Source of the DNA: Flavobacteriia bacterium
GTDB lineage: Bacteria > Bacteroidota > Bacteroidia > Flavobacteriales > Flavobacteriaceae
NCBI GenBank assembly: GCA_004293045.1
Contig: RDXY01000006.1
Location: forward strand, 1 to 64,000
Direction of reading: 5' to 3'
Length of the DNA stretch: 64,000 bases
The notes beneath the pieces are model-generated. The model was not told the DNA's origin, did no database searches, and saw only the letters and a program-made list of their open reading frames with translations. This document shows positions 1 to 64,000 of this stretch, piece by piece. How positions within the stretch are numbered: the first letter of the stretch is position 1; each line of letters begins with the position of its first letter. The translations under genes and the position numbers were made by a program.

Positions 1-102
1 AGTAATACAGTAGCACACCAGTACGGATTAAAAATCAGTACAAGTAAACTATATTATTCAATAAGAGGAGGCTGTCGAAAGACAGCCTCTTTTTGTTTGT
101 AT
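1..102 (+). repeat. 3'-flank repeat copy 1: presumed stop-codon region and terminator of a paralog upstream of the window
   Basis: agtaatacagtag...agtacggatta...agtaaactatattattcaataagaggaggctgtcgaaagacagcctctttttgtttgtat matches 9902-10002 almost exactly; the second half is identical. Confidence 0.85.
68..94 (+). terminator. Rho-independent terminator
   Basis: GAGGCTGTC-GAAA-GACAGCCTC followed by TTTTT; perfect 9-bp stem. Confidence 0.9.
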
Positions 103-441
103 ATTATAAATCACGTAGTTATAAAATGTAATTTAGTTTAGACGTCTCAGTTTTAATTTATTTTTGTTTTTTATCGATTTTTTTTGCATTTCAACAATTT
201 TTCAAATTAAATGTTGTGTTTAATTTTTTTTTTATTATTTTCACGAATTATTTACAATTAATTAACAAATTTCAACACAAATGAGAGGCAAATAGCTCTT
301 TGTAATGCTGCTGTTAAATAATTGTTTTTTTTAAGATTTAATGATAATTTTTTATAACTAATAAGCATATTTAATTTGTACAACATCCCTTAGGGAGACT
401 ATATATATTCAAATCAATTTTTTTTAACCAATTTTTTATTT

Positions 442-3400
442 ATGACAAATTTTTACCTATCGTGGAAGACCTCATGGAATGATGGTTTTTTACGAACGAA
501 TGCAGAACCTGTCACGGGTAGCGCTTCGAAAAATGGACTCCTAAAAACAGCAATGCTCTCTTTGTTGTTTTTGTTTGTCTTAGGCATATCCCAGGGATTT
601 GCCCAAACAACATTAATTAGCCCAACTGCTTCGGGTGGTTTTGAAAACGGAACTACTTTTTCAAGCAATTCATGGACGCAAGTAAACTCAGGACAGTCTT
701 TTTTTGTTGGGACATCTGCAGTAACTGCTCCATCAAATGGGTCGTATATGGCTTACACAAGTACAACTTCAGGCTCGTTAACTGCAGGAGCTGTATTTAG
801 TGTGGCTCACATTTATCAAGATGTAGTTATCCCAGCTGGAGAATCTGTACTTAATGTTTCACTTAAGTATAGAATTTCTGCGGTTGATGGAGGGTATGAT
901 TATCTTAAGGTTCATGTGGTTCCAACAACTGTGACTCCGGTTGCAGGTACAGCGTTGACAACAGGTCAATTAGGTGCAAATACAGATGGTACAACAAGTT
1001 TTGCTACGTATAACTTTTCTGGTGTCGTGCAAGCGGGAACTACACAAAGAATTGTTATCTCTTTTAGAGCAGATGGAGTATCTCCTCATGGAGCAGGTGT
1101 ATTTGATGAAATTTCAGTTGCCTCAAGAGCGCCTATTGTGCCTAGTGCGCCAATTACTTTTTCAGCAACGCAGTTAAATGCTGTAGGAATGACAATAAAT
1201 TGGGTAGACAATTCAACTAACGAAACGGCTTTTAAAATTTATCGTTCTACTGATAACGTTACTTTTGCACAAGTAGGTACTAACATTGCATCTACAACAA
1301 GTGTAGGAACGGGTCAGGTATATTCTTCTGTACAAACAGGGCTTTTACCTAGTACTACCTATTATTATAGAATTACTTCTGTTGGTGATGTTGAATCCGA
1401 TTTTTTAACTGGTTCTCAAGTTACAAATGCCCCAGGGAATTTCACTTCTATAATATCAGGAAACTTTGGATCAGCAGGAACTTGGGATGCTAATAGTGTA
1501 CCAAGTTTATATGATAATATCACAGTTAGTAATGGAACTATTGTAACTATTGATGCCGCAAGTCAAGCATCAAATAATGTTACGATCAATGGAAATGGAG
1601 CGCTTGTTTTTGGAGTAACTCCTTCTTCGTTTACCGTTAATGGAAATTTAACCGTTAACGCTAGCGGATTATTTAATGTATTTAATGGTTCAACAGGTAA
1701 AACATTAAACGTTAAGGGGAATATAGTAAATGATGGTCGTATCGATGCTTCACCTACTAGTGCCTCTTTAGTTCTTAATGGATCTACCGTGCAAACGGTT
1801 TCAGGTTCTGGAGTTTTTGGTGGTACTGTAACGTCAACATCAAATACAAATACCGTTGGAATGATTCGTAGTATTACTTTTAGTAATACGAGTACCGCCA
1901 TTCCAAATATTATTTGGCAAGCGGGTAACATCAGAATTGCAAACAACATCACATTTACAGCTTCAAGAGTAAATATGAATGGAAGCACCATGTATTGGGG
2001 GAACTTTGATGCAGTTGGTACTTTAACAGCTCTAGATGGTACGGGTATTATTAATGGAAAATTTTCAAGATGGTGGACTACAGGTCAAACAGGAACATCC
2101 CTTACATCTGGGTCTAATCCAACAACTACAACAAGTAAATTCCCATTTGTTAGTCCTTTAGGAAGTAATAGAAGTGCTTTTATATCTAGATCTTCTACTT
2201 CTACAACAGGAAACACAGCAGGGTATACAACCATGCAATATGTGGATGCACCTGCAAATACTATGACTAGTGGTTTATCAATTGTTGATGGTACTTACAC
2301 CGTAAACCAACGTTTTGACGGAAGTTGGAATGTGGCTGCTGAAAGTGGTTATGTATATGCTTCGGGAACACACGCACTTGCCATTGTTGCAAACAATGCT
2401 TTTACTCCTATAGGTACCACGGCAACGACAAGAATTGTTTCTGCTAGTGCAGTAGCGCCGGGTACGCATCAAACAGGAACTACTACACCTGGTGGGCAAA
2501 GAATCAGTCTTACTACAGCACAATTAACTTCTGGAAGTTTTTATATTGGTGCTAATGCAGCTGATATTTTACAACCATGTACAGATACGCCTGTAGCAGG
2601 TACGTTGAGTGCTGCTAATCAATATATTTGTATTGGTTCAACAACAGCACCTGCGGCCTTAACATTAACTGGTTTTACAACGAATCCTGGAATTACGTTC
2701 CAATGGGAAGAATCTGTGAATGGTGGTGCTACTTGGGCTAATGCAACAGGAGGAACAGGAGCAACAACTTCTTCGTTCACGCCTCCGGTAATTACATCTA
2801 ATATTAAATACCGTGCTAAAGTTACTTGTACAGGTTCAGGAATATCGGTTTATTCTACAGAACAACAAATTGAAATGGTTACTTGTACCTATAACACTAG
2901 TTTTACGGCTGGTGGGGTGGCTTACCAATCAATTATGCCTGCCAAAGGAGGTAGTGGTTTAGCTTACTCTGGAGCATGGACATCAACAACTAGTGGGGAT
3001 GATAATACTTCACCTGTTACCTTATTAACAGGAACAACTTTTAAATACCAAGGACGACCTATCACTGGCTTTAGAGCATGTACAAACGGTTGGATGACTT
3101 TTAATACAGCATCAACAAGTGCATCGTATACGAATGATTTAGCTGCTACTGGTCAAAATTTAGTTTTAGCTCCTTTTTGGGACGATTTAGTTTTAACTGG
3201 TCAATCGTATGCAAATAGAGATAGCTCTATGCGATATTTAGTTGAAGGAACTTTAGGTTCTGGTTCGGCGGTTATTACTATAGAATGGTCAGGTTTGGAA
3301 GTATATAATATTCCTGGTCCAGATTTAAATTTCCAAGTGAAATTATACGAGCAAGGGAATAAAATTGAATACATCTATGGTAACTTTAAAGGGTTTGATG

Positions 3401-6400
3401 GAACGTTCAATTCAGCATATACTTATAGTATAGGTATGAATGGTAGTTTACCTTCAGGTACCACAGCAGCCAATAGATTTGCTTTACAAACTGTAAACTA
3501 CAATCATTTTGATTCAGCTACTGCACCAACTGGTTTGGTAATTATGCCAAACTGTAATTCTAAATATGTCTTTACTCCAGGTACTTATACAGGTTTAACG
3601 GCAGCGCCAACTTTGGTGGCTCCAGTAAATAATGAGCCATCAGGAGCTATAGGTTTAGATGTTGCAACTGCGCCAACTTCTGAATTATGTGGGTTGTACT
3701 ATCACTCTAGATTAGCTACTGATTCAGGTAAAGGACAAGCTTGTGCGACTACAGCGGGTAACCAAGACGATGACGTTTGGTTTGCTTTTGAAACTACAGC
3801 AGCTTCTGAATATTCTATTGTAGTAAGAAGTTCTCCTTTATACGATGCGGTAGTAGAATTATTTGATGAGAATTTAAATTCAATTTCTTGTAAGAATGCT
3901 ACAGGTAGTGGATTAACGGAAACATTAACCGCTACTGGATTAATACCAGATGGAGCTTTTTATTATGTAAGAGTATTCCATAATGGTACTGGTTCTTTTG
4001 CTTCAGGTGGAAGTGGGGAGTTCAGTATTGCTATGAATGAAGTATTATACCCACCAGCAAATGATAACATCGCTGGAGCTATTGCTTTAAACGTAAATGC
4101 TTCTTGCCAAAACACTTCAAGTATTTTACCAAATACATTAGTGGCAACAGCTTCAACAACTACGCCAGCTGCTTGTAATACGGCTGATGATGACGTATGG
4201 TATTCATTTGTAGCAACTTCTACATTAAATGAAGTAAAAGTACAGTCTGGATCGGGTTACAACGCATCCATGCAAATATTATCTTCTTCAGATAATACAG
4301 CTACTGGTACCTTAACTCAGTTAGCTTGTATCAACAATACATCTACAGGAGGTTTAGAAACATATGCAGGACCATTTATTGTTGGTCAAACTTATTTTGT
4401 AAGAGTGTATCATGCAGCAACAGGTGTAGGAACAGGAAACTTTACTATTTGTGTATCGGCTCCAACTCCTTCATGTGCGGTAAATGCAACGCCTGCAAGC
4501 GCAGCTACAAATGTTAGTTTAACACCAACATTAACTTGGGCGGCGGCTACAAATGCAACACAATATGATGTATATTTAGGTAGTACTTCAGGAGCGTTGT
4601 CTCTTGTTGCAGAAAATATTACTACTACTAGTTATACTTTAACTACAAATCAAATTTTAGTTGGTTTAACTAATTATTACTGGTATGTAGTAGCAGAGAA
4701 TGTTAATGGTTCAGCTACATGTACGGTTGCAAATGAAACTTCATTTACTACACAATCAGATTGTTTAGCGCCTACTGCATTAACGTTCTTACCAACTAGT
4801 GCAACTTCAGCTACATTATCTTGGACGTCTCCAGCTATTGGACAAACGCCACAAGGGTATGAATATGCGGTTACAACTACCAACGTAACACCAACTACTT
4901 CTGGTATAGCAACTACTTTAAATTCAGTTTCAGTTGCAGATTTAACTTCAGGTTCAACCTATTATTTCCATGTTAGAAGTATGTGTGCGAATGGCGAAAT
5001 GGGATCTTGGGTAACATCAAGTGCATTAATTATGCCTGTAATTACACCAGTTCCATGGACAGAAGGTTTTGCAACAACTACCTTGCCAGCGCAATGGTCT
5101 AATAATGGATACGCTGTTGGAACTAGTGGTGGTGGTAATCCAGGGAATGCTATTTATGACAATTTATGGTCTTTCTCTACAACTGCTAATTTTGCTACAC
5201 CTAATTTAGGAACTATAGCGGCAAATCATATATTTACATTTGATTATAAATTAGTAAATTATAGTAATTCTGATGCACCTGCTGCAGGTTCAGGTAATTT
5301 TGTAGTTCAAATTTCAAACAATTTTGGAGCTACTTACACTACTTTAGAAACAGTAGATAACGATGGTGTTGCTGGTTGGAGACAAAAGTCGTATGATTTA
5401 GCAGCTTATGCAGGTCAGAACATTAAAGTAAAAATTACAGGAAATTGGATTTCAGGTGATTATTATTTAGCTTTTGATAATATTTCAGTTTCTGCACTTT
5501 GTAGCGGTATGCCTACAGCTGGAACGGTTAGCTTAGCAGCTCAGTCACTTTGTCCTGCAGCGCCTGTTGCATCAATTACGGTTACTGGTGCATCTACAGA
5601 TGCAGGTACAGCTTACCAATGGCAACAATCTACAGACAATGGTGTAGAATGGGTGGATGCAATTGGAGGAACAGGAGTAAATACGCTTACCTATTCTCCT
5701 CCGGTATTTGCTGGAGATCCAATTTTATATCGTTTAAGAGTATCTTGTACGACTACTGGTGACGAAGCGTATTCAAACACGTCTCAAGTGAATGGTAACC
5801 CTAGAGCGGTTCCGTTTACGGAAACATTTGATGATATTGCAAATTTAACAGGATGGGCGTCTACTGCAGGTTTTTATATTGGTTCTACTCGTGGAGCTAC
5901 AGGTAATTCAGGTGCAAATGCTTATATTAATATTTGGTCTAGTACCCCTTCAGGTTATTTAAGAACGGCTAATTATGGGCCTATTACAGCAGGTCAGGCT
6001 TTACGATTTGATTATCAATTATCAAATTATAGTTCACCTTATGCTGCTCCAGCAGCAGGTTCAGGAAATGTTGTAGTAGAAGTAAGTACCGATTGTGGTG
6101 CCACGTATACTACATTAGAAACTATTAATAACGACGGTGAAGCAGGTTATAGAACTAAAACCTATTCATTAGCTGCTTATGTAGGACAAAATGTAGTGTT
6201 CAAAATCACAGGAAACAGAACATCAGGAGATTACGATTTATCTATTGATAATCTTGCTGTTATTGTGCCTGCTCCTGAAGTAGTTTCTTACAGCCCAGCA
6301 ACAGTTTGTGCGGGTAGTACAGTTGCTATTTCTGGAAATTATTTTAGCACGGTTTCTAGTGTGAAAGTAGGTACTACAGAGGTGACTTTCAATATTGTAA

Positions 6401-9400
6401 ATGCTAACACAATTACATTTATTGCACCAAGTACTTCAACGGGTGGAGCTATTACAGTTACCAACCCAGGTGGACAAGGAACAAGTGTACTTAATTTAGT
6501 TATTGATAACACCGCTGCAACAATAACAGCAGACGGTCCAACCACTTTTTGTTCAGGTAGTAGTGTCGTTTTAACGGCTAGCCCTGCATCAAGTTATTCT
6601 TGGTCAACTGGAGCTACTACTCAAAGTATTACAGTTAACCAGTCTGGTAATTATTTTGTTTCGCTAATTAATGCAAACAGATGTGAATTACGTTCAGAGT
6701 CAGTTGCTGTAACCGTAAACCCAGTTTCTTCTGAAACAGTTGAGCAATCAGCATGTGGTAGTTATACCTGGCCATTATCTGGTCAAACGTATACAGAAAG
6801 TGGAGATTACACTTATGTGACAACTAACGCAAGTGGATGTCCACATACTACAACGTTACAATTAATGATTAGTAATGGTGCTATTACGGCTCAGCCAACA
6901 GCGCCTACTATTTGTAAATCAATTGGAGCAACAGCTAGTATTTCGGTTGAAGTTTCAGGAGCTAACTTACCTACTTATCAGTGGCAAGTTCAAACTGCTT
7001 CTAGTACAACTGTTTGGACAAACATTCCACTTTTAGTTGCAGGTAATCCTAATCCTAACTATTCTGGAATTACTTCAGAAACTTTGAATATTACAAGAAC
7101 TACTACATCGCTTCCTGCTACAGGAACGAAGTATAGAGTACTTGTTACTTCATGTGGTACAACGGTAACTTCAAACGCAGTAGCATTAGCAGAATTGGCA
7201 ACATTGTCAAAAGCTGCAACTATTACTGTAGTTAGTTCATTGTCTCCTGCATTAACAACATGTGAAGGTTCAACAGTGAACTTATCATTAGCAGCAGGAA
7301 GTATTGGAAATGTTCAATGGGAAATGTCAACGACATCTGCTACGGCAGGCTTTACTCCTGTTGGATCATTAATTCAACAATCAGCTTTGTCAGCTGTAAA
7401 CACAATAATGTCATTTACTACGCCAACTTTAACTCAAGATACTTGGTTTAGAGTAGTGGCAACAAATGGTGTTTGTAATTCAGCTACCTCTGCAGCTATT
7501 AAAATTAATGTTAGTACTATACCAACAGCAGGAACAATTGCTGGAGGAGACGTAACAGTTTGTGCGCCACTTGTGGCACCATCAAGTACTGTATTTGATG
7601 TAACTGGAAGTGCTTTGGCAAATTCAATTACAAACAGTACAACATTATCATTAGAAGGCACTACTTCAGGAACAACCATAGTTTGGGAAAGAAGTATAAA
7701 CTTTGTAAACGCTACTAATGCTGCACCAGTATGGTCAACGGTTACTAATGTAACGGCTACTACAGCAACAGGTGCTTCTTATTCAGGTGCAGGTACTGGA
7801 GAATTAGTGGTAGGTAACTTAGCTGCAACTACATGGTTTAGAGCACGCGTAATCAATGGCGCTTGTTCAGTAATAACAGATGAAGTTAAGATTACAGTTT
7901 CACCAGCTGCTAAAGCTGGAACAGTTACTTCTCCAACAACAGTATGTACAGGAGGAAGTATTACATTTACTTCAGCGGCTTACACAGGAAGTGCGATTGC
8001 ATGGGAAGTTTCAACTACTTCTGCAACTACAGGATTTAGTACTGTAGCAGGAGCTAACGAACTTACTTTTACCATGGATAATGTTACTTTAGTAGCACCA
8101 GGTCAAAAATTCTATGTAAGAAGTGTGGTAACAAGCGGTGCTTGTACACAAGCACGTAGCGCTGTAAGAACTGTTACAGTTGATCCAACATCAGTAGCAG
8201 GAACGGTTACTGGAGCAGGAATCGTTTGTTCAGGTGGCGGAGCTACATTAAGATTAGCAGGAAATGTTGGATTAATCCAATGGGAATATTCTGCTGATGG
8301 TGTAGATTATGTGAATGTACCAACTGCAACAGTAGGAAGTGCATCATCATTTAGCACTACATCTGCTACTGGTACTTCAGCAACTTATGTTCTTACGAAT
8401 GTAACAGCGGGTACTTACTTTAGAGCTAAAGTAACAAGCGGATCTTGTTCAGCAAGTTATACAACACCAGTCCAAATGGTTATTGGAACAGAAGCTGTAG
8501 CAGGAACTGCAACAGCAGCAAGTTCTACAATTTGTGCAGCGAGTGGTACTACAATCACCTTAACAGGTAATGTTGGTGCAATTCAATGGCAAAGATCATC
8601 AAACTGGACGGCTGCAACTCCAACATGGACAGCGGTTTCAAATGCAACAGCATCAACGTTAGCAACAGGAAACTTAACAGCTTCTACCGCTTTCAGAGCC
8701 GTGGTGTCAATAGGTTCATGTTCAACAGTTGAAACTGAACCAGTGATTATTACAGTGAATCTTGCAGCAAAAGGAGGAACAGCAGCTATTGCTACTACAA
8801 ATCCAGGAGCTACAATATGTACAGGATCTAGTAAAACATTAACCGTAACAGGAAATGTTGGATCGATCCAATGGCAAATGTCTACAGAATCTGCTACAGC
8901 AGGATTTGAAAACGTTGCTGGAGCAACTAGTTCACCATATACGTTTACTAACATTACTCAAAACACTTGGTTTAGAGCGGTAGCAACAAGTGGTGTATGT
9001 ACTGCAACAGCAAATTCAACAGTTGTAGCAATTACAGTAACGACAATTCCAGCAGTAGCAGGAACAATTTCAGGTAACAACTCGGTTTGTACTGCAACAG
9101 GTTCTACGTTAACTCTAGAAGGGTCAACAGGAAGTATTGTTTGGCAAAAAGCAGTTGCTCCATTTACAACATGGGCAGCGATTTCAGGTCAAACAACTGC
9201 AACGCTAGCAACAGGAAACTTAACAGCTACTACAGCGTTCAGAGCAATTTTAACTAGCGGTTCATGTACGGCTACAACAAGTGCTTATGTAGTAACAGTT
9301 TCTCCATTAGCTAAAGCAGCTACGATATCTGGAAACAGTTTAATTAAAACATTAGCAAATGCAATTTGTACTACTACTACAGCACCTTTAACTTTAGGTT

Positions 9401-9906
9401 CAGGTACAGTAGGTACAATTCAATGGCAGTTTTATAATGCTGGAAGTTCAGCTACAGCTGTAACTGCAACAACGGCCAATTCATTTACATGGACAGATAT
9501 TGCTGGAGCAAATGCATCAGTATTAGCAGCATCAAGTGCTACTATCGGTAATGTTTGGTTCCGTGTTAAAATGACAAGTGGACCATGTTCAGTTGTGTAT
9601 AGCGCGCCAGTTAATGTTTGGTTTAAATCTTGTACTACAAGAGAGGAAGCTCCAATCACAATTTTTACAGTGAAAGGATATCCAAACCCATATTCTACAA
9701 ACTTCACATTATCGTTAGATACACCGAGCGATTCTATGGTTTATGTAAGTGTATTTGATATGACAGGAAAACTGATCGAGAATAGAGAAGTTATGCCTTC
9801 AGATTTAGAAGACTTACAGTTAGGTTCAAATTGGTCTACAGGTGTTTACAATGTTATTGTAACACAAGACAACCAAGTGAAAACTATGAGAATGATTAAA
9901 AAGTAA
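442..9906 (+). CDS. Giant modular secreted surface protein/adhesin (fibronectin III-like, jellyroll-like and Ig-like modules, T9SS type A C-terminal sorting domain)
   Basis: 3154-aa ORF; hydrophobic signal segment LLKTAMLSLLFLFVLGISQGFAQ after a long N-terminal extension; repeated Cys-containing Ig-like modules; C-terminus KGYPNPYSTNFTLSLDTPSD...GVYNVIVTQDNQVKTMRMIKK typical of T9SS CTDs. Confidence 0.93.
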   Translation: MTNFYLSWKTSWNDGFLRTNAEPVTGSASKNGLLKTAMLSLLFLFVLGISQGFAQTTLISPTASGGFENGTTFSSNSWTQVNSGQSFFVGTSAVTAPSNGSYMAYTSTTSGSLTAGAVFSVAHIYQDVVIPAGESVLNVSLKYRISAVDGGYDYLKVHVVPTTVTPVAGTALTTGQLGANTDGTTSFATYNFSGVVQAGTTQRIVISFRADGVSPHGAGVFDEISVASRAPIVPSAPITFSATQLNAVGMTINWVDNSTNETAFKIYRSTDNVTFAQVGTNIASTTSVGTGQVYSSVQTGLLPSTTYYYRITSVGDVESDFLTGSQVTNAPGNFTSIISGNFGSAGTWDANSVPSLYDNITVSNGTIVTIDAASQASNNVTINGNGALVFGVTPSSFTVNGNLTVNASGLFNVFNGSTGKTLNVKGNIVNDGRIDASPTSASLVLNGSTVQTVSGSGVFGGTVTSTSNTNTVGMIRSITFSNTSTAIPNIIWQAGNIRIANNITFTASRVNMNGSTMYWGNFDAVGTLTALDGTGIINGKFSRWWTTGQTGTSLTSGSNPTTTTSKFPFVSPLGSNRSAFISRSSTSTTGNTAGYTTMQYVDAPANTMTSGLSIVDGTYTVNQRFDGSWNVAAESGYVYASGTHALAIVANNAFTPIGTTATTRIVSASAVAPGTHQTGTTTPGGQRISLTTAQLTSGSFYIGANAADILQPCTDTPVAGTLSAANQYICIGSTTAPAALTLTGFTTNPGITFQWEESVNGGATWANATGGTGATTSSFTPPVITSNIKYRAKVTCTGSGISVYSTEQQIEMVTCTYNTSFTAGGVAYQSIMPAKGGSGLAYSGAWTSTTSGDDNTSPVTLLTGTTFKYQGRPITGFRACTNGWMTFNTASTSASYTNDLAATGQNLVLAPFWDDLVLTGQSYANRDSSMRYLVEGTLGSGSAVITIEWSGLEVYNIPGPDLNFQVKLYEQGNKIEYIYGNFKGFDGTFNSAYTYSIGMNGSLPSGTTAANRFALQTVNYNHFDSATAPTGLVIMPNCNSKYVFTPGTYTGLTAAPTLVAPVNNEPSGAIGLDVATAPTSELCGLYYHSRLATDSGKGQACATTAGNQDDDVWFAFETTAASEYSIVVRSSPLYDAVVELFDENLNSISCKNATGSGLTETLTATGLIPDGAFYYVRVFHNGTGSFASGGSGEFSIAMNEVLYPPANDNIAGAIALNVNASCQNTSSILPNTLVATASTTTPAACNTADDDVWYSFVATSTLNEVKVQSGSGYNASMQILSSSDNTATGTLTQLACINNTSTGGLETYAGPFIVGQTYFVRVYHAATGVGTGNFTICVSAPTPSCAVNATPASAATNVSLTPTLTWAAATNATQYDVYLGSTSGALSLVAENITTTSYTLTTNQILVGLTNYYWYVVAENVNGSATCTVANETSFTTQSDCLAPTALTFLPTSATSATLSWTSPAIGQTPQGYEYAVTTTNVTPTTSGIATTLNSVSVADLTSGSTYYFHVRSMCANGEMGSWVTSSALIMPVITPVPWTEGFATTTLPAQWSNNGYAVGTSGGGNPGNAIYDNLWSFSTTANFATPNLGTIAANHIFTFDYKLVNYSNSDAPAAGSGNFVVQISNNFGATYTTLETVDNDGVAGWRQKSYDLAAYAGQNIKVKITGNWISGDYYLAFDNISVSALCSGMPTAGTVSLAAQSLCPAAPVASITVTGASTDAGTAYQWQQSTDNGVEWVDAIGGTGVNTLTYSPPVFAGDPILYRLRVSCTTTGDEAYSNTSQVNGNPRAVPFTETFDDIANLTGWASTAGFYIGSTRGATGNSGANAYINIWSSTPSGYLRTANYGPITAGQALRFDYQLSNYSSPYAAPAAGSGNVVVEVSTDCGATYTTLETINNDGEAGYRTKTYSLAAYVGQNVVFKITGNRTSGDYDLSIDNLAVIVPAPEVVSYSPATVCAGSTVAISGNYFSTVSSVKVGTTEVTFNIVNANTITFIAPSTSTGGAITVTNPGGQGTSVLNLVIDNTAATITADGPTTFCSGSSVVLTASPASSYSWSTGATTQSITVNQSGNYFVSLINANRCELRSESVAVTVNPVSSETVEQSACGSYTWPLSGQTYTESGDYTYVTTNASGCPHTTTLQLMISNGAITAQPTAPTICKSIGATASISVEVSGANLPTYQWQVQTASSTTVWTNIPLLVAGNPNPNYSGITSETLNITRTTTSLPATGTKYRVLVTSCGTTVTSNAVALAELATLSKAATITVVSSLSPALTTCEGSTVNLSLAAGSIGNVQWEMSTTSATAGFTPVGSLIQQSALSAVNTIMSFTTPTLTQDTWFRVVATNGVCNSATSAAIKINVSTIPTAGTIAGGDVTVCAPLVAPSSTVFDVTGSALANSITNSTTLSLEGTTSGTTIVWERSINFVNATNAAPVWSTVTNVTATTATGASYSGAGTGELVVGNLAATTWFRARVINGACSVITDEVKITVSPAAKAGTVTSPTTVCTGGSITFTSAAYTGSAIAWEVSTTSATTGFSTVAGANELTFTMDNVTLVAPGQKFYVRSVVTSGACTQARSAVRTVTVDPTSVAGTVTGAGIVCSGGGATLRLAGNVGLIQWEYSADGVDYVNVPTATVGSASSFSTTSATGTSATYVLTNVTAGTYFRAKVTSGSCSASYTTPVQMVIGTEAVAGTATAASSTICAASGTTITLTGNVGAIQWQRSSNWTAATPTWTAVSNATASTLATGNLTASTAFRAVVSIGSCSTVETEPVIITVNLAAKGGTAAIATTNPGATICTGSSKTLTVTGNVGSIQWQMSTESATAGFENVAGATSSPYTFTNITQNTWFRAVATSGVCTATANSTVVAITVTTIPAVAGTISGNNSVCTATGSTLTLEGSTGSIVWQKAVAPFTTWAAISGQTTATLATGNLTATTAFRAILTSGSCTATTSAYVVTVSPLAKAATISGNSLIKTLANAICTTTTAPLTLGSGTVGTIQWQFYNAGSSATAVTATTANSFTWTDIAGANASVLAASSATIGNVWFRVKMTSGPCSVVYSAPVNVWFKSCTTREEAPITIFTVKGYPNPYSTNFTLSLDTPSDSMVYVSVFDMTGKLIENREVMPSDLEDLQLGSNWSTGVYNVIVTQDNQVKTMRMIKK
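5040..6270 (+). repeat. Two-copy jellyroll/MAM-like module (PFTE-F...GNVVVEVSxDxGATYTTLETxNNDG...YDLSIDN)
   Basis: GNFVVQISNNFGATYTTLETVDNDGVAGWRQKSYDLAAYAGQNIKVKITGNWISGDYYLAFDNISV aligns with GNVVVEVSTDCGATYTTLETINNDGEAGYRTKTYSLAAYVGQNVVFKITGNRTSGDYDLSIDNLAV. Confidence 0.85.
6900..9630 (+). repeat. About nine tandem Ig-like modules (~290 nt each) inside the giant protein
   Basis: Recurrent pattern [T/V]xCxGxxxTLxLxGxxGxIQWQxSx...WFRAxVTSGxC (e.g. TICTGSSKTLTVTGNVGSIQWQMSTESATAGF; TICAASGTTITLTGNVGAIQWQRSSN; SVCTATGSTLTLEGSTGSIVWQK). Confidence 0.85.
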
Positions 9907-10002
9907 TACAGTAGCTTGCAAGTACGGATTACCATCTGTATAAGTAAACTATATTATTCAATAAGAGGAGGCTGTCGAAAGACAGCCTCTTTTTGTTTGT
10001 AT
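9902..10002 (+). repeat. 3'-flank repeat copy 2 (downstream of the giant surface protein)
   Basis: Near-identical to 1-102, offset ~9900 bp; spans the stop codon and terminator. Confidence 0.85.
9968..9994 (+). terminator. Rho-independent terminator of the giant protein gene
   Basis: GAGGCTGTC-GAAA-GACAGCCTC TTTTT, identical to 68-94. Confidence 0.9.
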
Positions 10003-10663
10003 GGCTTTGTAATAAAAATCTTATTTTCTTTCCTGAGTACCGTTTGTACTTTAATTCCTCTTATATAAATATACTTTTTTGAGGCACAAGATTTCATTGT
10101 AAACTCTACAATAGTCCTATTGTAAAATTTTTACTTTAGTAGTACTTCGATTTTTTTGACATTCTCAAAACATTAGGACCTGATTTTGCAGGACTTAATA
10201 TACTAGTAAAACAGCAATCTATTATGATTCGTTTGTATTAAGCAATGATTGCTTTTGCTTTTGATATTAATGCTGTATAGGCTATTATAAAAGAGCTGTT
10301 TACTCCAAAACACGGGTAAGATTGAAGCGATACGTTTCAATTCGTTAGTTATTTCCTTCTTCTAAATAGTTGAATTGGATTAATTTCTTACTTGATTTTG
10401 AATCTTTTCGTTAATTATATTCTATAAATATTTAACTCACTACATCAAATTCTTAAAAAAATTTTTGCCAATGCTAAAGCAAAGTAAGTTTGGTATTACA
10501 AATTAGCCCATTTATAGCTTAATTGCGCCATTTTGTTCTTTAAAGCTTGAATAATATTATAAATTATATTTTCTGTGTTATATGAGTAATAAAACAATAA
10601 TAGAAGTGAAGTAAATAGTTAGTTTATCGAATATAAAAATGACAATTAAATTTGTGGGATAAA

Positions 10664-10694
10664 AAAAGCACCAACTTTTGTTGGTGCTTTTTTT
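10664..10694 (-). terminator. Rho-independent terminator for the minus-strand gene 10755-11672
   Basis: AGCACCAAC-TTTTG-TTGGTGCT with A/T tracts on both sides. Confidence 0.8.
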
Positions 10695-10754
10695 ATTATC
10701 TTATTCTAATCTTGATTATTGTGAATTTTTACAAGAATCAAATCAGTAGAAAAG

Positions 10755-11672
10755 TTATTCAATAACTAATTTTTTTGTAGCAGTTTTACCCTCTTCAGTA
10801 ATTTTTACTAAATAAACTCCAGCAGCTAATCCAGAAACGTTCATAGTAGAATTGATTTCTTTCGAGCTTAAAACTTCTTTACCTAAAATATCGAAAATTT
10901 GAACAGACTTGTTTGCATTTGCAGTAGATGTAAAGAATAGAGTATCTCCTTTTAAAGGATTTGGATACATAGTTAAACCCTCGATTGCATTAAATGACGA
11001 AGAAGACATTGTAGCTATTTCTCCAGAAATTACTACATCATCTATACTAAAGTTACCACCAGCAGCTTCAGCATTCCATCCATAAAATCTTAAAGTAGTA
11101 GGCCCAGTTAAATTTGTGAAAGAAGGACCAGATAAGGTTATAGTGCTTCCAACTTGTGCCGTATTATTATCTGTATTATAAAAGAAAATATTTCCAGTAA
11201 CCACCTCTAAACTAGCATTTGCAGGATTAATTGATGCAGGTAAATTAGCTGCATAGGAATCTACACTAGATCTAACCGAATAATTTCTAACACCTGTTCC
11301 AGATCTTTGTACTTTAAACGTAACCCCTGTTAAATTATATGCCGTGCCAGAAGTTGGCGTAATAGTTACTTGATAGTAGGTAGTTGCACTTAATGCACCT
11401 GTAAAATTAGCAAATACATTATCTCCATTTGCCGCTCCTAATGGTTGATTTGCAAAAGCAAATCTTCCAGTACTAGCAGAATTAGTTGGTGGAGAAGTTG
11501 TGTTAACCGCTGAAAAATTCCCAAAAGTTAAACCAGCCACAGTTGGAACAGGGCTTGGATCAGTAGCTCCAGATGTAGCCGTAACACCAGCAAAATCATA
11601 AGTCGCTGTAAATACTTGAGCAAATGAAATAGAAGCAAATGAAATAAAAAATAATGTGTATAGTTTTTTCAT
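10755..11672 (-). CDS. Secreted T9SS type A sorting domain-containing protein
   Basis: Signal peptide MKKLYTLFFISFASISFAQ; C-terminus MYPNPLKGDTLFF...AGVYLVKITEEGKTATKKLVIE. Confidence 0.85.
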   Translation of the reverse strand: MKKLYTLFFISFASISFAQVFTATYDFAGVTATSGATDPSPVPTVAGLTFGNFSAVNTTSPPTNSASTGRFAFANQPLGAANGDNVFANFTGALSATTYYQVTITPTSGTAYNLTGVTFKVQRSGTGVRNYSVRSSVDSYAANLPASINPANASLEVVTGNIFFYNTDNNTAQVGSTITLSGPSFTNLTGPTTLRFYGWNAEAAGGNFSIDDVVISGEIATMSSSSFNAIEGLTMYPNPLKGDTLFFTSTANANKSVQIFDILGKEVLSSKEINSTMNVSGLAAGVYLVKITEEGKTATKKLVIE

Positions 11673-11993
11673 AGTATTTTTTTTTAAATTAATTTACAAA
11701 TATAAAAATTTTGATTTAATAAAATAAAGTATTTTATATTATTTAATAAATTCTTAATTTCGATCATTAATTCTATCAAAAAATGCAAATATTTTTTATA
11801 ATCTTTATCTTGAATTAAGGGAAAGCTATATTAAATTATTTGGAATAAATTTACTATAAAGTGGTTTAGCCTATAAAAAAAATTAATTTATAGTCTAAAT
11901 TTATCATATGCCTTAAGAACAGAACTATTAAATAAAGAAAGCAACAAATAAAATAAAGATTCTGTACCAGGCTTTATTGAATGCCATATGATT

Positions 11994-12024
11994 TTTGTAA
12001 AATTCACTGCTTTGACTATATTTG
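11994..12024 (+). promoter_or_regulatory. Bacteroidota-type promoter (TTTG ... TATATTTG)
   Basis: TTTG at 11994-11997 and TATATTTG at 12017-12024, 19-nt spacing, just upstream of the ATG at 12040. Confidence 0.6.
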
Positions 12025-12039
12025 TAAAAAAATTACAGT

Positions 12040-13179
12040 ATGTCCCAATCTAAAATTTGGTTGTCTTCCCCTCACATGGGAGGTACCGAACAAAAATATA
12101 TACAAGAAGCGTTTGAAGCCAATTGGGTAGCTCCTTTAGGGCCTAATGTTAATGGTTTAGAGCAAGATTTACAAGACTATCTTTCTAGTGACGCTAAAGT
12201 TGGGGCCCTAAGTTCAGGAACCGCAGCCATCCATTTAGGGTTAGTTTTGTTAGGTGTGAAGGCCGGAGACGAGGTAATCTGTCAAAGTATGACGTTTTCA
12301 GCCTCTGCTAATCCAATTTTATATTTGGGTGCCACTCCTATTTTTATTGATAGTGAAACACAAACCTGGAATATTTGCCCGGTTGCTTTAGAAGAAGCCA
12401 TTGAAGATCGAATTAGCAAAGGGAAAAAACCTAAAGCTATTATCGCGGTGCATTTATATGGAGTGCCGTATCAAGTGGAGGAAGTAAGAGCTGTAGCCGA
12501 TAAATATAACATACCTATACTAGAGGATAGCGCAGAAGCTTTAGGAAGCTCATACAAATTACAAAAATGCGGGACCTTTGGTGATGTTGGGGCGCTATCA
12601 TTTAATGGCAATAAAATTATAACTACTTCAGGGGGTGGGGCTATCGTAACAAGAACCACTGCACAAAAAGAGAAAGCCGTTTTTTATGCCACACAATCCC
12701 GAGACAATGCACCACATTACCAACATTCCGAAATTGGCTACAACTACCGCATGAGTAATATTTGTGCAGGAATCGGAAGAGGACAAATGGAAGTCTTAGA
12801 TAAGCACGTAAGTTTACGAAGAGCCATGCACGATTTTTATGTGGAAGCCTTTAAGGGAATTGAAGGGGTAACCGTTTTTTCAGCTCCTAATGAAGATTAT
12901 TTTGCCAATTATTGGCTAAGTGCAATCACCATTGATGCATCTCAAACAAATGGGATTACCAGAGAAACCTTACGTTTGGCTTTTGATGCTGCTAATATCG
13001 AATCACGTCCTTTGTGGAAACCTATGCATATGCAGCCTATATTTGAAAAATACCCTTACTTTGGAGGCACTATAGCTGAAACCCTATTTGAAAACGGTTT
13101 GTGTTTGCCTTCAGGATCTAATCTTACCGATAGTGATCGTAATCGAATTTTAACGGTAATTAAGCAAGTGTTTGGTTAA
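12040..13179 (+). CDS. DegT/DnrJ/EryC1/StrS family PLP-dependent aminotransferase
   Basis: MGGTEQKYIQEAFEANWVAPLGPNVNGLEQ, LSSGTAAIHLGL, VHLYGVPYQ, EDSAEALGSSY, GDVGALSFNGNKIITTSGGG(A): family hallmarks including the PLP-lysine region. Confidence 0.93.
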   Translation: MSQSKIWLSSPHMGGTEQKYIQEAFEANWVAPLGPNVNGLEQDLQDYLSSDAKVGALSSGTAAIHLGLVLLGVKAGDEVICQSMTFSASANPILYLGATPIFIDSETQTWNICPVALEEAIEDRISKGKKPKAIIAVHLYGVPYQVEEVRAVADKYNIPILEDSAEALGSSYKLQKCGTFGDVGALSFNGNKIITTSGGGAIVTRTTAQKEKAVFYATQSRDNAPHYQHSEIGYNYRMSNICAGIGRGQMEVLDKHVSLRRAMHDFYVEAFKGIEGVTVFSAPNEDYFANYWLSAITIDASQTNGITRETLRLAFDAANIESRPLWKPMHMQPIFEKYPYFGGTIAETLFENGLCLPSGSNLTDSDRNRILTVIKQVFG

Positions 13180-13515
13180 GAGGTAATCTATTATTGGAAG
13201 ATTTGAAAATTCAATTTTGTTTTTCAATATTAAAAGCATATAACTTCCTTGTACCTATACAGCTCGTAATTCTTTCATAAAATTACTTTCATGTTTTTGT
13301 TTTAAACGCAAAGTAACGTTATAGTTTTTAATACTTTAAATTTAGCTTTTTGGTTTTTCTTAAAGGTAGTTGTTATTTTCTTGGATCATTTCGTAATTAA
13401 ATAGTAAAGACGATCTCTTTAACTTAAAACTTTAAAAATTTTTACCAAAATAATATAAAAAATCACATTTATAAATACATTTTTTTTACATTCGCACAAA
13501 ATAAGTATTTTAATT

Positions 13516-14157
13516 ATGAAAACAACGAGTAAACTCCATTTAATATTTTTTTTAATAGTGTCTTCCTCACTTTATTCTCAGTTCAACGTGAATAATATTT
13601 CAGTTGAAGCGAACTATGGGTACACTGGAGCCATTTCACCTTATCAGAAAAAATTCAAATCTAATTTTTCGGGGATGAATCACTACGATATCGGAATACG
13701 ATATATGTTCAATGAAAAATTTGGTGCAAAAGTTACTTACAAATTAGATCATTTTGTAAACGATCCAGGTGGAAAAATAGGAATTACTTACAGTACGGTT
13801 TCATTATCAGGAATTTATAACGTTGGAAAACAATTGGGACTTACCTATTTAACTAGAGATAAACTAGGACTTAATGCCCACTTGGATGCCGGAATGGCAT
13901 TAGGTTATATTATTGGTAAAAATGATAGTGAGCAGGTAAAAATAGTAGGAATTGGAATTACACCGATGTATAAGGTTTCTAATAAATTAGCTCTAACGGC
14001 GGATTACACCCATAGCTTTACCATGGATCAAAATTATGGTTTTGACGGAATAATTTTAAATAAAAACAAAACGCCACAATCAGGGGCCTTTTATAACTTT
14101 TCAGTGGGTTTAATTTATTATTTAGGTGAAAACAAATACCATTCAGATTGGTATTAA
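13516..14157 (+). CDS. Outer-membrane beta-barrel (OmpA-like) protein
   Basis: Signal peptide; IGIRYMFNEKFGAKVTYKLDHF; amphipathic strands; C-terminal NFSVGLIYYLG. Confidence 0.65.
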   Translation: MKTTSKLHLIFFLIVSSSLYSQFNVNNISVEANYGYTGAISPYQKKFKSNFSGMNHYDIGIRYMFNEKFGAKVTYKLDHFVNDPGGKIGITYSTVSLSGIYNVGKQLGLTYLTRDKLGLNAHLDAGMALGYIIGKNDSEQVKIVGIGITPMYKVSNKLALTADYTHSFTMDQNYGFDGIILNKNKTPQSGAFYNFSVGLIYYLGENKYHSDWY

Positions 14158-14178
14158 TTTAAATAAGTAAATATCAAT

Positions 14179-14226
14179 AAGCCGTCTATTATTTTAATTT
14201 CTCAAAATAATAAACGGCTTTTTTGT
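14179..14226 (+). terminator. Rho-independent terminator
   Basis: AAGCCGT(C)TATTATTTT-loop-AAAATAATAAACGGCTT TTTTG. Confidence 0.75.
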
Positions 14227-14284
14227 TACATAATATATTGCTCACTTTTCAATTAAACCATTTGCTTAGAACACCTGTGTAAAT

Positions 14285-14944
14285 ATGAATAAATTTATTT
14301 TTTTATTATTTTTTTGGTCTTCTGTCTATTGTCAAGAGTTTAAATTTGATAAAATGGCTGTTTATCAATCCAAATCAGAAATTCAAGAAACACTTTTTTG
14401 TAATTCTAAAGATGGAGACTATGTTTTAAAAATAGGAAATGATGTTTTTGGTACATATGCTTATTTAGATGATTTCAAAAACAAATTGTCACATCGTTTT
14501 ATTGTTAATTCTATAAAACAAAATAATAACGAAATTCGACTTATATTTAATTACGAATATAGTATGAGAGATACAGTTGTTAATTTTGAAAATTATCTTG
14601 AGTATGAAGTTATTTCAGAAGATGACACTTATATTTATGGATCTATCACTAGTTATAAGAACAAAAGGAAGAAAAAACCATTTTCAAAATTTGAAATTAA
14701 AGTTTTAAAAGCAAAAGAAAGTTACTTTTATTTGTCCAGGTATCTGTTTTTTCATCCCTTTGAAAATAATAGTAGCTTTAATTTAAATATTAACGGAATT
14801 ATTCAGGAAGTAACTAAAGTAAGTGTTTTTAAATCTGGTAAAGAAGTTGATAAAACCGATTCCTACAATGATAAAAAATTAGCTTCTTTTCAGGAAGTTG
14901 ATTTTAATGTTACTGTTCCAAAAAGTTTCTACATAAAAAATTAA
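14285..14944 (+). CDS. Hypothetical secreted protein
   Basis: 219-aa ORF with N-terminal signal-like segment MNKFIFLLFFWSSVYCQE; no recognised family. Confidence 0.6.
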   Translation: MNKFIFLLFFWSSVYCQEFKFDKMAVYQSKSEIQETLFCNSKDGDYVLKIGNDVFGTYAYLDDFKNKLSHRFIVNSIKQNNNEIRLIFNYEYSMRDTVVNFENYLEYEVISEDDTYIYGSITSYKNKRKKKPFSKFEIKVLKAKESYFYLSRYLFFHPFENNSSFNLNINGIIQEVTKVSVFKSGKEVDKTDSYNDKKLASFQEVDFNVTVPKSFYIKN

Positions 14945-15099
14945 AACGGCTAAAACGGCAAATTATTCTTAATTTTTTCTAAAAAAACACCATAAACCAC
15001 ATAATTTAACGGACAATTAACAACTTATATTATTTTTATATAGCAACTTGCGTTGTTAAAGTGTTTTTTTAAAATGTATAGAAAATAATTCAAAATAAA

Positions 15100-16104
15100 A
15101 TGCAAGAAAATAATACAGGGATAGACATTAGTGCGCTAAATGAAAAAATTGAAAACGAAAGTGCCTTTATTGATTTACTTACGTCAGAATTAGGAAAAGT
15201 AATAGTTGGGCAAAAATCAATGATAGAACGCTTGTTAATCGGCTTATTAGGTCAAGGACATGTTTTATTAGAAGGGATGCCTGGATTAGCCAAAACGTTG
15301 GTCATAAATACCTTATCTAAAGCCGTTCATGCGAGTTTTCACCGCATTCAATTTACACCAGATTTACTACCTGCGGATGTGGTAGGAACAATGGTGTACA
15401 ATTTTAAAGAAAATGAATTTTCTGTAAAAAAAGGACCCATTTTTGCCAATTTTGTCCTGGCAGATGAAATTAATAGAGCACCTGCTAAAGTCCAATCTGC
15501 TTTGCTTGAAGCTATGCAAGAAAAGCAAGTAACAATTGGCGAAACTACTTATAAATTAGACACTCCTTTTTTAGTTTTAGCTACACAAAACCCAGTAGAA
15601 CAAGAAGGAACATATCCGTTACCAGAAGCTCAAGTAGACAGATTCATGCTAAAAACCATTGTCGATTACCCGAAAATGGAAGAAGAACAACTTATTATTC
15701 GTAATAGTTTAAAGGAAACTTCTGCAACAATAAATCCAGTGGTAAGCATCGCGCAAATCATCAAAGCGCAACAAACCGTTAAGGAAGTGTACATGGATGA
15801 GAAAATTGAAAAATATATTTTAGATATTGTTTTTGCTACGCGTTACCCAGAAAAATATAGATTAGACAATTTAAAGCCATTAATTAGTTTTGGAGCTTCG
15901 CCACGTGGGAGTATCAATTTGGCATTGGCAGCAAAATGTTATGCTTTTATCAAACGAAGAGGCTATGTAATCCCTGAAGATGTTAGAGCCGTAGTACACG
16001 ATGTATTACGTCACAGAATAGGTATTACCTATGAAGCCGAAGCCGAAAACATCACTTCAGAAGATATCATAAATAAAGTTTTAAATCAGGTACAAGTACC
16101 TTAA
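15100..16104 (+). CDS. MoxR-family AAA+ ATPase
   Basis: GQGHVLLEGMPGLAKTLVINTLS (Walker A), FVLADEINRAPAKVQSALLEAMQEKQVTIG (Walker B/sensor), ATQNPVEQEGTYPLPEAQVDRFM. Confidence 0.95.
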   Translation: MQENNTGIDISALNEKIENESAFIDLLTSELGKVIVGQKSMIERLLIGLLGQGHVLLEGMPGLAKTLVINTLSKAVHASFHRIQFTPDLLPADVVGTMVYNFKENEFSVKKGPIFANFVLADEINRAPAKVQSALLEAMQEKQVTIGETTYKLDTPFLVLATQNPVEQEGTYPLPEAQVDRFMLKTIVDYPKMEEEQLIIRNSLKETSATINPVVSIAQIIKAQQTVKEVYMDEKIEKYILDIVFATRYPEKYRLDNLKPLISFGASPRGSINLALAAKCYAFIKRRGYVIPEDVRAVVHDVLRHRIGITYEAEAENITSEDIINKVLNQVQVP

Positions 16105-16160
16105 ATTTGGTTTAAACAACAGTTACAGTTAAAAATCTGTTACTGAAACAGAATGCCAAA

Positions 16161-17027
16161 ATGGAAACGAAAGCGTTACTAAAAAAAGTCAAAAAAATTG
16201 AAATTAAAACCCGAAGATTGAGCGATCATATTTTCTCGGGACACTATCACACGTCTTTTAAAGGACGAGGTATGACTTTTTCTGAAGTGCGCCAATACCA
16301 ATATGGTGATGATTTTAGAGCCATAGATTGGAATGTTTCCGCAAGAAATAATGATGCATTTGTAAAAATATTTGAAGAGGAACGCGAATTAACCATGATG
16401 TTAGTTATCGACTGCTCAGCATCTCAGAATTTTGGAACCTCTTCTCAAAACAAAAAAGATATGGTTACCGAAATTGCTGCAACGTTGGCTTTTTCGGCTA
16501 CACAAAATAACGATAAAATAGGGTTAGTGTTATTTACCAACGAAATAGAATTATATATTCCACCTAAAAAAGGAAAATCACACGTTTTAAAAATTATCCG
16601 CGAATTAGTCGAATGGCAACCGAAAAGCAAAACTACCAATGTGGCCTTTGCGTTAGAATTTTTATCAAGCGTAATAAAAAAACGAGCTATTGTGTTTTTA
16701 ATTTCCGATTTTATGACTTCCGATTTCCAAAAACCGCTGCAAATTGCTTCTAAAAAACACGATGTAACAGGAATTAGAATATTTGATTCCCGCGAAAAAT
16801 CACTCCCAAATGTAGGAATTATTCAAATGCAAGATGCAGAAACGAAACAAATGATTTGGTTAGATACACAAACCGCAACTACCCGTTTGGAATATGAAAA
16901 AAATTACAAAAACAAGGTTGAAATTTGCCAAAATATTTTTCGTAAATGTGCCGCAGGATTGGTAGAAACAGAAACAAATGAAAGTTACGTAACAAAATTA
17001 GTAACCTATTTTAAAAGTAGAGCCTAA
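16161..17027 (+). CDS. DUF58 domain-containing protein
   Basis: SGHYHTSFKGRGMTFSEVRQYQYGDDFRAIDWNVSARNNDAFVKIFEEEREL: canonical DUF58 motif; directly downstream of MoxR. Confidence 0.93.
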   Translation: METKALLKKVKKIEIKTRRLSDHIFSGHYHTSFKGRGMTFSEVRQYQYGDDFRAIDWNVSARNNDAFVKIFEEERELTMMLVIDCSASQNFGTSSQNKKDMVTEIAATLAFSATQNNDKIGLVLFTNEIELYIPPKKGKSHVLKIIRELVEWQPKSKTTNVAFALEFLSSVIKKRAIVFLISDFMTSDFQKPLQIASKKHDVTGIRIFDSREKSLPNVGIIQMQDAETKQMIWLDTQTATTRLEYEKNYKNKVEICQNIFRKCAAGLVETETNESYVTKLVTYFKSRA

Positions 17028-18622
17028 TGCAAATTAAATTTATTTTTCTTTTCATATTTTCTGCAGTTGTTGGGTTTTCTCAAACAATAGAAACGGCTGT
17101 ATCTAAAAAAGAAATTAAAATTGGCGAACAAATTCAGCTTACTTTAAAAACAAAAGTAAACCAAAAAGAGGTGGTTTTTTTCCCCGATTTAGATTCGATT
17201 GGTACACTTGAAGTGGTGCAATCTTTTCCAACAGAAAAGAATAAGAAGGGCAACCAAACCGAGTGGATAAAAAAATACAACCTTACGCAATTTGATGCGG
17301 GCACCTATAAAATTCCAGCATTAGAAGTACTAATAAATAGCAAAAAAATAAATTCAGAAAGCATTACTGTAGTGGTAACAGATGTAGTAGTAGATACTAC
17401 CAAGCAAAAAATGCACGAGATAAAAGAAGACGAAGTTCTTTCTATACAACCAGAAGAAAAGTCTCATGAACTTTCAGACTATCAAATAATTTTAGGTGTA
17501 TTTTTTGCTTTTGTCTTAGCAGGACTACTTTATATAATTTTGCGAATAAAACAGCGTAAAAAAACAAAATCTGAAGCCTATATTTCTCCATATAATAGAG
17601 CCTTTTTAGCTTTTTCAGAAGTAAATGCCAATGCCAATTCTAAAGAATATTATTCTAATTTAACCCAAATAATAAAATCATATTTTGAAAAAACGTTAGA
17701 ATTTTCTGCGTTAGAAAGTACTACGGAACAGTTTATTTTTAAACTAAAAAACGCAGTAAAAAACAAGAAATTTGAAATCACAGAAACGGCTATTGCTCAA
17801 ATTGAAACCCTTTTTACTAAGGCAGATTTAGTAAAGTTTGCCAAAATTATTATTTCGCTACCAGAACAAAATGCAGATAAAATAGCTTCGGAAAATTTAA
17901 TTAATGTTTTTCATAAAACAATACCTGTTACTGCCGAAGAACAACAAGTTGCGTTAGCCAAATTAGTAGAAATAGGACAACAAAATAAATATAAAAACAT
18001 CAGACAAACAGCATTTATTGTAACCTTTTTAGTGGCAATGGTTGCTGTTGTAACCTTTTTTGGATGGGAAAATGTAACCCATCATTTTTCCGCAAAAATT
18101 AACGGGAAAGATGCCGATTATTATCTAAAAAAAGAATGGATAGTCTCTGAATATGGATTACCTATTTTGCAAGTAGAAACGCCAGAAGTTTTAGTTCGTG
18201 ATTTGGTTACATCAAAGAACCCAAATATTAAAAATATCGCACAATTTTCTTGGCAAAAACCGGAGGATAAATTAGCGGTCTCAGTTCAAACCATCGCGTA
18301 TAAAGATTCTGTAAAAGTAAATTTAAAACAGCTTTTTAATGACGAATTAAGTCAGTTAATGCAAGAACAAGCTAATAAAATTCAAACTACAGCTAAAAAA
18401 TTTAAAAACGTTAAAGCGCTTTCTGGAGATGTTTTAGAAGGAACTTTTGAAATAACTGAAACGAATGAAACCAAAAAAATGCGATTTTTTACCGTTTTTA
18501 TTACTGATAGTTATGGCTTACAAAAAGTCAGAATTACCCATGATGCTAAGGACAAATTAGCTAAAGATTTTATAGATCGAATTACAAATAGTCTCGAACA
18601 ACTAAATCAAGAAGATGAATAG
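17027..18622 (+). CDS. Bat-operon membrane protein with BatD-like N-terminal domain
   Basis: Signal peptide, BatD-like beta domain (SKKEIKIGEQIQLTLKTKV...), TM segment; operon position between DUF58 and VWA genes. Confidence 0.6.
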   Translation: MQIKFIFLFIFSAVVGFSQTIETAVSKKEIKIGEQIQLTLKTKVNQKEVVFFPDLDSIGTLEVVQSFPTEKNKKGNQTEWIKKYNLTQFDAGTYKIPALEVLINSKKINSESITVVVTDVVVDTTKQKMHEIKEDEVLSIQPEEKSHELSDYQIILGVFFAFVLAGLLYIILRIKQRKKTKSEAYISPYNRAFLAFSEVNANANSKEYYSNLTQIIKSYFEKTLEFSALESTTEQFIFKLKNAVKNKKFEITETAIAQIETLFTKADLVKFAKIIISLPEQNADKIASENLINVFHKTIPVTAEEQQVALAKLVEIGQQNKYKNIRQTAFIVTFLVAMVAVVTFFGWENVTHHFSAKINGKDADYYLKKEWIVSEYGLPILQVETPEVLVRDLVTSKNPNIKNIAQFSWQKPEDKLAVSVQTIAYKDSVKVNLKQLFNDELSQLMQEQANKIQTTAKKFKNVKALSGDVLEGTFEITETNETKKMRFFTVFITDSYGLQKVRITHDAKDKLAKDFIDRITNSLEQLNQEDE

Positions 18623-19616
18623 CGCCTTTATGCATCCTCATTTTTTATGGTTGCTATTGATTATTCCAATAGCCGTGTTTTGGCATTTTGTAACAATCAA
18701 ACAACAACACCCAGCCATAAAAATAAGCACAACAGAAGGGTTTTCCGCACCAAAATCTTTGGTAATGAAATGCCGCCCTTTTTTGTTTTTGTTAAAAGTA
18801 GTGGTGTTAGGATTTGTTATTATTGCTTTAGCACGACCAAGAAACACTCAAAAATCAAATTATACAGCTAGTAATAATGGGATTGATATGGTTATTGCTA
18901 CTGATGTATCAGGAAGTATGCTGGCTACCGATTTTAAGCCAAACCGATTGGAAGCCATAAAAAAAGTAGCCGAATCATTTATAGAGAAACGAACAAATGA
19001 CAGAATTGGTTTAGTGGTTTACGCAGGTGAAAGTTACACCAAAACGCCAATAACATCAGATAAAATAATGTTGCTAAACGCTTTAAGAGAAGTACAATAC
19101 AACGGCTTAGTTTTACAAGACGGAACTGCAATAGGAATTGGTTTAGGAACCGCAATAAACCGAATTAAAAATAGTAAAGCAAAATCAAAAATCATCATAT
19201 TATTAACTGATGGTGTAAATAATGTAGGTAGTTTAGATCCCATTTCAGCAGCAGAAATTGCCAAAGATTATGGAATAAAAGTATATACCGTTGGAGTAGG
19301 AACAAACGGAATGGCTAATTTTCCTGTTGCAAAAGACAGTAATGGGAATATTGTTTTTCAACCACAAAAGGTTGAAATAGACGAAAAAATTTTACAAGAA
19401 ATTGCAGCAATAACTAAAGGAAAATATTTTAGAGCTACTGATAACAATAAATTAGAGGCTATTTATGATGAAATTGACGGTTTAGAAAAGTCTAAAATTT
19501 CAGAAAATCGCTTGATGCTATTTGACGAACAATTTCGTATTTGGTTACTTTTGGGATTATTTGTTTTGGTTTTAGAAATGATTTTAAGTCGCACACTATT
19601 TAAAAGTTTTATATAA
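18615..19616 (+). CDS. batA: VWA domain membrane protein, BatA-like
   Basis: DMVIATDVSGSMLATDFKPNRLEAIKKVAESFIEKR...GLVVYAGESYTKTPIT; terminal TM helices. Confidence 0.85.
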   Translation: MNSAFMHPHFLWLLLIIPIAVFWHFVTIKQQHPAIKISTTEGFSAPKSLVMKCRPFLFLLKVVVLGFVIIALARPRNTQKSNYTASNNGIDMVIATDVSGSMLATDFKPNRLEAIKKVAESFIEKRTNDRIGLVVYAGESYTKTPITSDKIMLLNALREVQYNGLVLQDGTAIGIGLGTAINRIKNSKAKSKIIILLTDGVNNVGSLDPISAAEIAKDYGIKVYTVGVGTNGMANFPVAKDSNGNIVFQPQKVEIDEKILQEIAAITKGKYFRATDNNKLEAIYDEIDGLEKSKISENRLMLFDEQFRIWLLLGLFVLVLEMILSRTLFKSFI

Positions 19617-21268
19617 TGTTTGAATTTGAATCGCCCTATTATTTTATTTTGTTATTGCTTATTCCAATTGGAATTGTAGCGCAAAATAGCTATGTAAAAT
19701 GGCAAACCGAAAAACAAGCAGCATTTGGAGAGCAGCAAGCAATGGAGAAACTTTTTGTGCAAGCGTCTAAAAACAAATCAAGATTAAAATTTATGCTACA
19801 AATCATGGCTGTTTTTTTTATTGTTTTAGCGTTGGTGAATCCAAAACTGGGGTCAAAAGTTGAAACAGTTCCTGCAAAAGGAGTAGAAATCGTCTTTGCC
19901 ATTGATGTATCAAAAAGTATGTTATGTGCAGATGTTCAGCCCAATCGATTGGAAAAATCCAAGCAAATAATAACTCAAATACTCAATTCAATTGGTAGCG
20001 ATAGAATAGGAATTGTAGCTTATGCCGGAAGTGCTTACCCTGTGTTGCCTATGACAACCGATTATGAATTGGCAAAAATGTTTACACAAAGTATGAATAC
20101 AGATATAATATCTTCTCAAGGCACAGCAATTGAAAGTGCTATTCAAACTAGTGTGGATTTCTTTGACAATCCAACTTCGGGAAAAGCTATTATTTTGCTT
20201 TCAGATGGTGAAGATCACGAAAATACTTCTTTTGATGTTTCTAAACTAACAAAAGAAAAAAACGTAAAAATAATTACTGTTGGAATTGGAACTATAAACG
20301 GTGGCACAATTGAATTTACGGATGAATTGGGCTTTCAACAAGTTAAAAAAGATAAAAACGGCCAAGTTGTAACTACGAAACTAAACCAAGAAGTATTACA
20401 AAAAATTGCTTCAGAAACCAATGGAACGTATTGTAATGATCCACAACTTTCAAAAGTGGTAGCTATTATAAAATCGGCATTAGCATCGGTAAAACAACAA
20501 GAATTTAAAGCCCAACAATTGGCTCAGAAACAATCGCAATTTCAGTGGTTTTTAGGCATTGCATTTGTATTGTTACTAGTAGAATTTTTTATTACTAATC
20601 AGAAGTTTAAAGGTTTTCATATAAAAAATTGGTTTCAAAATAAACAAATTAGTTTAGTTTTTCTTTTGTTTTTTGTGACTGCACCTGCTTTTTCACAGGA
20701 AAATAAGTCGTTGAATTTTCAACAAAACGAAAAACTATTACGAGTAATAAAAGCCAAAGAAAAAACGCAAAAACAACAAGCAGAATACAATTTAGGCAAT
20801 ACTATTTATAATAATAAAAAGTATAGTGAAGCCATCACAAATTATAAAAATGCCGCCCAAACTGCAAAAAATAATTTACAAAAACACAAAGCATATCATA
20901 ATTTAGGTAACGCTTACATGCAAGATAAAAATTATAAATTAGCTGTTGATTCCTATAAAAATGCTTTAAAGGCCAATTCAAAAGACGAAAAAACCAGATA
21001 TAATTTAGCATTAGCAAAAAAATTATTAAAAAAATATCCGCCAAAACCAAATCCTAAAAAGAAGAAAAAAGATAAGGAAAACAAACAGAAAAAAGACCAA
21101 AACAATTCAAATAAAAAAGATAAAAAAACACCAAAAAAACCAAGCGCCAACAAACAGCGAATGGATAACGTGCTAAAAGCAATTAGCAATGAAGAAAAAA
21201 AAGTACAAGAAAAAGTAAACGCAAACAAAACAAAAACAAACACTACTAGTACAGAAAAAGATTGGTAA
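19616..21268 (+). CDS. VWA domain plus TPR domain protein, apparent BatB-BatC fusion
   Basis: VWA: EIVFAIDVSKSMLCADVQPNRLEKSKQ; then internal signal-like LVFLLFFVTAPAFSQ, TPR AEYNLGNTIYNNKKYSEAITNYKNA...HNLGNAYMQDKNYKLAVDSYKNAL, and a Lys-rich tail. Confidence 0.85.
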   Translation: MFEFESPYYFILLLLIPIGIVAQNSYVKWQTEKQAAFGEQQAMEKLFVQASKNKSRLKFMLQIMAVFFIVLALVNPKLGSKVETVPAKGVEIVFAIDVSKSMLCADVQPNRLEKSKQIITQILNSIGSDRIGIVAYAGSAYPVLPMTTDYELAKMFTQSMNTDIISSQGTAIESAIQTSVDFFDNPTSGKAIILLSDGEDHENTSFDVSKLTKEKNVKIITVGIGTINGGTIEFTDELGFQQVKKDKNGQVVTTKLNQEVLQKIASETNGTYCNDPQLSKVVAIIKSALASVKQQEFKAQQLAQKQSQFQWFLGIAFVLLLVEFFITNQKFKGFHIKNWFQNKQISLVFLLFFVTAPAFSQENKSLNFQQNEKLLRVIKAKEKTQKQQAEYNLGNTIYNNKKYSEAITNYKNAAQTAKNNLQKHKAYHNLGNAYMQDKNYKLAVDSYKNALKANSKDEKTRYNLALAKKLLKKYPPKPNPKKKKKDKENKQKKDQNNSNKKDKKTPKKPSANKQRMDNVLKAISNEEKKVQEKVNANKTKTNTTSTEKDW

Positions 21269-21269
21269 T

Positions 21270-22997
21270 ATGAACACTAAAATAAAAATTTTATTAGCCT
21301 TACTACTTTTCCCTTTTCTTTCCTTTTCACAAGTAAAATTGGAGGTAAAAGCAGAAAAAACAAACCTTAAAATTGGGGAAGTGATTCAGGTTACTTATAT
21401 TTTTAACGAAGAAGGCACCAATTTTACACCGCCTAATTTTAATGGGTTTAATAAAGGGGGTTCGTATGTCTCATCTAATGAAGAATACAGTAATGGAAAT
21501 TACGTTATACAACAAGTGTATACCTATGTAATTCAGGCTGCTAAAGCGGGAAAATTAGTTATTTCTCCAGCAACTATTAAATTTAACGGAAAAACATTTG
21601 CATCAAAATCTGTAGCGGTTTCTGTTTCCAATGAAAAAGCGACCGATGCCATACAGAGAAACCAAAATTCAAACACCATACCGAAACCTACTACAGTAAA
21701 TAAATCCATTTCTGGTGCAAATAATTTATTGTTTATTGATGTAGAAGTTAGTAAAACCAGCGCCTTTGTAAATGAACCAGTTGAGGTGTTTTATCGTATT
21801 TATTTGGCACCCAATTTAGAGATTGAGCTAAATAAAAATATAGTTACTAAATTCAATAATTTTTGGAGTCAAACGGAAGAGGTACAAGGCGGATGGGAGC
21901 GAAAGGTTGTAAATAACAGAGTATTCAAATCTAAAATTTTCAAAAAGGCCATATTGTACCCACAAAAAATTGGAAAATTAGAAATAACACCCATCACCTT
22001 AGATTTAAATATTAGTTATCCAACAGGAGATTTTGATTTTTTTGGTGATCCAGAATTTGATGTAGCTAGAAGAGAAATTGTTTCCAATTCTAAAAATCTT
22101 CAAGTATTTCCTTTGCCAGAAAAAGGGAAACCAGATAATTTTACAGGTGCAGTTGGTACTTTTGCATTTAAAGCAAGTGTTACAAAAAACGAGTTAAAAT
22201 CAGGAGAATCTTTACAACTAGATCTGATTGTTTCAGGAAAAGGAAATTTAAAATTATTTGAAATTCCTAAACCTAATGTACCAGCTAATTTTGAAATTTA
22301 CGAACCAAAACATCAAGAATTTGTAAACGAAAACATAAACGGAATTTCAGGAAAAATAGTAGATAGTTATACCATAATCCCTCAAGAAAAAGGAAATTTT
22401 AAAATAAAATCACAAAATTTCTCTTTTTTCGATATAACATCAAAAACATATAAAACCATTTCAACTGAAGCTATTAATTTAGACGTTTCACAAGGCGTAA
22501 ACCAAGCGCTTGACACTTCGGCTTCAAAATCTAAATTAGCTGAAAAATCGCAAAAAACAGCAACAGGTTTTGAATTTACATTTTTTCATTTTATTGGATG
22601 TGTAACTTTAGTTGGTTCTGCTTTATTGTTTTTTATGCTAAAAAGAAACCAATCAGATGTTACTGAAGCGATAATTACAGAAATAAAACCTGAAAAAAAG
22701 GAGTTTTCTGTAAACGATATGCAACAATTTATAACAAATAAAGAAGTGTTTTACCAAGAAATGGAACTCAAAATGAACGCCTTTTTACACTATAAATTTG
22801 GTTTAGAAAAAGCGGACTTGAATAAAGAAAACATCATTCAAAAATTTCAGGAGAACCACATTTCTCAAGAAAACACAAACGATTTTATAAAGCTGTTACA
22901 AAATTGCGAAAAAGTAAGATATATGCCAACATCTGATGGAAATATGCAATTGGATTTTGAAAAACTACAACAGTTAGTACAAATTATTAACGTATAA
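21270..22997 (+). CDS. batD: BatD family protein (oxygen tolerance)
   Basis: VKLEVKAEKTNLKIGEVIQVTYIFNEEGTNFTPPNFNGF...GGSYVSSN; YPQKIGKLEITPITLDL; last gene of the Bat operon. Confidence 0.85.
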   Translation: MNTKIKILLALLLFPFLSFSQVKLEVKAEKTNLKIGEVIQVTYIFNEEGTNFTPPNFNGFNKGGSYVSSNEEYSNGNYVIQQVYTYVIQAAKAGKLVISPATIKFNGKTFASKSVAVSVSNEKATDAIQRNQNSNTIPKPTTVNKSISGANNLLFIDVEVSKTSAFVNEPVEVFYRIYLAPNLEIELNKNIVTKFNNFWSQTEEVQGGWERKVVNNRVFKSKIFKKAILYPQKIGKLEITPITLDLNISYPTGDFDFFGDPEFDVARREIVSNSKNLQVFPLPEKGKPDNFTGAVGTFAFKASVTKNELKSGESLQLDLIVSGKGNLKLFEIPKPNVPANFEIYEPKHQEFVNENINGISGKIVDSYTIIPQEKGNFKIKSQNFSFFDITSKTYKTISTEAINLDVSQGVNQALDTSASKSKLAEKSQKTATGFEFTFFHFIGCVTLVGSALLFFMLKRNQSDVTEAIITEIKPEKKEFSVNDMQQFITNKEVFYQEMELKMNAFLHYKFGLEKADLNKENIIQKFQENHISQENTNDFIKLLQNCEKVRYMPTSDGNMQLDFEKLQQLVQIINV

Positions 22998-23148
22998 AGG
23001 CAATAATCGTAATATCATTTTGTTTAGTGTATATTTGTAGTGCAACTTATTTTATGAAATCGCCATTAACAAACGGTTTGCGCAAGCAAACACCAATAAA
23101 TAAAAAAGCGATACCATATATGACCGCTAAAAAATAAATTTTACATAT

Positions 23149-25419
23149 ATGAAAAAAATACTTTTCTATTTATGCTTTTGTTTTTCGATACTTTCTTTTT
23201 CACAACAGAAATTATGGAAAGGCTATTTTTCATTTAATGAAATTACAGACATTTGTATTTCTGATCAGAAGGTATATTCCAGCACTAAAAATTCTGTTTT
23301 TAATAAAGACGTTTCCTCAAATATTTTAACCACTTTTACTTCAATAAACGATGTAAAACCAGATGAAATTACCGCTATTTTACACACTTCAAATAATTGT
23401 ACTTTAATTGGAAATAAAAACGGATTAATTATCCTTATAAAACCAGATGGCACTACGTTAAATAAAGTAGACATCATTACCGATGTGCCTGTACCCGCCA
23501 ATAGTAAAAAAATTAACGATTTTTATGAATATAATGGTAAAGTTTACGTGTCCACACAATACGGAATTAGCGTAATTAAATTGTCTAATTTTGAAATTGA
23601 AAGCAGTTTTTATATCGGAAATTCAGGGGAATTTATAGATGTTTTACAAACTACAATTTTTAATAATGAAATTTTTGCAGTAACCCGAACTCAAGGCATA
23701 AAAAAAGCAAGTGTAACCAATCCTTTTTTATACGATTTTTCGCAATGGTCGGTCTTTAACTCGTTAAATTGGTTAAGTATTGTTACATTTAGTAATCAAT
23801 TAGTTGCGATGAACACTAATGGAATTACCTATAAATTTTCTAGTAATATTGCGGTTCCATTTTCGCAACAGGTAACAAATGGGTTAAAACTTAGAACCGA
23901 TTCCGTTTATTTAACCCTAACCAACCAGTGGCAAATTTTACTTTATAATCAAAATTTTACATTGGTAAATAGTATTTATCAAGTGCCCAACTTCCCGGAT
24001 TCGTTTACTTGCGCCCATACTAAAAATGAAAAATTATACATCGGAACCTCTAAAAACGGATTGTTTGAAACCACTTGTTCTAATTCTATTGTTTTTACAA
24101 ATATATCACCAAACGGGCCTATTGAAGATTTAGCTTTTAAAGTAACCAAAACCAAAACGGATTTATGGTTAACTCACGGAAGTTATGATAAAACATATAC
24201 GCCTGATTATAAGTTACAAGGCATTAGTATTTTTAATACCAATACGGGTTGGACTAAAATTCCTAACACCGAAGTAGCAGGTGCTGTTACGCTGGCAGCA
24301 ATTATAGAAAACCCAAGAAATAACAGTGAAGTTTTTATAGCTTCTGGACAAAGTGGTTTATTGAAATTTACGAATAAAACAAATCCCTTTTTATTCAATC
24401 AAACCAATTTTTTAGAATCGGTAACGCTACCGCCGCCAAACCAAAACTACGTTTCGGTGCGAATTAACGGAATGAAATATGATAAAGACGGGAATTTATG
24501 GCTAACAAACGCTTTAGTTAACAACGGAATAAAAGTATTAAAAAGCAACAATACTTGGCAGTCGTATAATTTAAGTACCGTAATTCAAAATCCTACTGCA
24601 TTGCATTATGGCAACATAGACATCGATAAAAATGGCACAAAATGGGCAGCAACATATGCAGGTGGGGTACTTGCTTTTAATGAAAAATACAATAATAAAT
24701 TCATAATCATAAATGAAGAAAACGGGAATTTACCAAACAATGACGTGCGATGCGTGGCTGTGGATAATAAAAACCAACTTTGGATTGGAACGTTTAAAGG
24801 ATTAAGAATTTTAAATAGCGTAGATAGATTTATTTCCGAGACAGCACTATCAACAACAAATATTGTCATTCAGGATGGTGATTTGGCTCAAGAATTATTT
24901 TACCAACAAGTAATTCAAGATATTAAAGTAGATGGCGCCAACAACAAATGGGTAGCTATTGCGGATGCTGGCGTTTTTCAGGTTAGTTCAAATGGACAAA
25001 CTACTTTACGAAGATTTACAAAAGAAAACTCGCCTTTACCAAGCAATAATGTGTTAGATATTGAAATTGATGAGGTTTCAGGCGAAGTGTTTTTTGCAAC
25101 CGATAAAGGGCTAGTTTCCTTTTTAGGAGCAGCTACAAAAGGAGACGATGATTTACAAAACGTATACATATATCCAAATCCGGTACGTCCTGAATATTCA
25201 GGAACAGTAAAAATATCTGGATTGATGGACAAAGTAAATTTGAAAATCACAGACATCGAAGGAAATTTGGTTTTTGAAACCACATCTTCTGGTGGAACGG
25301 TAGAATGGGACACCACAGCGTTTGGAAAATATAAAGTAGCGTCGGGCGTATATATGGTTTTTGTATCGTCTAGTGATGCAGCTGAAACTACAGTAAAAAA
25401 AATAATGGTAATTAGATAA
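23149..25419 (+). CDS. porZ: Two-component-regulator propeller protein with T9SS CTD, probable PorZ-like protein
   Basis: Beta-propeller repeats (DKDGNLWLTN, DKNGTKWAATYAGGVLAF, DNKNQLWIGTFKGLRIL), C-terminal VYIYPNPVRPEYSGTVKISGL...VYMVFVSSSDAAETTVKKIMVIR; adjacent to recO. Confidence 0.7.
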   Translation: MKKILFYLCFCFSILSFSQQKLWKGYFSFNEITDICISDQKVYSSTKNSVFNKDVSSNILTTFTSINDVKPDEITAILHTSNNCTLIGNKNGLIILIKPDGTTLNKVDIITDVPVPANSKKINDFYEYNGKVYVSTQYGISVIKLSNFEIESSFYIGNSGEFIDVLQTTIFNNEIFAVTRTQGIKKASVTNPFLYDFSQWSVFNSLNWLSIVTFSNQLVAMNTNGITYKFSSNIAVPFSQQVTNGLKLRTDSVYLTLTNQWQILLYNQNFTLVNSIYQVPNFPDSFTCAHTKNEKLYIGTSKNGLFETTCSNSIVFTNISPNGPIEDLAFKVTKTKTDLWLTHGSYDKTYTPDYKLQGISIFNTNTGWTKIPNTEVAGAVTLAAIIENPRNNSEVFIASGQSGLLKFTNKTNPFLFNQTNFLESVTLPPPNQNYVSVRINGMKYDKDGNLWLTNALVNNGIKVLKSNNTWQSYNLSTVIQNPTALHYGNIDIDKNGTKWAATYAGGVLAFNEKYNNKFIIINEENGNLPNNDVRCVAVDNKNQLWIGTFKGLRILNSVDRFISETALSTTNIVIQDGDLAQELFYQQVIQDIKVDGANNKWVAIADAGVFQVSSNGQTTLRRFTKENSPLPSNNVLDIEIDEVSGEVFFATDKGLVSFLGAATKGDDDLQNVYIYPNPVRPEYSGTVKISGLMDKVNLKITDIEGNLVFETTSSGGTVEWDTTAFGKYKVASGVYMVFVSSSDAAETTVKKIMVIR

Positions 25420-26132
25420 TGCAAATAAAAACCAAAGCTATTGTTTTAAGTGCCATTAAGTACCAAGAAAAAAGTTTAATTGTTAAATGTTTTACACAAT
25501 CAGACGGGTTAAAATCTTATTTCATAGCCAGTGCTTTTTCTTCTAAAAAAACCAATCAAAAAATAGCTTATTTTCAGCCATTAACTATTTTAGATATTGA
25601 AGCCAATCATAAAAATAAAGGCGCCTTAGAGCATTTTAAAGAAGTAAAACTCGCGTATAATTATCAAAACATAAATACAGATATTGTAAAAAGCGCTATG
25701 GTTTTTTTCTTGTCAGAAGTTGTAAATAATAGTGTTTTTGAAGAAGAAAAAAACGAGAATTTATTTTCATTTTTAGAAACGTCTTTGTTGTGGTTAGATG
25801 CGAATGATTCGGTTACCAATTTTCATCTGATCTTTCTTTTAGAACTCACCAAATTTTTAGGGTTTTATCCACAAACTCAAGAAACAGATTTTGCCTATTT
25901 TGAAATGATTGATGGTGTGTTTTCTCCATTTCAAGGAACAAGTTGCCTAAACGCACACGAAACGAATTTGCTAAAAAAGGCATTACGATTAAGATATGAC
26001 GACAATCAGAAAGCATTTGCTGGAACAGAACGACAAATACTGTTAAAAATCCTTCTAGATTATTATGCCATTCATTTAGACGGTTTTAAAAAACCAAAAT
26101 CATTAGAGGTCTTAAAAGAAGTTTTTTCTTAA
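25419..26132 (+). CDS. recO: DNA repair protein RecO
   Basis: MQIKTKAIVLSAIKYQEKSLIVKCFTQSDGLKSYFI: typical RecO N-terminus. Confidence 0.92.
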   Translation: MQIKTKAIVLSAIKYQEKSLIVKCFTQSDGLKSYFIASAFSSKKTNQKIAYFQPLTILDIEANHKNKGALEHFKEVKLAYNYQNINTDIVKSAMVFFLSEVVNNSVFEEEKNENLFSFLETSLLWLDANDSVTNFHLIFLLELTKFLGFYPQTQETDFAYFEMIDGVFSPFQGTSCLNAHETNLLKKALRLRYDDNQKAFAGTERQILLKILLDYYAIHLDGFKKPKSLEVLKEVFS

Positions 26133-26211
26133 CCTACAACTTTTGCCTTATACCTTTTGCCTTTTCTCATTAAATCCTTACTTTCGCAAATTGATTTAAG
26201 ATAGCGACAAA

Positions 26212-29200
26212 ATGAGCACAAAATTTACAGAATACAAAGGACTTGACTTACCAACGGTAGCCTCAGAAGTTCTTGATTTTTGGAAGGAAAATAACATCTT
26301 TGAAAAAAGTGTATCTACACGGGAAGGCAACCCACCATTTGTGTTTTTTGAAGGACCGCCTTCAGCAAACGGATTGCCAGGAATTCACCACGTGATGGCG
26401 CGGGCTATTAAAGATATTTTTTGTCGATATAAAACTCAAAAAGGATTTCAAGTAAAACGAAAAGCAGGTTGGGATACACACGGATTACCTGTAGAATTGG
26501 GTACGGAAGCCGCTTTAGGAATCACAAAAGAAGATATCGGAAAAACCATTTCTGTTTCAGATTACAATGAAGCATGTAAGAAAACAGTAATGCGTTATAC
26601 CGATGTGTGGAACGATTTAACCGAAAAAATGGGCTATTGGGTAGATATGGAAGATCCCTATGTGACTTATAAATCCAAATATATGGAATCGGTTTGGTGG
26701 CTTCTAAAACAAATTTACAATAAAGATTTATTATACAAAGGGTACACCATTCAACCGTATTCACCAAAAGCGGGTACAGGATTATCTTCGCACGAAGTAA
26801 ATCAACCTGGTTCGTATCGTGATGTTACAGATACGACAGTTGTAGCACAATTTAAAACTAAACAAGATACATTACCAAACTTTTTACAAGGTTTTGGAAC
26901 CATTCATATTTTAGCTTGGACCACCACCCCTTGGACGTTGCCATCGAATACAGCGTTAACAGTTGGGCCAAAAATAGATTATGTTTTAGTACAAACTTTT
27001 AATCAATATACTTTTGAGCCCGTAACGGTTATTTTAGCTAAGAATTTAGTAGGAAAACAATTTGGAAAAGGATTTTTTGCAAGCACAGAAGCCACTGATT
27101 TTCAGAATTTTAAAGCAGGCGATAAAAATATCCCATATCAAATTTTAACCGAATGCAAAGGTTCAGCTTTAGTTGGAATGCGTTACGAACAATTGATGCC
27201 ATTAGCATTACCCTATCAAAACCCAGAAAATGCGTTTCGAGTAATTGCTGGAGATTTTGTAACTACCGAAGACGGAACAGGTATAGTTCACACCGCACCT
27301 ACTTTTGGAGCAGATGATGCTAAAGTAGCCAAAGAAGCCACTCCAGAAGTACCGCCAATGTTGGTTTTAGATGAAAATGGAAACGCAGTTCCTTTGGTAG
27401 ACTTACAAGGAAAATTCATTTCTAATTTAGGTGAATATTCTGGGAAATATGTTAAAAACGAATACTATAACGAAGGCGAAGCACCAGAACGCTCTGCCGA
27501 CGTAGAAATTGCTATCCAATTAAAAGAAGAAAACAAAGCCTTTAAGGTTGAAAAATACGTACACAGTTACCCACATTGCTGGAGAACAGACAAACCTATT
27601 TTATATTATCCATTAGATTCTTGGTTCATTAAAGTAACAGAAATCAAAGATAGAATGTTCGATTTAAACGAAACCATCAACTGGAAGCCAAAAGCTACAG
27701 GAGAAGGTCGTTTTGGAAATTGGCTAAAAAACGCCAATGATTGGAACTTATCACGTTCAAGATACTGGGGAATTCCTTTGCCAATTTGGAGAAATGAAGA
27801 AGGAACAGAAGAAATTTTAGTAGGTTCGGTAGCAGAATTATATGAAGAAATTGAAAAAGCAATTGCTGCTGGTTTTATGACCGAAAATCCATTTAAAGGA
27901 TTTGAAATCGGAAACATGACCGAAGAAAATTACGATTTAGTCGATTTACACAAAAATGTGGTGGACGAAATTATATTGGTTTCTGCATCGGGCAAACCCA
28001 TGAAACGAGAAAGTGATTTAATTGACGTTTGGTTCGATTCGGGTGCGATGCCTTATGCACAATGGCATTATCCTTTCGAGAACAAAGATAAAATTGACGA
28101 AAACAAAGACTTTCCTGCCGATTTCATTGCAGAAGGAGTAGACCAAACGCGTGGTTGGTTTTATACCCTACACGCCATTTCTACCTTAGTTTTTGATAAA
28201 ATTGCTTATAAAAATGTAGTGTCAAATGGTTTAGTATTAGACAAAAACGGACAAAAAATGTCAAAACGTTTAGGTAATGCCGCCGATCCATTTGATACGT
28301 TAGCCGAATATGGCCCTGATGCTACGCGTTGGTATATGATTTCAAATGCCAATCCGTGGGACAATTTAAAATTTGATTTAGAAGGTATTGCTGAGGTACG
28401 AAGAAAATTCTTTGGAACGCTTTATAACACCTATTCTTTCTTTGTATTATACGCCAATATTGATCGTTTTACTTACAGTGAGGACGAAGTTCCTTTAGCA
28501 GAAAGACCAGAAATTGACCGCTGGATTTTGTCCGAATTACATACGCTTATTCAAGTAGTTGATGTCGCTTACGCAGATTACGAACCTACTCGTGCTACAA
28601 GAGCAATTTCTGATTTTGTTCAGGAGAATTTGAGCAATTGGTACGTGCGTTTATGTCGTCGTAGATTTTGGAAAGGCGACTATGCTCAAGACAAAATTGC
28701 CGCCTATCAGACGCTTTATACCTGCTTAGAAACGGTTGCAAAATTAGCCGCCCCGGTAGCGCCTTTCTTTATGGATAGACTATATAAAGACCTGAATGCC
28801 AATACTAATAAGGAAAAATTTGAAAGCATCCACTTGGCAAATTTCCCTATTTCGGTTGAAAACTTTGTTGATAAATCACTAGAAAGTAGAATGCAGAAAG
28901 CACAAACTATTTCCTCGTTGGTTTTATCACTACGTAAAAAAGAAATGATAAAAGTACGTCAACCTTTACAAAGAGTAATGATTCCAGTACTTGACGCTAC
29001 TTTTAAAGCTGAAATTTTAGCTATTGAAGACTTGATCAAGGCAGAAGTTAATGTAAAAGAAATAGAAGTATTAGAAGATGCTTCTGGGGTATTAGTTAAA
29101 CAAATTAAACCTAATTTTAAAGCATTAGGACCCCGTTTTGGAAAAGATATGGGCTTGATTGCCAAAGAGATACAGTCTTTTTCGCAAGATCAAATTAATG

Positions 29201-29613
29201 AATTAGATAAAACAGGCGAACTAACCATAATTAATTCTGAAAAAAGCATTACTTTAACACTCGAAGATGTGGAGATTTCATCTCAAGATATCCCGGGTTG
29301 GTTAGTGGCCAATTCAAACGGAATTACAGTAGCTTTAGACATCACAATTTCTGAAGCATTACGTAAGGAAGGGATAGCAAGAGAGTTAGTCAACAGAATT
29401 CAAAATATTCGTAAAGATTCTGGTTTTGAAGTTACAGATAAAATTAAAGTTCAACTACTAAAAAATGATAGTATTGAACAAGCAGTACTAGCAAATGAAT
29501 CTTACATTAAATCAGAAACGCTAACCAATGAACTAATTTTTGTGTCAGAAATAACAAATGGTACGGAAGTTGAGTTTGATGAGTTAAAAACAATAATACA
29601 AATTTCAAAATAA
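26212..29613 (+). CDS. ileS: Isoleucyl-tRNA synthetase
   Basis: FFEGPPSANGLPGIHHVMARAIKD (HIGH-type), KRKAGWDTHGLPVE, KMSKRLGNAADPF (KMSKR). Confidence 0.98.
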   Translation: MSTKFTEYKGLDLPTVASEVLDFWKENNIFEKSVSTREGNPPFVFFEGPPSANGLPGIHHVMARAIKDIFCRYKTQKGFQVKRKAGWDTHGLPVELGTEAALGITKEDIGKTISVSDYNEACKKTVMRYTDVWNDLTEKMGYWVDMEDPYVTYKSKYMESVWWLLKQIYNKDLLYKGYTIQPYSPKAGTGLSSHEVNQPGSYRDVTDTTVVAQFKTKQDTLPNFLQGFGTIHILAWTTTPWTLPSNTALTVGPKIDYVLVQTFNQYTFEPVTVILAKNLVGKQFGKGFFASTEATDFQNFKAGDKNIPYQILTECKGSALVGMRYEQLMPLALPYQNPENAFRVIAGDFVTTEDGTGIVHTAPTFGADDAKVAKEATPEVPPMLVLDENGNAVPLVDLQGKFISNLGEYSGKYVKNEYYNEGEAPERSADVEIAIQLKEENKAFKVEKYVHSYPHCWRTDKPILYYPLDSWFIKVTEIKDRMFDLNETINWKPKATGEGRFGNWLKNANDWNLSRSRYWGIPLPIWRNEEGTEEILVGSVAELYEEIEKAIAAGFMTENPFKGFEIGNMTEENYDLVDLHKNVVDEIILVSASGKPMKRESDLIDVWFDSGAMPYAQWHYPFENKDKIDENKDFPADFIAEGVDQTRGWFYTLHAISTLVFDKIAYKNVVSNGLVLDKNGQKMSKRLGNAADPFDTLAEYGPDATRWYMISNANPWDNLKFDLEGIAEVRRKFFGTLYNTYSFFVLYANIDRFTYSEDEVPLAERPEIDRWILSELHTLIQVVDVAYADYEPTRATRAISDFVQENLSNWYVRLCRRRFWKGDYAQDKIAAYQTLYTCLETVAKLAAPVAPFFMDRLYKDLNANTNKEKFESIHLANFPISVENFVDKSLESRMQKAQTISSLVLSLRKKEMIKVRQPLQRVMIPVLDATFKAEILAIEDLIKAEVNVKEIEVLEDASGVLVKQIKPNFKALGPRFGKDMGLIAKEIQSFSQDQINELDKTGELTIINSEKSITLTLEDVEISSQDIPGWLVANSNGITVALDITISEALRKEGIARELVNRIQNIRKDSGFEVTDKIKVQLLKNDSIEQAVLANESYIKSETLTNELIFVSEITNGTEVEFDELKTIIQISK

Positions 29614-29668
29614 TAAAACCATTTGGTGCTATTGGATTGAAATAATAAATTTTAAAAACAGGTTAATT

Positions 29669-30049
29669 ATGATAGATCAACAAATAAGATTCTCAGATGC
29701 AGAATTACAAGAATTTAAAGACTTAATTAATTTAAAGTTAAATAAAGCAAAAAATGACTTAGAATTAATTAAAAGTGCCTATTTAAATGATTCTAACAAC
29801 GGAACGGAAGATACTTCCCCAACATTCAAAGCATTTGAAGAAGGTAGCGAAACCATGAGTAAAGAAGCCAATTCGCAATTAGCTATTCGTCAAGAAAAAT
29901 TTATACGCGATTTAAAAAACGCATTGGTTCGTATTGAAAACAAAACATACGGAATATGTAAAGTTACTGGACAATTAATTAATAAAGAACGCTTAAAAAT
30001 TGTACCTCACGCTACTATGAGCATTGAAGCTAAAAATTTACAGCGTTAA
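29669..30049 (+). CDS. TraR/DksA family transcriptional regulator
   Basis: 126-aa; ALVRIENKTYGICKVTGQLINKERLKIVPHATMSIEAKN; located between ileS and lspA. Confidence 0.88.
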   Translation: MIDQQIRFSDAELQEFKDLINLKLNKAKNDLELIKSAYLNDSNNGTEDTSPTFKAFEEGSETMSKEANSQLAIRQEKFIRDLKNALVRIENKTYGICKVTGQLINKERLKIVPHATMSIEAKNLQR

Positions 30050-30069
30050 AAAACGGCATTAAAAATAGA

Positions 30070-30096
30070 AACGCTCCTTTTGGGGCGTTTTTTATT
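30070..30096 (+). terminator. Rho-independent terminator
   Basis: ACGCTCC-TTTT-GGGGCGT TTTTTA. Confidence 0.75.
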
Positions 30097-30132
30097 AGTT
30101 AAAATTACTACTTTTGCACAAACATTAAAAAA

Positions 30133-30726
30133 ATGAACCTAAGAAAAGCCGCTTTATTTGTATTTCTTATTTTACTTGTTGATCAAGCCAGTAAAATTTA
30201 CATCAAAACAAATTTTTATATTAACGAACAAGTAAAAGTGTTTGATTGGTTTAGAATTTACTTTGTAGAAAACGAAGGAATGGCATGGGGCGCTGAAATT
30301 CCAGGTAATTATGGCAAATTATTTTTAACACTTTTCAGAATTATTGCTGTGGGTGGAATTTCATGGTGGTTGTATGATTCTATTAAGAAAGGGTTGTCCA
30401 ATTATTTAACTTTTGCCATTACTTTAATTTTAGCTGGGGCTATTGGTAATATAATTGACTCTGTTTTTTATGGTGTAGTTTTTAATGATAGTTATAGTCA
30501 AGTAGCTACAATGTTTGCTGACAAACCTTATGGAACCTGGTTTCATGGTGAAGTAGTGGATATGTTTTATTTCCCAATAATTAAAGACATTCCAATGCCA
30601 GAATGGGTCCCTTTTATTGGCGGCAGACCTTTTACGTTTTTCAACGCTATTTTCAACGTGGCCGATGTAGCCATTTCAACAGGTTTTGGAATTCTAATTG
30701 TATTCAACAAAAGATGTTTTAACTAA
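30133..30726 (+). CDS. lspA: Lipoprotein signal peptidase (signal peptidase II)
   Basis: LLVDQASKIYIKTN, FVENEGMAWG, GAIGNIIDSVFYG, VVDMFYFP, FNVADVAISTG: catalytic Asp motifs. Confidence 0.95.
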   Translation: MNLRKAALFVFLILLVDQASKIYIKTNFYINEQVKVFDWFRIYFVENEGMAWGAEIPGNYGKLFLTLFRIIAVGGISWWLYDSIKKGLSNYLTFAITLILAGAIGNIIDSVFYGVVFNDSYSQVATMFADKPYGTWFHGEVVDMFYFPIIKDIPMPEWVPFIGGRPFTFFNAIFNVADVAISTGFGILIVFNKRCFN

Positions 30727-30814
30727 AAACAAAACATAATTTTCTGTTATTTTAATTCTTATTTATTCCTATTTTAAATAATCATATCGTAAATTTGCAT
30801 TAAATACTTATGAT

Positions 30815-32035
30815 ATGTTCGATGTACAAAAAATAAGAGCCCAATTTCCAATCTTATCACAAAGTGTTAACGGAAAACCTTTAGTGTATTTTGATAATGG
30901 AGCGACTTCACAAAAACCGCAAGTTGTAATTGATAGTATTGTAGATTATTATTCTAAATACAATGCAAATATTCATAGAGGGGTTCATACGTTGAGTCAA
31001 TTAGCTACTGATGCCTACGAACAAGCGCGATTTAAAATCCAAAAGCATTTTAATGCGAAACAACCGTTTGAAATCATTTTTACATCAGGTACAACCGAAA
31101 GTATTAATTTAGTTGCCAATGGTTTTGCTTCTTTAGTAGATAAAGACGATGAAATTATTATTTCAGCATTAGAACATCATAGTAATATTGTGCCTTGGCA
31201 GATGTTGTGTGAACAAACGGGTGCGATTTTAAAAGTTATTCCAATAGATAGTAATGGCGAGTTAATTATGTCGGAATACGAAAAATTACTTTCCAATAAA
31301 ACCAAATTAGTTTGTTGCAATCACATTTCAAATGCTTTAGGAACGCTAAATCCAATTGAAGAAATCATTAAAAAAGCACATGCTGTTGGGGCAGCCGTTT
31401 TAATTGATGGGGCACAATCTTGTCCACATATTAAACCAGATGTTCAAGCTTTAGATGTTGATTTCTATGTAACTTCTGCTCATAAAATGTGTGGTCCAAC
31501 AGGTGTTGGAATGCTTTATGGTAAAGAAGAGTGGTTACGCAAATTGCCACCCTACAAAGGCGGCGGAGAAATGATTGCTACCGTAACTTTCGAAAAAACA
31601 ACCTATGCCGATTTGCCTCATAAATTTGAAGCCGGAACGCCAAATATTTGCGGTGGAATTGCTTTTGGAGCGGCAATTGATTATATGAATGAGGTTGGTT
31701 TTGACAACATAGCCCAACACGAACATGAATTATTGCTTTACGGAACAAAAAAGTTACAAGAAATTGAAGGCGTAACCATTTATGGCCCTTCAGATTTAAC
31801 TAAAAAAGCTTCGGTAATTTCATTTAACATTGAAAACATTCATCCGTATGATATTGGCACGATTATAGATAAATTAGGTATAGCGGTTCGAACAGGCCAT
31901 CATTGTGCGCAGCCAATTATGGATTTTTATAAAATTCCAGGTACATTAAGAGCCAGTTTTGCCTTTTACAATACCAAAGAAGAAATTGATATATTTGTAG
32001 CAGCTGTTAAAAAAGCTAAAATGATGTTATCGTAA
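30815..32035 (+). CDS. sufS: Cysteine desulfurase SufS
   Basis: YFDNGATSQKPQVVID, ALEHHSNIVPWQ, VTSAHKMCGPTGVGMLYG, RTGHHCAQPIM. Confidence 0.96.
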   Translation: MFDVQKIRAQFPILSQSVNGKPLVYFDNGATSQKPQVVIDSIVDYYSKYNANIHRGVHTLSQLATDAYEQARFKIQKHFNAKQPFEIIFTSGTTESINLVANGFASLVDKDDEIIISALEHHSNIVPWQMLCEQTGAILKVIPIDSNGELIMSEYEKLLSNKTKLVCCNHISNALGTLNPIEEIIKKAHAVGAAVLIDGAQSCPHIKPDVQALDVDFYVTSAHKMCGPTGVGMLYGKEEWLRKLPPYKGGGEMIATVTFEKTTYADLPHKFEAGTPNICGGIAFGAAIDYMNEVGFDNIAQHEHELLLYGTKKLQEIEGVTIYGPSDLTKKASVISFNIENIHPYDIGTIIDKLGIAVRTGHHCAQPIMDFYKIPGTLRASFAFYNTKEEIDIFVAAVKKAKMMLS

Positions 32036-32050
32036 CTAAAATCTCAACTT

Positions 32051-32485
32051 ATGAAAAGATTTTTAATACTTTTTACTGTGACGCTACTTCATTTTGCGTG
32101 TAGCGAAACTAAAAGTGTCGTTATAGAAAACGTACCTACAATTTATTATGAGGCAAGTAGTAGAGGTTATTTTTTATCTTTAAAAGTAGAAAATAAAATG
32201 ATTTATATCTATAAAGACAGAAATAGTAAAGAATATTCAGATAAATTAGTGCTTTCAGAGCAAGATTGGTCAGAAATTTCAACTTTAGCAAAAGGTGTCG
32301 ATTTAGAAAAAGTAAAAGACTTAAAGTGGCCAACAGAAAAAAGATATTATGACGGTGCAGCATTTGCCAATATTATTTTCGAATCAAAAGGCGTTAACTA
32401 TCCAGCTAATGGTTTCGACCACGGTTTTCCGCCATTAGAAATAGAAAAATTAGTTACTATAATTACGAAACTAGCCGAAAAATAA
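32051..32485 (+). CDS. Putative lipoprotein of unknown function
   Basis: Lipobox-like MKRFLILFTVTLLHFACSE; 144 aa. Confidence 0.65.
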   Translation: MKRFLILFTVTLLHFACSETKSVVIENVPTIYYEASSRGYFLSLKVENKMIYIYKDRNSKEYSDKLVLSEQDWSEISTLAKGVDLEKVKDLKWPTEKRYYDGAAFANIIFESKGVNYPANGFDHGFPPLEIEKLVTIITKLAEK

Positions 32486-32487
32486 TA

Positions 32488-32919
32488 ATGAATATTAAAG
32501 AAATACAAAACGAAATTGTTTCCGAATTCTCTATGTTCGATGATTGGATGGAACGATACGAATACATTATCGAATTAGGAAAAGGCTTACCAATTATTGA
32601 AGAGCAATTCAAAACAGAAGACAATATCATTAAGGGTTGTCAGTCTAAAGTTTGGGTTCATGCAGAAGAAAAAGATGGGAAAGTCGTTTTTTCAGCGGAT
32701 AGCGATGCCATTTTAACTAAAGGCATAATTGCTATTCTAATTAGAGCTTTTTCGAACCAAACCCCTGCTGCAATTTTAGAAGCAAATACCGATTTTGTTG
32801 ATGAAATTGGATTAAAAGAGCATCTTTCAGCCACTCGAGCCAACGGCTTGGTTTCGATGATAAAAAAAATAAAAATGTATGCTTTAGCATTTAATTCATT
32901 AAATTCATTAAATAAATGA
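32488..32919 (+). CDS. sufE: SufE Fe-S cluster assembly protein
   Basis: MFDDWMERYEYIIELGKGLPIIEEQFKTEDNIIKGCQSKVWV. Confidence 0.95.
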   Translation: MNIKEIQNEIVSEFSMFDDWMERYEYIIELGKGLPIIEEQFKTEDNIIKGCQSKVWVHAEEKDGKVVFSADSDAILTKGIIAILIRAFSNQTPAAILEANTDFVDEIGLKEHLSATRANGLVSMIKKIKMYALAFNSLNSLNK

Positions 32920-33629
32920 AGTTAATAACGACTTTTATTTTATTGTTTTGTTTTTCAAATGTTTTTTCTCAAAGCATTTTTGAAAAAATGCCTGAAAACG
33001 CAAAGGAAATTCATTTTGAGTATACATCAAAGTCAAATTTTTATTATAATGAAGTTGGAATATATGCAGATCCTTTATTGTTTGAATTAGAGCTACAAAA
33101 TGTAAAATACATAAAATTAAATCATCCAAACGAAAATTATATCTGCGGTTTTGTCTCTTTTTTAAATATGGATTCAGAAACTAAAGATAAAGTGGCTTCA
33201 ATTTTTTTTCATAGTAATATAATTTTTAAAGCGGTTTATAATTTTAAGAAAAACAGAACCACAATTGTTGCCGTAAGAAATGAAGAAGATAGAAAATTTT
33301 TTACTAATATATTTGGAAAAGATTATTCACGGTTTAAATTTAAAATTGACTTGAATTATAAGAAAAATATAAAAACCACCTTTTACCCAAATATTTATTA
33401 CACTGATAAATTTGAAGAAATAAAAAAAAGTATAAAATGGAGTGATAGTATAAATGGCACATTTAATGATAAGAGGAAAAATACACTATTAACGAATTTT
33501 GTAAAATCAGATGAGAATCTTCCTAAACAAATTACATTAGGAATACTATTTGAAAATAATAATTTTGGAATTACAAAAGTAAATAATCTTTATTCAACAA
33601 TAGAACTTAAATATGTATCATACAGGTAA
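32916..33629 (+). CDS. Hypothetical secreted protein
   Basis: Signal peptide MKLITTFILLFCFSNVFSQ; start overlaps the sufE stop (ATGA). Confidence 0.65.
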   Translation: MKLITTFILLFCFSNVFSQSIFEKMPENAKEIHFEYTSKSNFYYNEVGIYADPLLFELELQNVKYIKLNHPNENYICGFVSFLNMDSETKDKVASIFFHSNIIFKAVYNFKKNRTTIVAVRNEEDRKFFTNIFGKDYSRFKFKIDLNYKKNIKTTFYPNIYYTDKFEEIKKSIKWSDSINGTFNDKRKNTLLTNFVKSDENLPKQITLGILFENNNFGITKVNNLYSTIELKYVSYR

Positions 33630-33644
33630 ATAAAAAACAAAAAA

Positions 33645-33968
33645 ATGGAAGAATTTAAAGACGAAATTAACTTAGGCGAAAGCGTAGTATCTGCATTAAA
33701 AGGAATTTACGATCCAGAAATTCCTGTAGACATTTATGAATTAGGTTTAATATATGACGTAATGATTAACGAAGACAATGAAGTTAAAATATTAATGACG
33801 TTAACCTCGCCAAATTGTCCAGTTGCTGAATCGCTACCAAAAGAAGTGGAAGAAAAAGTTGAAAAAATTGATACGATTAAATCTTGTGAAGTAGAAATTA
33901 CTTTTGATCCACCATGGAGTAAAGATTTAATGAGCGAAGAAGCTAAATTAGAATTAGGAATGCTTTAA
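33645..33968 (+). CDS. SufT-like/DUF59 (MIP18 family) iron-sulfur assembly protein
   Basis: ALKGIYDPEIPVDIYELGLIYDV...MTLTSPNCPVAESLP...ITFDPPWSKDLMSEEAKLELGML. Confidence 0.93.
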   Translation: MEEFKDEINLGESVVSALKGIYDPEIPVDIYELGLIYDVMINEDNEVKILMTLTSPNCPVAESLPKEVEEKVEKIDTIKSCEVEITFDPPWSKDLMSEEAKLELGML

Positions 33969-34013
33969 TATAGTTTCCAGTTTCTGAACACTAATTTCTG
34001 AACCCTACTAGTT

Positions 34014-34517
34014 ATGAGTGAAATAGTAAATAAAGTGGCCAACAGCACCTTAATGGTTTTCGATTTAGAAGATTATTATCCGGATAATCATGTGATAGCA
34101 GTTGATGTATCGCAATGGCTGTTTGGTGGTGTTATTTTGAAGGAATCCGAATTTAGAGCGCAATTAAAAGCAACGGATTGGTCAGTTTACGAAGCTAAAT
34201 ACGTAGCATTATATTGTTCAGAAGACGCCATATTGCCCGCTTGGGCGTACACGTTAGTTGCTGTTCATTTGGCGCCATTTGCGTTAAAAGTAATTCAAGG
34301 CACAAAAGAATTGGCAATAATCGATTGGTATCAAGATATTTTAAACAAATTAGACTACACAGATTATTTTGAAAAACCGATTATATTAAAAGGGTGTTCT
34401 AAAAAAGAAGTACCCAATGAAGTATACACTTTGGCAATTCAAAAATTAATGAAAGTAGCAAAAAGTATTATGTTTGGCGAAGCGTGTTCTGCAGTGCCTT
34501 TGTATAAAAAGAAATAA
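34014..34517 (+). CDS. DUF2480 family protein
   Basis: MVFDLEDYYPDNHVIAVDVSQWLFGGVILKESEFRAQLKATDWSVYEAKYVALYCSEDAILPAWAY: Bacteroidota DUF2480-type sequence. Confidence 0.8.
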   Translation: MSEIVNKVANSTLMVFDLEDYYPDNHVIAVDVSQWLFGGVILKESEFRAQLKATDWSVYEAKYVALYCSEDAILPAWAYTLVAVHLAPFALKVIQGTKELAIIDWYQDILNKLDYTDYFEKPIILKGCSKKEVPNEVYTLAIQKLMKVAKSIMFGEACSAVPLYKKK

Positions 34518-34519
34518 AT

Positions 34520-35746
34520 CTAATCTTCTTCCTCAATTACATCTTTGTAATCTGGATATAAAAATTTATTGTAAGGAAAACGACTGATATGTATGCTTCG
34601 CACCGCTTCATATACTTTTTCTCTAAAAGCTTCAAAGTTTTCTTTTTCGGTTGCCGAAATAAAAAGCGTGTTGTTTTCGCCTAAATTACTCATCCAAGTT
34701 TTTTCCCAATCTTGAAGTGAGAAATTTTTTGATGTTTTTTCAATAGTTTCATCGCTTTCATCAATTTTTACATATTTGTACGCGTCAATTTTATTAAAAA
34801 CCATAATTGTTGGTTTATCGGCACTTTTGATGTCTAATAAAATTTTATTTACAGCTGCAATATGATCTTCAAATTCAGGATGAGAAATATCTACCACATG
34901 TAAAAGCAAATCAGCTTCTCTTACTTCATCTAACGTACTTTTAAAAGAATCTACCAATTGAGTAGGTAGTTTTCTAATAAACCCAACGGTATCAGAAAGC
35001 AAGAAAGGTAAATTTTTAATAACCGTTTTTCTAACAGTAGTATCAAGGGTGGCAAAAAGTTTATTTTCTACAAATACTTCGCTTTTCCCAACAGCGTTCA
35101 TTAAAGTAGATTTCCCAACATTGGTATAGCCCACTAAAGCCACGCGTACCATAGCACCACGATTCCCTCTTTGGGTAGACATTTGTTTGTCTATGATTTT
35201 TATTTTTTCTTTTAGCAAGGAAATTCTATCCCTTACAATTCGTCTATCGGTTTCAATTTCTGTTTCCCCAGGACCACGCATACCAATTCCACCACGTTGA
35301 CGTTCTAAGTGCGTCCACATTCCTGTTAATCTAGGTAATAAATATTGGCATTGTGCTAATTCAACTTGCGTTCTCGCATAAGAGGTTTCGGCACGTTGAG
35401 CAAAAATATCTAAAATTAAATTGGTACGATCTAACACTTTACAATCTAACTCTCTAGTGATGTTTTTTTGCTGTGAGGGCGTTAATTCATCATCAAAAAT
35501 TACTGAATTGATATCATATTCTTTGATGTACGTTTTAATTTCTTCAAGTTTTCCAGTCCCTACAAACGTTTTTGGATGGGGTTTATCTGTTTTTTGCCAA
35601 AATCGTTTTACTACTTCACCGCCAGCTGTAAAGGTTAAAAATTCTAACTCGTCTAAGTATTCATTTAATTTTTCTTCACTTTGATTTTGAGTGATAAGCC
35701 CAACAATAGCGGTCCTTTCAAAGATATGTTTTTCAACTTCTAGCAT
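34520..35746 (-). CDS. hflX: GTPase HflX
   Basis: GRGPGETEIETDRR-like MRGPGETEIETDRRIVRDRI, VALVGYTNVGKSTLMNAV, LSDTVGFIRKLPTQLVDSFKSTLDEV. Confidence 0.96.
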   Translation of the reverse strand: MLEVEKHIFERTAIVGLITQNQSEEKLNEYLDELEFLTFTAGGEVVKRFWQKTDKPHPKTFVGTGKLEEIKTYIKEYDINSVIFDDELTPSQQKNITRELDCKVLDRTNLILDIFAQRAETSYARTQVELAQCQYLLPRLTGMWTHLERQRGGIGMRGPGETEIETDRRIVRDRISLLKEKIKIIDKQMSTQRGNRGAMVRVALVGYTNVGKSTLMNAVGKSEVFVENKLFATLDTTVRKTVIKNLPFLLSDTVGFIRKLPTQLVDSFKSTLDEVREADLLLHVVDISHPEFEDHIAAVNKILLDIKSADKPTIMVFNKIDAYKYVKIDESDETIEKTSKNFSLQDWEKTWMSNLGENNTLFISATEKENFEAFREKVYEAVRSIHISRFPYNKFLYPDYKDVIEEED

Positions 35747-35793
35747 ATTTACAAAAATAGGTATTAATATTCATATTGTTACCAATAGAAATA

Positions 35794-37395
35794 TTAATTT
35801 TCGTTTTTATGATAATCTGAAGTATAATATAATTTCACACTTGGGTATTTTTGATGGGTCATCTGTATTGAAAATTCACTATCAGCCAAAAATACCAATT
35901 GTCCGTGTTTATCATGTCCTAAAAACTTCTGTTTCACACGTTTAAATTCTTTATATTCTTCATTTTTTGGGTCGTCTGGAAGTACCCAACACGCTTTGTA
36001 TGCAGGAAAGTTTTCGTAAGTACATTTCGCTCCGTATTCGTGTTCTAAACGGTATTGAATCACCTCATATTGTAACGCTCCAACAGTTCCAATTACTTTT
36101 CTACCATTCATTTCAATCGTAAATAATTGCGCTACTCCTTCATCCATTAATTGATCGACACCTTTTTCTAGTTGCTTCGCTTTTAACGGATCGGCATTGT
36201 TAATGTATCTAAAATGTTCTGGAGAAAAACTCGGAATTCCTTTAAAATTCATTGTTTCACCTTCTGTAAGGGTATCGCCAATTTTAAAATTTCCAGTATC
36301 GTGTAAACCTACAATATCGCCTGGATAGGAGATGTCTACAATTTCTTTTTTCTCGGCAAAAAATGCATTTGGACTACTAAATTTCATGTTTTTTCCTTGT
36401 CGAACATGAAGGTAAGGTTTGTTTCTTTCGAAAGTTCCCGACACAATTTTTATAAATGCCAATCTATCGCGATGTTTAGGATCCATATTGGCATGAATTT
36501 TAAATACAAAACCGCTTAATTTTTTTTCATCCGGTTGCACTAATCTGGTGTCAGACTCTTTTGGGCGTGGTGTAGGAGCAATGGTAATAAAACAATCTAG
36601 TAATTCACGAACTCCGAAATTATTTAATGCTGAGCCAAAAAACACAGGTTGTAATTTTCCTGATAAATACTCTTCTCTTTTAAAAGCAGGATATACTTCT
36701 GTAATAAGTTCTAATTCTTCTCGTAACTTATTGGCTGGTTTTTCACCGATAATTTTTTCTAATTCAGGGCTTTGGATGTCTGAAAAAGCAATGGTTTCTT
36801 CAATATTTTTTCGACTATCACCTTCGAATAAATTAATATTTTTCTCCCAAATATTATAAATCCCTTGAAAATCATACCCCATACCAATTGGAAAACTCAA
36901 TGGCGTTACATGCAAACCTAGTTTTTGTTCCACCTCGTCCATTAAATCAAATGCATCTTTACCTTCACGATCCAGTTTGTTGATGAAAACAATCATAGGA
37001 ATGCTTCTCATTCTACATACTTCTACTAATTTTTCTGTTTGCTCTTCAACGCCTTTCGCAACGTCAACAACAACAATAACGCTATCTACAGCAGTTAGTG
37101 TTCTAAATGTGTCTTCCGCAAAATCCTTGTGACCAGGAGTATCAAGTATATTTATTTTTTTTTCTTTATAATTGAACGCTAAAACGGAAGTAGAAACTGA
37201 AATTCCACGCTGACGTTCAATTTCCATAAAATCGGAAGTAGCGCCTTTTTTAATTTTATTGCTTTTTACGGCCCCCGCTTCTTGAATGGCACCCCCAAAA
37301 AGAAGTAACTTTTCTGTTAAGGTAGTTTTACCAGCATCTGGATGCGAGATGATTCCAAAAGTTCTTCTTCGGGCAATTTCTTTTTCGAAACTCAT
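35794..37395 (-). CDS. prfC: Peptide chain release factor 3
   Basis: RRRTFGIISHPDAGKTTLTEKLLLFGGAIQEAGAVK, DFMEIERQRGISVSTS, LDTPGHKDFAEDTFRTL. Confidence 0.97.
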   Translation of the reverse strand: MSFEKEIARRRTFGIISHPDAGKTTLTEKLLLFGGAIQEAGAVKSNKIKKGATSDFMEIERQRGISVSTSVLAFNYKEKKINILDTPGHKDFAEDTFRTLTAVDSVIVVVDVAKGVEEQTEKLVEVCRMRSIPMIVFINKLDREGKDAFDLMDEVEQKLGLHVTPLSFPIGMGYDFQGIYNIWEKNINLFEGDSRKNIEETIAFSDIQSPELEKIIGEKPANKLREELELITEVYPAFKREEYLSGKLQPVFFGSALNNFGVRELLDCFITIAPTPRPKESDTRLVQPDEKKLSGFVFKIHANMDPKHRDRLAFIKIVSGTFERNKPYLHVRQGKNMKFSSPNAFFAEKKEIVDISYPGDIVGLHDTGNFKIGDTLTEGETMNFKGIPSFSPEHFRYINNADPLKAKQLEKGVDQLMDEGVAQLFTIEMNGRKVIGTVGALQYEVIQYRLEHEYGAKCTYENFPAYKACWVLPDDPKNEEYKEFKRVKQKFLGHDKHGQLVFLADSEFSIQMTHQKYPSVKLYYTSDYHKNEN

Positions 37396-37551
37396 GAGTA
37401 TTAATTTTATGCAAAAATACTATTTTTAATACGAAATTCTATATTGATATGGTTTTATTGATAAGATTTTAAAGCTTGAAAGGAAATTAAAAATCGTAAA
37501 ATTGCAACATTCACAATAAATTAATAATACATTTGAAAGTATATGCCAATA

Positions 37552-37581
37552 AAAAACGGCTAATTTGTATTAGCCGTTTTT
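37552..37581 (-). terminator. Rho-independent terminator downstream of 37603-38436
   Basis: AAAAACGGCTAA-TTTGTA-TTAGCCGTTTTT; near-symmetric, could work on both strands. Confidence 0.8.
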
Positions 37582-37602
37582 AATTAATTTAAACTAATTT
37601 AA

Positions 37603-38436
37603 TTAGTTAATTTTTACCGCATAAAAACGATTTCCTTTCCAAGTTGACCCACCTAAATCAGCGTAGATAGGTTCAAATCCATTAAAATTTTCGGTATTAG
37701 CTAAACCTCCTTCGTGAAAAAACAAATAATATGTTTTAGTATCTGAGGTGGCATTATTAATATAAAAACTCCCATTGTGCTCTGCTCCGATAGTTGCTCC
37801 CATTTGAGCTATTGGTTTTGTAAATAAACCACTTCCAGAAAACATAACATCGGATGTTATATTTGTAGGAGTTGTTGGATAACTATAATTTAGCGGACCT
37901 GTTGTTTCTGTATCTGTTAACCAGTATGACATTAATAATGAAACAGGCATACCCCAATTTATATCATACTGAACCATTAAACAGGTTAAATTTAATTTCA
38001 CTTCCCATCTTCCAGGAGGCAAAGTAATATTAGCGCCGCAGGTTTTCGATGAAGAACCACCTGGTGCAAACCATTCTGAGCCGCCAATAAATGGTGTCCC
38101 TAAATTTCCATTCACAAATGTTGTAGTCGTTGCTGATGATTGATCAGCAACTCTTTGCCATGTTGTTCCAGTGTAGTAATAAATCCCTGGAGTTACAGCG
38201 GTTGAGCCATTGCCTGCGGTTGCAGTATTGTAAACCATTAAACCTGTAGCAGGCGATGCAATTGTACTGGCATCAGTTGTACCGGTTAAGGTAACTCTAG
38301 GTTGAAGAAAACCTTTGTTTTCTGAATCTATTTGAAGTTTTGCTGAGGCGTCAACATTTGTAGTACCTATTCCTATTTGAGCAATAATAATTGAAGGGAT
38401 AAAGAATATGGCAAATAATAAAAATTTTGTTTTCAT
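37603..38436 (-). CDS. Secreted hypothetical protein with tail-fibre-like N-terminal module
   Basis: Signal peptide then IGIGTTNVDASAKLQIDSENKGFLQPRVTLTGTTDASTIASPATGLMVYNTAT...PGIYYYTGTTWQRVA, common in Flavobacteria. Confidence 0.75.
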   Translation of the reverse strand: MKTKFLLFAIFFIPSIIIAQIGIGTTNVDASAKLQIDSENKGFLQPRVTLTGTTDASTIASPATGLMVYNTATAGNGSTAVTPGIYYYTGTTWQRVADQSSATTTTFVNGNLGTPFIGGSEWFAPGGSSSKTCGANITLPPGRWEVKLNLTCLMVQYDINWGMPVSLLMSYWLTDTETTGPLNYSYPTTPTNITSDVMFSGSGLFTKPIAQMGATIGAEHNGSFYINNATSDTKTYYLFFHEGGLANTENFNGFEPIYADLGGSTWKGNRFYAVKIN

Positions 38437-38478
38437 TTGTTTTAAGAAGTTACTTTGGTTAAGTTTTAACTGTTTATT

Positions 38479-38673
38479 TTAACTTTTTTTTTTTGAAAAT
38501 AAATAAACAATTACAATTGCTAAAATAATAATAATTGGTATGTAGTTGTTAATAGGCACGTCTTCTACATCATCATCAAAATCCGGTTGTCCGAACAAAT
38601 TTATTGTATCGAACAAGAACATAAACAAAAAACATATTAGTTTATGTTTTCTAAGAATTAACTTTTTATCCAT
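38479..38673 (-). CDS. Small membrane protein with acidic linker, C-terminal TM and basic tail (PID-CTERM-like architecture)
   Basis: MDKKLILRKHKLICFLFMFLFDTINLFGQ signal region; DDDVEDVPINNYIPIIIILAIVIVYLFSKKKS. Confidence 0.6.
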   Translation of the reverse strand: MDKKLILRKHKLICFLFMFLFDTINLFGQPDFDDDVEDVPINNYIPIIIILAIVIVYLFSKKKS

Positions 38674-40598
38674 TTTTTTACAATATTTTTGGAGTCCTTA
38701 CTAATTTCTATTTGGTAAATCCCTGTTGCTAAATTTTCAGGGACTTTACAATTTATTACATTATTTTCTATTGCATTTAGTTCCACATCAAGTAACTGTC
38801 CTAATGAATTGTACACTTTTACAGTATAGTTTGAAGTATCTAATGGCAATTGTAAATTAAAATAATTACTAGATGATGGATTAGGAAATAAATTAATGGA
38901 ATCAACATTAAAATCATCAGTGTGTAAGGCTTCAGTATTATAGACAATTTCAAATCTATCATAGGCAGTAGAAGCGGAATTAGCAACATCAACAGAAAAA
39001 TTGTAATTTACAATTGGGTTTACTTCAGTATATGTTTGAGTGAATTTATCATGTATGTATGGTGTTATCCCGTTATAATTGTTCAGTTTAGCTACTAAAG
39101 TGTAGTTTGAGTAACGATATGAGGTAAAATTTAATGGGTAAATAGTATTGATTTGCGGGGATTGGGAACTTGCGATACTCAAATTTGTATTATCCACAAG
39201 TACAGAAATAGTTTTTTCTAGATTAGTTAATTTTTTTGCATCATTAGAATCAACTGAATTTGAATAGGTAGTTCCAAAATACAAAAGAGCACCATCTAAA
39301 GAAATTGGCTGTTGGTTAAAACTAGATCCTTCATACAAAGTAAGACGTAAAGAACCTAAATTTGCGCTAGATTGGGAATGATTAGTCCTATATACATTTT
39401 CGTTGGTTGCATCAGTATATTTATTATTTTCATTAAAGGTTATACTTGCTGCTCCATTTGAATTGGTTGTTACAAAACAAGCTTGCATAGGTTGTAAATA
39501 TTGATTTACATAGGAACCATCAACATTATTTTCATCGTTTAAAAAGGTATAGGTTACATAAGCTCCTCTTCCGTTTGCTCCTCCTACTTTTGGATCCCAA
39601 ACATAGTAAAAATTGCTATTTAAATTTGTACTGTTAGTTAATACGTCACGCATATCCACCGGAGATTGATACGGATTGCCTATAAAATTATAACCACCAT
39701 TTACTTGGCTTAAAGAAGAATTTGTATATGTTCCAATTTTTAAAGTTCCTGTAGTTCTTAAAGTTGTTACTGAAGGAGTTGCTGCATTATTATTTAAATC
39801 TACAGCACGACTTCCCCTAATCATTATTCTGTAAGGATCACCAGCTACAAATGTATTAACATTTGTATAGGAAATGGCCGACCAAGCCTGAGTGTTATTA
39901 TTATAAGTAAACATAGATGGTGCACCGGATTGTTGCGCATCAAAACCATTAGCGCCAGTTACTGAACCCGTAATATGAGTACCATATCCAGGGGACGTGT
40001 TTAAATTATTAGCATACGGAGTTGTTGTATTGTTTTGGTTCTCTTGCCAATTATATTTTATAGAAGTTGAAGTTGTTACTGGCGAACTTAAAAATCTAAA
40101 AGCACGCTTTGAAGGAATGTATCGTTCAACAACTATATTTTGGACCGTCCCACCAGTCGATTGCTTCACAATGGCTGTTTTGGTCGCGGTACTTCTCATA
40201 ATTAATTTTCCGTCACCGTCAATAGTGCCTTGAGTAGCTTGTAAGCCATCTGTAATAATTAAGTTTCCTGAAGTAACACTTGCCGTTCCTTCGGTCTTAT
40301 TAAGCTCTATTCTTTTAACAATAGTGGAAGAGCCAAAATCAAATGTTTGAGCAGGGCTATTCCCTGTAATATTTAGAGTACCATCAACTAAAGTTAAGGT
40401 TCCATTATTATCAATATTCCCAGCAACAAATAACTTACCAGTACCTAAAGTAATCGTACCATCATTTATAATATCACTTGCAGAATATTAATTTTCTGAA
40501 TTTGAAATATAAATTTGACTTCCTGCGCTAACTTTTAATTGGGCAAAGCAACAAGTACATGTTGCTATAATAAAAAATAAAAATAATTTTACTCTCAT
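38658..40598 (-). pseudogene. T9SS sorting domain protein gene interrupted by one in-frame TAA (40488-40490); downstream intact ORF is 38658-40199
   Basis: Upstream of the called ORF, the same frame reads MRVKLFLFFIIATCTCCFAQLKVSAGSQIYISNSEN*YSASDIINDGTITLGTGKLFVAGNIDNNGTLTLVDG...GKLIMRSTATK; C-terminus INLFPNPSSSNYFNLQLPLD...IYQIEISKDSKNIVKKWIKS. Confidence 0.8.
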
Positions 40599-40960
40599 AA
40601 CAATGCAAATTAGTTTGTGTAACTTTTTATACCAAATTTAATTAAAAAAACCATATAAACCTATATTTAATGGGATTTTTTTATCACTAAATTTAATAAA
40701 AAAATTTAGTTTTGAAATTAATAATTTTTTTGAGGTCAAATTTTTTAAAAACCTATCAAAATTCTATGAAAGTTTGTAGTATAACCCAAAAAGAGCATTC
40801 CAAAAATTGTGGTTTCCTGAAGGGATACGAAACGTATAAAAAACAGAGCATATCTAACCTATAACAGGGCTATTCTTAGAACTAACTACAACTTTTTGAT
40901 GTAACTATGAACTTGAAAATAAAAAAACTTACCAAGAAAAACCTGATAAGTCTCTTACAG

Positions 40961-41040
40961 TACCCGGAGTGGGAATCGAACCCACACTCCAAGGAACACG
41001 AGTTTGAGTCGTGCGCGTCTACCAATTCCGCCATCCGGGC
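40961..41040 (-). tRNA. tRNA-Leu (anticodon CAA)
   Basis: Reverse complement GCCCGGATGGCGGAATTGGTAGACGCGCACGACTCAAACTCGTG...GTGGGTTCGATTCCCACTCCGGGTA folds as a cloverleaf; anticodon loop CTCAAAC; CCA not encoded. Confidence 0.95.
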
Positions 41041-41144
41041 ATTGAAAAACATTAAATAAAGTAATATTTTATTTATTGCTTTTAAAGTGAGTGCAAATAT
41101 AACCAAAGTTTCTAATTTCATTGTAAAAATACTTAAAATTTTAC

Positions 41145-41174
41145 TTTCAGAGTTCAATTAAATTACTAACTTTG
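41145..41174 (+). promoter_or_regulatory. Bacteroidota-type promoter for prs
   Basis: TAACTTTG at 41167-41174, with TTTC at 41145-41148 (18-nt gap). Confidence 0.5.
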
Positions 41175-41226
41175 CACCCAAAATGCACAACACAACAACT
41201 AACTAACTACTAAACAACAAATTAAA

Positions 41227-42168
41227 ATGTCATACAAAGAGCCTGAAGCAAAAATATTTGCGTGTTCTCAAAGTGTGTATCTAGCAGAAGAAATCGCCAG
41301 TAAATATGGTGTGCCGCTAGGTAAAGTAACATTCTCAAAATATAGTGATGGTGAATTTCAACCCTCTTTTGAAGAATCTATTAGAGGTCTTCGTGTATTT
41401 TTAGTGTGTTCCACTTTTCCAAGTGCAGATAATTTAATGGAATTGTTATTAATGATTGACGCTGCTAAACGAGCATCTGCCAGACATATAACCGCTGTTA
41501 TTCCTTATTTTGGATGGGCACGACAAGACAGAAAAGACAAACCAAGAGTGCCGATAGGGGCAAAATTGGTGGCAAAATTATTAGAAACAGCAGGAGCTAC
41601 TCGAATTATGACCATGGATTTACATGCAGATCAAATTCAAGGTTTCTTTGAAAAACCAGTAGATCACCTGTTTGCTTCCACTATCTTTTTACCTTATGTA
41701 AGAAGTTTAGGGTTGCAAAATTTAACAATCGCATCACCGGATATGGGCGGTTCTAAAAGAGCATATGCTTATTCAAAATTTTTAGAATCTGATGTGGTTA
41801 TATGTTATAAACAAAGAAAAGTAGCCAATGTAATTGACACAATGGAATTGATTGGCGAAGTGAAAGGAAGACATGTTATTTTAGTAGATGACATGATTGA
41901 TACGGGTGGAACATTAGCAAAAGCTGCTGATGTAATGATTGAAAAAGGCGCTTTGAGTGTTAGGGCCATTTGTACACACCCTATTTTATCTGGTGAGGCG
42001 TACGAAAAAATTGAAAACTCAAAATTAGAAGAGTTAATCGTTACAGATTCTATTCCGTTAAAGAAAGAATCTAAGAAAATAAAAGTAGTGAGTTGTGCGC
42101 CGTTATTTGCAGAAGTAATGCGCATGGTTCAGAATAACACTTCCATAAGTGGGAAGTTTTTAATGTAA
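41227..42168 (+). CDS. prs: Ribose-phosphate pyrophosphokinase
   Basis: FSDGEFQPS-like KYSDGEFQPSFEESIRG, PYFGWARQDRKDKPRVPIGAKLVA, MDLHADQIQGFF, VILVDDMIDTGGTLAKAA. Confidence 0.96.
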   Translation: MSYKEPEAKIFACSQSVYLAEEIASKYGVPLGKVTFSKYSDGEFQPSFEESIRGLRVFLVCSTFPSADNLMELLLMIDAAKRASARHITAVIPYFGWARQDRKDKPRVPIGAKLVAKLLETAGATRIMTMDLHADQIQGFFEKPVDHLFASTIFLPYVRSLGLQNLTIASPDMGGSKRAYAYSKFLESDVVICYKQRKVANVIDTMELIGEVKGRHVILVDDMIDTGGTLAKAADVMIEKGALSVRAICTHPILSGEAYEKIENSKLEELIVTDSIPLKKESKKIKVVSCAPLFAEVMRMVQNNTSISGKFLM

Positions 42169-42242
42169 AGTTAGTGGGTTTGAAGATGTTCATTCCTTTA
42201 AACTACTAACCAATTTTTTTTATTAATTTTAATTTATTTCAA

Positions 42243-42848
42243 ATGAAATCAATTACGATCAAAGGATCACAAAGAGAAAGCGTGGGCAAAGTAGCTACTA
42301 AAGCCTTACGTAATGCTGGAATGGTTCCTTGCGTTATTTACGGAGGGGAAAATCCAGTACATTTTAGTGCTGAAGAAAGAGCATTTAAAGGTTTAGTTTA
42401 CACTCCAGAAGCGCACACTGTAGTAATTGAATTAGAAGGGGGAAAGAAATTTGACGGTATCTTACAAGATATTCAATTTCACCCAGTTTCTGACAAAATT
42501 TTACACGTAGATTTCTATAATCTAGATGCAGCAAAAGAAATTACAATGGAAGTTCCTGTTAAAATTACTGGAACATCTCCAGGGGTTTTATTAGGAGGGG
42601 TTTTACGTTTAAATCAACGTAAACTTAAAGTAAGAGCTTTACCTGCAAACTTACCAGATTTCGTAGAAGCAAACATTTCTGAATTAGAAATGGGTAACAA
42701 ATTATACGTTACTAAATTAGCTGCTGAAAATTACAAAATTTTACATCCAGACAATACGGTTGTTTGTCAAGTAAGAATTTCTCGTGCGGCTATGAAAGCG
42801 GCTCAAGAAGCGGCAAAAGCAGAAAAAGGTGGAAAAAAGAAAAAATAA
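42243..42848 (+). CDS. rplY: 50S ribosomal protein L25/general stress protein Ctc
   Basis: [42 protein letters not shown]...[23 protein letters not shown]; follows prs. Confidence 0.95.
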
Positions 42849-42869
42849 TTTCATTTTCTATAAAAGTAA

Positions 42870-42897
42870 AAATCCCGAGCATTGCTCGGGATTTTTT
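42870..42897. terminator. Bidirectional Rho-independent terminator between rplY and 42923-43699
   Basis: AATCCCGAGCA-TTGCTCGGGATT TTTTTA. Confidence 0.85.
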
Positions 42898-42922
42898 TAT
42901 TAAATTAAATTATAATTTATTT

Positions 42923-43699
42923 TTATTTCCCAACAAAAACCGCTTTTCTTTTTTCTAAAAATGCAGTGGTGCCTTCTTTAAAATCTTCCGTAGCAAAACT
43001 AGCCCCGAAGTTTTTAATTTCAACATGAAATCCATTTACACCATCTATAAAGTTGGCATTTATTGCTTCAATGGCTTTTGCAATTGCTACACTTGAATTT
43101 TGACTGATTTTTGTAGCCAAAGCTTTCGCCAAATCTAATAACTCCTCTTGTGGCACGACATGATTTACTAACCCGTATGATTTTGCCGTTTCAGCATCTA
43201 TCATATTAGCAGTCATTATCAATTCCATGGCTCGGCCTTTTCCAATTAATTGTGTCAATCGTTGTGTACCGCCATATCCTGGAATGACACCTAAAGTAAC
43301 TTCTGGCAGTCCCATTTTTGCATTAGTTGAGGCAATTCTGAAATGACAACTCATGGCTAATTCTAATCCGCCTCCTAAAGCAAATCCGTTTACTGCAGCT
43401 ATAACTGGAGTTTGTAAATTTTGAACAAAATCAAATAATAACTCTTGTCCTTTTGCGGCCAATAGTTCTCCTTCTGCAGCAGAAAAATGCGCAAACTCAG
43501 AAATATCGGCTCCAGCTACAAATGCTTTTTCCCCACTTCCAGTTAAAATAATAACTTTGGTACTACTATCGTTATTTAAATTACTAAATGCAGTATGTAA
43601 TTCTTCAATTGTAGCTTTGTTTAAAGCATTTAATTTTGTGGGTCTGTTAATAGTAACAATCGCAAAATTGTCTTGTTTTTCAATTAAAATAGTTTCCAT
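42923..43699 (-). CDS. Enoyl-CoA hydratase/isomerase family protein
   Basis: AFVAGADISEFAHFSAAEG, ALGGGLELAMSCHFRIAS, LPEVTLGVIPGYGGTQRL. Confidence 0.95.
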   Translation of the reverse strand: METILIEKQDNFAIVTINRPTKLNALNKATIEELHTAFSNLNNDSSTKVIILTGSGEKAFVAGADISEFAHFSAAEGELLAAKGQELLFDFVQNLQTPVIAAVNGFALGGGLELAMSCHFRIASTNAKMGLPEVTLGVIPGYGGTQRLTQLIGKGRAMELIMTANMIDAETAKSYGLVNHVVPQEELLDLAKALATKISQNSSVAIAKAIEAINANFIDGVNGFHVEIKNFGASFATEDFKEGTTAFLEKRKAVFVGK

Positions 43700-43701
43700 A
43701 T

Positions 43702-45171
43702 TTATATTTTTATAGGTAGTTTTACTGTAAATAGCGTTCCTTTATCTTCTTCGGATTCAAAAGTAATGCTTCCGTTATAATTTTCTATAATTTTTTTAAT
43801 AATAGCCAATCCCAATCCCATTCCTGAATTTTTAGTGGTAAATTTTGGTTCAAAAATATAAGCTGCGTTTTCAGTTGTAATTCCAATTCCATTATCTGAA
43901 ATCTTTAAAACAAAATTGGTGTCTTCTTTTAAAATTTCAACCACTACCGATTTAGTTTCTTGGTTTTCAGGTATGGATTGAATCGCATTTTTTACCAAAT
44001 TTGTAACTATTCTTGTCAATTGCGTTCTGTCAAATGAAGTGTAAATTTCATTTTCTGAAGTCTTAAAATTAATATAATCTTCATTAAAAATTTCTAATGC
44101 CGTTTTACAAACCTGAACTAGGTTTAATTGTTCATTTTGTTGTGTGGGCATATTAGCAAAATTTGAAAAGGCACTAGCTACAGTGCTCATGGTATCGATT
44201 TGCTGAATAAGTGTTTCTGAAAAATCATGAACTTTCTGACTTATTTTTGGATCGTTAATATCAAATTTTCTTTGAAAACTTTGAATGGTTAATCGCATTG
44301 GAGTGAGTGGGTTTTTAATTTCATGCGCCACTTGTTTTGCCATTTCGCGCCAGGCATGTTCTCGTTCACTTTGGGCTAGTTTTTGTGCGCTTTCTTCTAA
44401 GGTATCTACCATATTGTTATAGGCCAAAATTAGCCCATTAATTTCTTGATTTCCTGGTTGAAGTTTTAGTTTTTGATTGCGTTCATTTAATTGTGTAATC
44501 CCTAATTTTTCTGAGATTTGAGAAATTGATTTGGTAATAGTACTGGATAATAAATAAGAAATTAATATAGAAATAATAAACATGATTCCAAAAACTTGCG
44601 CGTATCTTGTTAAGAAGTTTTCCGCTTCTTGATTATAAAAATCGCTATTCTCTTCATACGGGATATTTAAAATCGCAAGATTTTTAAAATCGGCATCTTT
44701 AATATAACTATAAGACGATTTTATATATGTTTCGTTTTCTTTAATTTTTGTAATTACAATTCGTTTTTTTGAAGAATTTTTTAAGCTTTCAAGAATTTCG
44801 GCATTAATTTTCGCTTTCTTTTTATTATTTAGATCAGATTTAGAAGATAAAAGTAATTTCCCTTTTAAATCAAAAAAATTAACTTCCAGACTATGAATAT
44901 CTGATAATTCAAGAATTCTACCGGTAAAAATTCTTGGTATGTTTTTGGTTGTAAGTGGAAATTTTGAAGTTTGTAAAATGTATTCTATATGTTCTTTAAT
45001 GGCATTTTCCTTTCGAGACAAACGTTCTTCGTGGTATTCTTTAGCTTCATATCTAAAGTGAATTAACGAAACAATTGTAATTAATATTGTTGAAAATGTT
45101 GTTAGAAACAACATCGACAAAAATATTCTTCGTCTTAATGAAAGCGTATGTATTTTTAAAAATTTAATCAC
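43702..45171 (-). CDS. Membrane sensor histidine kinase (NtrY-like)
   Basis: HAMP-like region, REMAKQVAHEIKNPLTPMRLTIQSFQRK (H-box), NLVKNAIQSIP (N), ISDNGIGI, GMGLGLAIIKKIIE. Confidence 0.93.
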   Translation of the reverse strand: MIKFLKIHTLSLRRRIFLSMLFLTTFSTILITIVSLIHFRYEAKEYHEERLSRKENAIKEHIEYILQTSKFPLTTKNIPRIFTGRILELSDIHSLEVNFFDLKGKLLLSSKSDLNNKKKAKINAEILESLKNSSKKRIVITKIKENETYIKSSYSYIKDADFKNLAILNIPYEENSDFYNQEAENFLTRYAQVFGIMFIISILISYLLSSTITKSISQISEKLGITQLNERNQKLKLQPGNQEINGLILAYNNMVDTLEESAQKLAQSEREHAWREMAKQVAHEIKNPLTPMRLTIQSFQRKFDINDPKISQKVHDFSETLIQQIDTMSTVASAFSNFANMPTQQNEQLNLVQVCKTALEIFNEDYINFKTSENEIYTSFDRTQLTRIVTNLVKNAIQSIPENQETKSVVVEILKEDTNFVLKISDNGIGITTENAAYIFEPKFTTKNSGMGLGLAIIKKIIENYNGSITFESEEDKGTLFTVKLPIKI

Positions 45172-45703
45172 TTTTTTTATTTCTTATTCTTTTATAGAAT
45201 TTAAAACCAAGCATAATAATTATTGAAAATAAAATAATTCCAATTACGCCATAAATCCAATTGATTGCATTTTTTAAAATTACTAAAAAAACTACGGCAA
45301 ACAAAATTATAGTAGCACCTTCATTCCATAATCGCATAAAAGTAGAACTGTAGTTTACCTGATTGTTTTGTAATTCGGTATATATTTTTTGACATTTAAA
45401 ATGATAGATGAACAATAAAACCACAAATCCTAATTTGACTTGCATCCATGGCATTTCCAAAAATGCAGGGTTTAAATGCAATAACGAAAGCGCAAAAATT
45501 GTAGCTAAAACGGCACTTGGCCATGTAATAATGTACCACAAACGATACGTCATTATTTGGTATTGCTTTTGTAAAATTTCTTTTTCCGGTGAAGGTTTGT
45601 CATTCGCTTCAATTTGATATACAAATAAACGTACAATGTAAAACAACCCTGCAAACCAAGTAATTACAAAAATTAAATGTAAAGATTTTAGGTATTCATA
45701 CAT
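45164..45703 (-). CDS. hemJ: HemJ/CopD-type protoporphyrinogen IX oxidase
   Basis: MYEYLKSLHLIFVITWFAGLFYIVRLFVYQIEA, multi-TM, adjacent to hemH. Confidence 0.85.
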   Translation of the reverse strand: MYEYLKSLHLIFVITWFAGLFYIVRLFVYQIEANDKPSPEKEILQKQYQIMTYRLWYIITWPSAVLATIFALSLLHLNPAFLEMPWMQVKLGFVVLLFIYHFKCQKIYTELQNNQVNYSSTFMRLWNEGATIILFAVVFLVILKNAINWIYGVIGIILFSIIIMLGFKFYKRIRNKKSD

Positions 45704-45718
45704 AAAATAAACGTTTTA

Positions 45719-46738
45719 CTAATTACTACTCTTAAATTCCTCTATCCATTTGGCTACTACACCGCACCATTCGTCTTCATCATTCATACACGGAATGGCC
45801 ATAAATTCTTCCCCGCCGTGATGTAAAAATTGTTCATTGGCTTCCATAGCAATTTCTTCCAAAGTTTCTAAACAATCCGCTACGAATGCTGGAGTTACAA
45901 CAGCTAATTTCTTAATTCCTTTTTCTGGCATTTTGTTGATTTCCACATCGGTGTAAGGTGTTAACCATTTGTCACCTGCTAAACGAGATTGAAACGTTTG
46001 ACTGTATTTTCCTTCCGGAATACCTAAAGATGTTACAACTTGTTTGGTAGTTTCATAACATTGATGACGGTAACAAAATTCGTGTGCTGGCGAAGGCGTA
46101 TTGCAACAAGAACCATCAATTTTACAATGCGATTTCGTTATGTCTGTTTTACGAATATGACGTTTCGGAATACCATGATAGGAAAACAATAAATGATCAT
46201 ACTCAAAACCTTCCAAATGCTTTTTTATCGAATTGGATAACGCTTCAATATAACCTGGTTTGTTATAAAACGCAGGAACCGTAGTAAATTTCATAGTTGG
46301 GAAATGCTTTGCACGAAGTTCTTCTGCCAATACTAAAATAGTTGTGGTTGAAGCCATAGCGTGTTGCGGATATAAAGGAAAAAGCATCACTTCCGTTACG
46401 CCTTTGTCGTGTAATTCTTGCAACCCTTTTAAAATAGTAATGGTTCCATAACGCATGGCTAAAGCGACCGGAATGTCAACCAAACCTTTCACTTTTTCAT
46501 GCATTTTTTTTGAAATTACAATTAATGGCGACCCTTCTTCAGTCCAAATTCTTGCATAGGCTTCAGCAGATTTTTTTGGTCTTGTTTGTAAAATAATTCC
46601 TCTTACTAATAAAGCACGTAATAAAAACGGAACGTCAATTACGTATTTATCCATTAAAAACTCATCTAAATAGGGTTTTACATCTTTTGCAGTAGGGCTT
46701 TCTGGCGAACCAAGATTTACTAATAATACTCCTTTCAT
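45719..46738 (-). CDS. hemH: Ferrochelatase
   Basis: MKGVLLVNLGSPESPTAKDVKPYLDEFLMD, LFSYHGIPKRHI, TPYTDVEINKM, VVTPAFVADCLETLEEI. Confidence 0.97.
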   Translation of the reverse strand: MKGVLLVNLGSPESPTAKDVKPYLDEFLMDKYVIDVPFLLRALLVRGIILQTRPKKSAEAYARIWTEEGSPLIVISKKMHEKVKGLVDIPVALAMRYGTITILKGLQELHDKGVTEVMLFPLYPQHAMASTTTILVLAEELRAKHFPTMKFTTVPAFYNKPGYIEALSNSIKKHLEGFEYDHLLFSYHGIPKRHIRKTDITKSHCKIDGSCCNTPSPAHEFCYRHQCYETTKQVVTSLGIPEGKYSQTFQSRLAGDKWLTPYTDVEINKMPEKGIKKLAVVTPAFVADCLETLEEIAMEANEQFLHHGGEEFMAIPCMNDEDEWCGVVAKWIEEFKSSN

Positions 46739-46750
46739 TGTATTGTAATT

Positions 46751-47623
46751 TTATAAATTAACGTTTAAGTTTAATAGGTATTTTTTTGGCGTGGTGCCAA
46801 ATTTCTTTTTAAAGGCTGCAATAAAATGACTTGAGGTGCTGTACCCAATTTTTAATCCTACTTCATTTACATTATACGAACCGGTATCCAAAAGTTTTCG
46901 TGCAAATTCCATTTTATAATCGAATAAAAAATTAAAAACGGTGTCGCCATAAATTTCTTTAAAACCTGCTTTTAATTTTTTTAATGAAATGCCCACTTCA
47001 TCAGCTAATTCTTGTAAGCCAGGTGGTTCTGCCATGTTTTTAATGATAATTTCTTTGGCTTTTTTAATTTTTAATACATTTTCTTCGTCGGATAAAAACG
47101 GACAATGTTCTGCATTTGGATCTTCATTGGTATTAAAAAAAAGGCTCAATAACTCGTAACTTTTTCCTTTTAAATACAAGGTTTTAATTGAAGAATTTTG
47201 GTTGTAATGAAAAATCTGATTCAAAACAATAGCCATTGACGGACTAATACTTTCTTCAGTATAATATTTTTTTTCTAAATTATCTTTACTTAAAAAAGGA
47301 ATCATTTCCGAATCAGATGAAAATAAAGTATGGAATTTTTTTATTGAAATAAGAATAGAAATGATCCAACTTTTCGGAGCAATTTCTAAATGAAGCGGCA
47401 ATTCTTTTTGCGGATTGTATAGCAAAAGTGCTTTTTCTTCATTTAAATCTAAAATGTACGAATTGTTATTAAAAATAAATTTTCCTTTTCCTTTTACATT
47501 AAAATGGAATTGAATCAAACCAGAACCTACTTGTTTTTCTAACGTTTCTGTGCTATCAGAATCGTTTTGAAATCGTAATAAAGTAAAATCAGTATCAATT
47601 TTTATTTCTTCAAATGAACTCAT
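46751..47623 (-). CDS. AraC family transcriptional regulator
   Basis: C-terminal HTH: LQELADEVGISLKKLKAGFKEIYGDTVFNFLFDYKMEFARKLLDTGSYNVNEVGLKIGYSTSSHFIAAFKKKFGTTPKKYL. Confidence 0.93.
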   Translation of the reverse strand: MSSFEEIKIDTDFTLLRFQNDSDSTETLEKQVGSGLIQFHFNVKGKGKFIFNNNSYILDLNEEKALLLYNPQKELPLHLEIAPKSWIISILISIKKFHTLFSSDSEMIPFLSKDNLEKKYYTEESISPSMAIVLNQIFHYNQNSSIKTLYLKGKSYELLSLFFNTNEDPNAEHCPFLSDEENVLKIKKAKEIIIKNMAEPPGLQELADEVGISLKKLKAGFKEIYGDTVFNFLFDYKMEFARKLLDTGSYNVNEVGLKIGYSTSSHFIAAFKKKFGTTPKKYLLNLNVNL

Positions 47624-47655
47624 AGCGTTATTTTTTTATGAATTGTTTAACAAAA

Positions 47656-47699
47656 AACAAGCTTGTTATTTATAATTAATCTAAACAAAGCGCTTGTTT
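47656..47699. promoter_or_regulatory. Two related palindromes in the araC-hemA divergent region
   Basis: AACAAGCTTGTT at 47656-47667 (perfect 12-bp palindrome) and AAACAAAGCGCTTGTTT at 47683-47699; both ACAA...TTGT, centres about 29-30 bp apart. Confidence 0.55.
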
Positions 47700-47851
47700 G
47701 GTGCTGAATTTGTTACAAAGTTAGTAGTTTATATCAAAATAAGTGCAATTTATTTAAAAAAATCCAATTCCGATATAAAAAGTACTTTCAGCGTTGTTTT
47801 TGTACACATGGAAACAATAATTTTGTGCATCTTTAAGAGATAAAGCAATTT

Positions 47852-49105
47852 ATGGACAATCATTCACCTGCAAAACAAACTACTTTCTATGCCATCGGTC
47901 TTAGCTATAAAAAAGCGGATGCCGAAATTAGAGGTAAGTTTAGTTTAGACGCTACTTCCAAAGCAACCCTTTTGAAACAGGCAAAAACAAACGGGATTGA
48001 AAGTCTGATTGTTACTTCCACTTGCAACAGAACTGAAATTTACGGTTTTGCACAGCATCCTTTTCAATTGATTCATTTATTGTGCGAAAACAGTTTAGGA
48101 ACGGTTGAAGAATTTCAAAAATACGCTTACGTATACAAACAAAAGGAAGCTTTAAACCATATGTTTCGGGTAGGAACGGGTTTGGATAGTCAAATTTTAG
48201 GAGATTTTGAAATCATTGCTCAACTTAAAAATGCTTTTGTAGAAAGTAAAAAACACAATTTAGCCAATGCGTATTTAGAGCGATTGGTAAATTCGGTGAT
48301 TCAAGCGAGTAAGAAAGTTAAAAATGAAACTGAAATTTCAAGTGGTGCTACTTCCGTTTCCTTTGCAGCCGTTCAATATATTTTTAAGCATGTTGAAGCC
48401 ATTTCTAAAAAGAATATTTTACTTTTTGGAACAGGAAAAATTGGAAGAAATACTTGTGAAAATTTGGTAAAACATTCTAAACACGATCAAATTACGCTAA
48501 TTAATAGAACAAAAGATAAGGCCGAAAAATTAGCCAAAAAACTCAATCTTATTGTTAAAGATTATTCCGATTTGCAAATAGAATTACAAAAGGCAGATGT
48601 AGTGGTTGTAGCGACTGGCGCTCAAAATCCTACAGTGGATTTAGACATATTAAATCTAAAAAAACCTTTGTTGATTTTGGATTTATCAATACCTAAAAAT
48701 GTCAACGAAAACGTAAAACAAAATCCCTTAGTTACTTTAGTTCACATGGATTATTTATCGGAAATTACCGATGAAACTTTAGAAAACAGAAAACTACATA
48801 TACCTGCTGCCGAAAAAATAATTACAGAAGTGTTAACTGAATTTTTAACTTGGTCAAAAGGCAGAAAATATGCGCCCACCATTCACGCTCTAAAGGCCAA
48901 ATTAAACGCCATTAAAGAATCTGAAATCAATCATTTAAAAAAGAAAAATGCCGATTTCAATGAAGAATATACCGAAATTGTTACCGCAAAATTAATTCAA
49001 AAAATAACCAGTCATTTTGCCAATCATTTAAAAGATGACAACACCGTTGTGGACGAAAGTGTAGAGTGGATTAATAAAGTTTTTCAAATAGAAAACCAAA
49101 AATAG
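47852..49105 (+). CDS. hemA: Glutamyl-tRNA reductase
   Basis: TSTCNRTEIYGF, LDSQILGDFEIIAQLKNAF, LLFGTGKIGRNTCENL, LILDLSIPKNVN. Confidence 0.96.
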   Translation: MDNHSPAKQTTFYAIGLSYKKADAEIRGKFSLDATSKATLLKQAKTNGIESLIVTSTCNRTEIYGFAQHPFQLIHLLCENSLGTVEEFQKYAYVYKQKEALNHMFRVGTGLDSQILGDFEIIAQLKNAFVESKKHNLANAYLERLVNSVIQASKKVKNETEISSGATSVSFAAVQYIFKHVEAISKKNILLFGTGKIGRNTCENLVKHSKHDQITLINRTKDKAEKLAKKLNLIVKDYSDLQIELQKADVVVVATGAQNPTVDLDILNLKKPLLILDLSIPKNVNENVKQNPLVTLVHMDYLSEITDETLENRKLHIPAAEKIITEVLTEFLTWSKGRKYAPTIHALKAKLNAIKESEINHLKKKNADFNEEYTEIVTAKLIQKITSHFANHLKDDNTVVDESVEWINKVFQIENQK

Positions 49106-49119
49106 TATATTTGTTTTCG

Positions 49120-49139
49120 AAACATTAAGAAATTAAGTT
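49120..49139. repeat. Left arm of a perfect 20-bp inverted repeat flanking the GxxExxY gene
   Basis: AAACATTAAGAAATTAAGTT; exact reverse complement at 49574-49593. Confidence 0.9.
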
Positions 49140-49151
49140 GCTTTAAGCAAA

Positions 49152-49562
49152 ATGAATATGACAAAAAAAGAAGTAACCAAATTATCTTTCGAAATTACTG
49201 GATTTGCAATAAAAGTTCATAAAAACCTTGGTCCAGGGTTACTTGAAAGTGTTTATGAGCAATGCTTAAAGTTTGAGTTAGAAAGGAATGGTTATGATGT
49301 AAAACAACAAGTTGTTGTTAAAATTGAATATGATGATTTGGAACTTGAATCAACATTAAGAATTGATTTATTGGTAAACGATACTGTAATTATAGAATTA
49401 AAAACAGTTGAAAGTATTTTGCCCATTCACGAAGCACAACTTTTAACTTATATGAAATTATTAGAAAAACCTCAAGGATTGCTGATAAATTTCTACACAA
49501 CAAATATTACAAAATCTTTGAAACCATTTGTGAATGAATATTTTTCAAGACTTGATGACTAA
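49152..49562 (+). CDS. GxxExxY family protein
   Basis: ITGFAIKVHKNLGPGLLESVYEQCLKFELERNGYDVKQQ...LRIDLLVNDTVIIELKTVESILPIHEAQLLTYMKL: GxxExxY motif and a PDDEXK-like D...ELK core. Confidence 0.92.
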   Translation: MNMTKKEVTKLSFEITGFAIKVHKNLGPGLLESVYEQCLKFELERNGYDVKQQVVVKIEYDDLELESTLRIDLLVNDTVIIELKTVESILPIHEAQLLTYMKLLEKPQGLLINFYTTNITKSLKPFVNEYFSRLDD

Positions 49563-49573
49563 ATACTTAATGA

Positions 49574-49593
49574 AACTTAATTTCTTAATGTTT
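49574..49593. repeat. Right arm of a perfect 20-bp inverted repeat flanking the GxxExxY gene
   Basis: AACTTAATTTCTTAATGTTT; exact reverse complement of 49120-49139. Confidence 0.9.
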
Positions 49594-49607
49594 TAAAATA
49601 TAAAATA

Positions 49608-50534
49608 GTGAGTAAAACCATACGAATAGGAACACGCGATAGCGAATTAGCCCTTTGGCAAGCCAAAACAGTTGAAAAACAGTTGAATGATTTGGGCTAT
49701 AATACAGAAATTATCGCAGTAAAATCCGATGGCGATATTGTTTTAGACAAACCCTTATACGAATTAGGAATTACCGGAATTTTTACAAAAACGTTAGATG
49801 TAGCAATGATTCAAGGCAAAATTGACATGGCAGTACATTCTATGAAAGATGTGCCAACACTTTTACCTATTGGTATTGTACAAGGCGCCGTTTTGGAAAG
49901 AGCATCAGCATTTGATATTTTGGTTTACAAAGAAAATTTAGAGTTCTTAAACGAAGAAAACGCTTCAATTGCGAGTAGTAGCTTGCGAAGAAAAGCAAGT
50001 TGGTTGCACAAATACCCAAGTCATAAAATAGAAGATATTCGTGGTAATGTAAATACGCGCCTGCAGAAAGTAGCTGATTCAAATTGGGGCGGCGCTATTT
50101 TTGCAGAAGCCGGTTTAGATCGCATCCACTTAAAACCAGAAAAAGCAATTCTTTTAGATTGGATGATTCCTGCACCCGCTCAAGGGGCTATGGTAGTGGT
50201 ATGTAATGCAGAGGATTTCTTTTCTTTAGATGCCGTTTCGCAATTAAATCATATTGAAACAGAAATATGTACGTATATAGAACGTCAGTTTTTAAGAACG
50301 TTAGAAGGAGGTTGTACAGCACCAATTGGAGCAATTGCTACGTATAATGAAAAAGAAGATGTAATTGATTTTACAGGTGTTTTATTATCAATAGACGGAA
50401 AACAAAAATTAGAAGTTACTAAAACCGTAGCGGTTTCGGAATGGAAAAAATTAGGATTTCATGCCGCTCAAGAAATTTTGAGTAATGGTGGCGAATCCAT
50501 AATGTTGTCCATTAAAAACGAAATAAAAAAATAG
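49608..50534 (+). CDS. hemC: Hydroxymethylbilane synthase (porphobilinogen deaminase)
   Basis: RIGTRDSELALWQAKTVEKQL, AVHSMKDVPT, SSSLRRKASWLH, APAQGAMVV, LRTLEGGCTAPIGA; GTG start. Confidence 0.97.
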   Translation: MSKTIRIGTRDSELALWQAKTVEKQLNDLGYNTEIIAVKSDGDIVLDKPLYELGITGIFTKTLDVAMIQGKIDMAVHSMKDVPTLLPIGIVQGAVLERASAFDILVYKENLEFLNEENASIASSSLRRKASWLHKYPSHKIEDIRGNVNTRLQKVADSNWGGAIFAEAGLDRIHLKPEKAILLDWMIPAPAQGAMVVVCNAEDFFSLDAVSQLNHIETEICTYIERQFLRTLEGGCTAPIGAIATYNEKEDVIDFTGVLLSIDGKQKLEVTKTVAVSEWKKLGFHAAQEILSNGGESIMLSIKNEIKK

Positions 50535-50542
50535 TATCTTTG

Positions 50543-51172
50543 ATGAATTTTAAAGCAATAAAAGATGAAATCCAAAATATCATTTACGGAAAGAGCGGAA
50601 ATAGCCCAAAAACTCTTATCCGAACAATTGCCGATTACCTTAGAGCAAGCGAAAGAGCAAGCACTTTGGTTAAAAAAGATAAGCAATACAAACAAGAAGA
50701 AACTAAGAAATTAATTGAATTTTGTAACCAAAATAACCTTTGGGTAAACGAAAAAGTTAATTTTGATTTATTTGTTTCTGAAGGAGCTGAGCAAAAAGTG
50801 TATATTAAAAACAACACAACAGTTTTTAAACTTAATGATGCTATATATTATGAATCGTGGGAAGATTATTTAATTAATTTACAAATTAATAATTATTTTT
50901 TTCCTGACACTACCTATACTTTAGTGGGTTTTTGCTTGATTGATGAAATCTTTTATGCTTTGTTAGAACAACCATTTGTTACGGCTAATGAGTCAACAGA
51001 TTTAGAAAAAGTCGCTGAGTTTATGTTGGAAAACGGTTTTGAAAATACAAGAAATCACGATTATTTTAATTCTGAATTAGGTATCATTTTAGAGGACTTA
51101 CATGATGAAAACGTATTAACCAAAGATGGAGTTTTATATTTTATTGACACTGTTTTTTATCTCAAATCATGA
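50543..51172 (+). CDS. Polyvalent-protein-type kinase-like protein
   Basis: MNFKAIKDEIQNIIYGKSGNSPKTLIRTIADYLRASERASTLVKKD...FDLFVSEGAEQKVYIKNNTTVFKLND...GIILEDLHDENVLTKDGVLYFIDTVFY: kinase-like catalytic HDENV...ID. The ATG at 50543 is preferred to the called TTG at 50540. Confidence 0.75.
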   Translation: MNFKAIKDEIQNIIYGKSGNSPKTLIRTIADYLRASERASTLVKKDKQYKQEETKKLIEFCNQNNLWVNEKVNFDLFVSEGAEQKVYIKNNTTVFKLNDAIYYESWEDYLINLQINNYFFPDTTYTLVGFCLIDEIFYALLEQPFVTANESTDLEKVAEFMLENGFENTRNHDYFNSELGIILEDLHDENVLTKDGVLYFIDTVFYLKS

Positions 51173-51849
51173 CAAATCAAACCGCAATACTTTCTACCAA
51201 AATACTTTCGCCAATTCAAAAACAAGAATTAGTTAAAGCGAATATTAAAGTAATAGAAACAGATTTTATTAAAACAGAAAACGCTGCTTTCGAAATAAAA
51301 AATCTGAACAAAAATTTGATTTTTACGAGTCAAAACGCAGTTTTAAGCATTTTGCAACACCCAACAATTGAGCAATTAAAACAGAAAACCGTTTTTTGTG
51401 TCGGATTAAAAACTAAAGAGTTATTAAACGAAAATGGTTTTACAGTAGAAGCGTACACCGGTTTTGCAGAAGATTTAGCGGAAATTATTACATTGGTCTA
51501 TTCCGATGAAAGTTTTACTTTTTTTAGTGGCAATCTTCGTAAAGCTACCTTGCCAGAAATGTTAACTGAAAACGAAATTATTTTCAATGAAATTAAAGTG
51601 TACGATACAACGTTAACACCTCATAAAATTTCAGATAAAGTAGACGGGATTTTGTTTTTCAGCCCATCTGCCGTAACCAGTTATTTGAAAAAAAACACAC
51701 TTGGCAACGAAAAATTATTTTGTATAGGCAATACAACTGCCGATGCTTTAAGAGCGGTATTGTCTGAAACTAAAATTAAAAATATAAAAACAGCATATCA
51801 ACCAAGTATTGAAAACGTAATAGAATTAGCAATAAGCCATATGCAGTAA
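51169..51849 (+). CDS. hemD: Uroporphyrinogen-III synthase
   Basis: LIFTSQNAVLSIL, FCVGLKTKELLNENGF, DGILFFSPSAVTSYL, FCIGNTTADAL; lies between hemC and hemE. Confidence 0.9.
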   Translation: MTNQTAILSTKILSPIQKQELVKANIKVIETDFIKTENAAFEIKNLNKNLIFTSQNAVLSILQHPTIEQLKQKTVFCVGLKTKELLNENGFTVEAYTGFAEDLAEIITLVYSDESFTFFSGNLRKATLPEMLTENEIIFNEIKVYDTTLTPHKISDKVDGILFFSPSAVTSYLKKNTLGNEKLFCIGNTTADALRAVLSETKIKNIKTAYQPSIENVIELAISHMQ

Positions 51850-51909
51850 GTATTAGGCATAAAAACAAACGCTTAAAGCCTAGTGCTTAAAGCATAAAGC
51901 AAACAGAAA

Positions 51910-52935
51910 ATGATAAAAAACGATTTATTCCTACGTGCCTTAAACAACGAAAAAGTAGAACGCCCACCCGTTTGGATGATGCGTCAAGCCGGAAGATATT
52001 TACCAGAATTCAGAGCTTTGCGTGACAAATACGATTTCTTTACCCGTTGCGAAACTCCAGAGTTAGCAGCAGAAATCACCGTGCAACCGATTCGTATCGT
52101 GCAACCAGATGCAGCCATTTTGTTTTCTGATATTTTGGTGGTACCCAGAGCGATGGGAATTCACGTGGAATTAAAAGACAATTTAGGGCCGATAATTCCA
52201 AATCCAATTCGTACTTCTCAAGACGTAGAAAAAGTATTTGTTCCAGATGTGAATGAAACCTTAGGCTATGTTTTTGATGCGATTAAATTGACCAAGCAAA
52301 TGCTGAACGATGAGGTGCCGTTAATAGGTTTCGCAGGTTCACCATGGACAATTTTTTGTTATGCCGTGGAAGGAAAAGGATCGAAAAGTTTTGATACTGC
52401 AAAGGGATTTTGTTTTTCTAACCCAGTAGCAGCGCACACTTTGTTGCAAAAAATTACCGATACCACGATTTTATATTTGAAAGAAAAAGTAAAAGCAGGT
52501 TGTAATGCCATTCAGATTTTTGATTCTTGGGGCGGTATGTTGTCTCCGGTTGATTATCAAGAATTTTCATTTCAATATATCAATCAAATTACTGAAGCTT
52601 TAGCAGAAATAACTCCAGTTATTATTTTCGGAAAAGGCTGTTGGTTTGCATTAGGAGATATGGCAAAATCAAAAGCTTCGGCTTTAGGCGTAGACTGGAC
52701 TTGTTCGCCAAGAAACGCTCGTTATTTAACAGGTGGAAATATAACTTTACAAGGGAATTTCGATCCAAGTCGTTTATTGTCACCTATTCCAACCATCAAA
52801 AAAATGGTGCATGAAATGATTGACGAATTTGGGGCAGCCAATTATATCGTTAATTTAGGTCACGGAATTTTACCGAATATACCGGTGGATCACGCGAAGG
52901 CGTTTGTGGAAGCGGTGAAGGAGTACAATAAATAA
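51910..52935 (+). CDS. hemE: Uroporphyrinogen decarboxylase
   Basis: [68 protein letters not shown]. Confidence 0.97.
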
Positions 52936-52973
52936 GCTGACAGCTAACAGCTTTTAGCAAAACGCTATTTACA

Positions 52974-53876
52974 ATGAAAGACCAATTTTACCAATACATA
53001 CAAACCCTTCAAGATCAAATCTGTAAAGGATTAGAGGATATTGATGGCTTTACTAAATTTCGAGAAGACATTTGGGAACGACCAGAAGGCGGTGGCGGAA
53101 GAACACGCGTAATTGAAAATGGAGCTGTTTTTGAAAAAGGTGGCGTAAATATTTCAGCGGTTCACGGGAAACTACCCGAAGCTATGCAAAAAATGTTTAA
53201 TGTTGGCGAAGCCGATTTCTTTGCTTGCGGATTGAGTTTGGTGATTCATCCAAAAAATCCAATGGTGCCAACGGTGCATGCCAATTGGCGTTATTTCGAA
53301 ATGTATGACGATAACGGCAATGTAATTAATAGTTGGTTTGGTGGCGGACAAGATTTGACGCCCTATTATTTATTTGAAGAAGATGCGATTCATTTTCATC
53401 AAACTTGTAAAACTGCTTGTGACAAACACAATCCAGATTTTTATCCGAAATACAAAAAACAATGCGATGCCTATTTTTGGAACGCACATAGAAATGAAGC
53501 GCGAGGAGTAGGCGGGTTGTTTTTCGATTATTTGAAAGAAACGGAAACCATGAAAATGGAAGATTGGTTCAATTTCGTTACAGAAGTTGGGAATTCTTTC
53601 CTTGAGGCGTATTTGCCAATCGTAACAAAAAGAAAAGACTTGCCGTATTCAGCTGAGCAAAGAACTTGGCAAGAAATCCGTCGTGGACGTTATGTCGAGT
53701 TCAATTTGGTTCACGACAAAGGCACGTTATTTGGTTTAAAAACCAACGGAAGAATTGAAAGTATTTTGATGAGTTTACCACCCCACGTACAATGGCATTA
53801 CGACCATCATCCCGTGTCGGGAAGTGAAGAAAAAAAAATAATAAAAGTATTAGAAAAACCTATAAATTGGGTATAA
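52974..53876 (+). CDS. hemF: Oxygen-dependent coproporphyrinogen III oxidase
   Basis: WERPEGGGGRTRVIENGAVFEKGGVNISAVHG, PMVPTVHANWRYFE, WFGGGQDLTPYY, RGVGGLFFDYL. Confidence 0.97.
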   Translation: MKDQFYQYIQTLQDQICKGLEDIDGFTKFREDIWERPEGGGGRTRVIENGAVFEKGGVNISAVHGKLPEAMQKMFNVGEADFFACGLSLVIHPKNPMVPTVHANWRYFEMYDDNGNVINSWFGGGQDLTPYYLFEEDAIHFHQTCKTACDKHNPDFYPKYKKQCDAYFWNAHRNEARGVGGLFFDYLKETETMKMEDWFNFVTEVGNSFLEAYLPIVTKRKDLPYSAEQRTWQEIRRGRYVEFNLVHDKGTLFGLKTNGRIESILMSLPPHVQWHYDHHPVSGSEEKKIIKVLEKPINWV

Positions 53877-53880
53877 ATTA

Positions 53881-53941
53881 AACCATTAAGAGATTAAGAA
53901 AATTTAGTCAAACCCTTAATAAACTAAATCCCTTAATGGTT
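53881..53941. repeat. Palindromic intergenic element between hemF and hemB
   Basis: AACCATTAAGAGATT (53881-53895) inverted against AATCCCTTAATGGTT (53927-53941), 14/15 match, with nested AATTTAGT/ACTAAAT; the arm resembles the GxxExxY flank (CATTAAGA[A/G]ATTAAG). Confidence 0.75.
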
Positions 53942-53958
53942 CAAAAAAATAAAATAGT

Positions 53959-54957
53959 ATGTTTCCATTACAAAGAGGACGTCGTTTAAGAATTAACGAA
54001 TCCATAAGAAGTTTAGTTCGCGAAACCACATTAAGTCCGGCCGATTTTATGTTTCCTATGTTTATTGCTGAAGGAGAGAATATTCAAGTTGAAATTCCAT
54101 CGATGCCTGGAATTTACCGTCGTTCGATAGATTTAACCGTAAAAGAAGTCCAAGAATTATTTGATTTAGGGATTCGTGCCGTGAATATCTATGTGAAAGT
54201 TAGCGAAGATTTAAAAGACAATACGGGCAAAGAAGCGTGGAATCCAAACGGATTGATGCAACAAGCTATTATTGCTATCAAAACAGCTTGCCCAGAAATG
54301 ATTGTGATGCCCGATGTGGCTTTAGATCCGTATTCTATTTATGGTCACGACGGAATTATTGAAAAGGGCGATGTGGCCAATGATGCTACTAACGAGGCGT
54401 TGGTAAAAATGGCGGTTTCTCATGCACAAGCGGGAGCTGATTTTGTAGCACCAAGCGATATGATGGACGGACGCGTATTGCGTTTGCGTCAAGGATTGGA
54501 TGCAGCAGGTTTCCAAAACGTAGGGATAATGAGTTATTCGGCGAAGTATGCTTCGGCTTTTTATGGTCCGTTTAGAGATGCCTTAGACAGTGCGCCAAGA
54601 GAATCGGATATAGCAGTGCCGAAGGATAAAAAAACGTACCAAATGGATTATGCGAATCGCATCGAAGCCATCAAAGAAGCCCTATGGGATGTAGAAGAAG
54701 GTGCCGATATGGTCATGGTAAAACCAGGAATTGCTTATTTGGATATTGTTCGCGAAGTAAAAAATGCGGTGAATGTTCCTGTAACCGTTTTTCATGTTTC
54801 TGGTGAATACGCCATGATTAAAGCCGCAGCCGAAAGAGGTTGGCTTGACCACGACAAAATTATGATGGAACAATTAATGTGTATCAAACGCGCCGGAGCC
54901 AGTTTGATTTCCACTTATTTTGCGAAAGAAGCCGCAATTTTATTAAAAAAACAATAG
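53959..54957 (+). CDS. hemB: Delta-aminolevulinic acid dehydratase (porphobilinogen synthase)
   Basis: RRLRINESIRSLVRETTLSPADFMFPMFI, DVALDPYSIYGHDGI, APSDMMDGRV, YSAKYASAFYGPFRDA, MVKPGIAYLDIV. Confidence 0.97.
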   Translation: MFPLQRGRRLRINESIRSLVRETTLSPADFMFPMFIAEGENIQVEIPSMPGIYRRSIDLTVKEVQELFDLGIRAVNIYVKVSEDLKDNTGKEAWNPNGLMQQAIIAIKTACPEMIVMPDVALDPYSIYGHDGIIEKGDVANDATNEALVKMAVSHAQAGADFVAPSDMMDGRVLRLRQGLDAAGFQNVGIMSYSAKYASAFYGPFRDALDSAPRESDIAVPKDKKTYQMDYANRIEAIKEALWDVEEGADMVMVKPGIAYLDIVREVKNAVNVPVTVFHVSGEYAMIKAAAERGWLDHDKIMMEQLMCIKRAGASLISTYFAKEAAILLKKQ

Positions 54958-54964
54958 ACTAGTT

Positions 54965-55366
54965 ATGAAAGTGTATTTCAAATTTCTTCTGATTGGATCT
55001 TTTGTTTTAAATCTTATTAGTTGTGGTAAAAAAGCAGAAACGGATGCTATAGGAAATCCTATTGAACAAACAGAAACTTCAGCAAACCAAACACCTAAAG
55101 CGTTAGGTAAAGAAATATTTGAAGGAAAAGGAATGTGTGCTACTTGTCATAAAGCAGATGTAGCAACTTCAGGACCAAGCATTAAAGACATTTCTAAAAT
55201 ATATACAGAGAAAAAAGCAAGTATTTCCTTATTCTTACAAGGTGAAACAGATCCTATTGTTGATCCTTCGCAATATGAAATTATGAAAGCCAATCTCGAA
55301 ATCACAAAAACCATGACGAATGAAGAAGTGCAAGCTTTGGAAGCGTATATGTTAAGTATCAAATAA
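54965..55366 (+). CDS. Cytochrome c family lipoprotein
   Basis: Lipobox LNLISCGKK; FEGKGMCATCHKADVATSGPSIKDISKIY (CxxCH heme site). Confidence 0.88.
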   Translation: MKVYFKFLLIGSFVLNLISCGKKAETDAIGNPIEQTETSANQTPKALGKEIFEGKGMCATCHKADVATSGPSIKDISKIYTEKKASISLFLQGETDPIVDPSQYEIMKANLEITKTMTNEEVQALEAYMLSIK

Positions 55367-55369
55367 AAA

Positions 55370-55397
55370 AAGCTCAAAACATGGTTTTGAGCTTTTT
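55370..55397 (+). terminator. Rho-independent terminator
   Basis: AAGCTCAAAAC-ATG-GTTTTGAGCTT TTTTG. Confidence 0.85.
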
Positions 55398-55399
55398 TG

Positions 55400-55481
55400 T
55401 GCGGGTAAAAGGACTCGAACCTTCACACCTTGCGGCACCAGATCCTAAGTCTGGCGTGTCTACCAATTTCACCATACCCGC
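55400..55481 (-). tRNA. tRNA-Leu (anticodon TAG)
   Basis: Reverse complement GCGGGTATGGTGAAATTGGTAGACACGCCAGACTTAGGATCTGG...GAAGGTTCGAGTCCTTTTACCCGCA; anticodon loop CTTAGGA. Confidence 0.95.
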
Positions 55482-55540
55482 GATAATTGGAGTGCAAATA
55501 TATAAACTAAGTTTTCTTTTAGCAAATTAATTTCTTCTTT

Positions 55541-56932
55541 TTATTTTTTATACATCTCTGTAAAATATTTATAAAATAACGGAATGGTTTCAATTCCTTT
55601 CATATAATTGAAAATTCCATAATGTTCATTAGGCGAGTGAATGGCATCACTATCCAAACCAAATCCCATTAAAATCGTTTTGCTTTTCAATTCTTTTTCA
55701 AACAAAGCCACAATTGGAATACTTCCACCTGAACGAACAGGAATTGCCGAAACACCAAACGATTCTGTGTAGGCTTTATTCGCGGCTTGGTAACCAATAC
55801 TGTCAATTGGAGTTACGTAACCTTGCCCTCCGTGGTGAGGTGTTACCTTAACTGTAACGGCACTTGGCGCAATACTTTCAAAATGTTTTTTAAATAATTC
55901 TGTTATGTTTTCCCAATCTTGATTTGGAACCAATCGCATAGAAATTTTCGCAAATGCTTTACTTGCAATTACGGTTTTTGCACCTTCACCAGTGTAGCCA
56001 CCCCAAATTCCGTTTACATCTAAAGTTGGACGAATAGAATTTCTCTCATTTGTAGTGTAACCTGCTTCACCATAGGTGTCTGCAATATTTAATGCTTTTT
56101 TGTAATCCTCTTCAGAATACGGTCTTTTTGCCATTTCGGCTCTTTCTTCTAGCGCTAATTCTTCCACACCATCGTAAAAACCAGGAATCGTAATATGATT
56201 ATTTTCATCGTGTAACGAAGCAATCATTTTGGTTAATATATTTATAGGATTGGCTACTGCACCACCATATAAACCAGAATGCAAATCTCTATTTGGACCT
56301 GTTACTTCTACTTCCACATAACTTAAACCACGTAATCCAGTTGTAATTGAAGGTTGCGTGTTTGAAATCATTCCAGTATCTGAAATTAATATTACGTCAC
56401 AAGATAATTTTTCTTGATTGCGTTCCACGAACCAACCCAAGCTTTTTGAACCCACTTCTTCTTCGCCTTCAATCATAAACTTTACATTACAAGGCAAGTT
56501 GTTATTGGCAATCATGTATTCAAAAGCTTTCACGTGCATGTACATTTGACCTTTGTCGTCACAAGCCCCACGAGCAAAAATGGCACCTTCTGGATGAATT
56601 TCTGTAGTTTTAATTACGGGTTCAAATGGGGGAGACGTCCACAATTCAATTGGGTCTGCGGGTTGTACATCATAATGGCCATAAACTAAAACTGTAGGAA
56701 GATTTGGATCAATTATTTTATGTCCGTAAACGATTGGATAGCCTGGTGTTTCGCACATTTCTACTACATCACAACCCGCTTTTTCTAAACTAGATTTTAC
56801 AGATTCGGCAGTATTAATTACATCTTGAGCATAGGCGCTATCTGCACTAACAGAAGGCATTTTTAGTAATTCAATTAATTCTTTAATAAAACGTTCTTTG
56901 TTGTCCTGAACGTATTGTTTTATGTTTTCCAT
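55541..56932 (-). CDS. M20 family dipeptidase
   Basis: VLVYGHYDVQPADPIELWTSPPFEP, ARGACDDKGQMYMHVKA, IEGEEEVGSKSL, DLHSGLYGGAVANP. Confidence 0.95.
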   Translation of the reverse strand: MENIKQYVQDNKERFIKELIELLKMPSVSADSAYAQDVINTAESVKSSLEKAGCDVVEMCETPGYPIVYGHKIIDPNLPTVLVYGHYDVQPADPIELWTSPPFEPVIKTTEIHPEGAIFARGACDDKGQMYMHVKAFEYMIANNNLPCNVKFMIEGEEEVGSKSLGWFVERNQEKLSCDVILISDTGMISNTQPSITTGLRGLSYVEVEVTGPNRDLHSGLYGGAVANPINILTKMIASLHDENNHITIPGFYDGVEELALEERAEMAKRPYSEEDYKKALNIADTYGEAGYTTNERNSIRPTLDVNGIWGGYTGEGAKTVIASKAFAKISMRLVPNQDWENITELFKKHFESIAPSAVTVKVTPHHGGQGYVTPIDSIGYQAANKAYTESFGVSAIPVRSGGSIPIVALFEKELKSKTILMGFGLDSDAIHSPNEHYGIFNYMKGIETIPLFYKYFTEMYKK

Positions 56933-57140
56933 GATTTTTCTTTATAAAGTTCAAATATACGAAATGAATATCAATGTCAAAAAACAAATTCAAAGTTCAA
57001 TATCAATATTTAATATCAAAATAGTTTAGAATACAGATTTGAGGTATTTCTTAGATTTCTAAAATTTATCCAATCAGCGCTCATAAAATCAAGTGAAACA
57101 GCATTAAAACACTGATTTAAAAATAATTATACATAAAACA

Positions 57141-57169
57141 TTGAAATTTAATAATTATTATTATCTTTG
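57141..57169 (+). promoter_or_regulatory. Bacteroidota-type promoter for rpsP
   Basis: TATCTTTG at 57162-57169 with TTG at 57141-57143. Confidence 0.6.
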
Positions 57170-57217
57170 CACCCTTAATTAACCGAGGTCGAGTACCTCA
57201 AATTTAATCACAAGATT

Positions 57218-57904
57218 ATGCCAGTAAGAATTAGATTACAAAGACATGGTAAAAAAGGGAAACCTTTTTTCTGGATCGTAGCGGCAGATGCTCGCTCAAA
57301 AAGAGATGGTAAATTCCTAGAAAAAATAGGAACGTACAATCCAAACACTAACCCTGCAACTATTGATTTAAATATTGATAGTGCTGTTCAATGGTTACAC
57401 AACGGTGCCCAACCAACTGACACGGCTAAAGCAATTTTATCTTATAAAGGTGCTTTGTTGAAACATCATTTAGATGGTGGCGTTAGAAAAGGTGCTTTAA
57501 CTCAAGAACAAGCGGATGCTAAATTAGCAACTTGGTTAGATGCAAAAGCTGGAAAAGTTGATGCTAAAAAAGATGGTTTAAGCAAAGCGCAAGCAGATGC
57601 TAAAGCTAAAGCTTTTAAAGCAGAACAAGCAGCAAACGAAAAACGTATAGCTGCTATTGCTGATGCAGCAAAAGTAGAAGAAGTAGTTGAAGCTGCTGCT
57701 GAAGTAACTGAAGAGGTTGCAGAAGAAGTAGTTGAAGTTGAAGCTGCTGCTGAGGTAACTGAAGAAGTTGCTGCAGAAGAAGTAGTTGAAGCTGCTGCTG
57801 AAGTAACTGAAGCGGTTGCTGTAGAGGAAGTGGTTGAAGCTGCTGCAGAAGAAACTACAGAAGCGCCAGCTGCTGAAGAAAACAACGAAGAAAAAGAAGC
57901 TTAA
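57218..57904 (+). CDS. rpsP: 30S ribosomal protein S16 with long acidic repetitive C-terminal tail
   Basis: MPVRIRLQRHGKKGKPFFWIVAADARSKRDGKFLEKIGTYNPNTNPATI; extended tail rich in A/E/V. Confidence 0.97.
   Translation: MPVRIRLQRHGKKGKPFFWIVAADARSKRDGKFLEKIGTYNPNTNPATIDLNIDSAVQWLHNGAQPTDTAKAILSYKGALLKHHLDGGVRKGALTQEQADAKLATWLDAKAGKVDAKKDGLSKAQADAKAKAFKAEQAANEKRIAAIADAAKVEEVVEAAAEVTEEVAEEVVEVEAAAEVTEEVAAEEVVEAAAEVTEAVAVEEVVEAAAEETTEAPAAEENNEEKEA
57674..57870 (+). repeat. Degenerate coding minisatellite (EEVVEAAAEVTEEVA units) in rpsP
   Basis: GAAGTAGTTGAAGCTGCTGCTGAAGTAACTGAAGAGGTTGCA recurs about four times with small changes. Confidence 0.85.
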
Positions 57905-57918
57905 TATATACTGCGATA

Positions 57919-58446
57919 ATGCGTAAAGATGAATGTTTCTATTTAGGCAAAATCGCTAAAAAATTTAGTTTCAAAGGGGAAGTTCTTATCTTTTTAGATA
58001 CAGACGAACCTGAACTTTATCAAAATTTGGAATCAGTTTTTATTGAATACAATAAAAATCTGGTTCCATTTTTTATTGATAAATCATCCATTCATAGAGA
58101 TAAATTTTTACGCGTTAAATTTGAAGATGTTGATACGGAACTAGAAGCCGACAACATGAAAAATTTAGAAGTGTATTTACCTCTAACGATGTTACCAAAA
58201 CTAGAAGGTACCAAGTTTTATTTTCACGAAATTATAGGTTTTAAAGTTACAGATCAACGTTTAGGCGATATTGGAACTGTTCATGCCATTTTGGATAATG
58301 CTGCACAACCTATTTTTGAAATTTTCAAAGGACAAAAACAAGTTTTAGTTCCTATGATTGACTCTTTTATTATTGAAGTCAATAGAAAAGAAAAAGAATT
58401 GGTTTTAAACACACCAATCGGCTTAGTGGATTTGTATTTGGAGTAG
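57919..58446 (+). CDS. rimM: Ribosome maturation factor RimM
   Basis: CFYLGKIAKKFSFKGEVLIFLDTDEPELYQNLESVFIE; PMIDSFIIEVNRKEKELVLNTPIGLVDLYLE; follows rpsP. Confidence 0.95.
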   Translation: MRKDECFYLGKIAKKFSFKGEVLIFLDTDEPELYQNLESVFIEYNKNLVPFFIDKSSIHRDKFLRVKFEDVDTELEADNMKNLEVYLPLTMLPKLEGTKFYFHEIIGFKVTDQRLGDIGTVHAILDNAAQPIFEIFKGQKQVLVPMIDSFIIEVNRKEKELVLNTPIGLVDLYLE

Positions 58447-58496
58447 CAAAAAACTTCAACATTCAACATTCGTTACTCAATATTCATAATTAATTT

Positions 58497-59213
58497 ATGA
58501 TTTTTTCATTTAAACAATTTTCAGTTCAACAAGAAAAATCTGCCATGAAAGTGGGAACAGATGGTGTTTTGTTGGGTGCTTGGACACCACTAATTAACCA
58601 TCCCTACAACCTACTTGATATTGGAGCGGGAACAGGAATAATTTCGCTTATGTTAGCACAAAGAAGCTATGCCGAACAGATTGATGCAATTGAAATTGAA
58701 GAAAATGCCTACGAAGAATGTGTAGCTAATTTTGAAAATTCGCCTTGGGCAGACCGATTATTTTGCTATCATGCTGGTTTAGATGAATTTGTTGCCGAAT
58801 TAGAAGAAATTGAAGAAAAATACGACATCATTGTTTCCAATCCGCCCTTTTATTCTGAAGATTATAAAACAGATAACGCATCACGAGATTTAGCTCGTTT
58901 TACAGATGCATTACCTTTTGATGAGTTGATAGAAGCGGCCTATTTGTTATTGTCAGAAAACGGAATCTTTTCTGTAATTATTCCCTATTCTGCGGAAGAA
59001 GATTTTATCGCTTTAGCAAAACAATCGTTATTATTTCCTTTAAAAATTACTCGAGTAAAAGGCTCGCCAACATCCGAAATTAAAAGGAGTTTATTGGCAT
59101 TTACCCGTATCGAACAAACGCCAGTTGTTGATGAATTAGTCATAGAAACGGCGCGTCATCAATATACTCCAGAATACATTGAACTTACCAAAGATTTTTA
59201 TTTGAAAATGTAA
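58497..59213 (+). CDS. tRNA1(Val) (adenine-N6)-methyltransferase-like (TrmN6/YfiC family)
   Basis: FKQFSVQQEKSAMKVGTDGVLLGAW, LLDIGAGTGIISLMLAQR, IIVSNPPFYSED (NPPF). Confidence 0.92.
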   Translation: MIFSFKQFSVQQEKSAMKVGTDGVLLGAWTPLINHPYNLLDIGAGTGIISLMLAQRSYAEQIDAIEIEENAYEECVANFENSPWADRLFCYHAGLDEFVAELEEIEEKYDIIVSNPPFYSEDYKTDNASRDLARFTDALPFDELIEAAYLLLSENGIFSVIIPYSAEEDFIALAKQSLLFPLKITRVKGSPTSEIKRSLLAFTRIEQTPVVDELVIETARHQYTPEYIELTKDFYLKM

Positions 59214-59313
59214 GTTTTAACTTTTGTTTTCTAATAAATCTAACAATTCAATTTACTTTTGTTAAAAAATAATTACTTTTGTCATTCAAATCGATTTATA
59301 AAAAAATTTATAT

Positions 59314-60492
59314 ATGAAACCAGATTTATTTCAATCACCTGATTATTATTTGTTAGACGATTTATTATCAGAAGAGCACAAATTAGTTCGTGATGCAGCC
59401 AGAGCATGGGTAAAAAAAGAGGTTTCTCCTATTATTGAAGACTTTGCACAACGTGCTGAATTTCCAAAACAAATTGTAAAAGGACTTGGAGAAATTGGAG
59501 GTTTTGGACCTTACATTCCAGTGGAATATGGTGGTGCAGGATTAGACCAAATTTCTTATGGTTTAATCATGCAAGAAATTGAAAGAGGTGACTCTGGCGT
59601 GCGTTCTACTTCTTCGGTACAATCTTCATTGGTCATGTATCCAATTTGGAAATACGGAAACGAAGCACAACGTATGAAATATTTACCAAAATTAGCAACC
59701 GGTGAGTTTATTGGTTGTTTTGGTTTAACAGAACCTGATCACGGTTCAAATCCGGGTGGGATGACATCTAATTTTAAAGATATGGGCGACCATTATCTTT
59801 TAAATGGTGCTAAAATGTGGATTTCAAATGCACCTTTTGCTGATATTGCTGTAGTTTGGGCAAAAAATGAAGAAGGCAGAATTCACGGATTAATTGTAGA
59901 AAGAGGCATGGAAGGATTTACCACTCCAGAAACACATAATAAATGGTCGTTACGTGCTTCGGCAACTGGGGAGCTTATTTTTGATAATGTTAAAGTACCT
60001 AAAGAAAATTTATTACCAAATAAATCTGGACTTGGAGCCCCGCTAGGATGTTTAGATTCGGCTCGTTACGGAATTGCTTGGGGCGCTATTGGTGCTGCAA
60101 TGGACTGTTATGATACAGCTTTGCGTTATTCTAAAGAACGTATTCAGTTTGACAAACCAATTGGAGCAACACAATTGCAACAAAAGAAATTGGCAGAAAT
60201 GATTACAGAAATCACAAAAGCACAATTATTAACGTGGCGATTAGGCGTTTTAAGAAATGAAGGAAGAGCAACAACTGCTCAGATTTCTATGGCGAAAAGA
60301 AACAACGTAGATATGGCTTTAACGATTGCTCGTGATGCCCGTCAAATGTTAGGCGGTATGGGAATTACTGGTGAATATTCAATTATGCGTCATATGATGA
60401 ATTTAGAATCGGTTGTTACTTACGAAGGAACGCATGACATTCACTTGTTGATAACAGGAATGGATGTAACTGGTTTTCCTGCTTTCAAATAA
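59314..60492 (+). CDS. Acyl-CoA dehydrogenase, glutaryl-CoA dehydrogenase-like
   Basis: GEFIGCFGLTEPDHGSNPGGM, YLLNGAKMWISNAPFADIAVVWAK, RYGIAWGAIGAAMDCYDTAL, YEGTHDIHLLITG. Confidence 0.93.
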   Translation: MKPDLFQSPDYYLLDDLLSEEHKLVRDAARAWVKKEVSPIIEDFAQRAEFPKQIVKGLGEIGGFGPYIPVEYGGAGLDQISYGLIMQEIERGDSGVRSTSSVQSSLVMYPIWKYGNEAQRMKYLPKLATGEFIGCFGLTEPDHGSNPGGMTSNFKDMGDHYLLNGAKMWISNAPFADIAVVWAKNEEGRIHGLIVERGMEGFTTPETHNKWSLRASATGELIFDNVKVPKENLLPNKSGLGAPLGCLDSARYGIAWGAIGAAMDCYDTALRYSKERIQFDKPIGATQLQQKKLAEMITEITKAQLLTWRLGVLRNEGRATTAQISMAKRNNVDMALTIARDARQMLGGMGITGEYSIMRHMMNLESVVTYEGTHDIHLLITGMDVTGFPAFK

Positions 60493-60525
60493 TTATTGAT
60501 TAAACAATAAATAAAATTGATATAA

Positions 60526-60555
60526 AATGCTTCTCTATTTGGAGAAGCATTTTTA
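60526..60555 (+). terminator. Rho-independent terminator
   Basis: AATGCTTCTC-TATTT-GGAGAAGCATT TTTAC. Confidence 0.8.
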
Positions 60556-60591
60556 CTTTTGTGCTACTATTAGAAACATAATAACATCGGG

Positions 60592-61368
60592 ATGAACACG
60601 AATACTATAAGTACCAAAATTGAACCATTAAGACAAGAATTATTACATCATTCTTTGTACTCAAAAATTCAAACAATTGAAGATTTACATATCTTTTTAA
60701 CGCACCATGTTTATGCCGTTTGGGATTTTATGTCTCTTTTAAAGGGATTGCAAATTCATTTAACTTCGGTTTCTATACCTTGGACCGCTTCCCCAAATCC
60801 AGAATTACGTTATTTAATTAATGAAATTGTGGTAGCAGAAGAATCAGATTTGGCTTTAGATGGATCGCGCCAAAGTCATTTTGAAATGTATTTAGATGCT
60901 ATGAAAGAATGTGGCGCTACTACACAACCCGTTTTAGATTTTTTAGAACAAGTAGCGGCGACTAAAAATGTTTTTGTGGCGATAAAAAATGCCAAGTTAC
61001 CAGAAGAAGTTAAAGACTTTTTACATTTTTCATTTACTGTAATTGAAACAGGGCAACCTCATAAAATAGCGTCTGCCTTTACATTTGGTCGTGAAGATTT
61101 AATTCCGAATATGTTTACCGAGATTGTGAAACGTTTTCAGGAAAATTTACCAGAAACTAATTTATCTAAATTAATTTATTACTTTGAAAGACACATTGAA
61201 TTAGACGCAGACGAACACGGGCCAATGGCTATGAAAATGATTGATTACTTATGTGGGGATGACATTAAAAAATGGCAAGATGTTGAACAAGTTGCCCTAG
61301 AAGCATTAGAAAAAAGAATTGGGTTATGGAATGCTATTGAACATTTAATTGTTCCAGAATTAGTATAA
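60592..61368 (+). CDS. DUF3050 domain-containing protein (heme-oxygenase-like fold)
   Basis: HHSLYSKIQTIEDLHIFLTHHVYAVWDFMSLLKGLQ...ERHIELDADEHGPMAMKMI. Confidence 0.85.
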   Translation: MNTNTISTKIEPLRQELLHHSLYSKIQTIEDLHIFLTHHVYAVWDFMSLLKGLQIHLTSVSIPWTASPNPELRYLINEIVVAEESDLALDGSRQSHFEMYLDAMKECGATTQPVLDFLEQVAATKNVFVAIKNAKLPEEVKDFLHFSFTVIETGQPHKIASAFTFGREDLIPNMFTEIVKRFQENLPETNLSKLIYYFERHIELDADEHGPMAMKMIDYLCGDDIKKWQDVEQVALEALEKRIGLWNAIEHLIVPELV

Positions 61369-61381
61369 TTCATATAGTATA

Positions 61382-61410
61382 AAAAAAGGTGTCTATTTAG
61401 ACACCTTTTT
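61382..61410. terminator. Bidirectional Rho-independent terminator
   Basis: AAAAAAGGTGTC-TATTTA-GACACCTTTTTT. Confidence 0.85.
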
Positions 61411-61427
61411 TATTTGTAATTTATTTC

Positions 61428-64000
61428 TTATTCCTTGATTAATTTCTTACTTACAGAAATTGAATCAGAATTGGTAATTTTTACAATATAAATTCCTTTA
61501 GCTAAGTTAGAAATATTTATTTCTTTGTTTGCCACACAATTATTTTCAGTTTGAATTAATTGTCCGGTTAGCGAATAAATTTCCACTTTTTTAGCATCTA
61601 CAGAAATTTGAAAAGCATTCATGGTAGGATTTGGATACAGTTCTACTTTAGAAATTGTTTCAAAACTATCAGTAGCTAATGCTGCAGAAACTTGATTTCC
61701 AAAAATTCGGTATTCTCCTGGGCCTAATGTAATTTGCATGTTTGTTGCAGTTACGTTAGTTGTTGTATTATCCATTAAATTATACCAAGTTCCTGTATAA
61801 GGAAAATCCGCTGTAATACTTTGTGCTGCTACGGAATAGTTAGCTAAAATAACTACATTTTTTAATTGCGAAGCAGGTAAGGTATTATCATAGATATAAA
61901 TTCTTTGTTTGATATTATTTCCGTTTATACTAATAGCATAATCACCGTTAAAAACAGGATCATTTTTTTTCATTTTTATGAATTTTGCATAATCGGAATA
62001 AATGGAGCTTCTTGGCGAAGTGGTAAGCCAGTTTTCCACCCATTGTGGCTGTTGTTTTGTTGCTAATTTGCAATCGCCAGGTGTTGAATCAGAATCACTA
62101 TTTACAGTACCATTTGTACAAGCAAAAATAGAATCGTCCATTCCTAATTCTTGAAAATGCCAAATCATTTTTGGGCCAGGAATTAATAAGCTAGTGGCAC
62201 CTATAGTTGCCATTCTGTTTAAGGCATTATTTAAATTTCCGCCAACAGGTGCTGTTCCTGCACTATTTCCATAAGTAAATGCTTGGTACATTAATCGGTC
62301 TTTATCATGACTTTCGGAATACCCAATTAAACGTTTTCCGGTAAATCCTCTACTTACGTGTCCCATTCTTGTAATGTCTCCATTTGTAGAATATCCTAAA
62401 GCAAGTTGTTTATAAGGCTCGTATAATTCGCCCCACATCATAATTCCTTTACCTTCAGATAACCTGTAATTCGCCCATTGTTGTTCTTCAGAATCAGAAC
62501 CTAAATGTTCGAAAATATTATAAAAATTTGCATCCAAATTCCAAGTGTAATCTGCGTAATCTTTAAGTATTTCGACTCTATCCGCTTGATAGTTATTAGT
62601 ACAATTTTGATCACTAGCCGTACAATTTTGAGTAAATCCTTTGGTTAAATCCCAACGAAAACCATCAATTTTAAATTCGGTTATCCAGTGTTTAATGGTT
62701 TTTTTTACATATTCTTTTGTGTAATTTGAAGCATGATTAAAATCTTCACCTACACTATAACTATGTTTTGCTACGGTATTAAAATAAGGATTTTCTGTGC
62801 TTGGACTTCCCCAGCCGTCTCCATCAGGATCATTCATCCACATTCTTATCATAGGGTTTCTTCCGAAGGCATGGTTAAAGGCAATATCTAATATTACAGC
62901 TATCCCGTTTTGATGACATAAATCTACAAATTCTTTAAATTTATTTTTTGTCCCATAAAATTTATCTAATGCCATGTGATAGGCGGTATTATAACCCCAA
63001 CTTTCGTTTCCTTCAAATTCCATAATAGGCATTAATTCGATGGCGTTAACCCCTAAGTTTTTGAAATAATCTATTTTATCAATTAAGTCTTGATAATTTC
63101 TATCCGAATCAAAATCTCTTACAAGAACTTCATAGATAACTAATTTGTCTTTATTTGGTTTTGTAAAACTTGTATTTTGCCATATATATGGACTTTGTCC
63201 TGTCTGTAAAACAGTAATTTCTCTATCTTGACCAATTGGATAAGCAGGAATATTAGGATAACTTCCAGATGGAATATATGGGTCATCATATGAAGATAGG
63301 ACCAAAGTGGAACATGGATCGGCTGTTTTTACTATACTAGGTGAATTTGCAATTGGTGTTGTATCCACTACCCAATATTGATATAAATATTCTGTTCCTG
63401 AAGTTAAGTTATTTAATTCTAACCAAAATTTCCCATTAGTTGGATCTTTTTTCATGGCATAACTTGAAGTAGGTTGCCAGTTATTGAAGGTTCCCGCTAC
63501 ATATACATAATCTTTTCCTGGTGCTTCTAAAACTAAAGTGGCTTTTGTAGCGTCGGTAGAATTATAATTTATTCCTATTTCTAAACCATTCGGTAAGGCT
63601 TGAGAAAGTATTCCAGGATTAATAATAGCACTAAATCTTTTAGTATAAGTTGTGCCGTTTTGTGTTATTTGTAATTCATAATTTTTATTAGAAGTAATAT
63701 TTACATCAGTATAGGTATAAGTTGCCCCTATAGAAGTATTTATACTAGTTCCGTTAGCAAATAAATTATAAGTGGCATTTCCATTTGTGTTATTGGCTGT
63801 AATTAGTAAGTTTTGCCCAGAATTTAATAGTGTAGTGCTGTTTTCGTTGGGTGCCGTTAAGGTGGCTTGATAAGCGCCTACATTTAATTGCAAATCTACG
63901 GTTTGTTGGGCTCCTGTAGCGCTTCTAAAAACAATATTGACTTTAGATATAGCGCCAGTAGTTACTGAGTAAAAATTTTGTAACGATGGATTTAAATCTA
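61428..64000 (-). CDS. Alpha-amylase family glycoside hydrolase, multidomain, T9SS C-terminal sorting domain; 5' end outside the window
   Basis: EVLVRDFDSDRNYQDLIDKIDYFKNLGVNAIELMPIMEFEGNESWGYN, VILDIAFNHAFG, IDGFRWDLTKGF, SYSESHD; C-terminus VELYPNPTMNAFQISVDAK...KLIKE. The frame stays open upstream of the TTG at 63893 to the window edge. Confidence 0.93.
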   Translation of the reverse strand, partial: DLNPSLQNFYSVTTGAISKVNIVFRSATGAQQTVDLQLNVGAYQATLTAPNENSTTLLNSGQNLLITANNTNGNATYNLFANGTSINTSIGATYTYTDVNITSNKNYELQITQNGTTYTKRFSAIINPGILSQALPNGLEIGINYNSTDATKATLVLEAPGKDYVYVAGTFNNWQPTSSYAMKKDPTNGKFWLELNNLTSGTEYLYQYWVVDTTPIANSPSIVKTADPCSTLVLSSYDDPYIPSGSYPNIPAYPIGQDREITVLQTGQSPYIWQNTSFTKPNKDKLVIYEVLVRDFDSDRNYQDLIDKIDYFKNLGVNAIELMPIMEFEGNESWGYNTAYHMALDKFYGTKNKFKEFVDLCHQNGIAVILDIAFNHAFGRNPMIRMWMNDPDGDGWGSPSTENPYFNTVAKHSYSVGEDFNHASNYTKEYVKKTIKHWITEFKIDGFRWDLTKGFTQNCTASDQNCTNNYQADRVEILKDYADYTWNLDANFYNIFEHLGSDSEEQQWANYRLSEGKGIMMWGELYEPYKQLALGYSTNGDITRMGHVSRGFTGKRLIGYSESHDKDRLMYQAFTYGNSAGTAPVGGNLNNALNRMATIGATSLLIPGPKMIWHFQELGMDDSIFACTNGTVNSDSDSTPGDCKLATKQQPQWVENWLTTSPRSSIYSDYAKFIKMKKNDPVFNGDYAISINGNNIKQRIYIYDNTLPASQLKNVVILANYSVAAQSITADFPYTGTWYNLMDNTTTNVTATNMQITLGPGEYRIFGNQVSAALATDSFETISKVELYPNPTMNAFQISVDAKKVEIYSLTGQLIQTENNCVANKEINISNLAKGIYIVKITNSDSISVSKKLIKE

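Follow-up and report, generated by a model that had tools for sequence, protein, structure and literature searches.

GxxExxY genes and their palindromes as a candidate RAYT/REPIN-like pair with a predicted PD-(D/E)XK nuclease

Genes for GxxExxY proteins, a widespread family with no settled role, mostly sit in the loop of a palindrome or between palindromes in Flavobacteriaceae and in other phyla, and the letters of these palindromes follow the protein clade. On balance, we favour the reading that GxxExxY genes and REP-like palindromes form a two-part system resembling RAYT/REPIN and run by a PD-(D/E)XK nuclease. Our point of departure is a 64,000-nt stretch of a Flavobacteriia bacterium assembly (contig RDXY01000006.1; hereafter the window), in which one such gene lies between hemA and hemC. 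The palindromes give this family a concrete substrate to test, and the combination of clade-matched palindromes and gene-free copies suggests a second, HUH-independent origin of REP-like repeats. The same layout joins GxxExxY with S23/IVP genes, which are known from the long-unexplained intervening sequences (IVSs) of 23S rRNA. Among open-access papers we found nothing that links GxxExxY or PF13366 to repeats; the family is mentioned only in passing.

A gene enclosed by inverted repeats

The GxxExxY gene of the window (49152..49562, plus strand; 136 aa, with a second in-frame ATG at 49158) lies between hemA (glutamyl-tRNA reductase; 47852..49105, plus strand) and hemC (hydroxymethylbilane synthase; 49608..50534, plus strand) and is the one ORF within the 502 nt that separate them. 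The first-pass annotation reported that a perfect 20-bp inverted repeat encloses this ORF, and its coordinates were all confirmed: AAACATTAAGAAATTAAGTT occupies 49120-49139, and its exact reverse complement occupies 49574-49593. This repeat is the outer part of a longer pair of 28-nt arms with 25/28 positions matched, formed by AAACATTAAGAAATTAAGTTGCTTTAAG (49120..49147, plus strand) and AAACATTAAGAAATTAAGTTTCATTAAG, the reverse complement of the right arm (49566..49593, plus strand). The perfect repeat takes up the first 20 nt of the left arm and the last 20 nt of the right arm, and the gene lies entirely between the two. Both arms are built from near-tandem ATTAAG units, with three ATTAAG-like units in the left arm. 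The arm pair scores 23, compared to no more than 12 in 28 windows of the same geometry at this locus and no more than 15.5 in 3000 shuffles of the flanks. An extra palindrome described beside the start codon, TTGCTTTAAGCAA, is indeed present at 49138..49150, though from the sequence and the arm alignment we take it most plausibly to be the inner end of the left arm after drift (TTTCATTAAG to TTGCTTTAAG).

No target-site duplication was noted in the same annotation. The element is in fact bracketed by a direct repeat of 8 bp, AAAATAGT (49099..49106 and 49602..49609, both plus strand), which is a candidate duplication at chance level, as a match of equal length arises in 2.6% of shuffled flank pairs. 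A search for target-site duplications over 145 GxxExxY loci gave no general signal. Given this chance rate and the result over 145 loci, we do not count the repeat as evidence of duplication, and we reject target-site duplication as a general feature of these loci.

Most GxxExxY loci show such inverted repeats in their flanks. With an inverted repeat called at a score of at least 12 and neighbouring ORFs from the same loci as controls, flank-to-flank repeats are present at 79.6% of 103 intact Flavobacteriaceae GxxExxY genes vs 2.7% of 73 controls. Across phyla, in a sample that includes Chloroflexota and Planctomycetota genomes, the corresponding values are 67% of 73 genes and 2.1% of 143 controls. 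A clear inverted repeat is absent at about 20-30% of the GxxExxY genes in these two sets. The two other GxxExxY genes of the window genome, one intact and one broken by a stop, are also flanked by inverted repeats, with arm letters of the CGCAAGG type and ACACAGATT. The stop-broken third copy (L003; G000:C17:59092-59418) has nonetheless kept AAACACAGATT on one side and the reverse complement of this sequence on the other.

A short unit recurs about every 9-12 nt along the arms, and the unit letters found include CGCAAAG, CACAGAG, CACGGAT, CACGAAT, CGCAGAT, and ATTAAG. In most loci neither flank is palindromic alone; the two form a single split palindrome with the gene in its loop. Roughly half of the loci in the window's protein clade instead carry a complete palindrome on each side of the gene, and a rule that the gene always sits within one split palindrome fails there. 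A separate observation concerns a Sphingomonas parapaucimobilis plasmid (L312:1471-1899), where a GxxExxY gene with no detectable inverted repeat lies between fabD and fabG, in an essential operon.

The predicted nuclease and its parallels

The window protein matches the profiles PF13366 (E=1e-38; 132.7 bits vs a curated cut-off of 22) and TIGR04256 (E=2e-40; 137.6 bits vs a curated cut-off of 35). A PDB sequence search for GxxExxY returned no relative, and the structures nearest to an AF2 model of the protein (pLDDT 88, pTM 0.83) are Cas4 SSO0001 and lambda exonuclease. Columns containing E, D, ExK, Q, and Y (an acid, ExK, and QxxxY) are invariant across diverse members, and from general knowledge of PD-(D/E)XK nucleases we take these residues to be RecB/Cas4 motifs. 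On this modelling, GxxExxY is a PD-(D/E)XK fold with catalytic-type residues and a predicted nuclease activity. The Y1 HUH domain (PF01797) is absent from the window protein, in which PDDEXK_3 is the sole profile match. For the window's clade of GxxExxY proteins the median dN/dS, 0.045, indicates strong purifying selection; the protein is thus maintained and not decaying. Like Cas4, lambda exonuclease, and RecB, GxxExxY combines this fold with the acid-ExK-QxxxY residues, but it is a stand-alone protein of about 125-136 aa that is coded inside palindromes and in which no iron-sulphur cluster cysteines were noted.

In the reading we favour, the acting protein would be a small PD-(D/E)XK nuclease of the Cas4/RecB type, not an HUH transposase. 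Its gene lies between long palindromes, or in the loop of one, with arms made up of a 6-8-nt unit in rows. Most likely, the nuclease would recognise the palindrome that belongs to it in hairpin form, extruded or single-stranded, and would nick or trim it. Repair or replication could then copy or homogenise the palindrome at other intergenic sites, mostly without the gene and occasionally with it, and the nuclease would in this way be the cause of the repeats. Insertions would be tolerated in co-directional intergenic gaps, where we propose that they survive because no reading frame is broken and the operon transcript includes the gene. GxxExxY genes share the strand of both neighbours in 143/160 loci, compared to a baseline of 51% for gene triples of the window genome.

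The first-pass annotation suggested a REP-associated cassette comparable to a RAYT. Much of this comparison stands: a small single- or low-copy gene is flanked by inverted palindromes, many gene-free palindromes associated with the gene occupy intergenic gaps of the same genome, palindrome letters track the protein clade, close relatives have empty sites, and a general target-site duplication signal is absent. The same hemA-hemC layout in 29 other sampled species, gene-free palindromes in that gap in further species, and two complete palindromes at about half of the clade's loci widen the picture beyond a single cassette. GxxExxY further differs from RAYT systems in that its protein is of the PD-(D/E)XK type whereas RAYT is a Y1 HUH transposase, in that its arms are longer and built of a repeated unit, in that several clades with different letters occur in one genome, and in that the gene often lies within the loop of a single palindrome. 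GTAG or CGTC is given as the foot tag of REP palindromes (PMC3733652). Neither tetramer is present in the window's two arms. The different enzyme thus places the GxxExxY system outside the RAYT family, though the logic is closely parallel. MITEs and small insertion sequences offer a looser comparison, with short elements, terminal inverted repeats, gene-free relatives, and empty sites in close relatives, but the GxxExxY elements have neither a known transposase nor a target-site duplication signal.

A different parallel underlies the main rival explanation, to which we assign a low but appreciable probability. Under this explanation the element is a parasite at the RNA level, similar to an IVS, whose arms pair into a hairpin in the operon mRNA with the gene in its loop. 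A double-strand RNase would act on the stem and excise or insulate the insert, much as RNase III excises 23S rRNA IVSs that carry an S23 ORF, and pairing of the arms would be maintained by selection on the RNA. RNA of the window element is predicted to close a stem of ~27 bp with the gene in its loop (z=-2.9, 0/100 shuffles), and the two arms of a locus resemble each other more than arms from different loci of one clade do (p=4e-7), also when the comparison is made at orthologous sites (p=0.019). The gene's strong bias towards the sense orientation inside transcription units is a further point in favour, as is the shared layout of S23/IVP genes in these genomes. The Coxiella IVS, which carries an S23 ORF and is cut by RNase III, has a 28-bp stem and tandem GACAGAT heptamers ahead of that ORF (PMC4990558). 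Both it and the GxxExxY element are inserted into a transcribed unit, have a long stem whose loop contains a short ORF, and carry tandem short units beside the start codon. GxxExxY, however, occupies an operon gap between hemA and hemC and not a 23S rRNA helix, its ORF is a predicted nuclease, and gene-free copies are numerous. Alone, the RNA explanation fails to account for the many copies that lack the gene yet match the protein clade in their letters, or for a conserved nuclease active-site pattern under strong selection, and some loci of the L002 clade have flanks that are each a complete, closed palindrome. It is nonetheless compatible with the nuclease-hairpin proposal, and the two are not exclusive.

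S23/IVP genes, which encode four-helix bundles, have short-unit palindromes with letters of their own at 72% of 29 loci (score of at least 12). In Flavobacterium (L150-L179) these genes are bracketed by palindromes in operon gaps, with the arm letters AGTGATTAGT, CTTAGATT, GCTTTTGGC, and TCAAAG. The window genome contains 10 matches to PF05635 (S23/IVP). At G149:C9:501536-504749 (around L086), two S23/IVP matches flank a GxxExxY gene in a stretch of about 3 kb, which looks like clustering of such elements.

Palindrome letters, protein clades, and gene-free copies

Arm letters co-vary with the protein clade, as arm similarity correlates with protein identity over all loci (Mantel r=0.57, 0/2000) and at loci with unrelated neighbours only (r=0.32, 0/1000). 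Linkage alone, with arms and gene co-inherited, could yield part of this correlation.

The letters also recur away from the gene. In the window, a gene-free palindrome of the ATTAAG family (53878..53944) occupies the gap between a hemF-like ORF ending at 53876 and a hemB-like ORF at 53959, and a few further ones lie elsewhere in the window genome. This genome sequence is 1.68 Mb and 76% complete, and its repeat and gene counts are therefore lower bounds. Across 199 Flavobacterium genomes, a class-A dyad (CGCAARG-N2-5-CGCWARG) reaches 295 copies per genome, compared to 0-3 copies for a reversed control pattern; these counts come from fixed patterns and cover arms at gene loci as well. The DNA-pattern scan used alignment A2, the first ten-clade alignment having been too diverse. 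Of the gene-free copies sampled, many are long intergenic palindromes with the same letters as at gene loci. Two gene-free palindromes of other kinds were seen along the way: one with AGGGTTT and ACCTTAT units, unlike any GxxExxY locus examined (L213:18226-18366; G000:C17), and a distinct 57-nt palindrome, CTTCGACTCCGCTCAGCCTGACA with a short loop, beside a class-A repeat (L325:1124-1180; G125:C3).

Repeats and genes co-occur: among the 199 genomes, frequent gene-free palindromes are almost confined to those with GxxExxY genes. The median class-A count is 0 in the 36 genomes without GxxExxY vs 9 in the 163 carriers (p=2e-11). Fifteen of the 163 carriers have no class-A repeats, and some genomes have them despite no detected GxxExxY (16 copies in G189 and 14 in G200). 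Among carriers only, a size-binned permutation associates clade A with class A (p=0.0002) and clade B with class B (p=0.0026), whereas the crossed tests of each clade on the other class give p=0.94 and 0.69. These clade tests cover repeat classes A and B, with per-genome values for them, for the comparison of carriers with non-carriers, and for the tree tests transferred by hand from count tables; the window's own ATTAAG class has only a handful of copies in its incomplete genome. With the HemA tree as a control, any GxxExxY and class A are concordant in 7.4 pairs and opposite in 0.4 (median p=0.03), and clade-specific co-occurrence stands at 6.4 to 1.5 pairs, which is not significant in this sparse and underpowered test (median p=0.125).

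These data bear on a second rival, which we regard as improbable, in which palindromes and genes are independent residents: another agent, such as RAYT or replication slippage, makes the palindromes, and GxxExxY genes favour these as safe places to insert. In its support, there are far more palindromes than genes, several unrelated palindrome types occur gene-free in the hemA-hemC gap, and S23/IVP genes use other palindromes in a like manner. Yet RAYT number does not predict the repeats, as Y1 transposase count has no positive effect on repeat number over the 199 Flavobacterium genomes and RAYT-free genomes can be rich in repeats (166 in G123, 96 in G165, and 85 in G166). RAYT or its Y1 transposase is thus unsupported as the maker. 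Letters specific to the protein clade even at unrelated sites, together with the split of two repeat classes by clade, likewise argue against independence.

The hemA-hemC gap across species

None of the 29 genomes closest to the window by HemA has a GxxExxY gene in the hemA-hemC gap, and in the four closest the gap is 5 nt; empty sites thus exist in an initial test that took the closest HemA relatives only. Among the best 30 loci by protein search, the gene lies between hemA and hemC in 27, the window included, with ATTAAG-type arms at nearly all of them. A census of 142 genomes, skewed to those whose HemA is close to that of the window and those whose GxxExxY protein is, comprises 30 with the gene and ATTAAG palindromes, 78 in which the gap is 70 nt or shorter, and 34 in which it is longer; many of these longer gaps hold gene-free palindromes. 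Complete gene-free ATTAAG palindromes occur in the gap of G191, G214, and G166, and single ATTAAG arms in that of G163, G148, and G142 and in the short gaps of G234, G154, G237, and G137. One orthologous gap therefore alternates between gene with palindrome, palindrome only, and a short gap. A one-off recent insertion in its simple form was rejected, given the same hemA-GxxExxY-hemC layout in 29 other sampled species.

The window gene is 90% identical to the copy of G486, vs 73% for HemA of the same two genomes. Over the final 150 nt of hemA and the initial 150 nt of hemC, identity is 93-94% to gene-free G189 but only 78-82% to G486. Since the distant species resembles the window more closely in this gene than in the flanks, we infer from these sequences that the gene probably reached the same gap by horizontal transfer, leaving the flanks in place; repeated, independent clean losses are a less simple alternative. 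Spread by plasmids was set aside, with only 8/72,556 plasmid records matching the query used.

An extension of the favoured nuclease-palindrome pairing, which we put forward tentatively and as the less probable of the two, is that a PD-(D/E)XK hairpin nuclease with a preference for rhythmic palindromes spreads a cross-phylum class of repeats, with unit letters particular to each clade and homing-like horizontal recolonisation of the hemA-hemC gap that leaves the flanks in place. It is very improbable that nothing moves and that an old hemA-GxxExxY-hemC operon with regulatory hairpins was inherited vertically and repeatedly lost, since the order's presence in 30/142 sampled species and the strong purifying selection on the gene are set against a window genome nested among 12 gene-free relatives on the HemA tree, a gene closer to G486 than HemA is with G189-like flanks up to the insert, a presence almost as scattered as shuffled labels (24 changes vs a mean of 27.7 and a minimum of 24), and gene-free palindromes with the same letters elsewhere in the window genome.

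Other gene-free palindromes in the hemA-hemC gap include CACGAATT types and a TATAAG variant (AAACCATATAAGTTATATAAGTTCATTTAA...) that fills the gap of 19 species without GxxExxY there (L376, L383-L386, L388-L390, L393, L394, L400, L403, L405, L407, L408, L413-L415, and L421). The TATAAG arm type was found at none of the GxxExxY loci examined. At one of these sites (L403, in G169), several TATAAG-type palindromes follow one another in a row within a gene-free gap of 498 nt.
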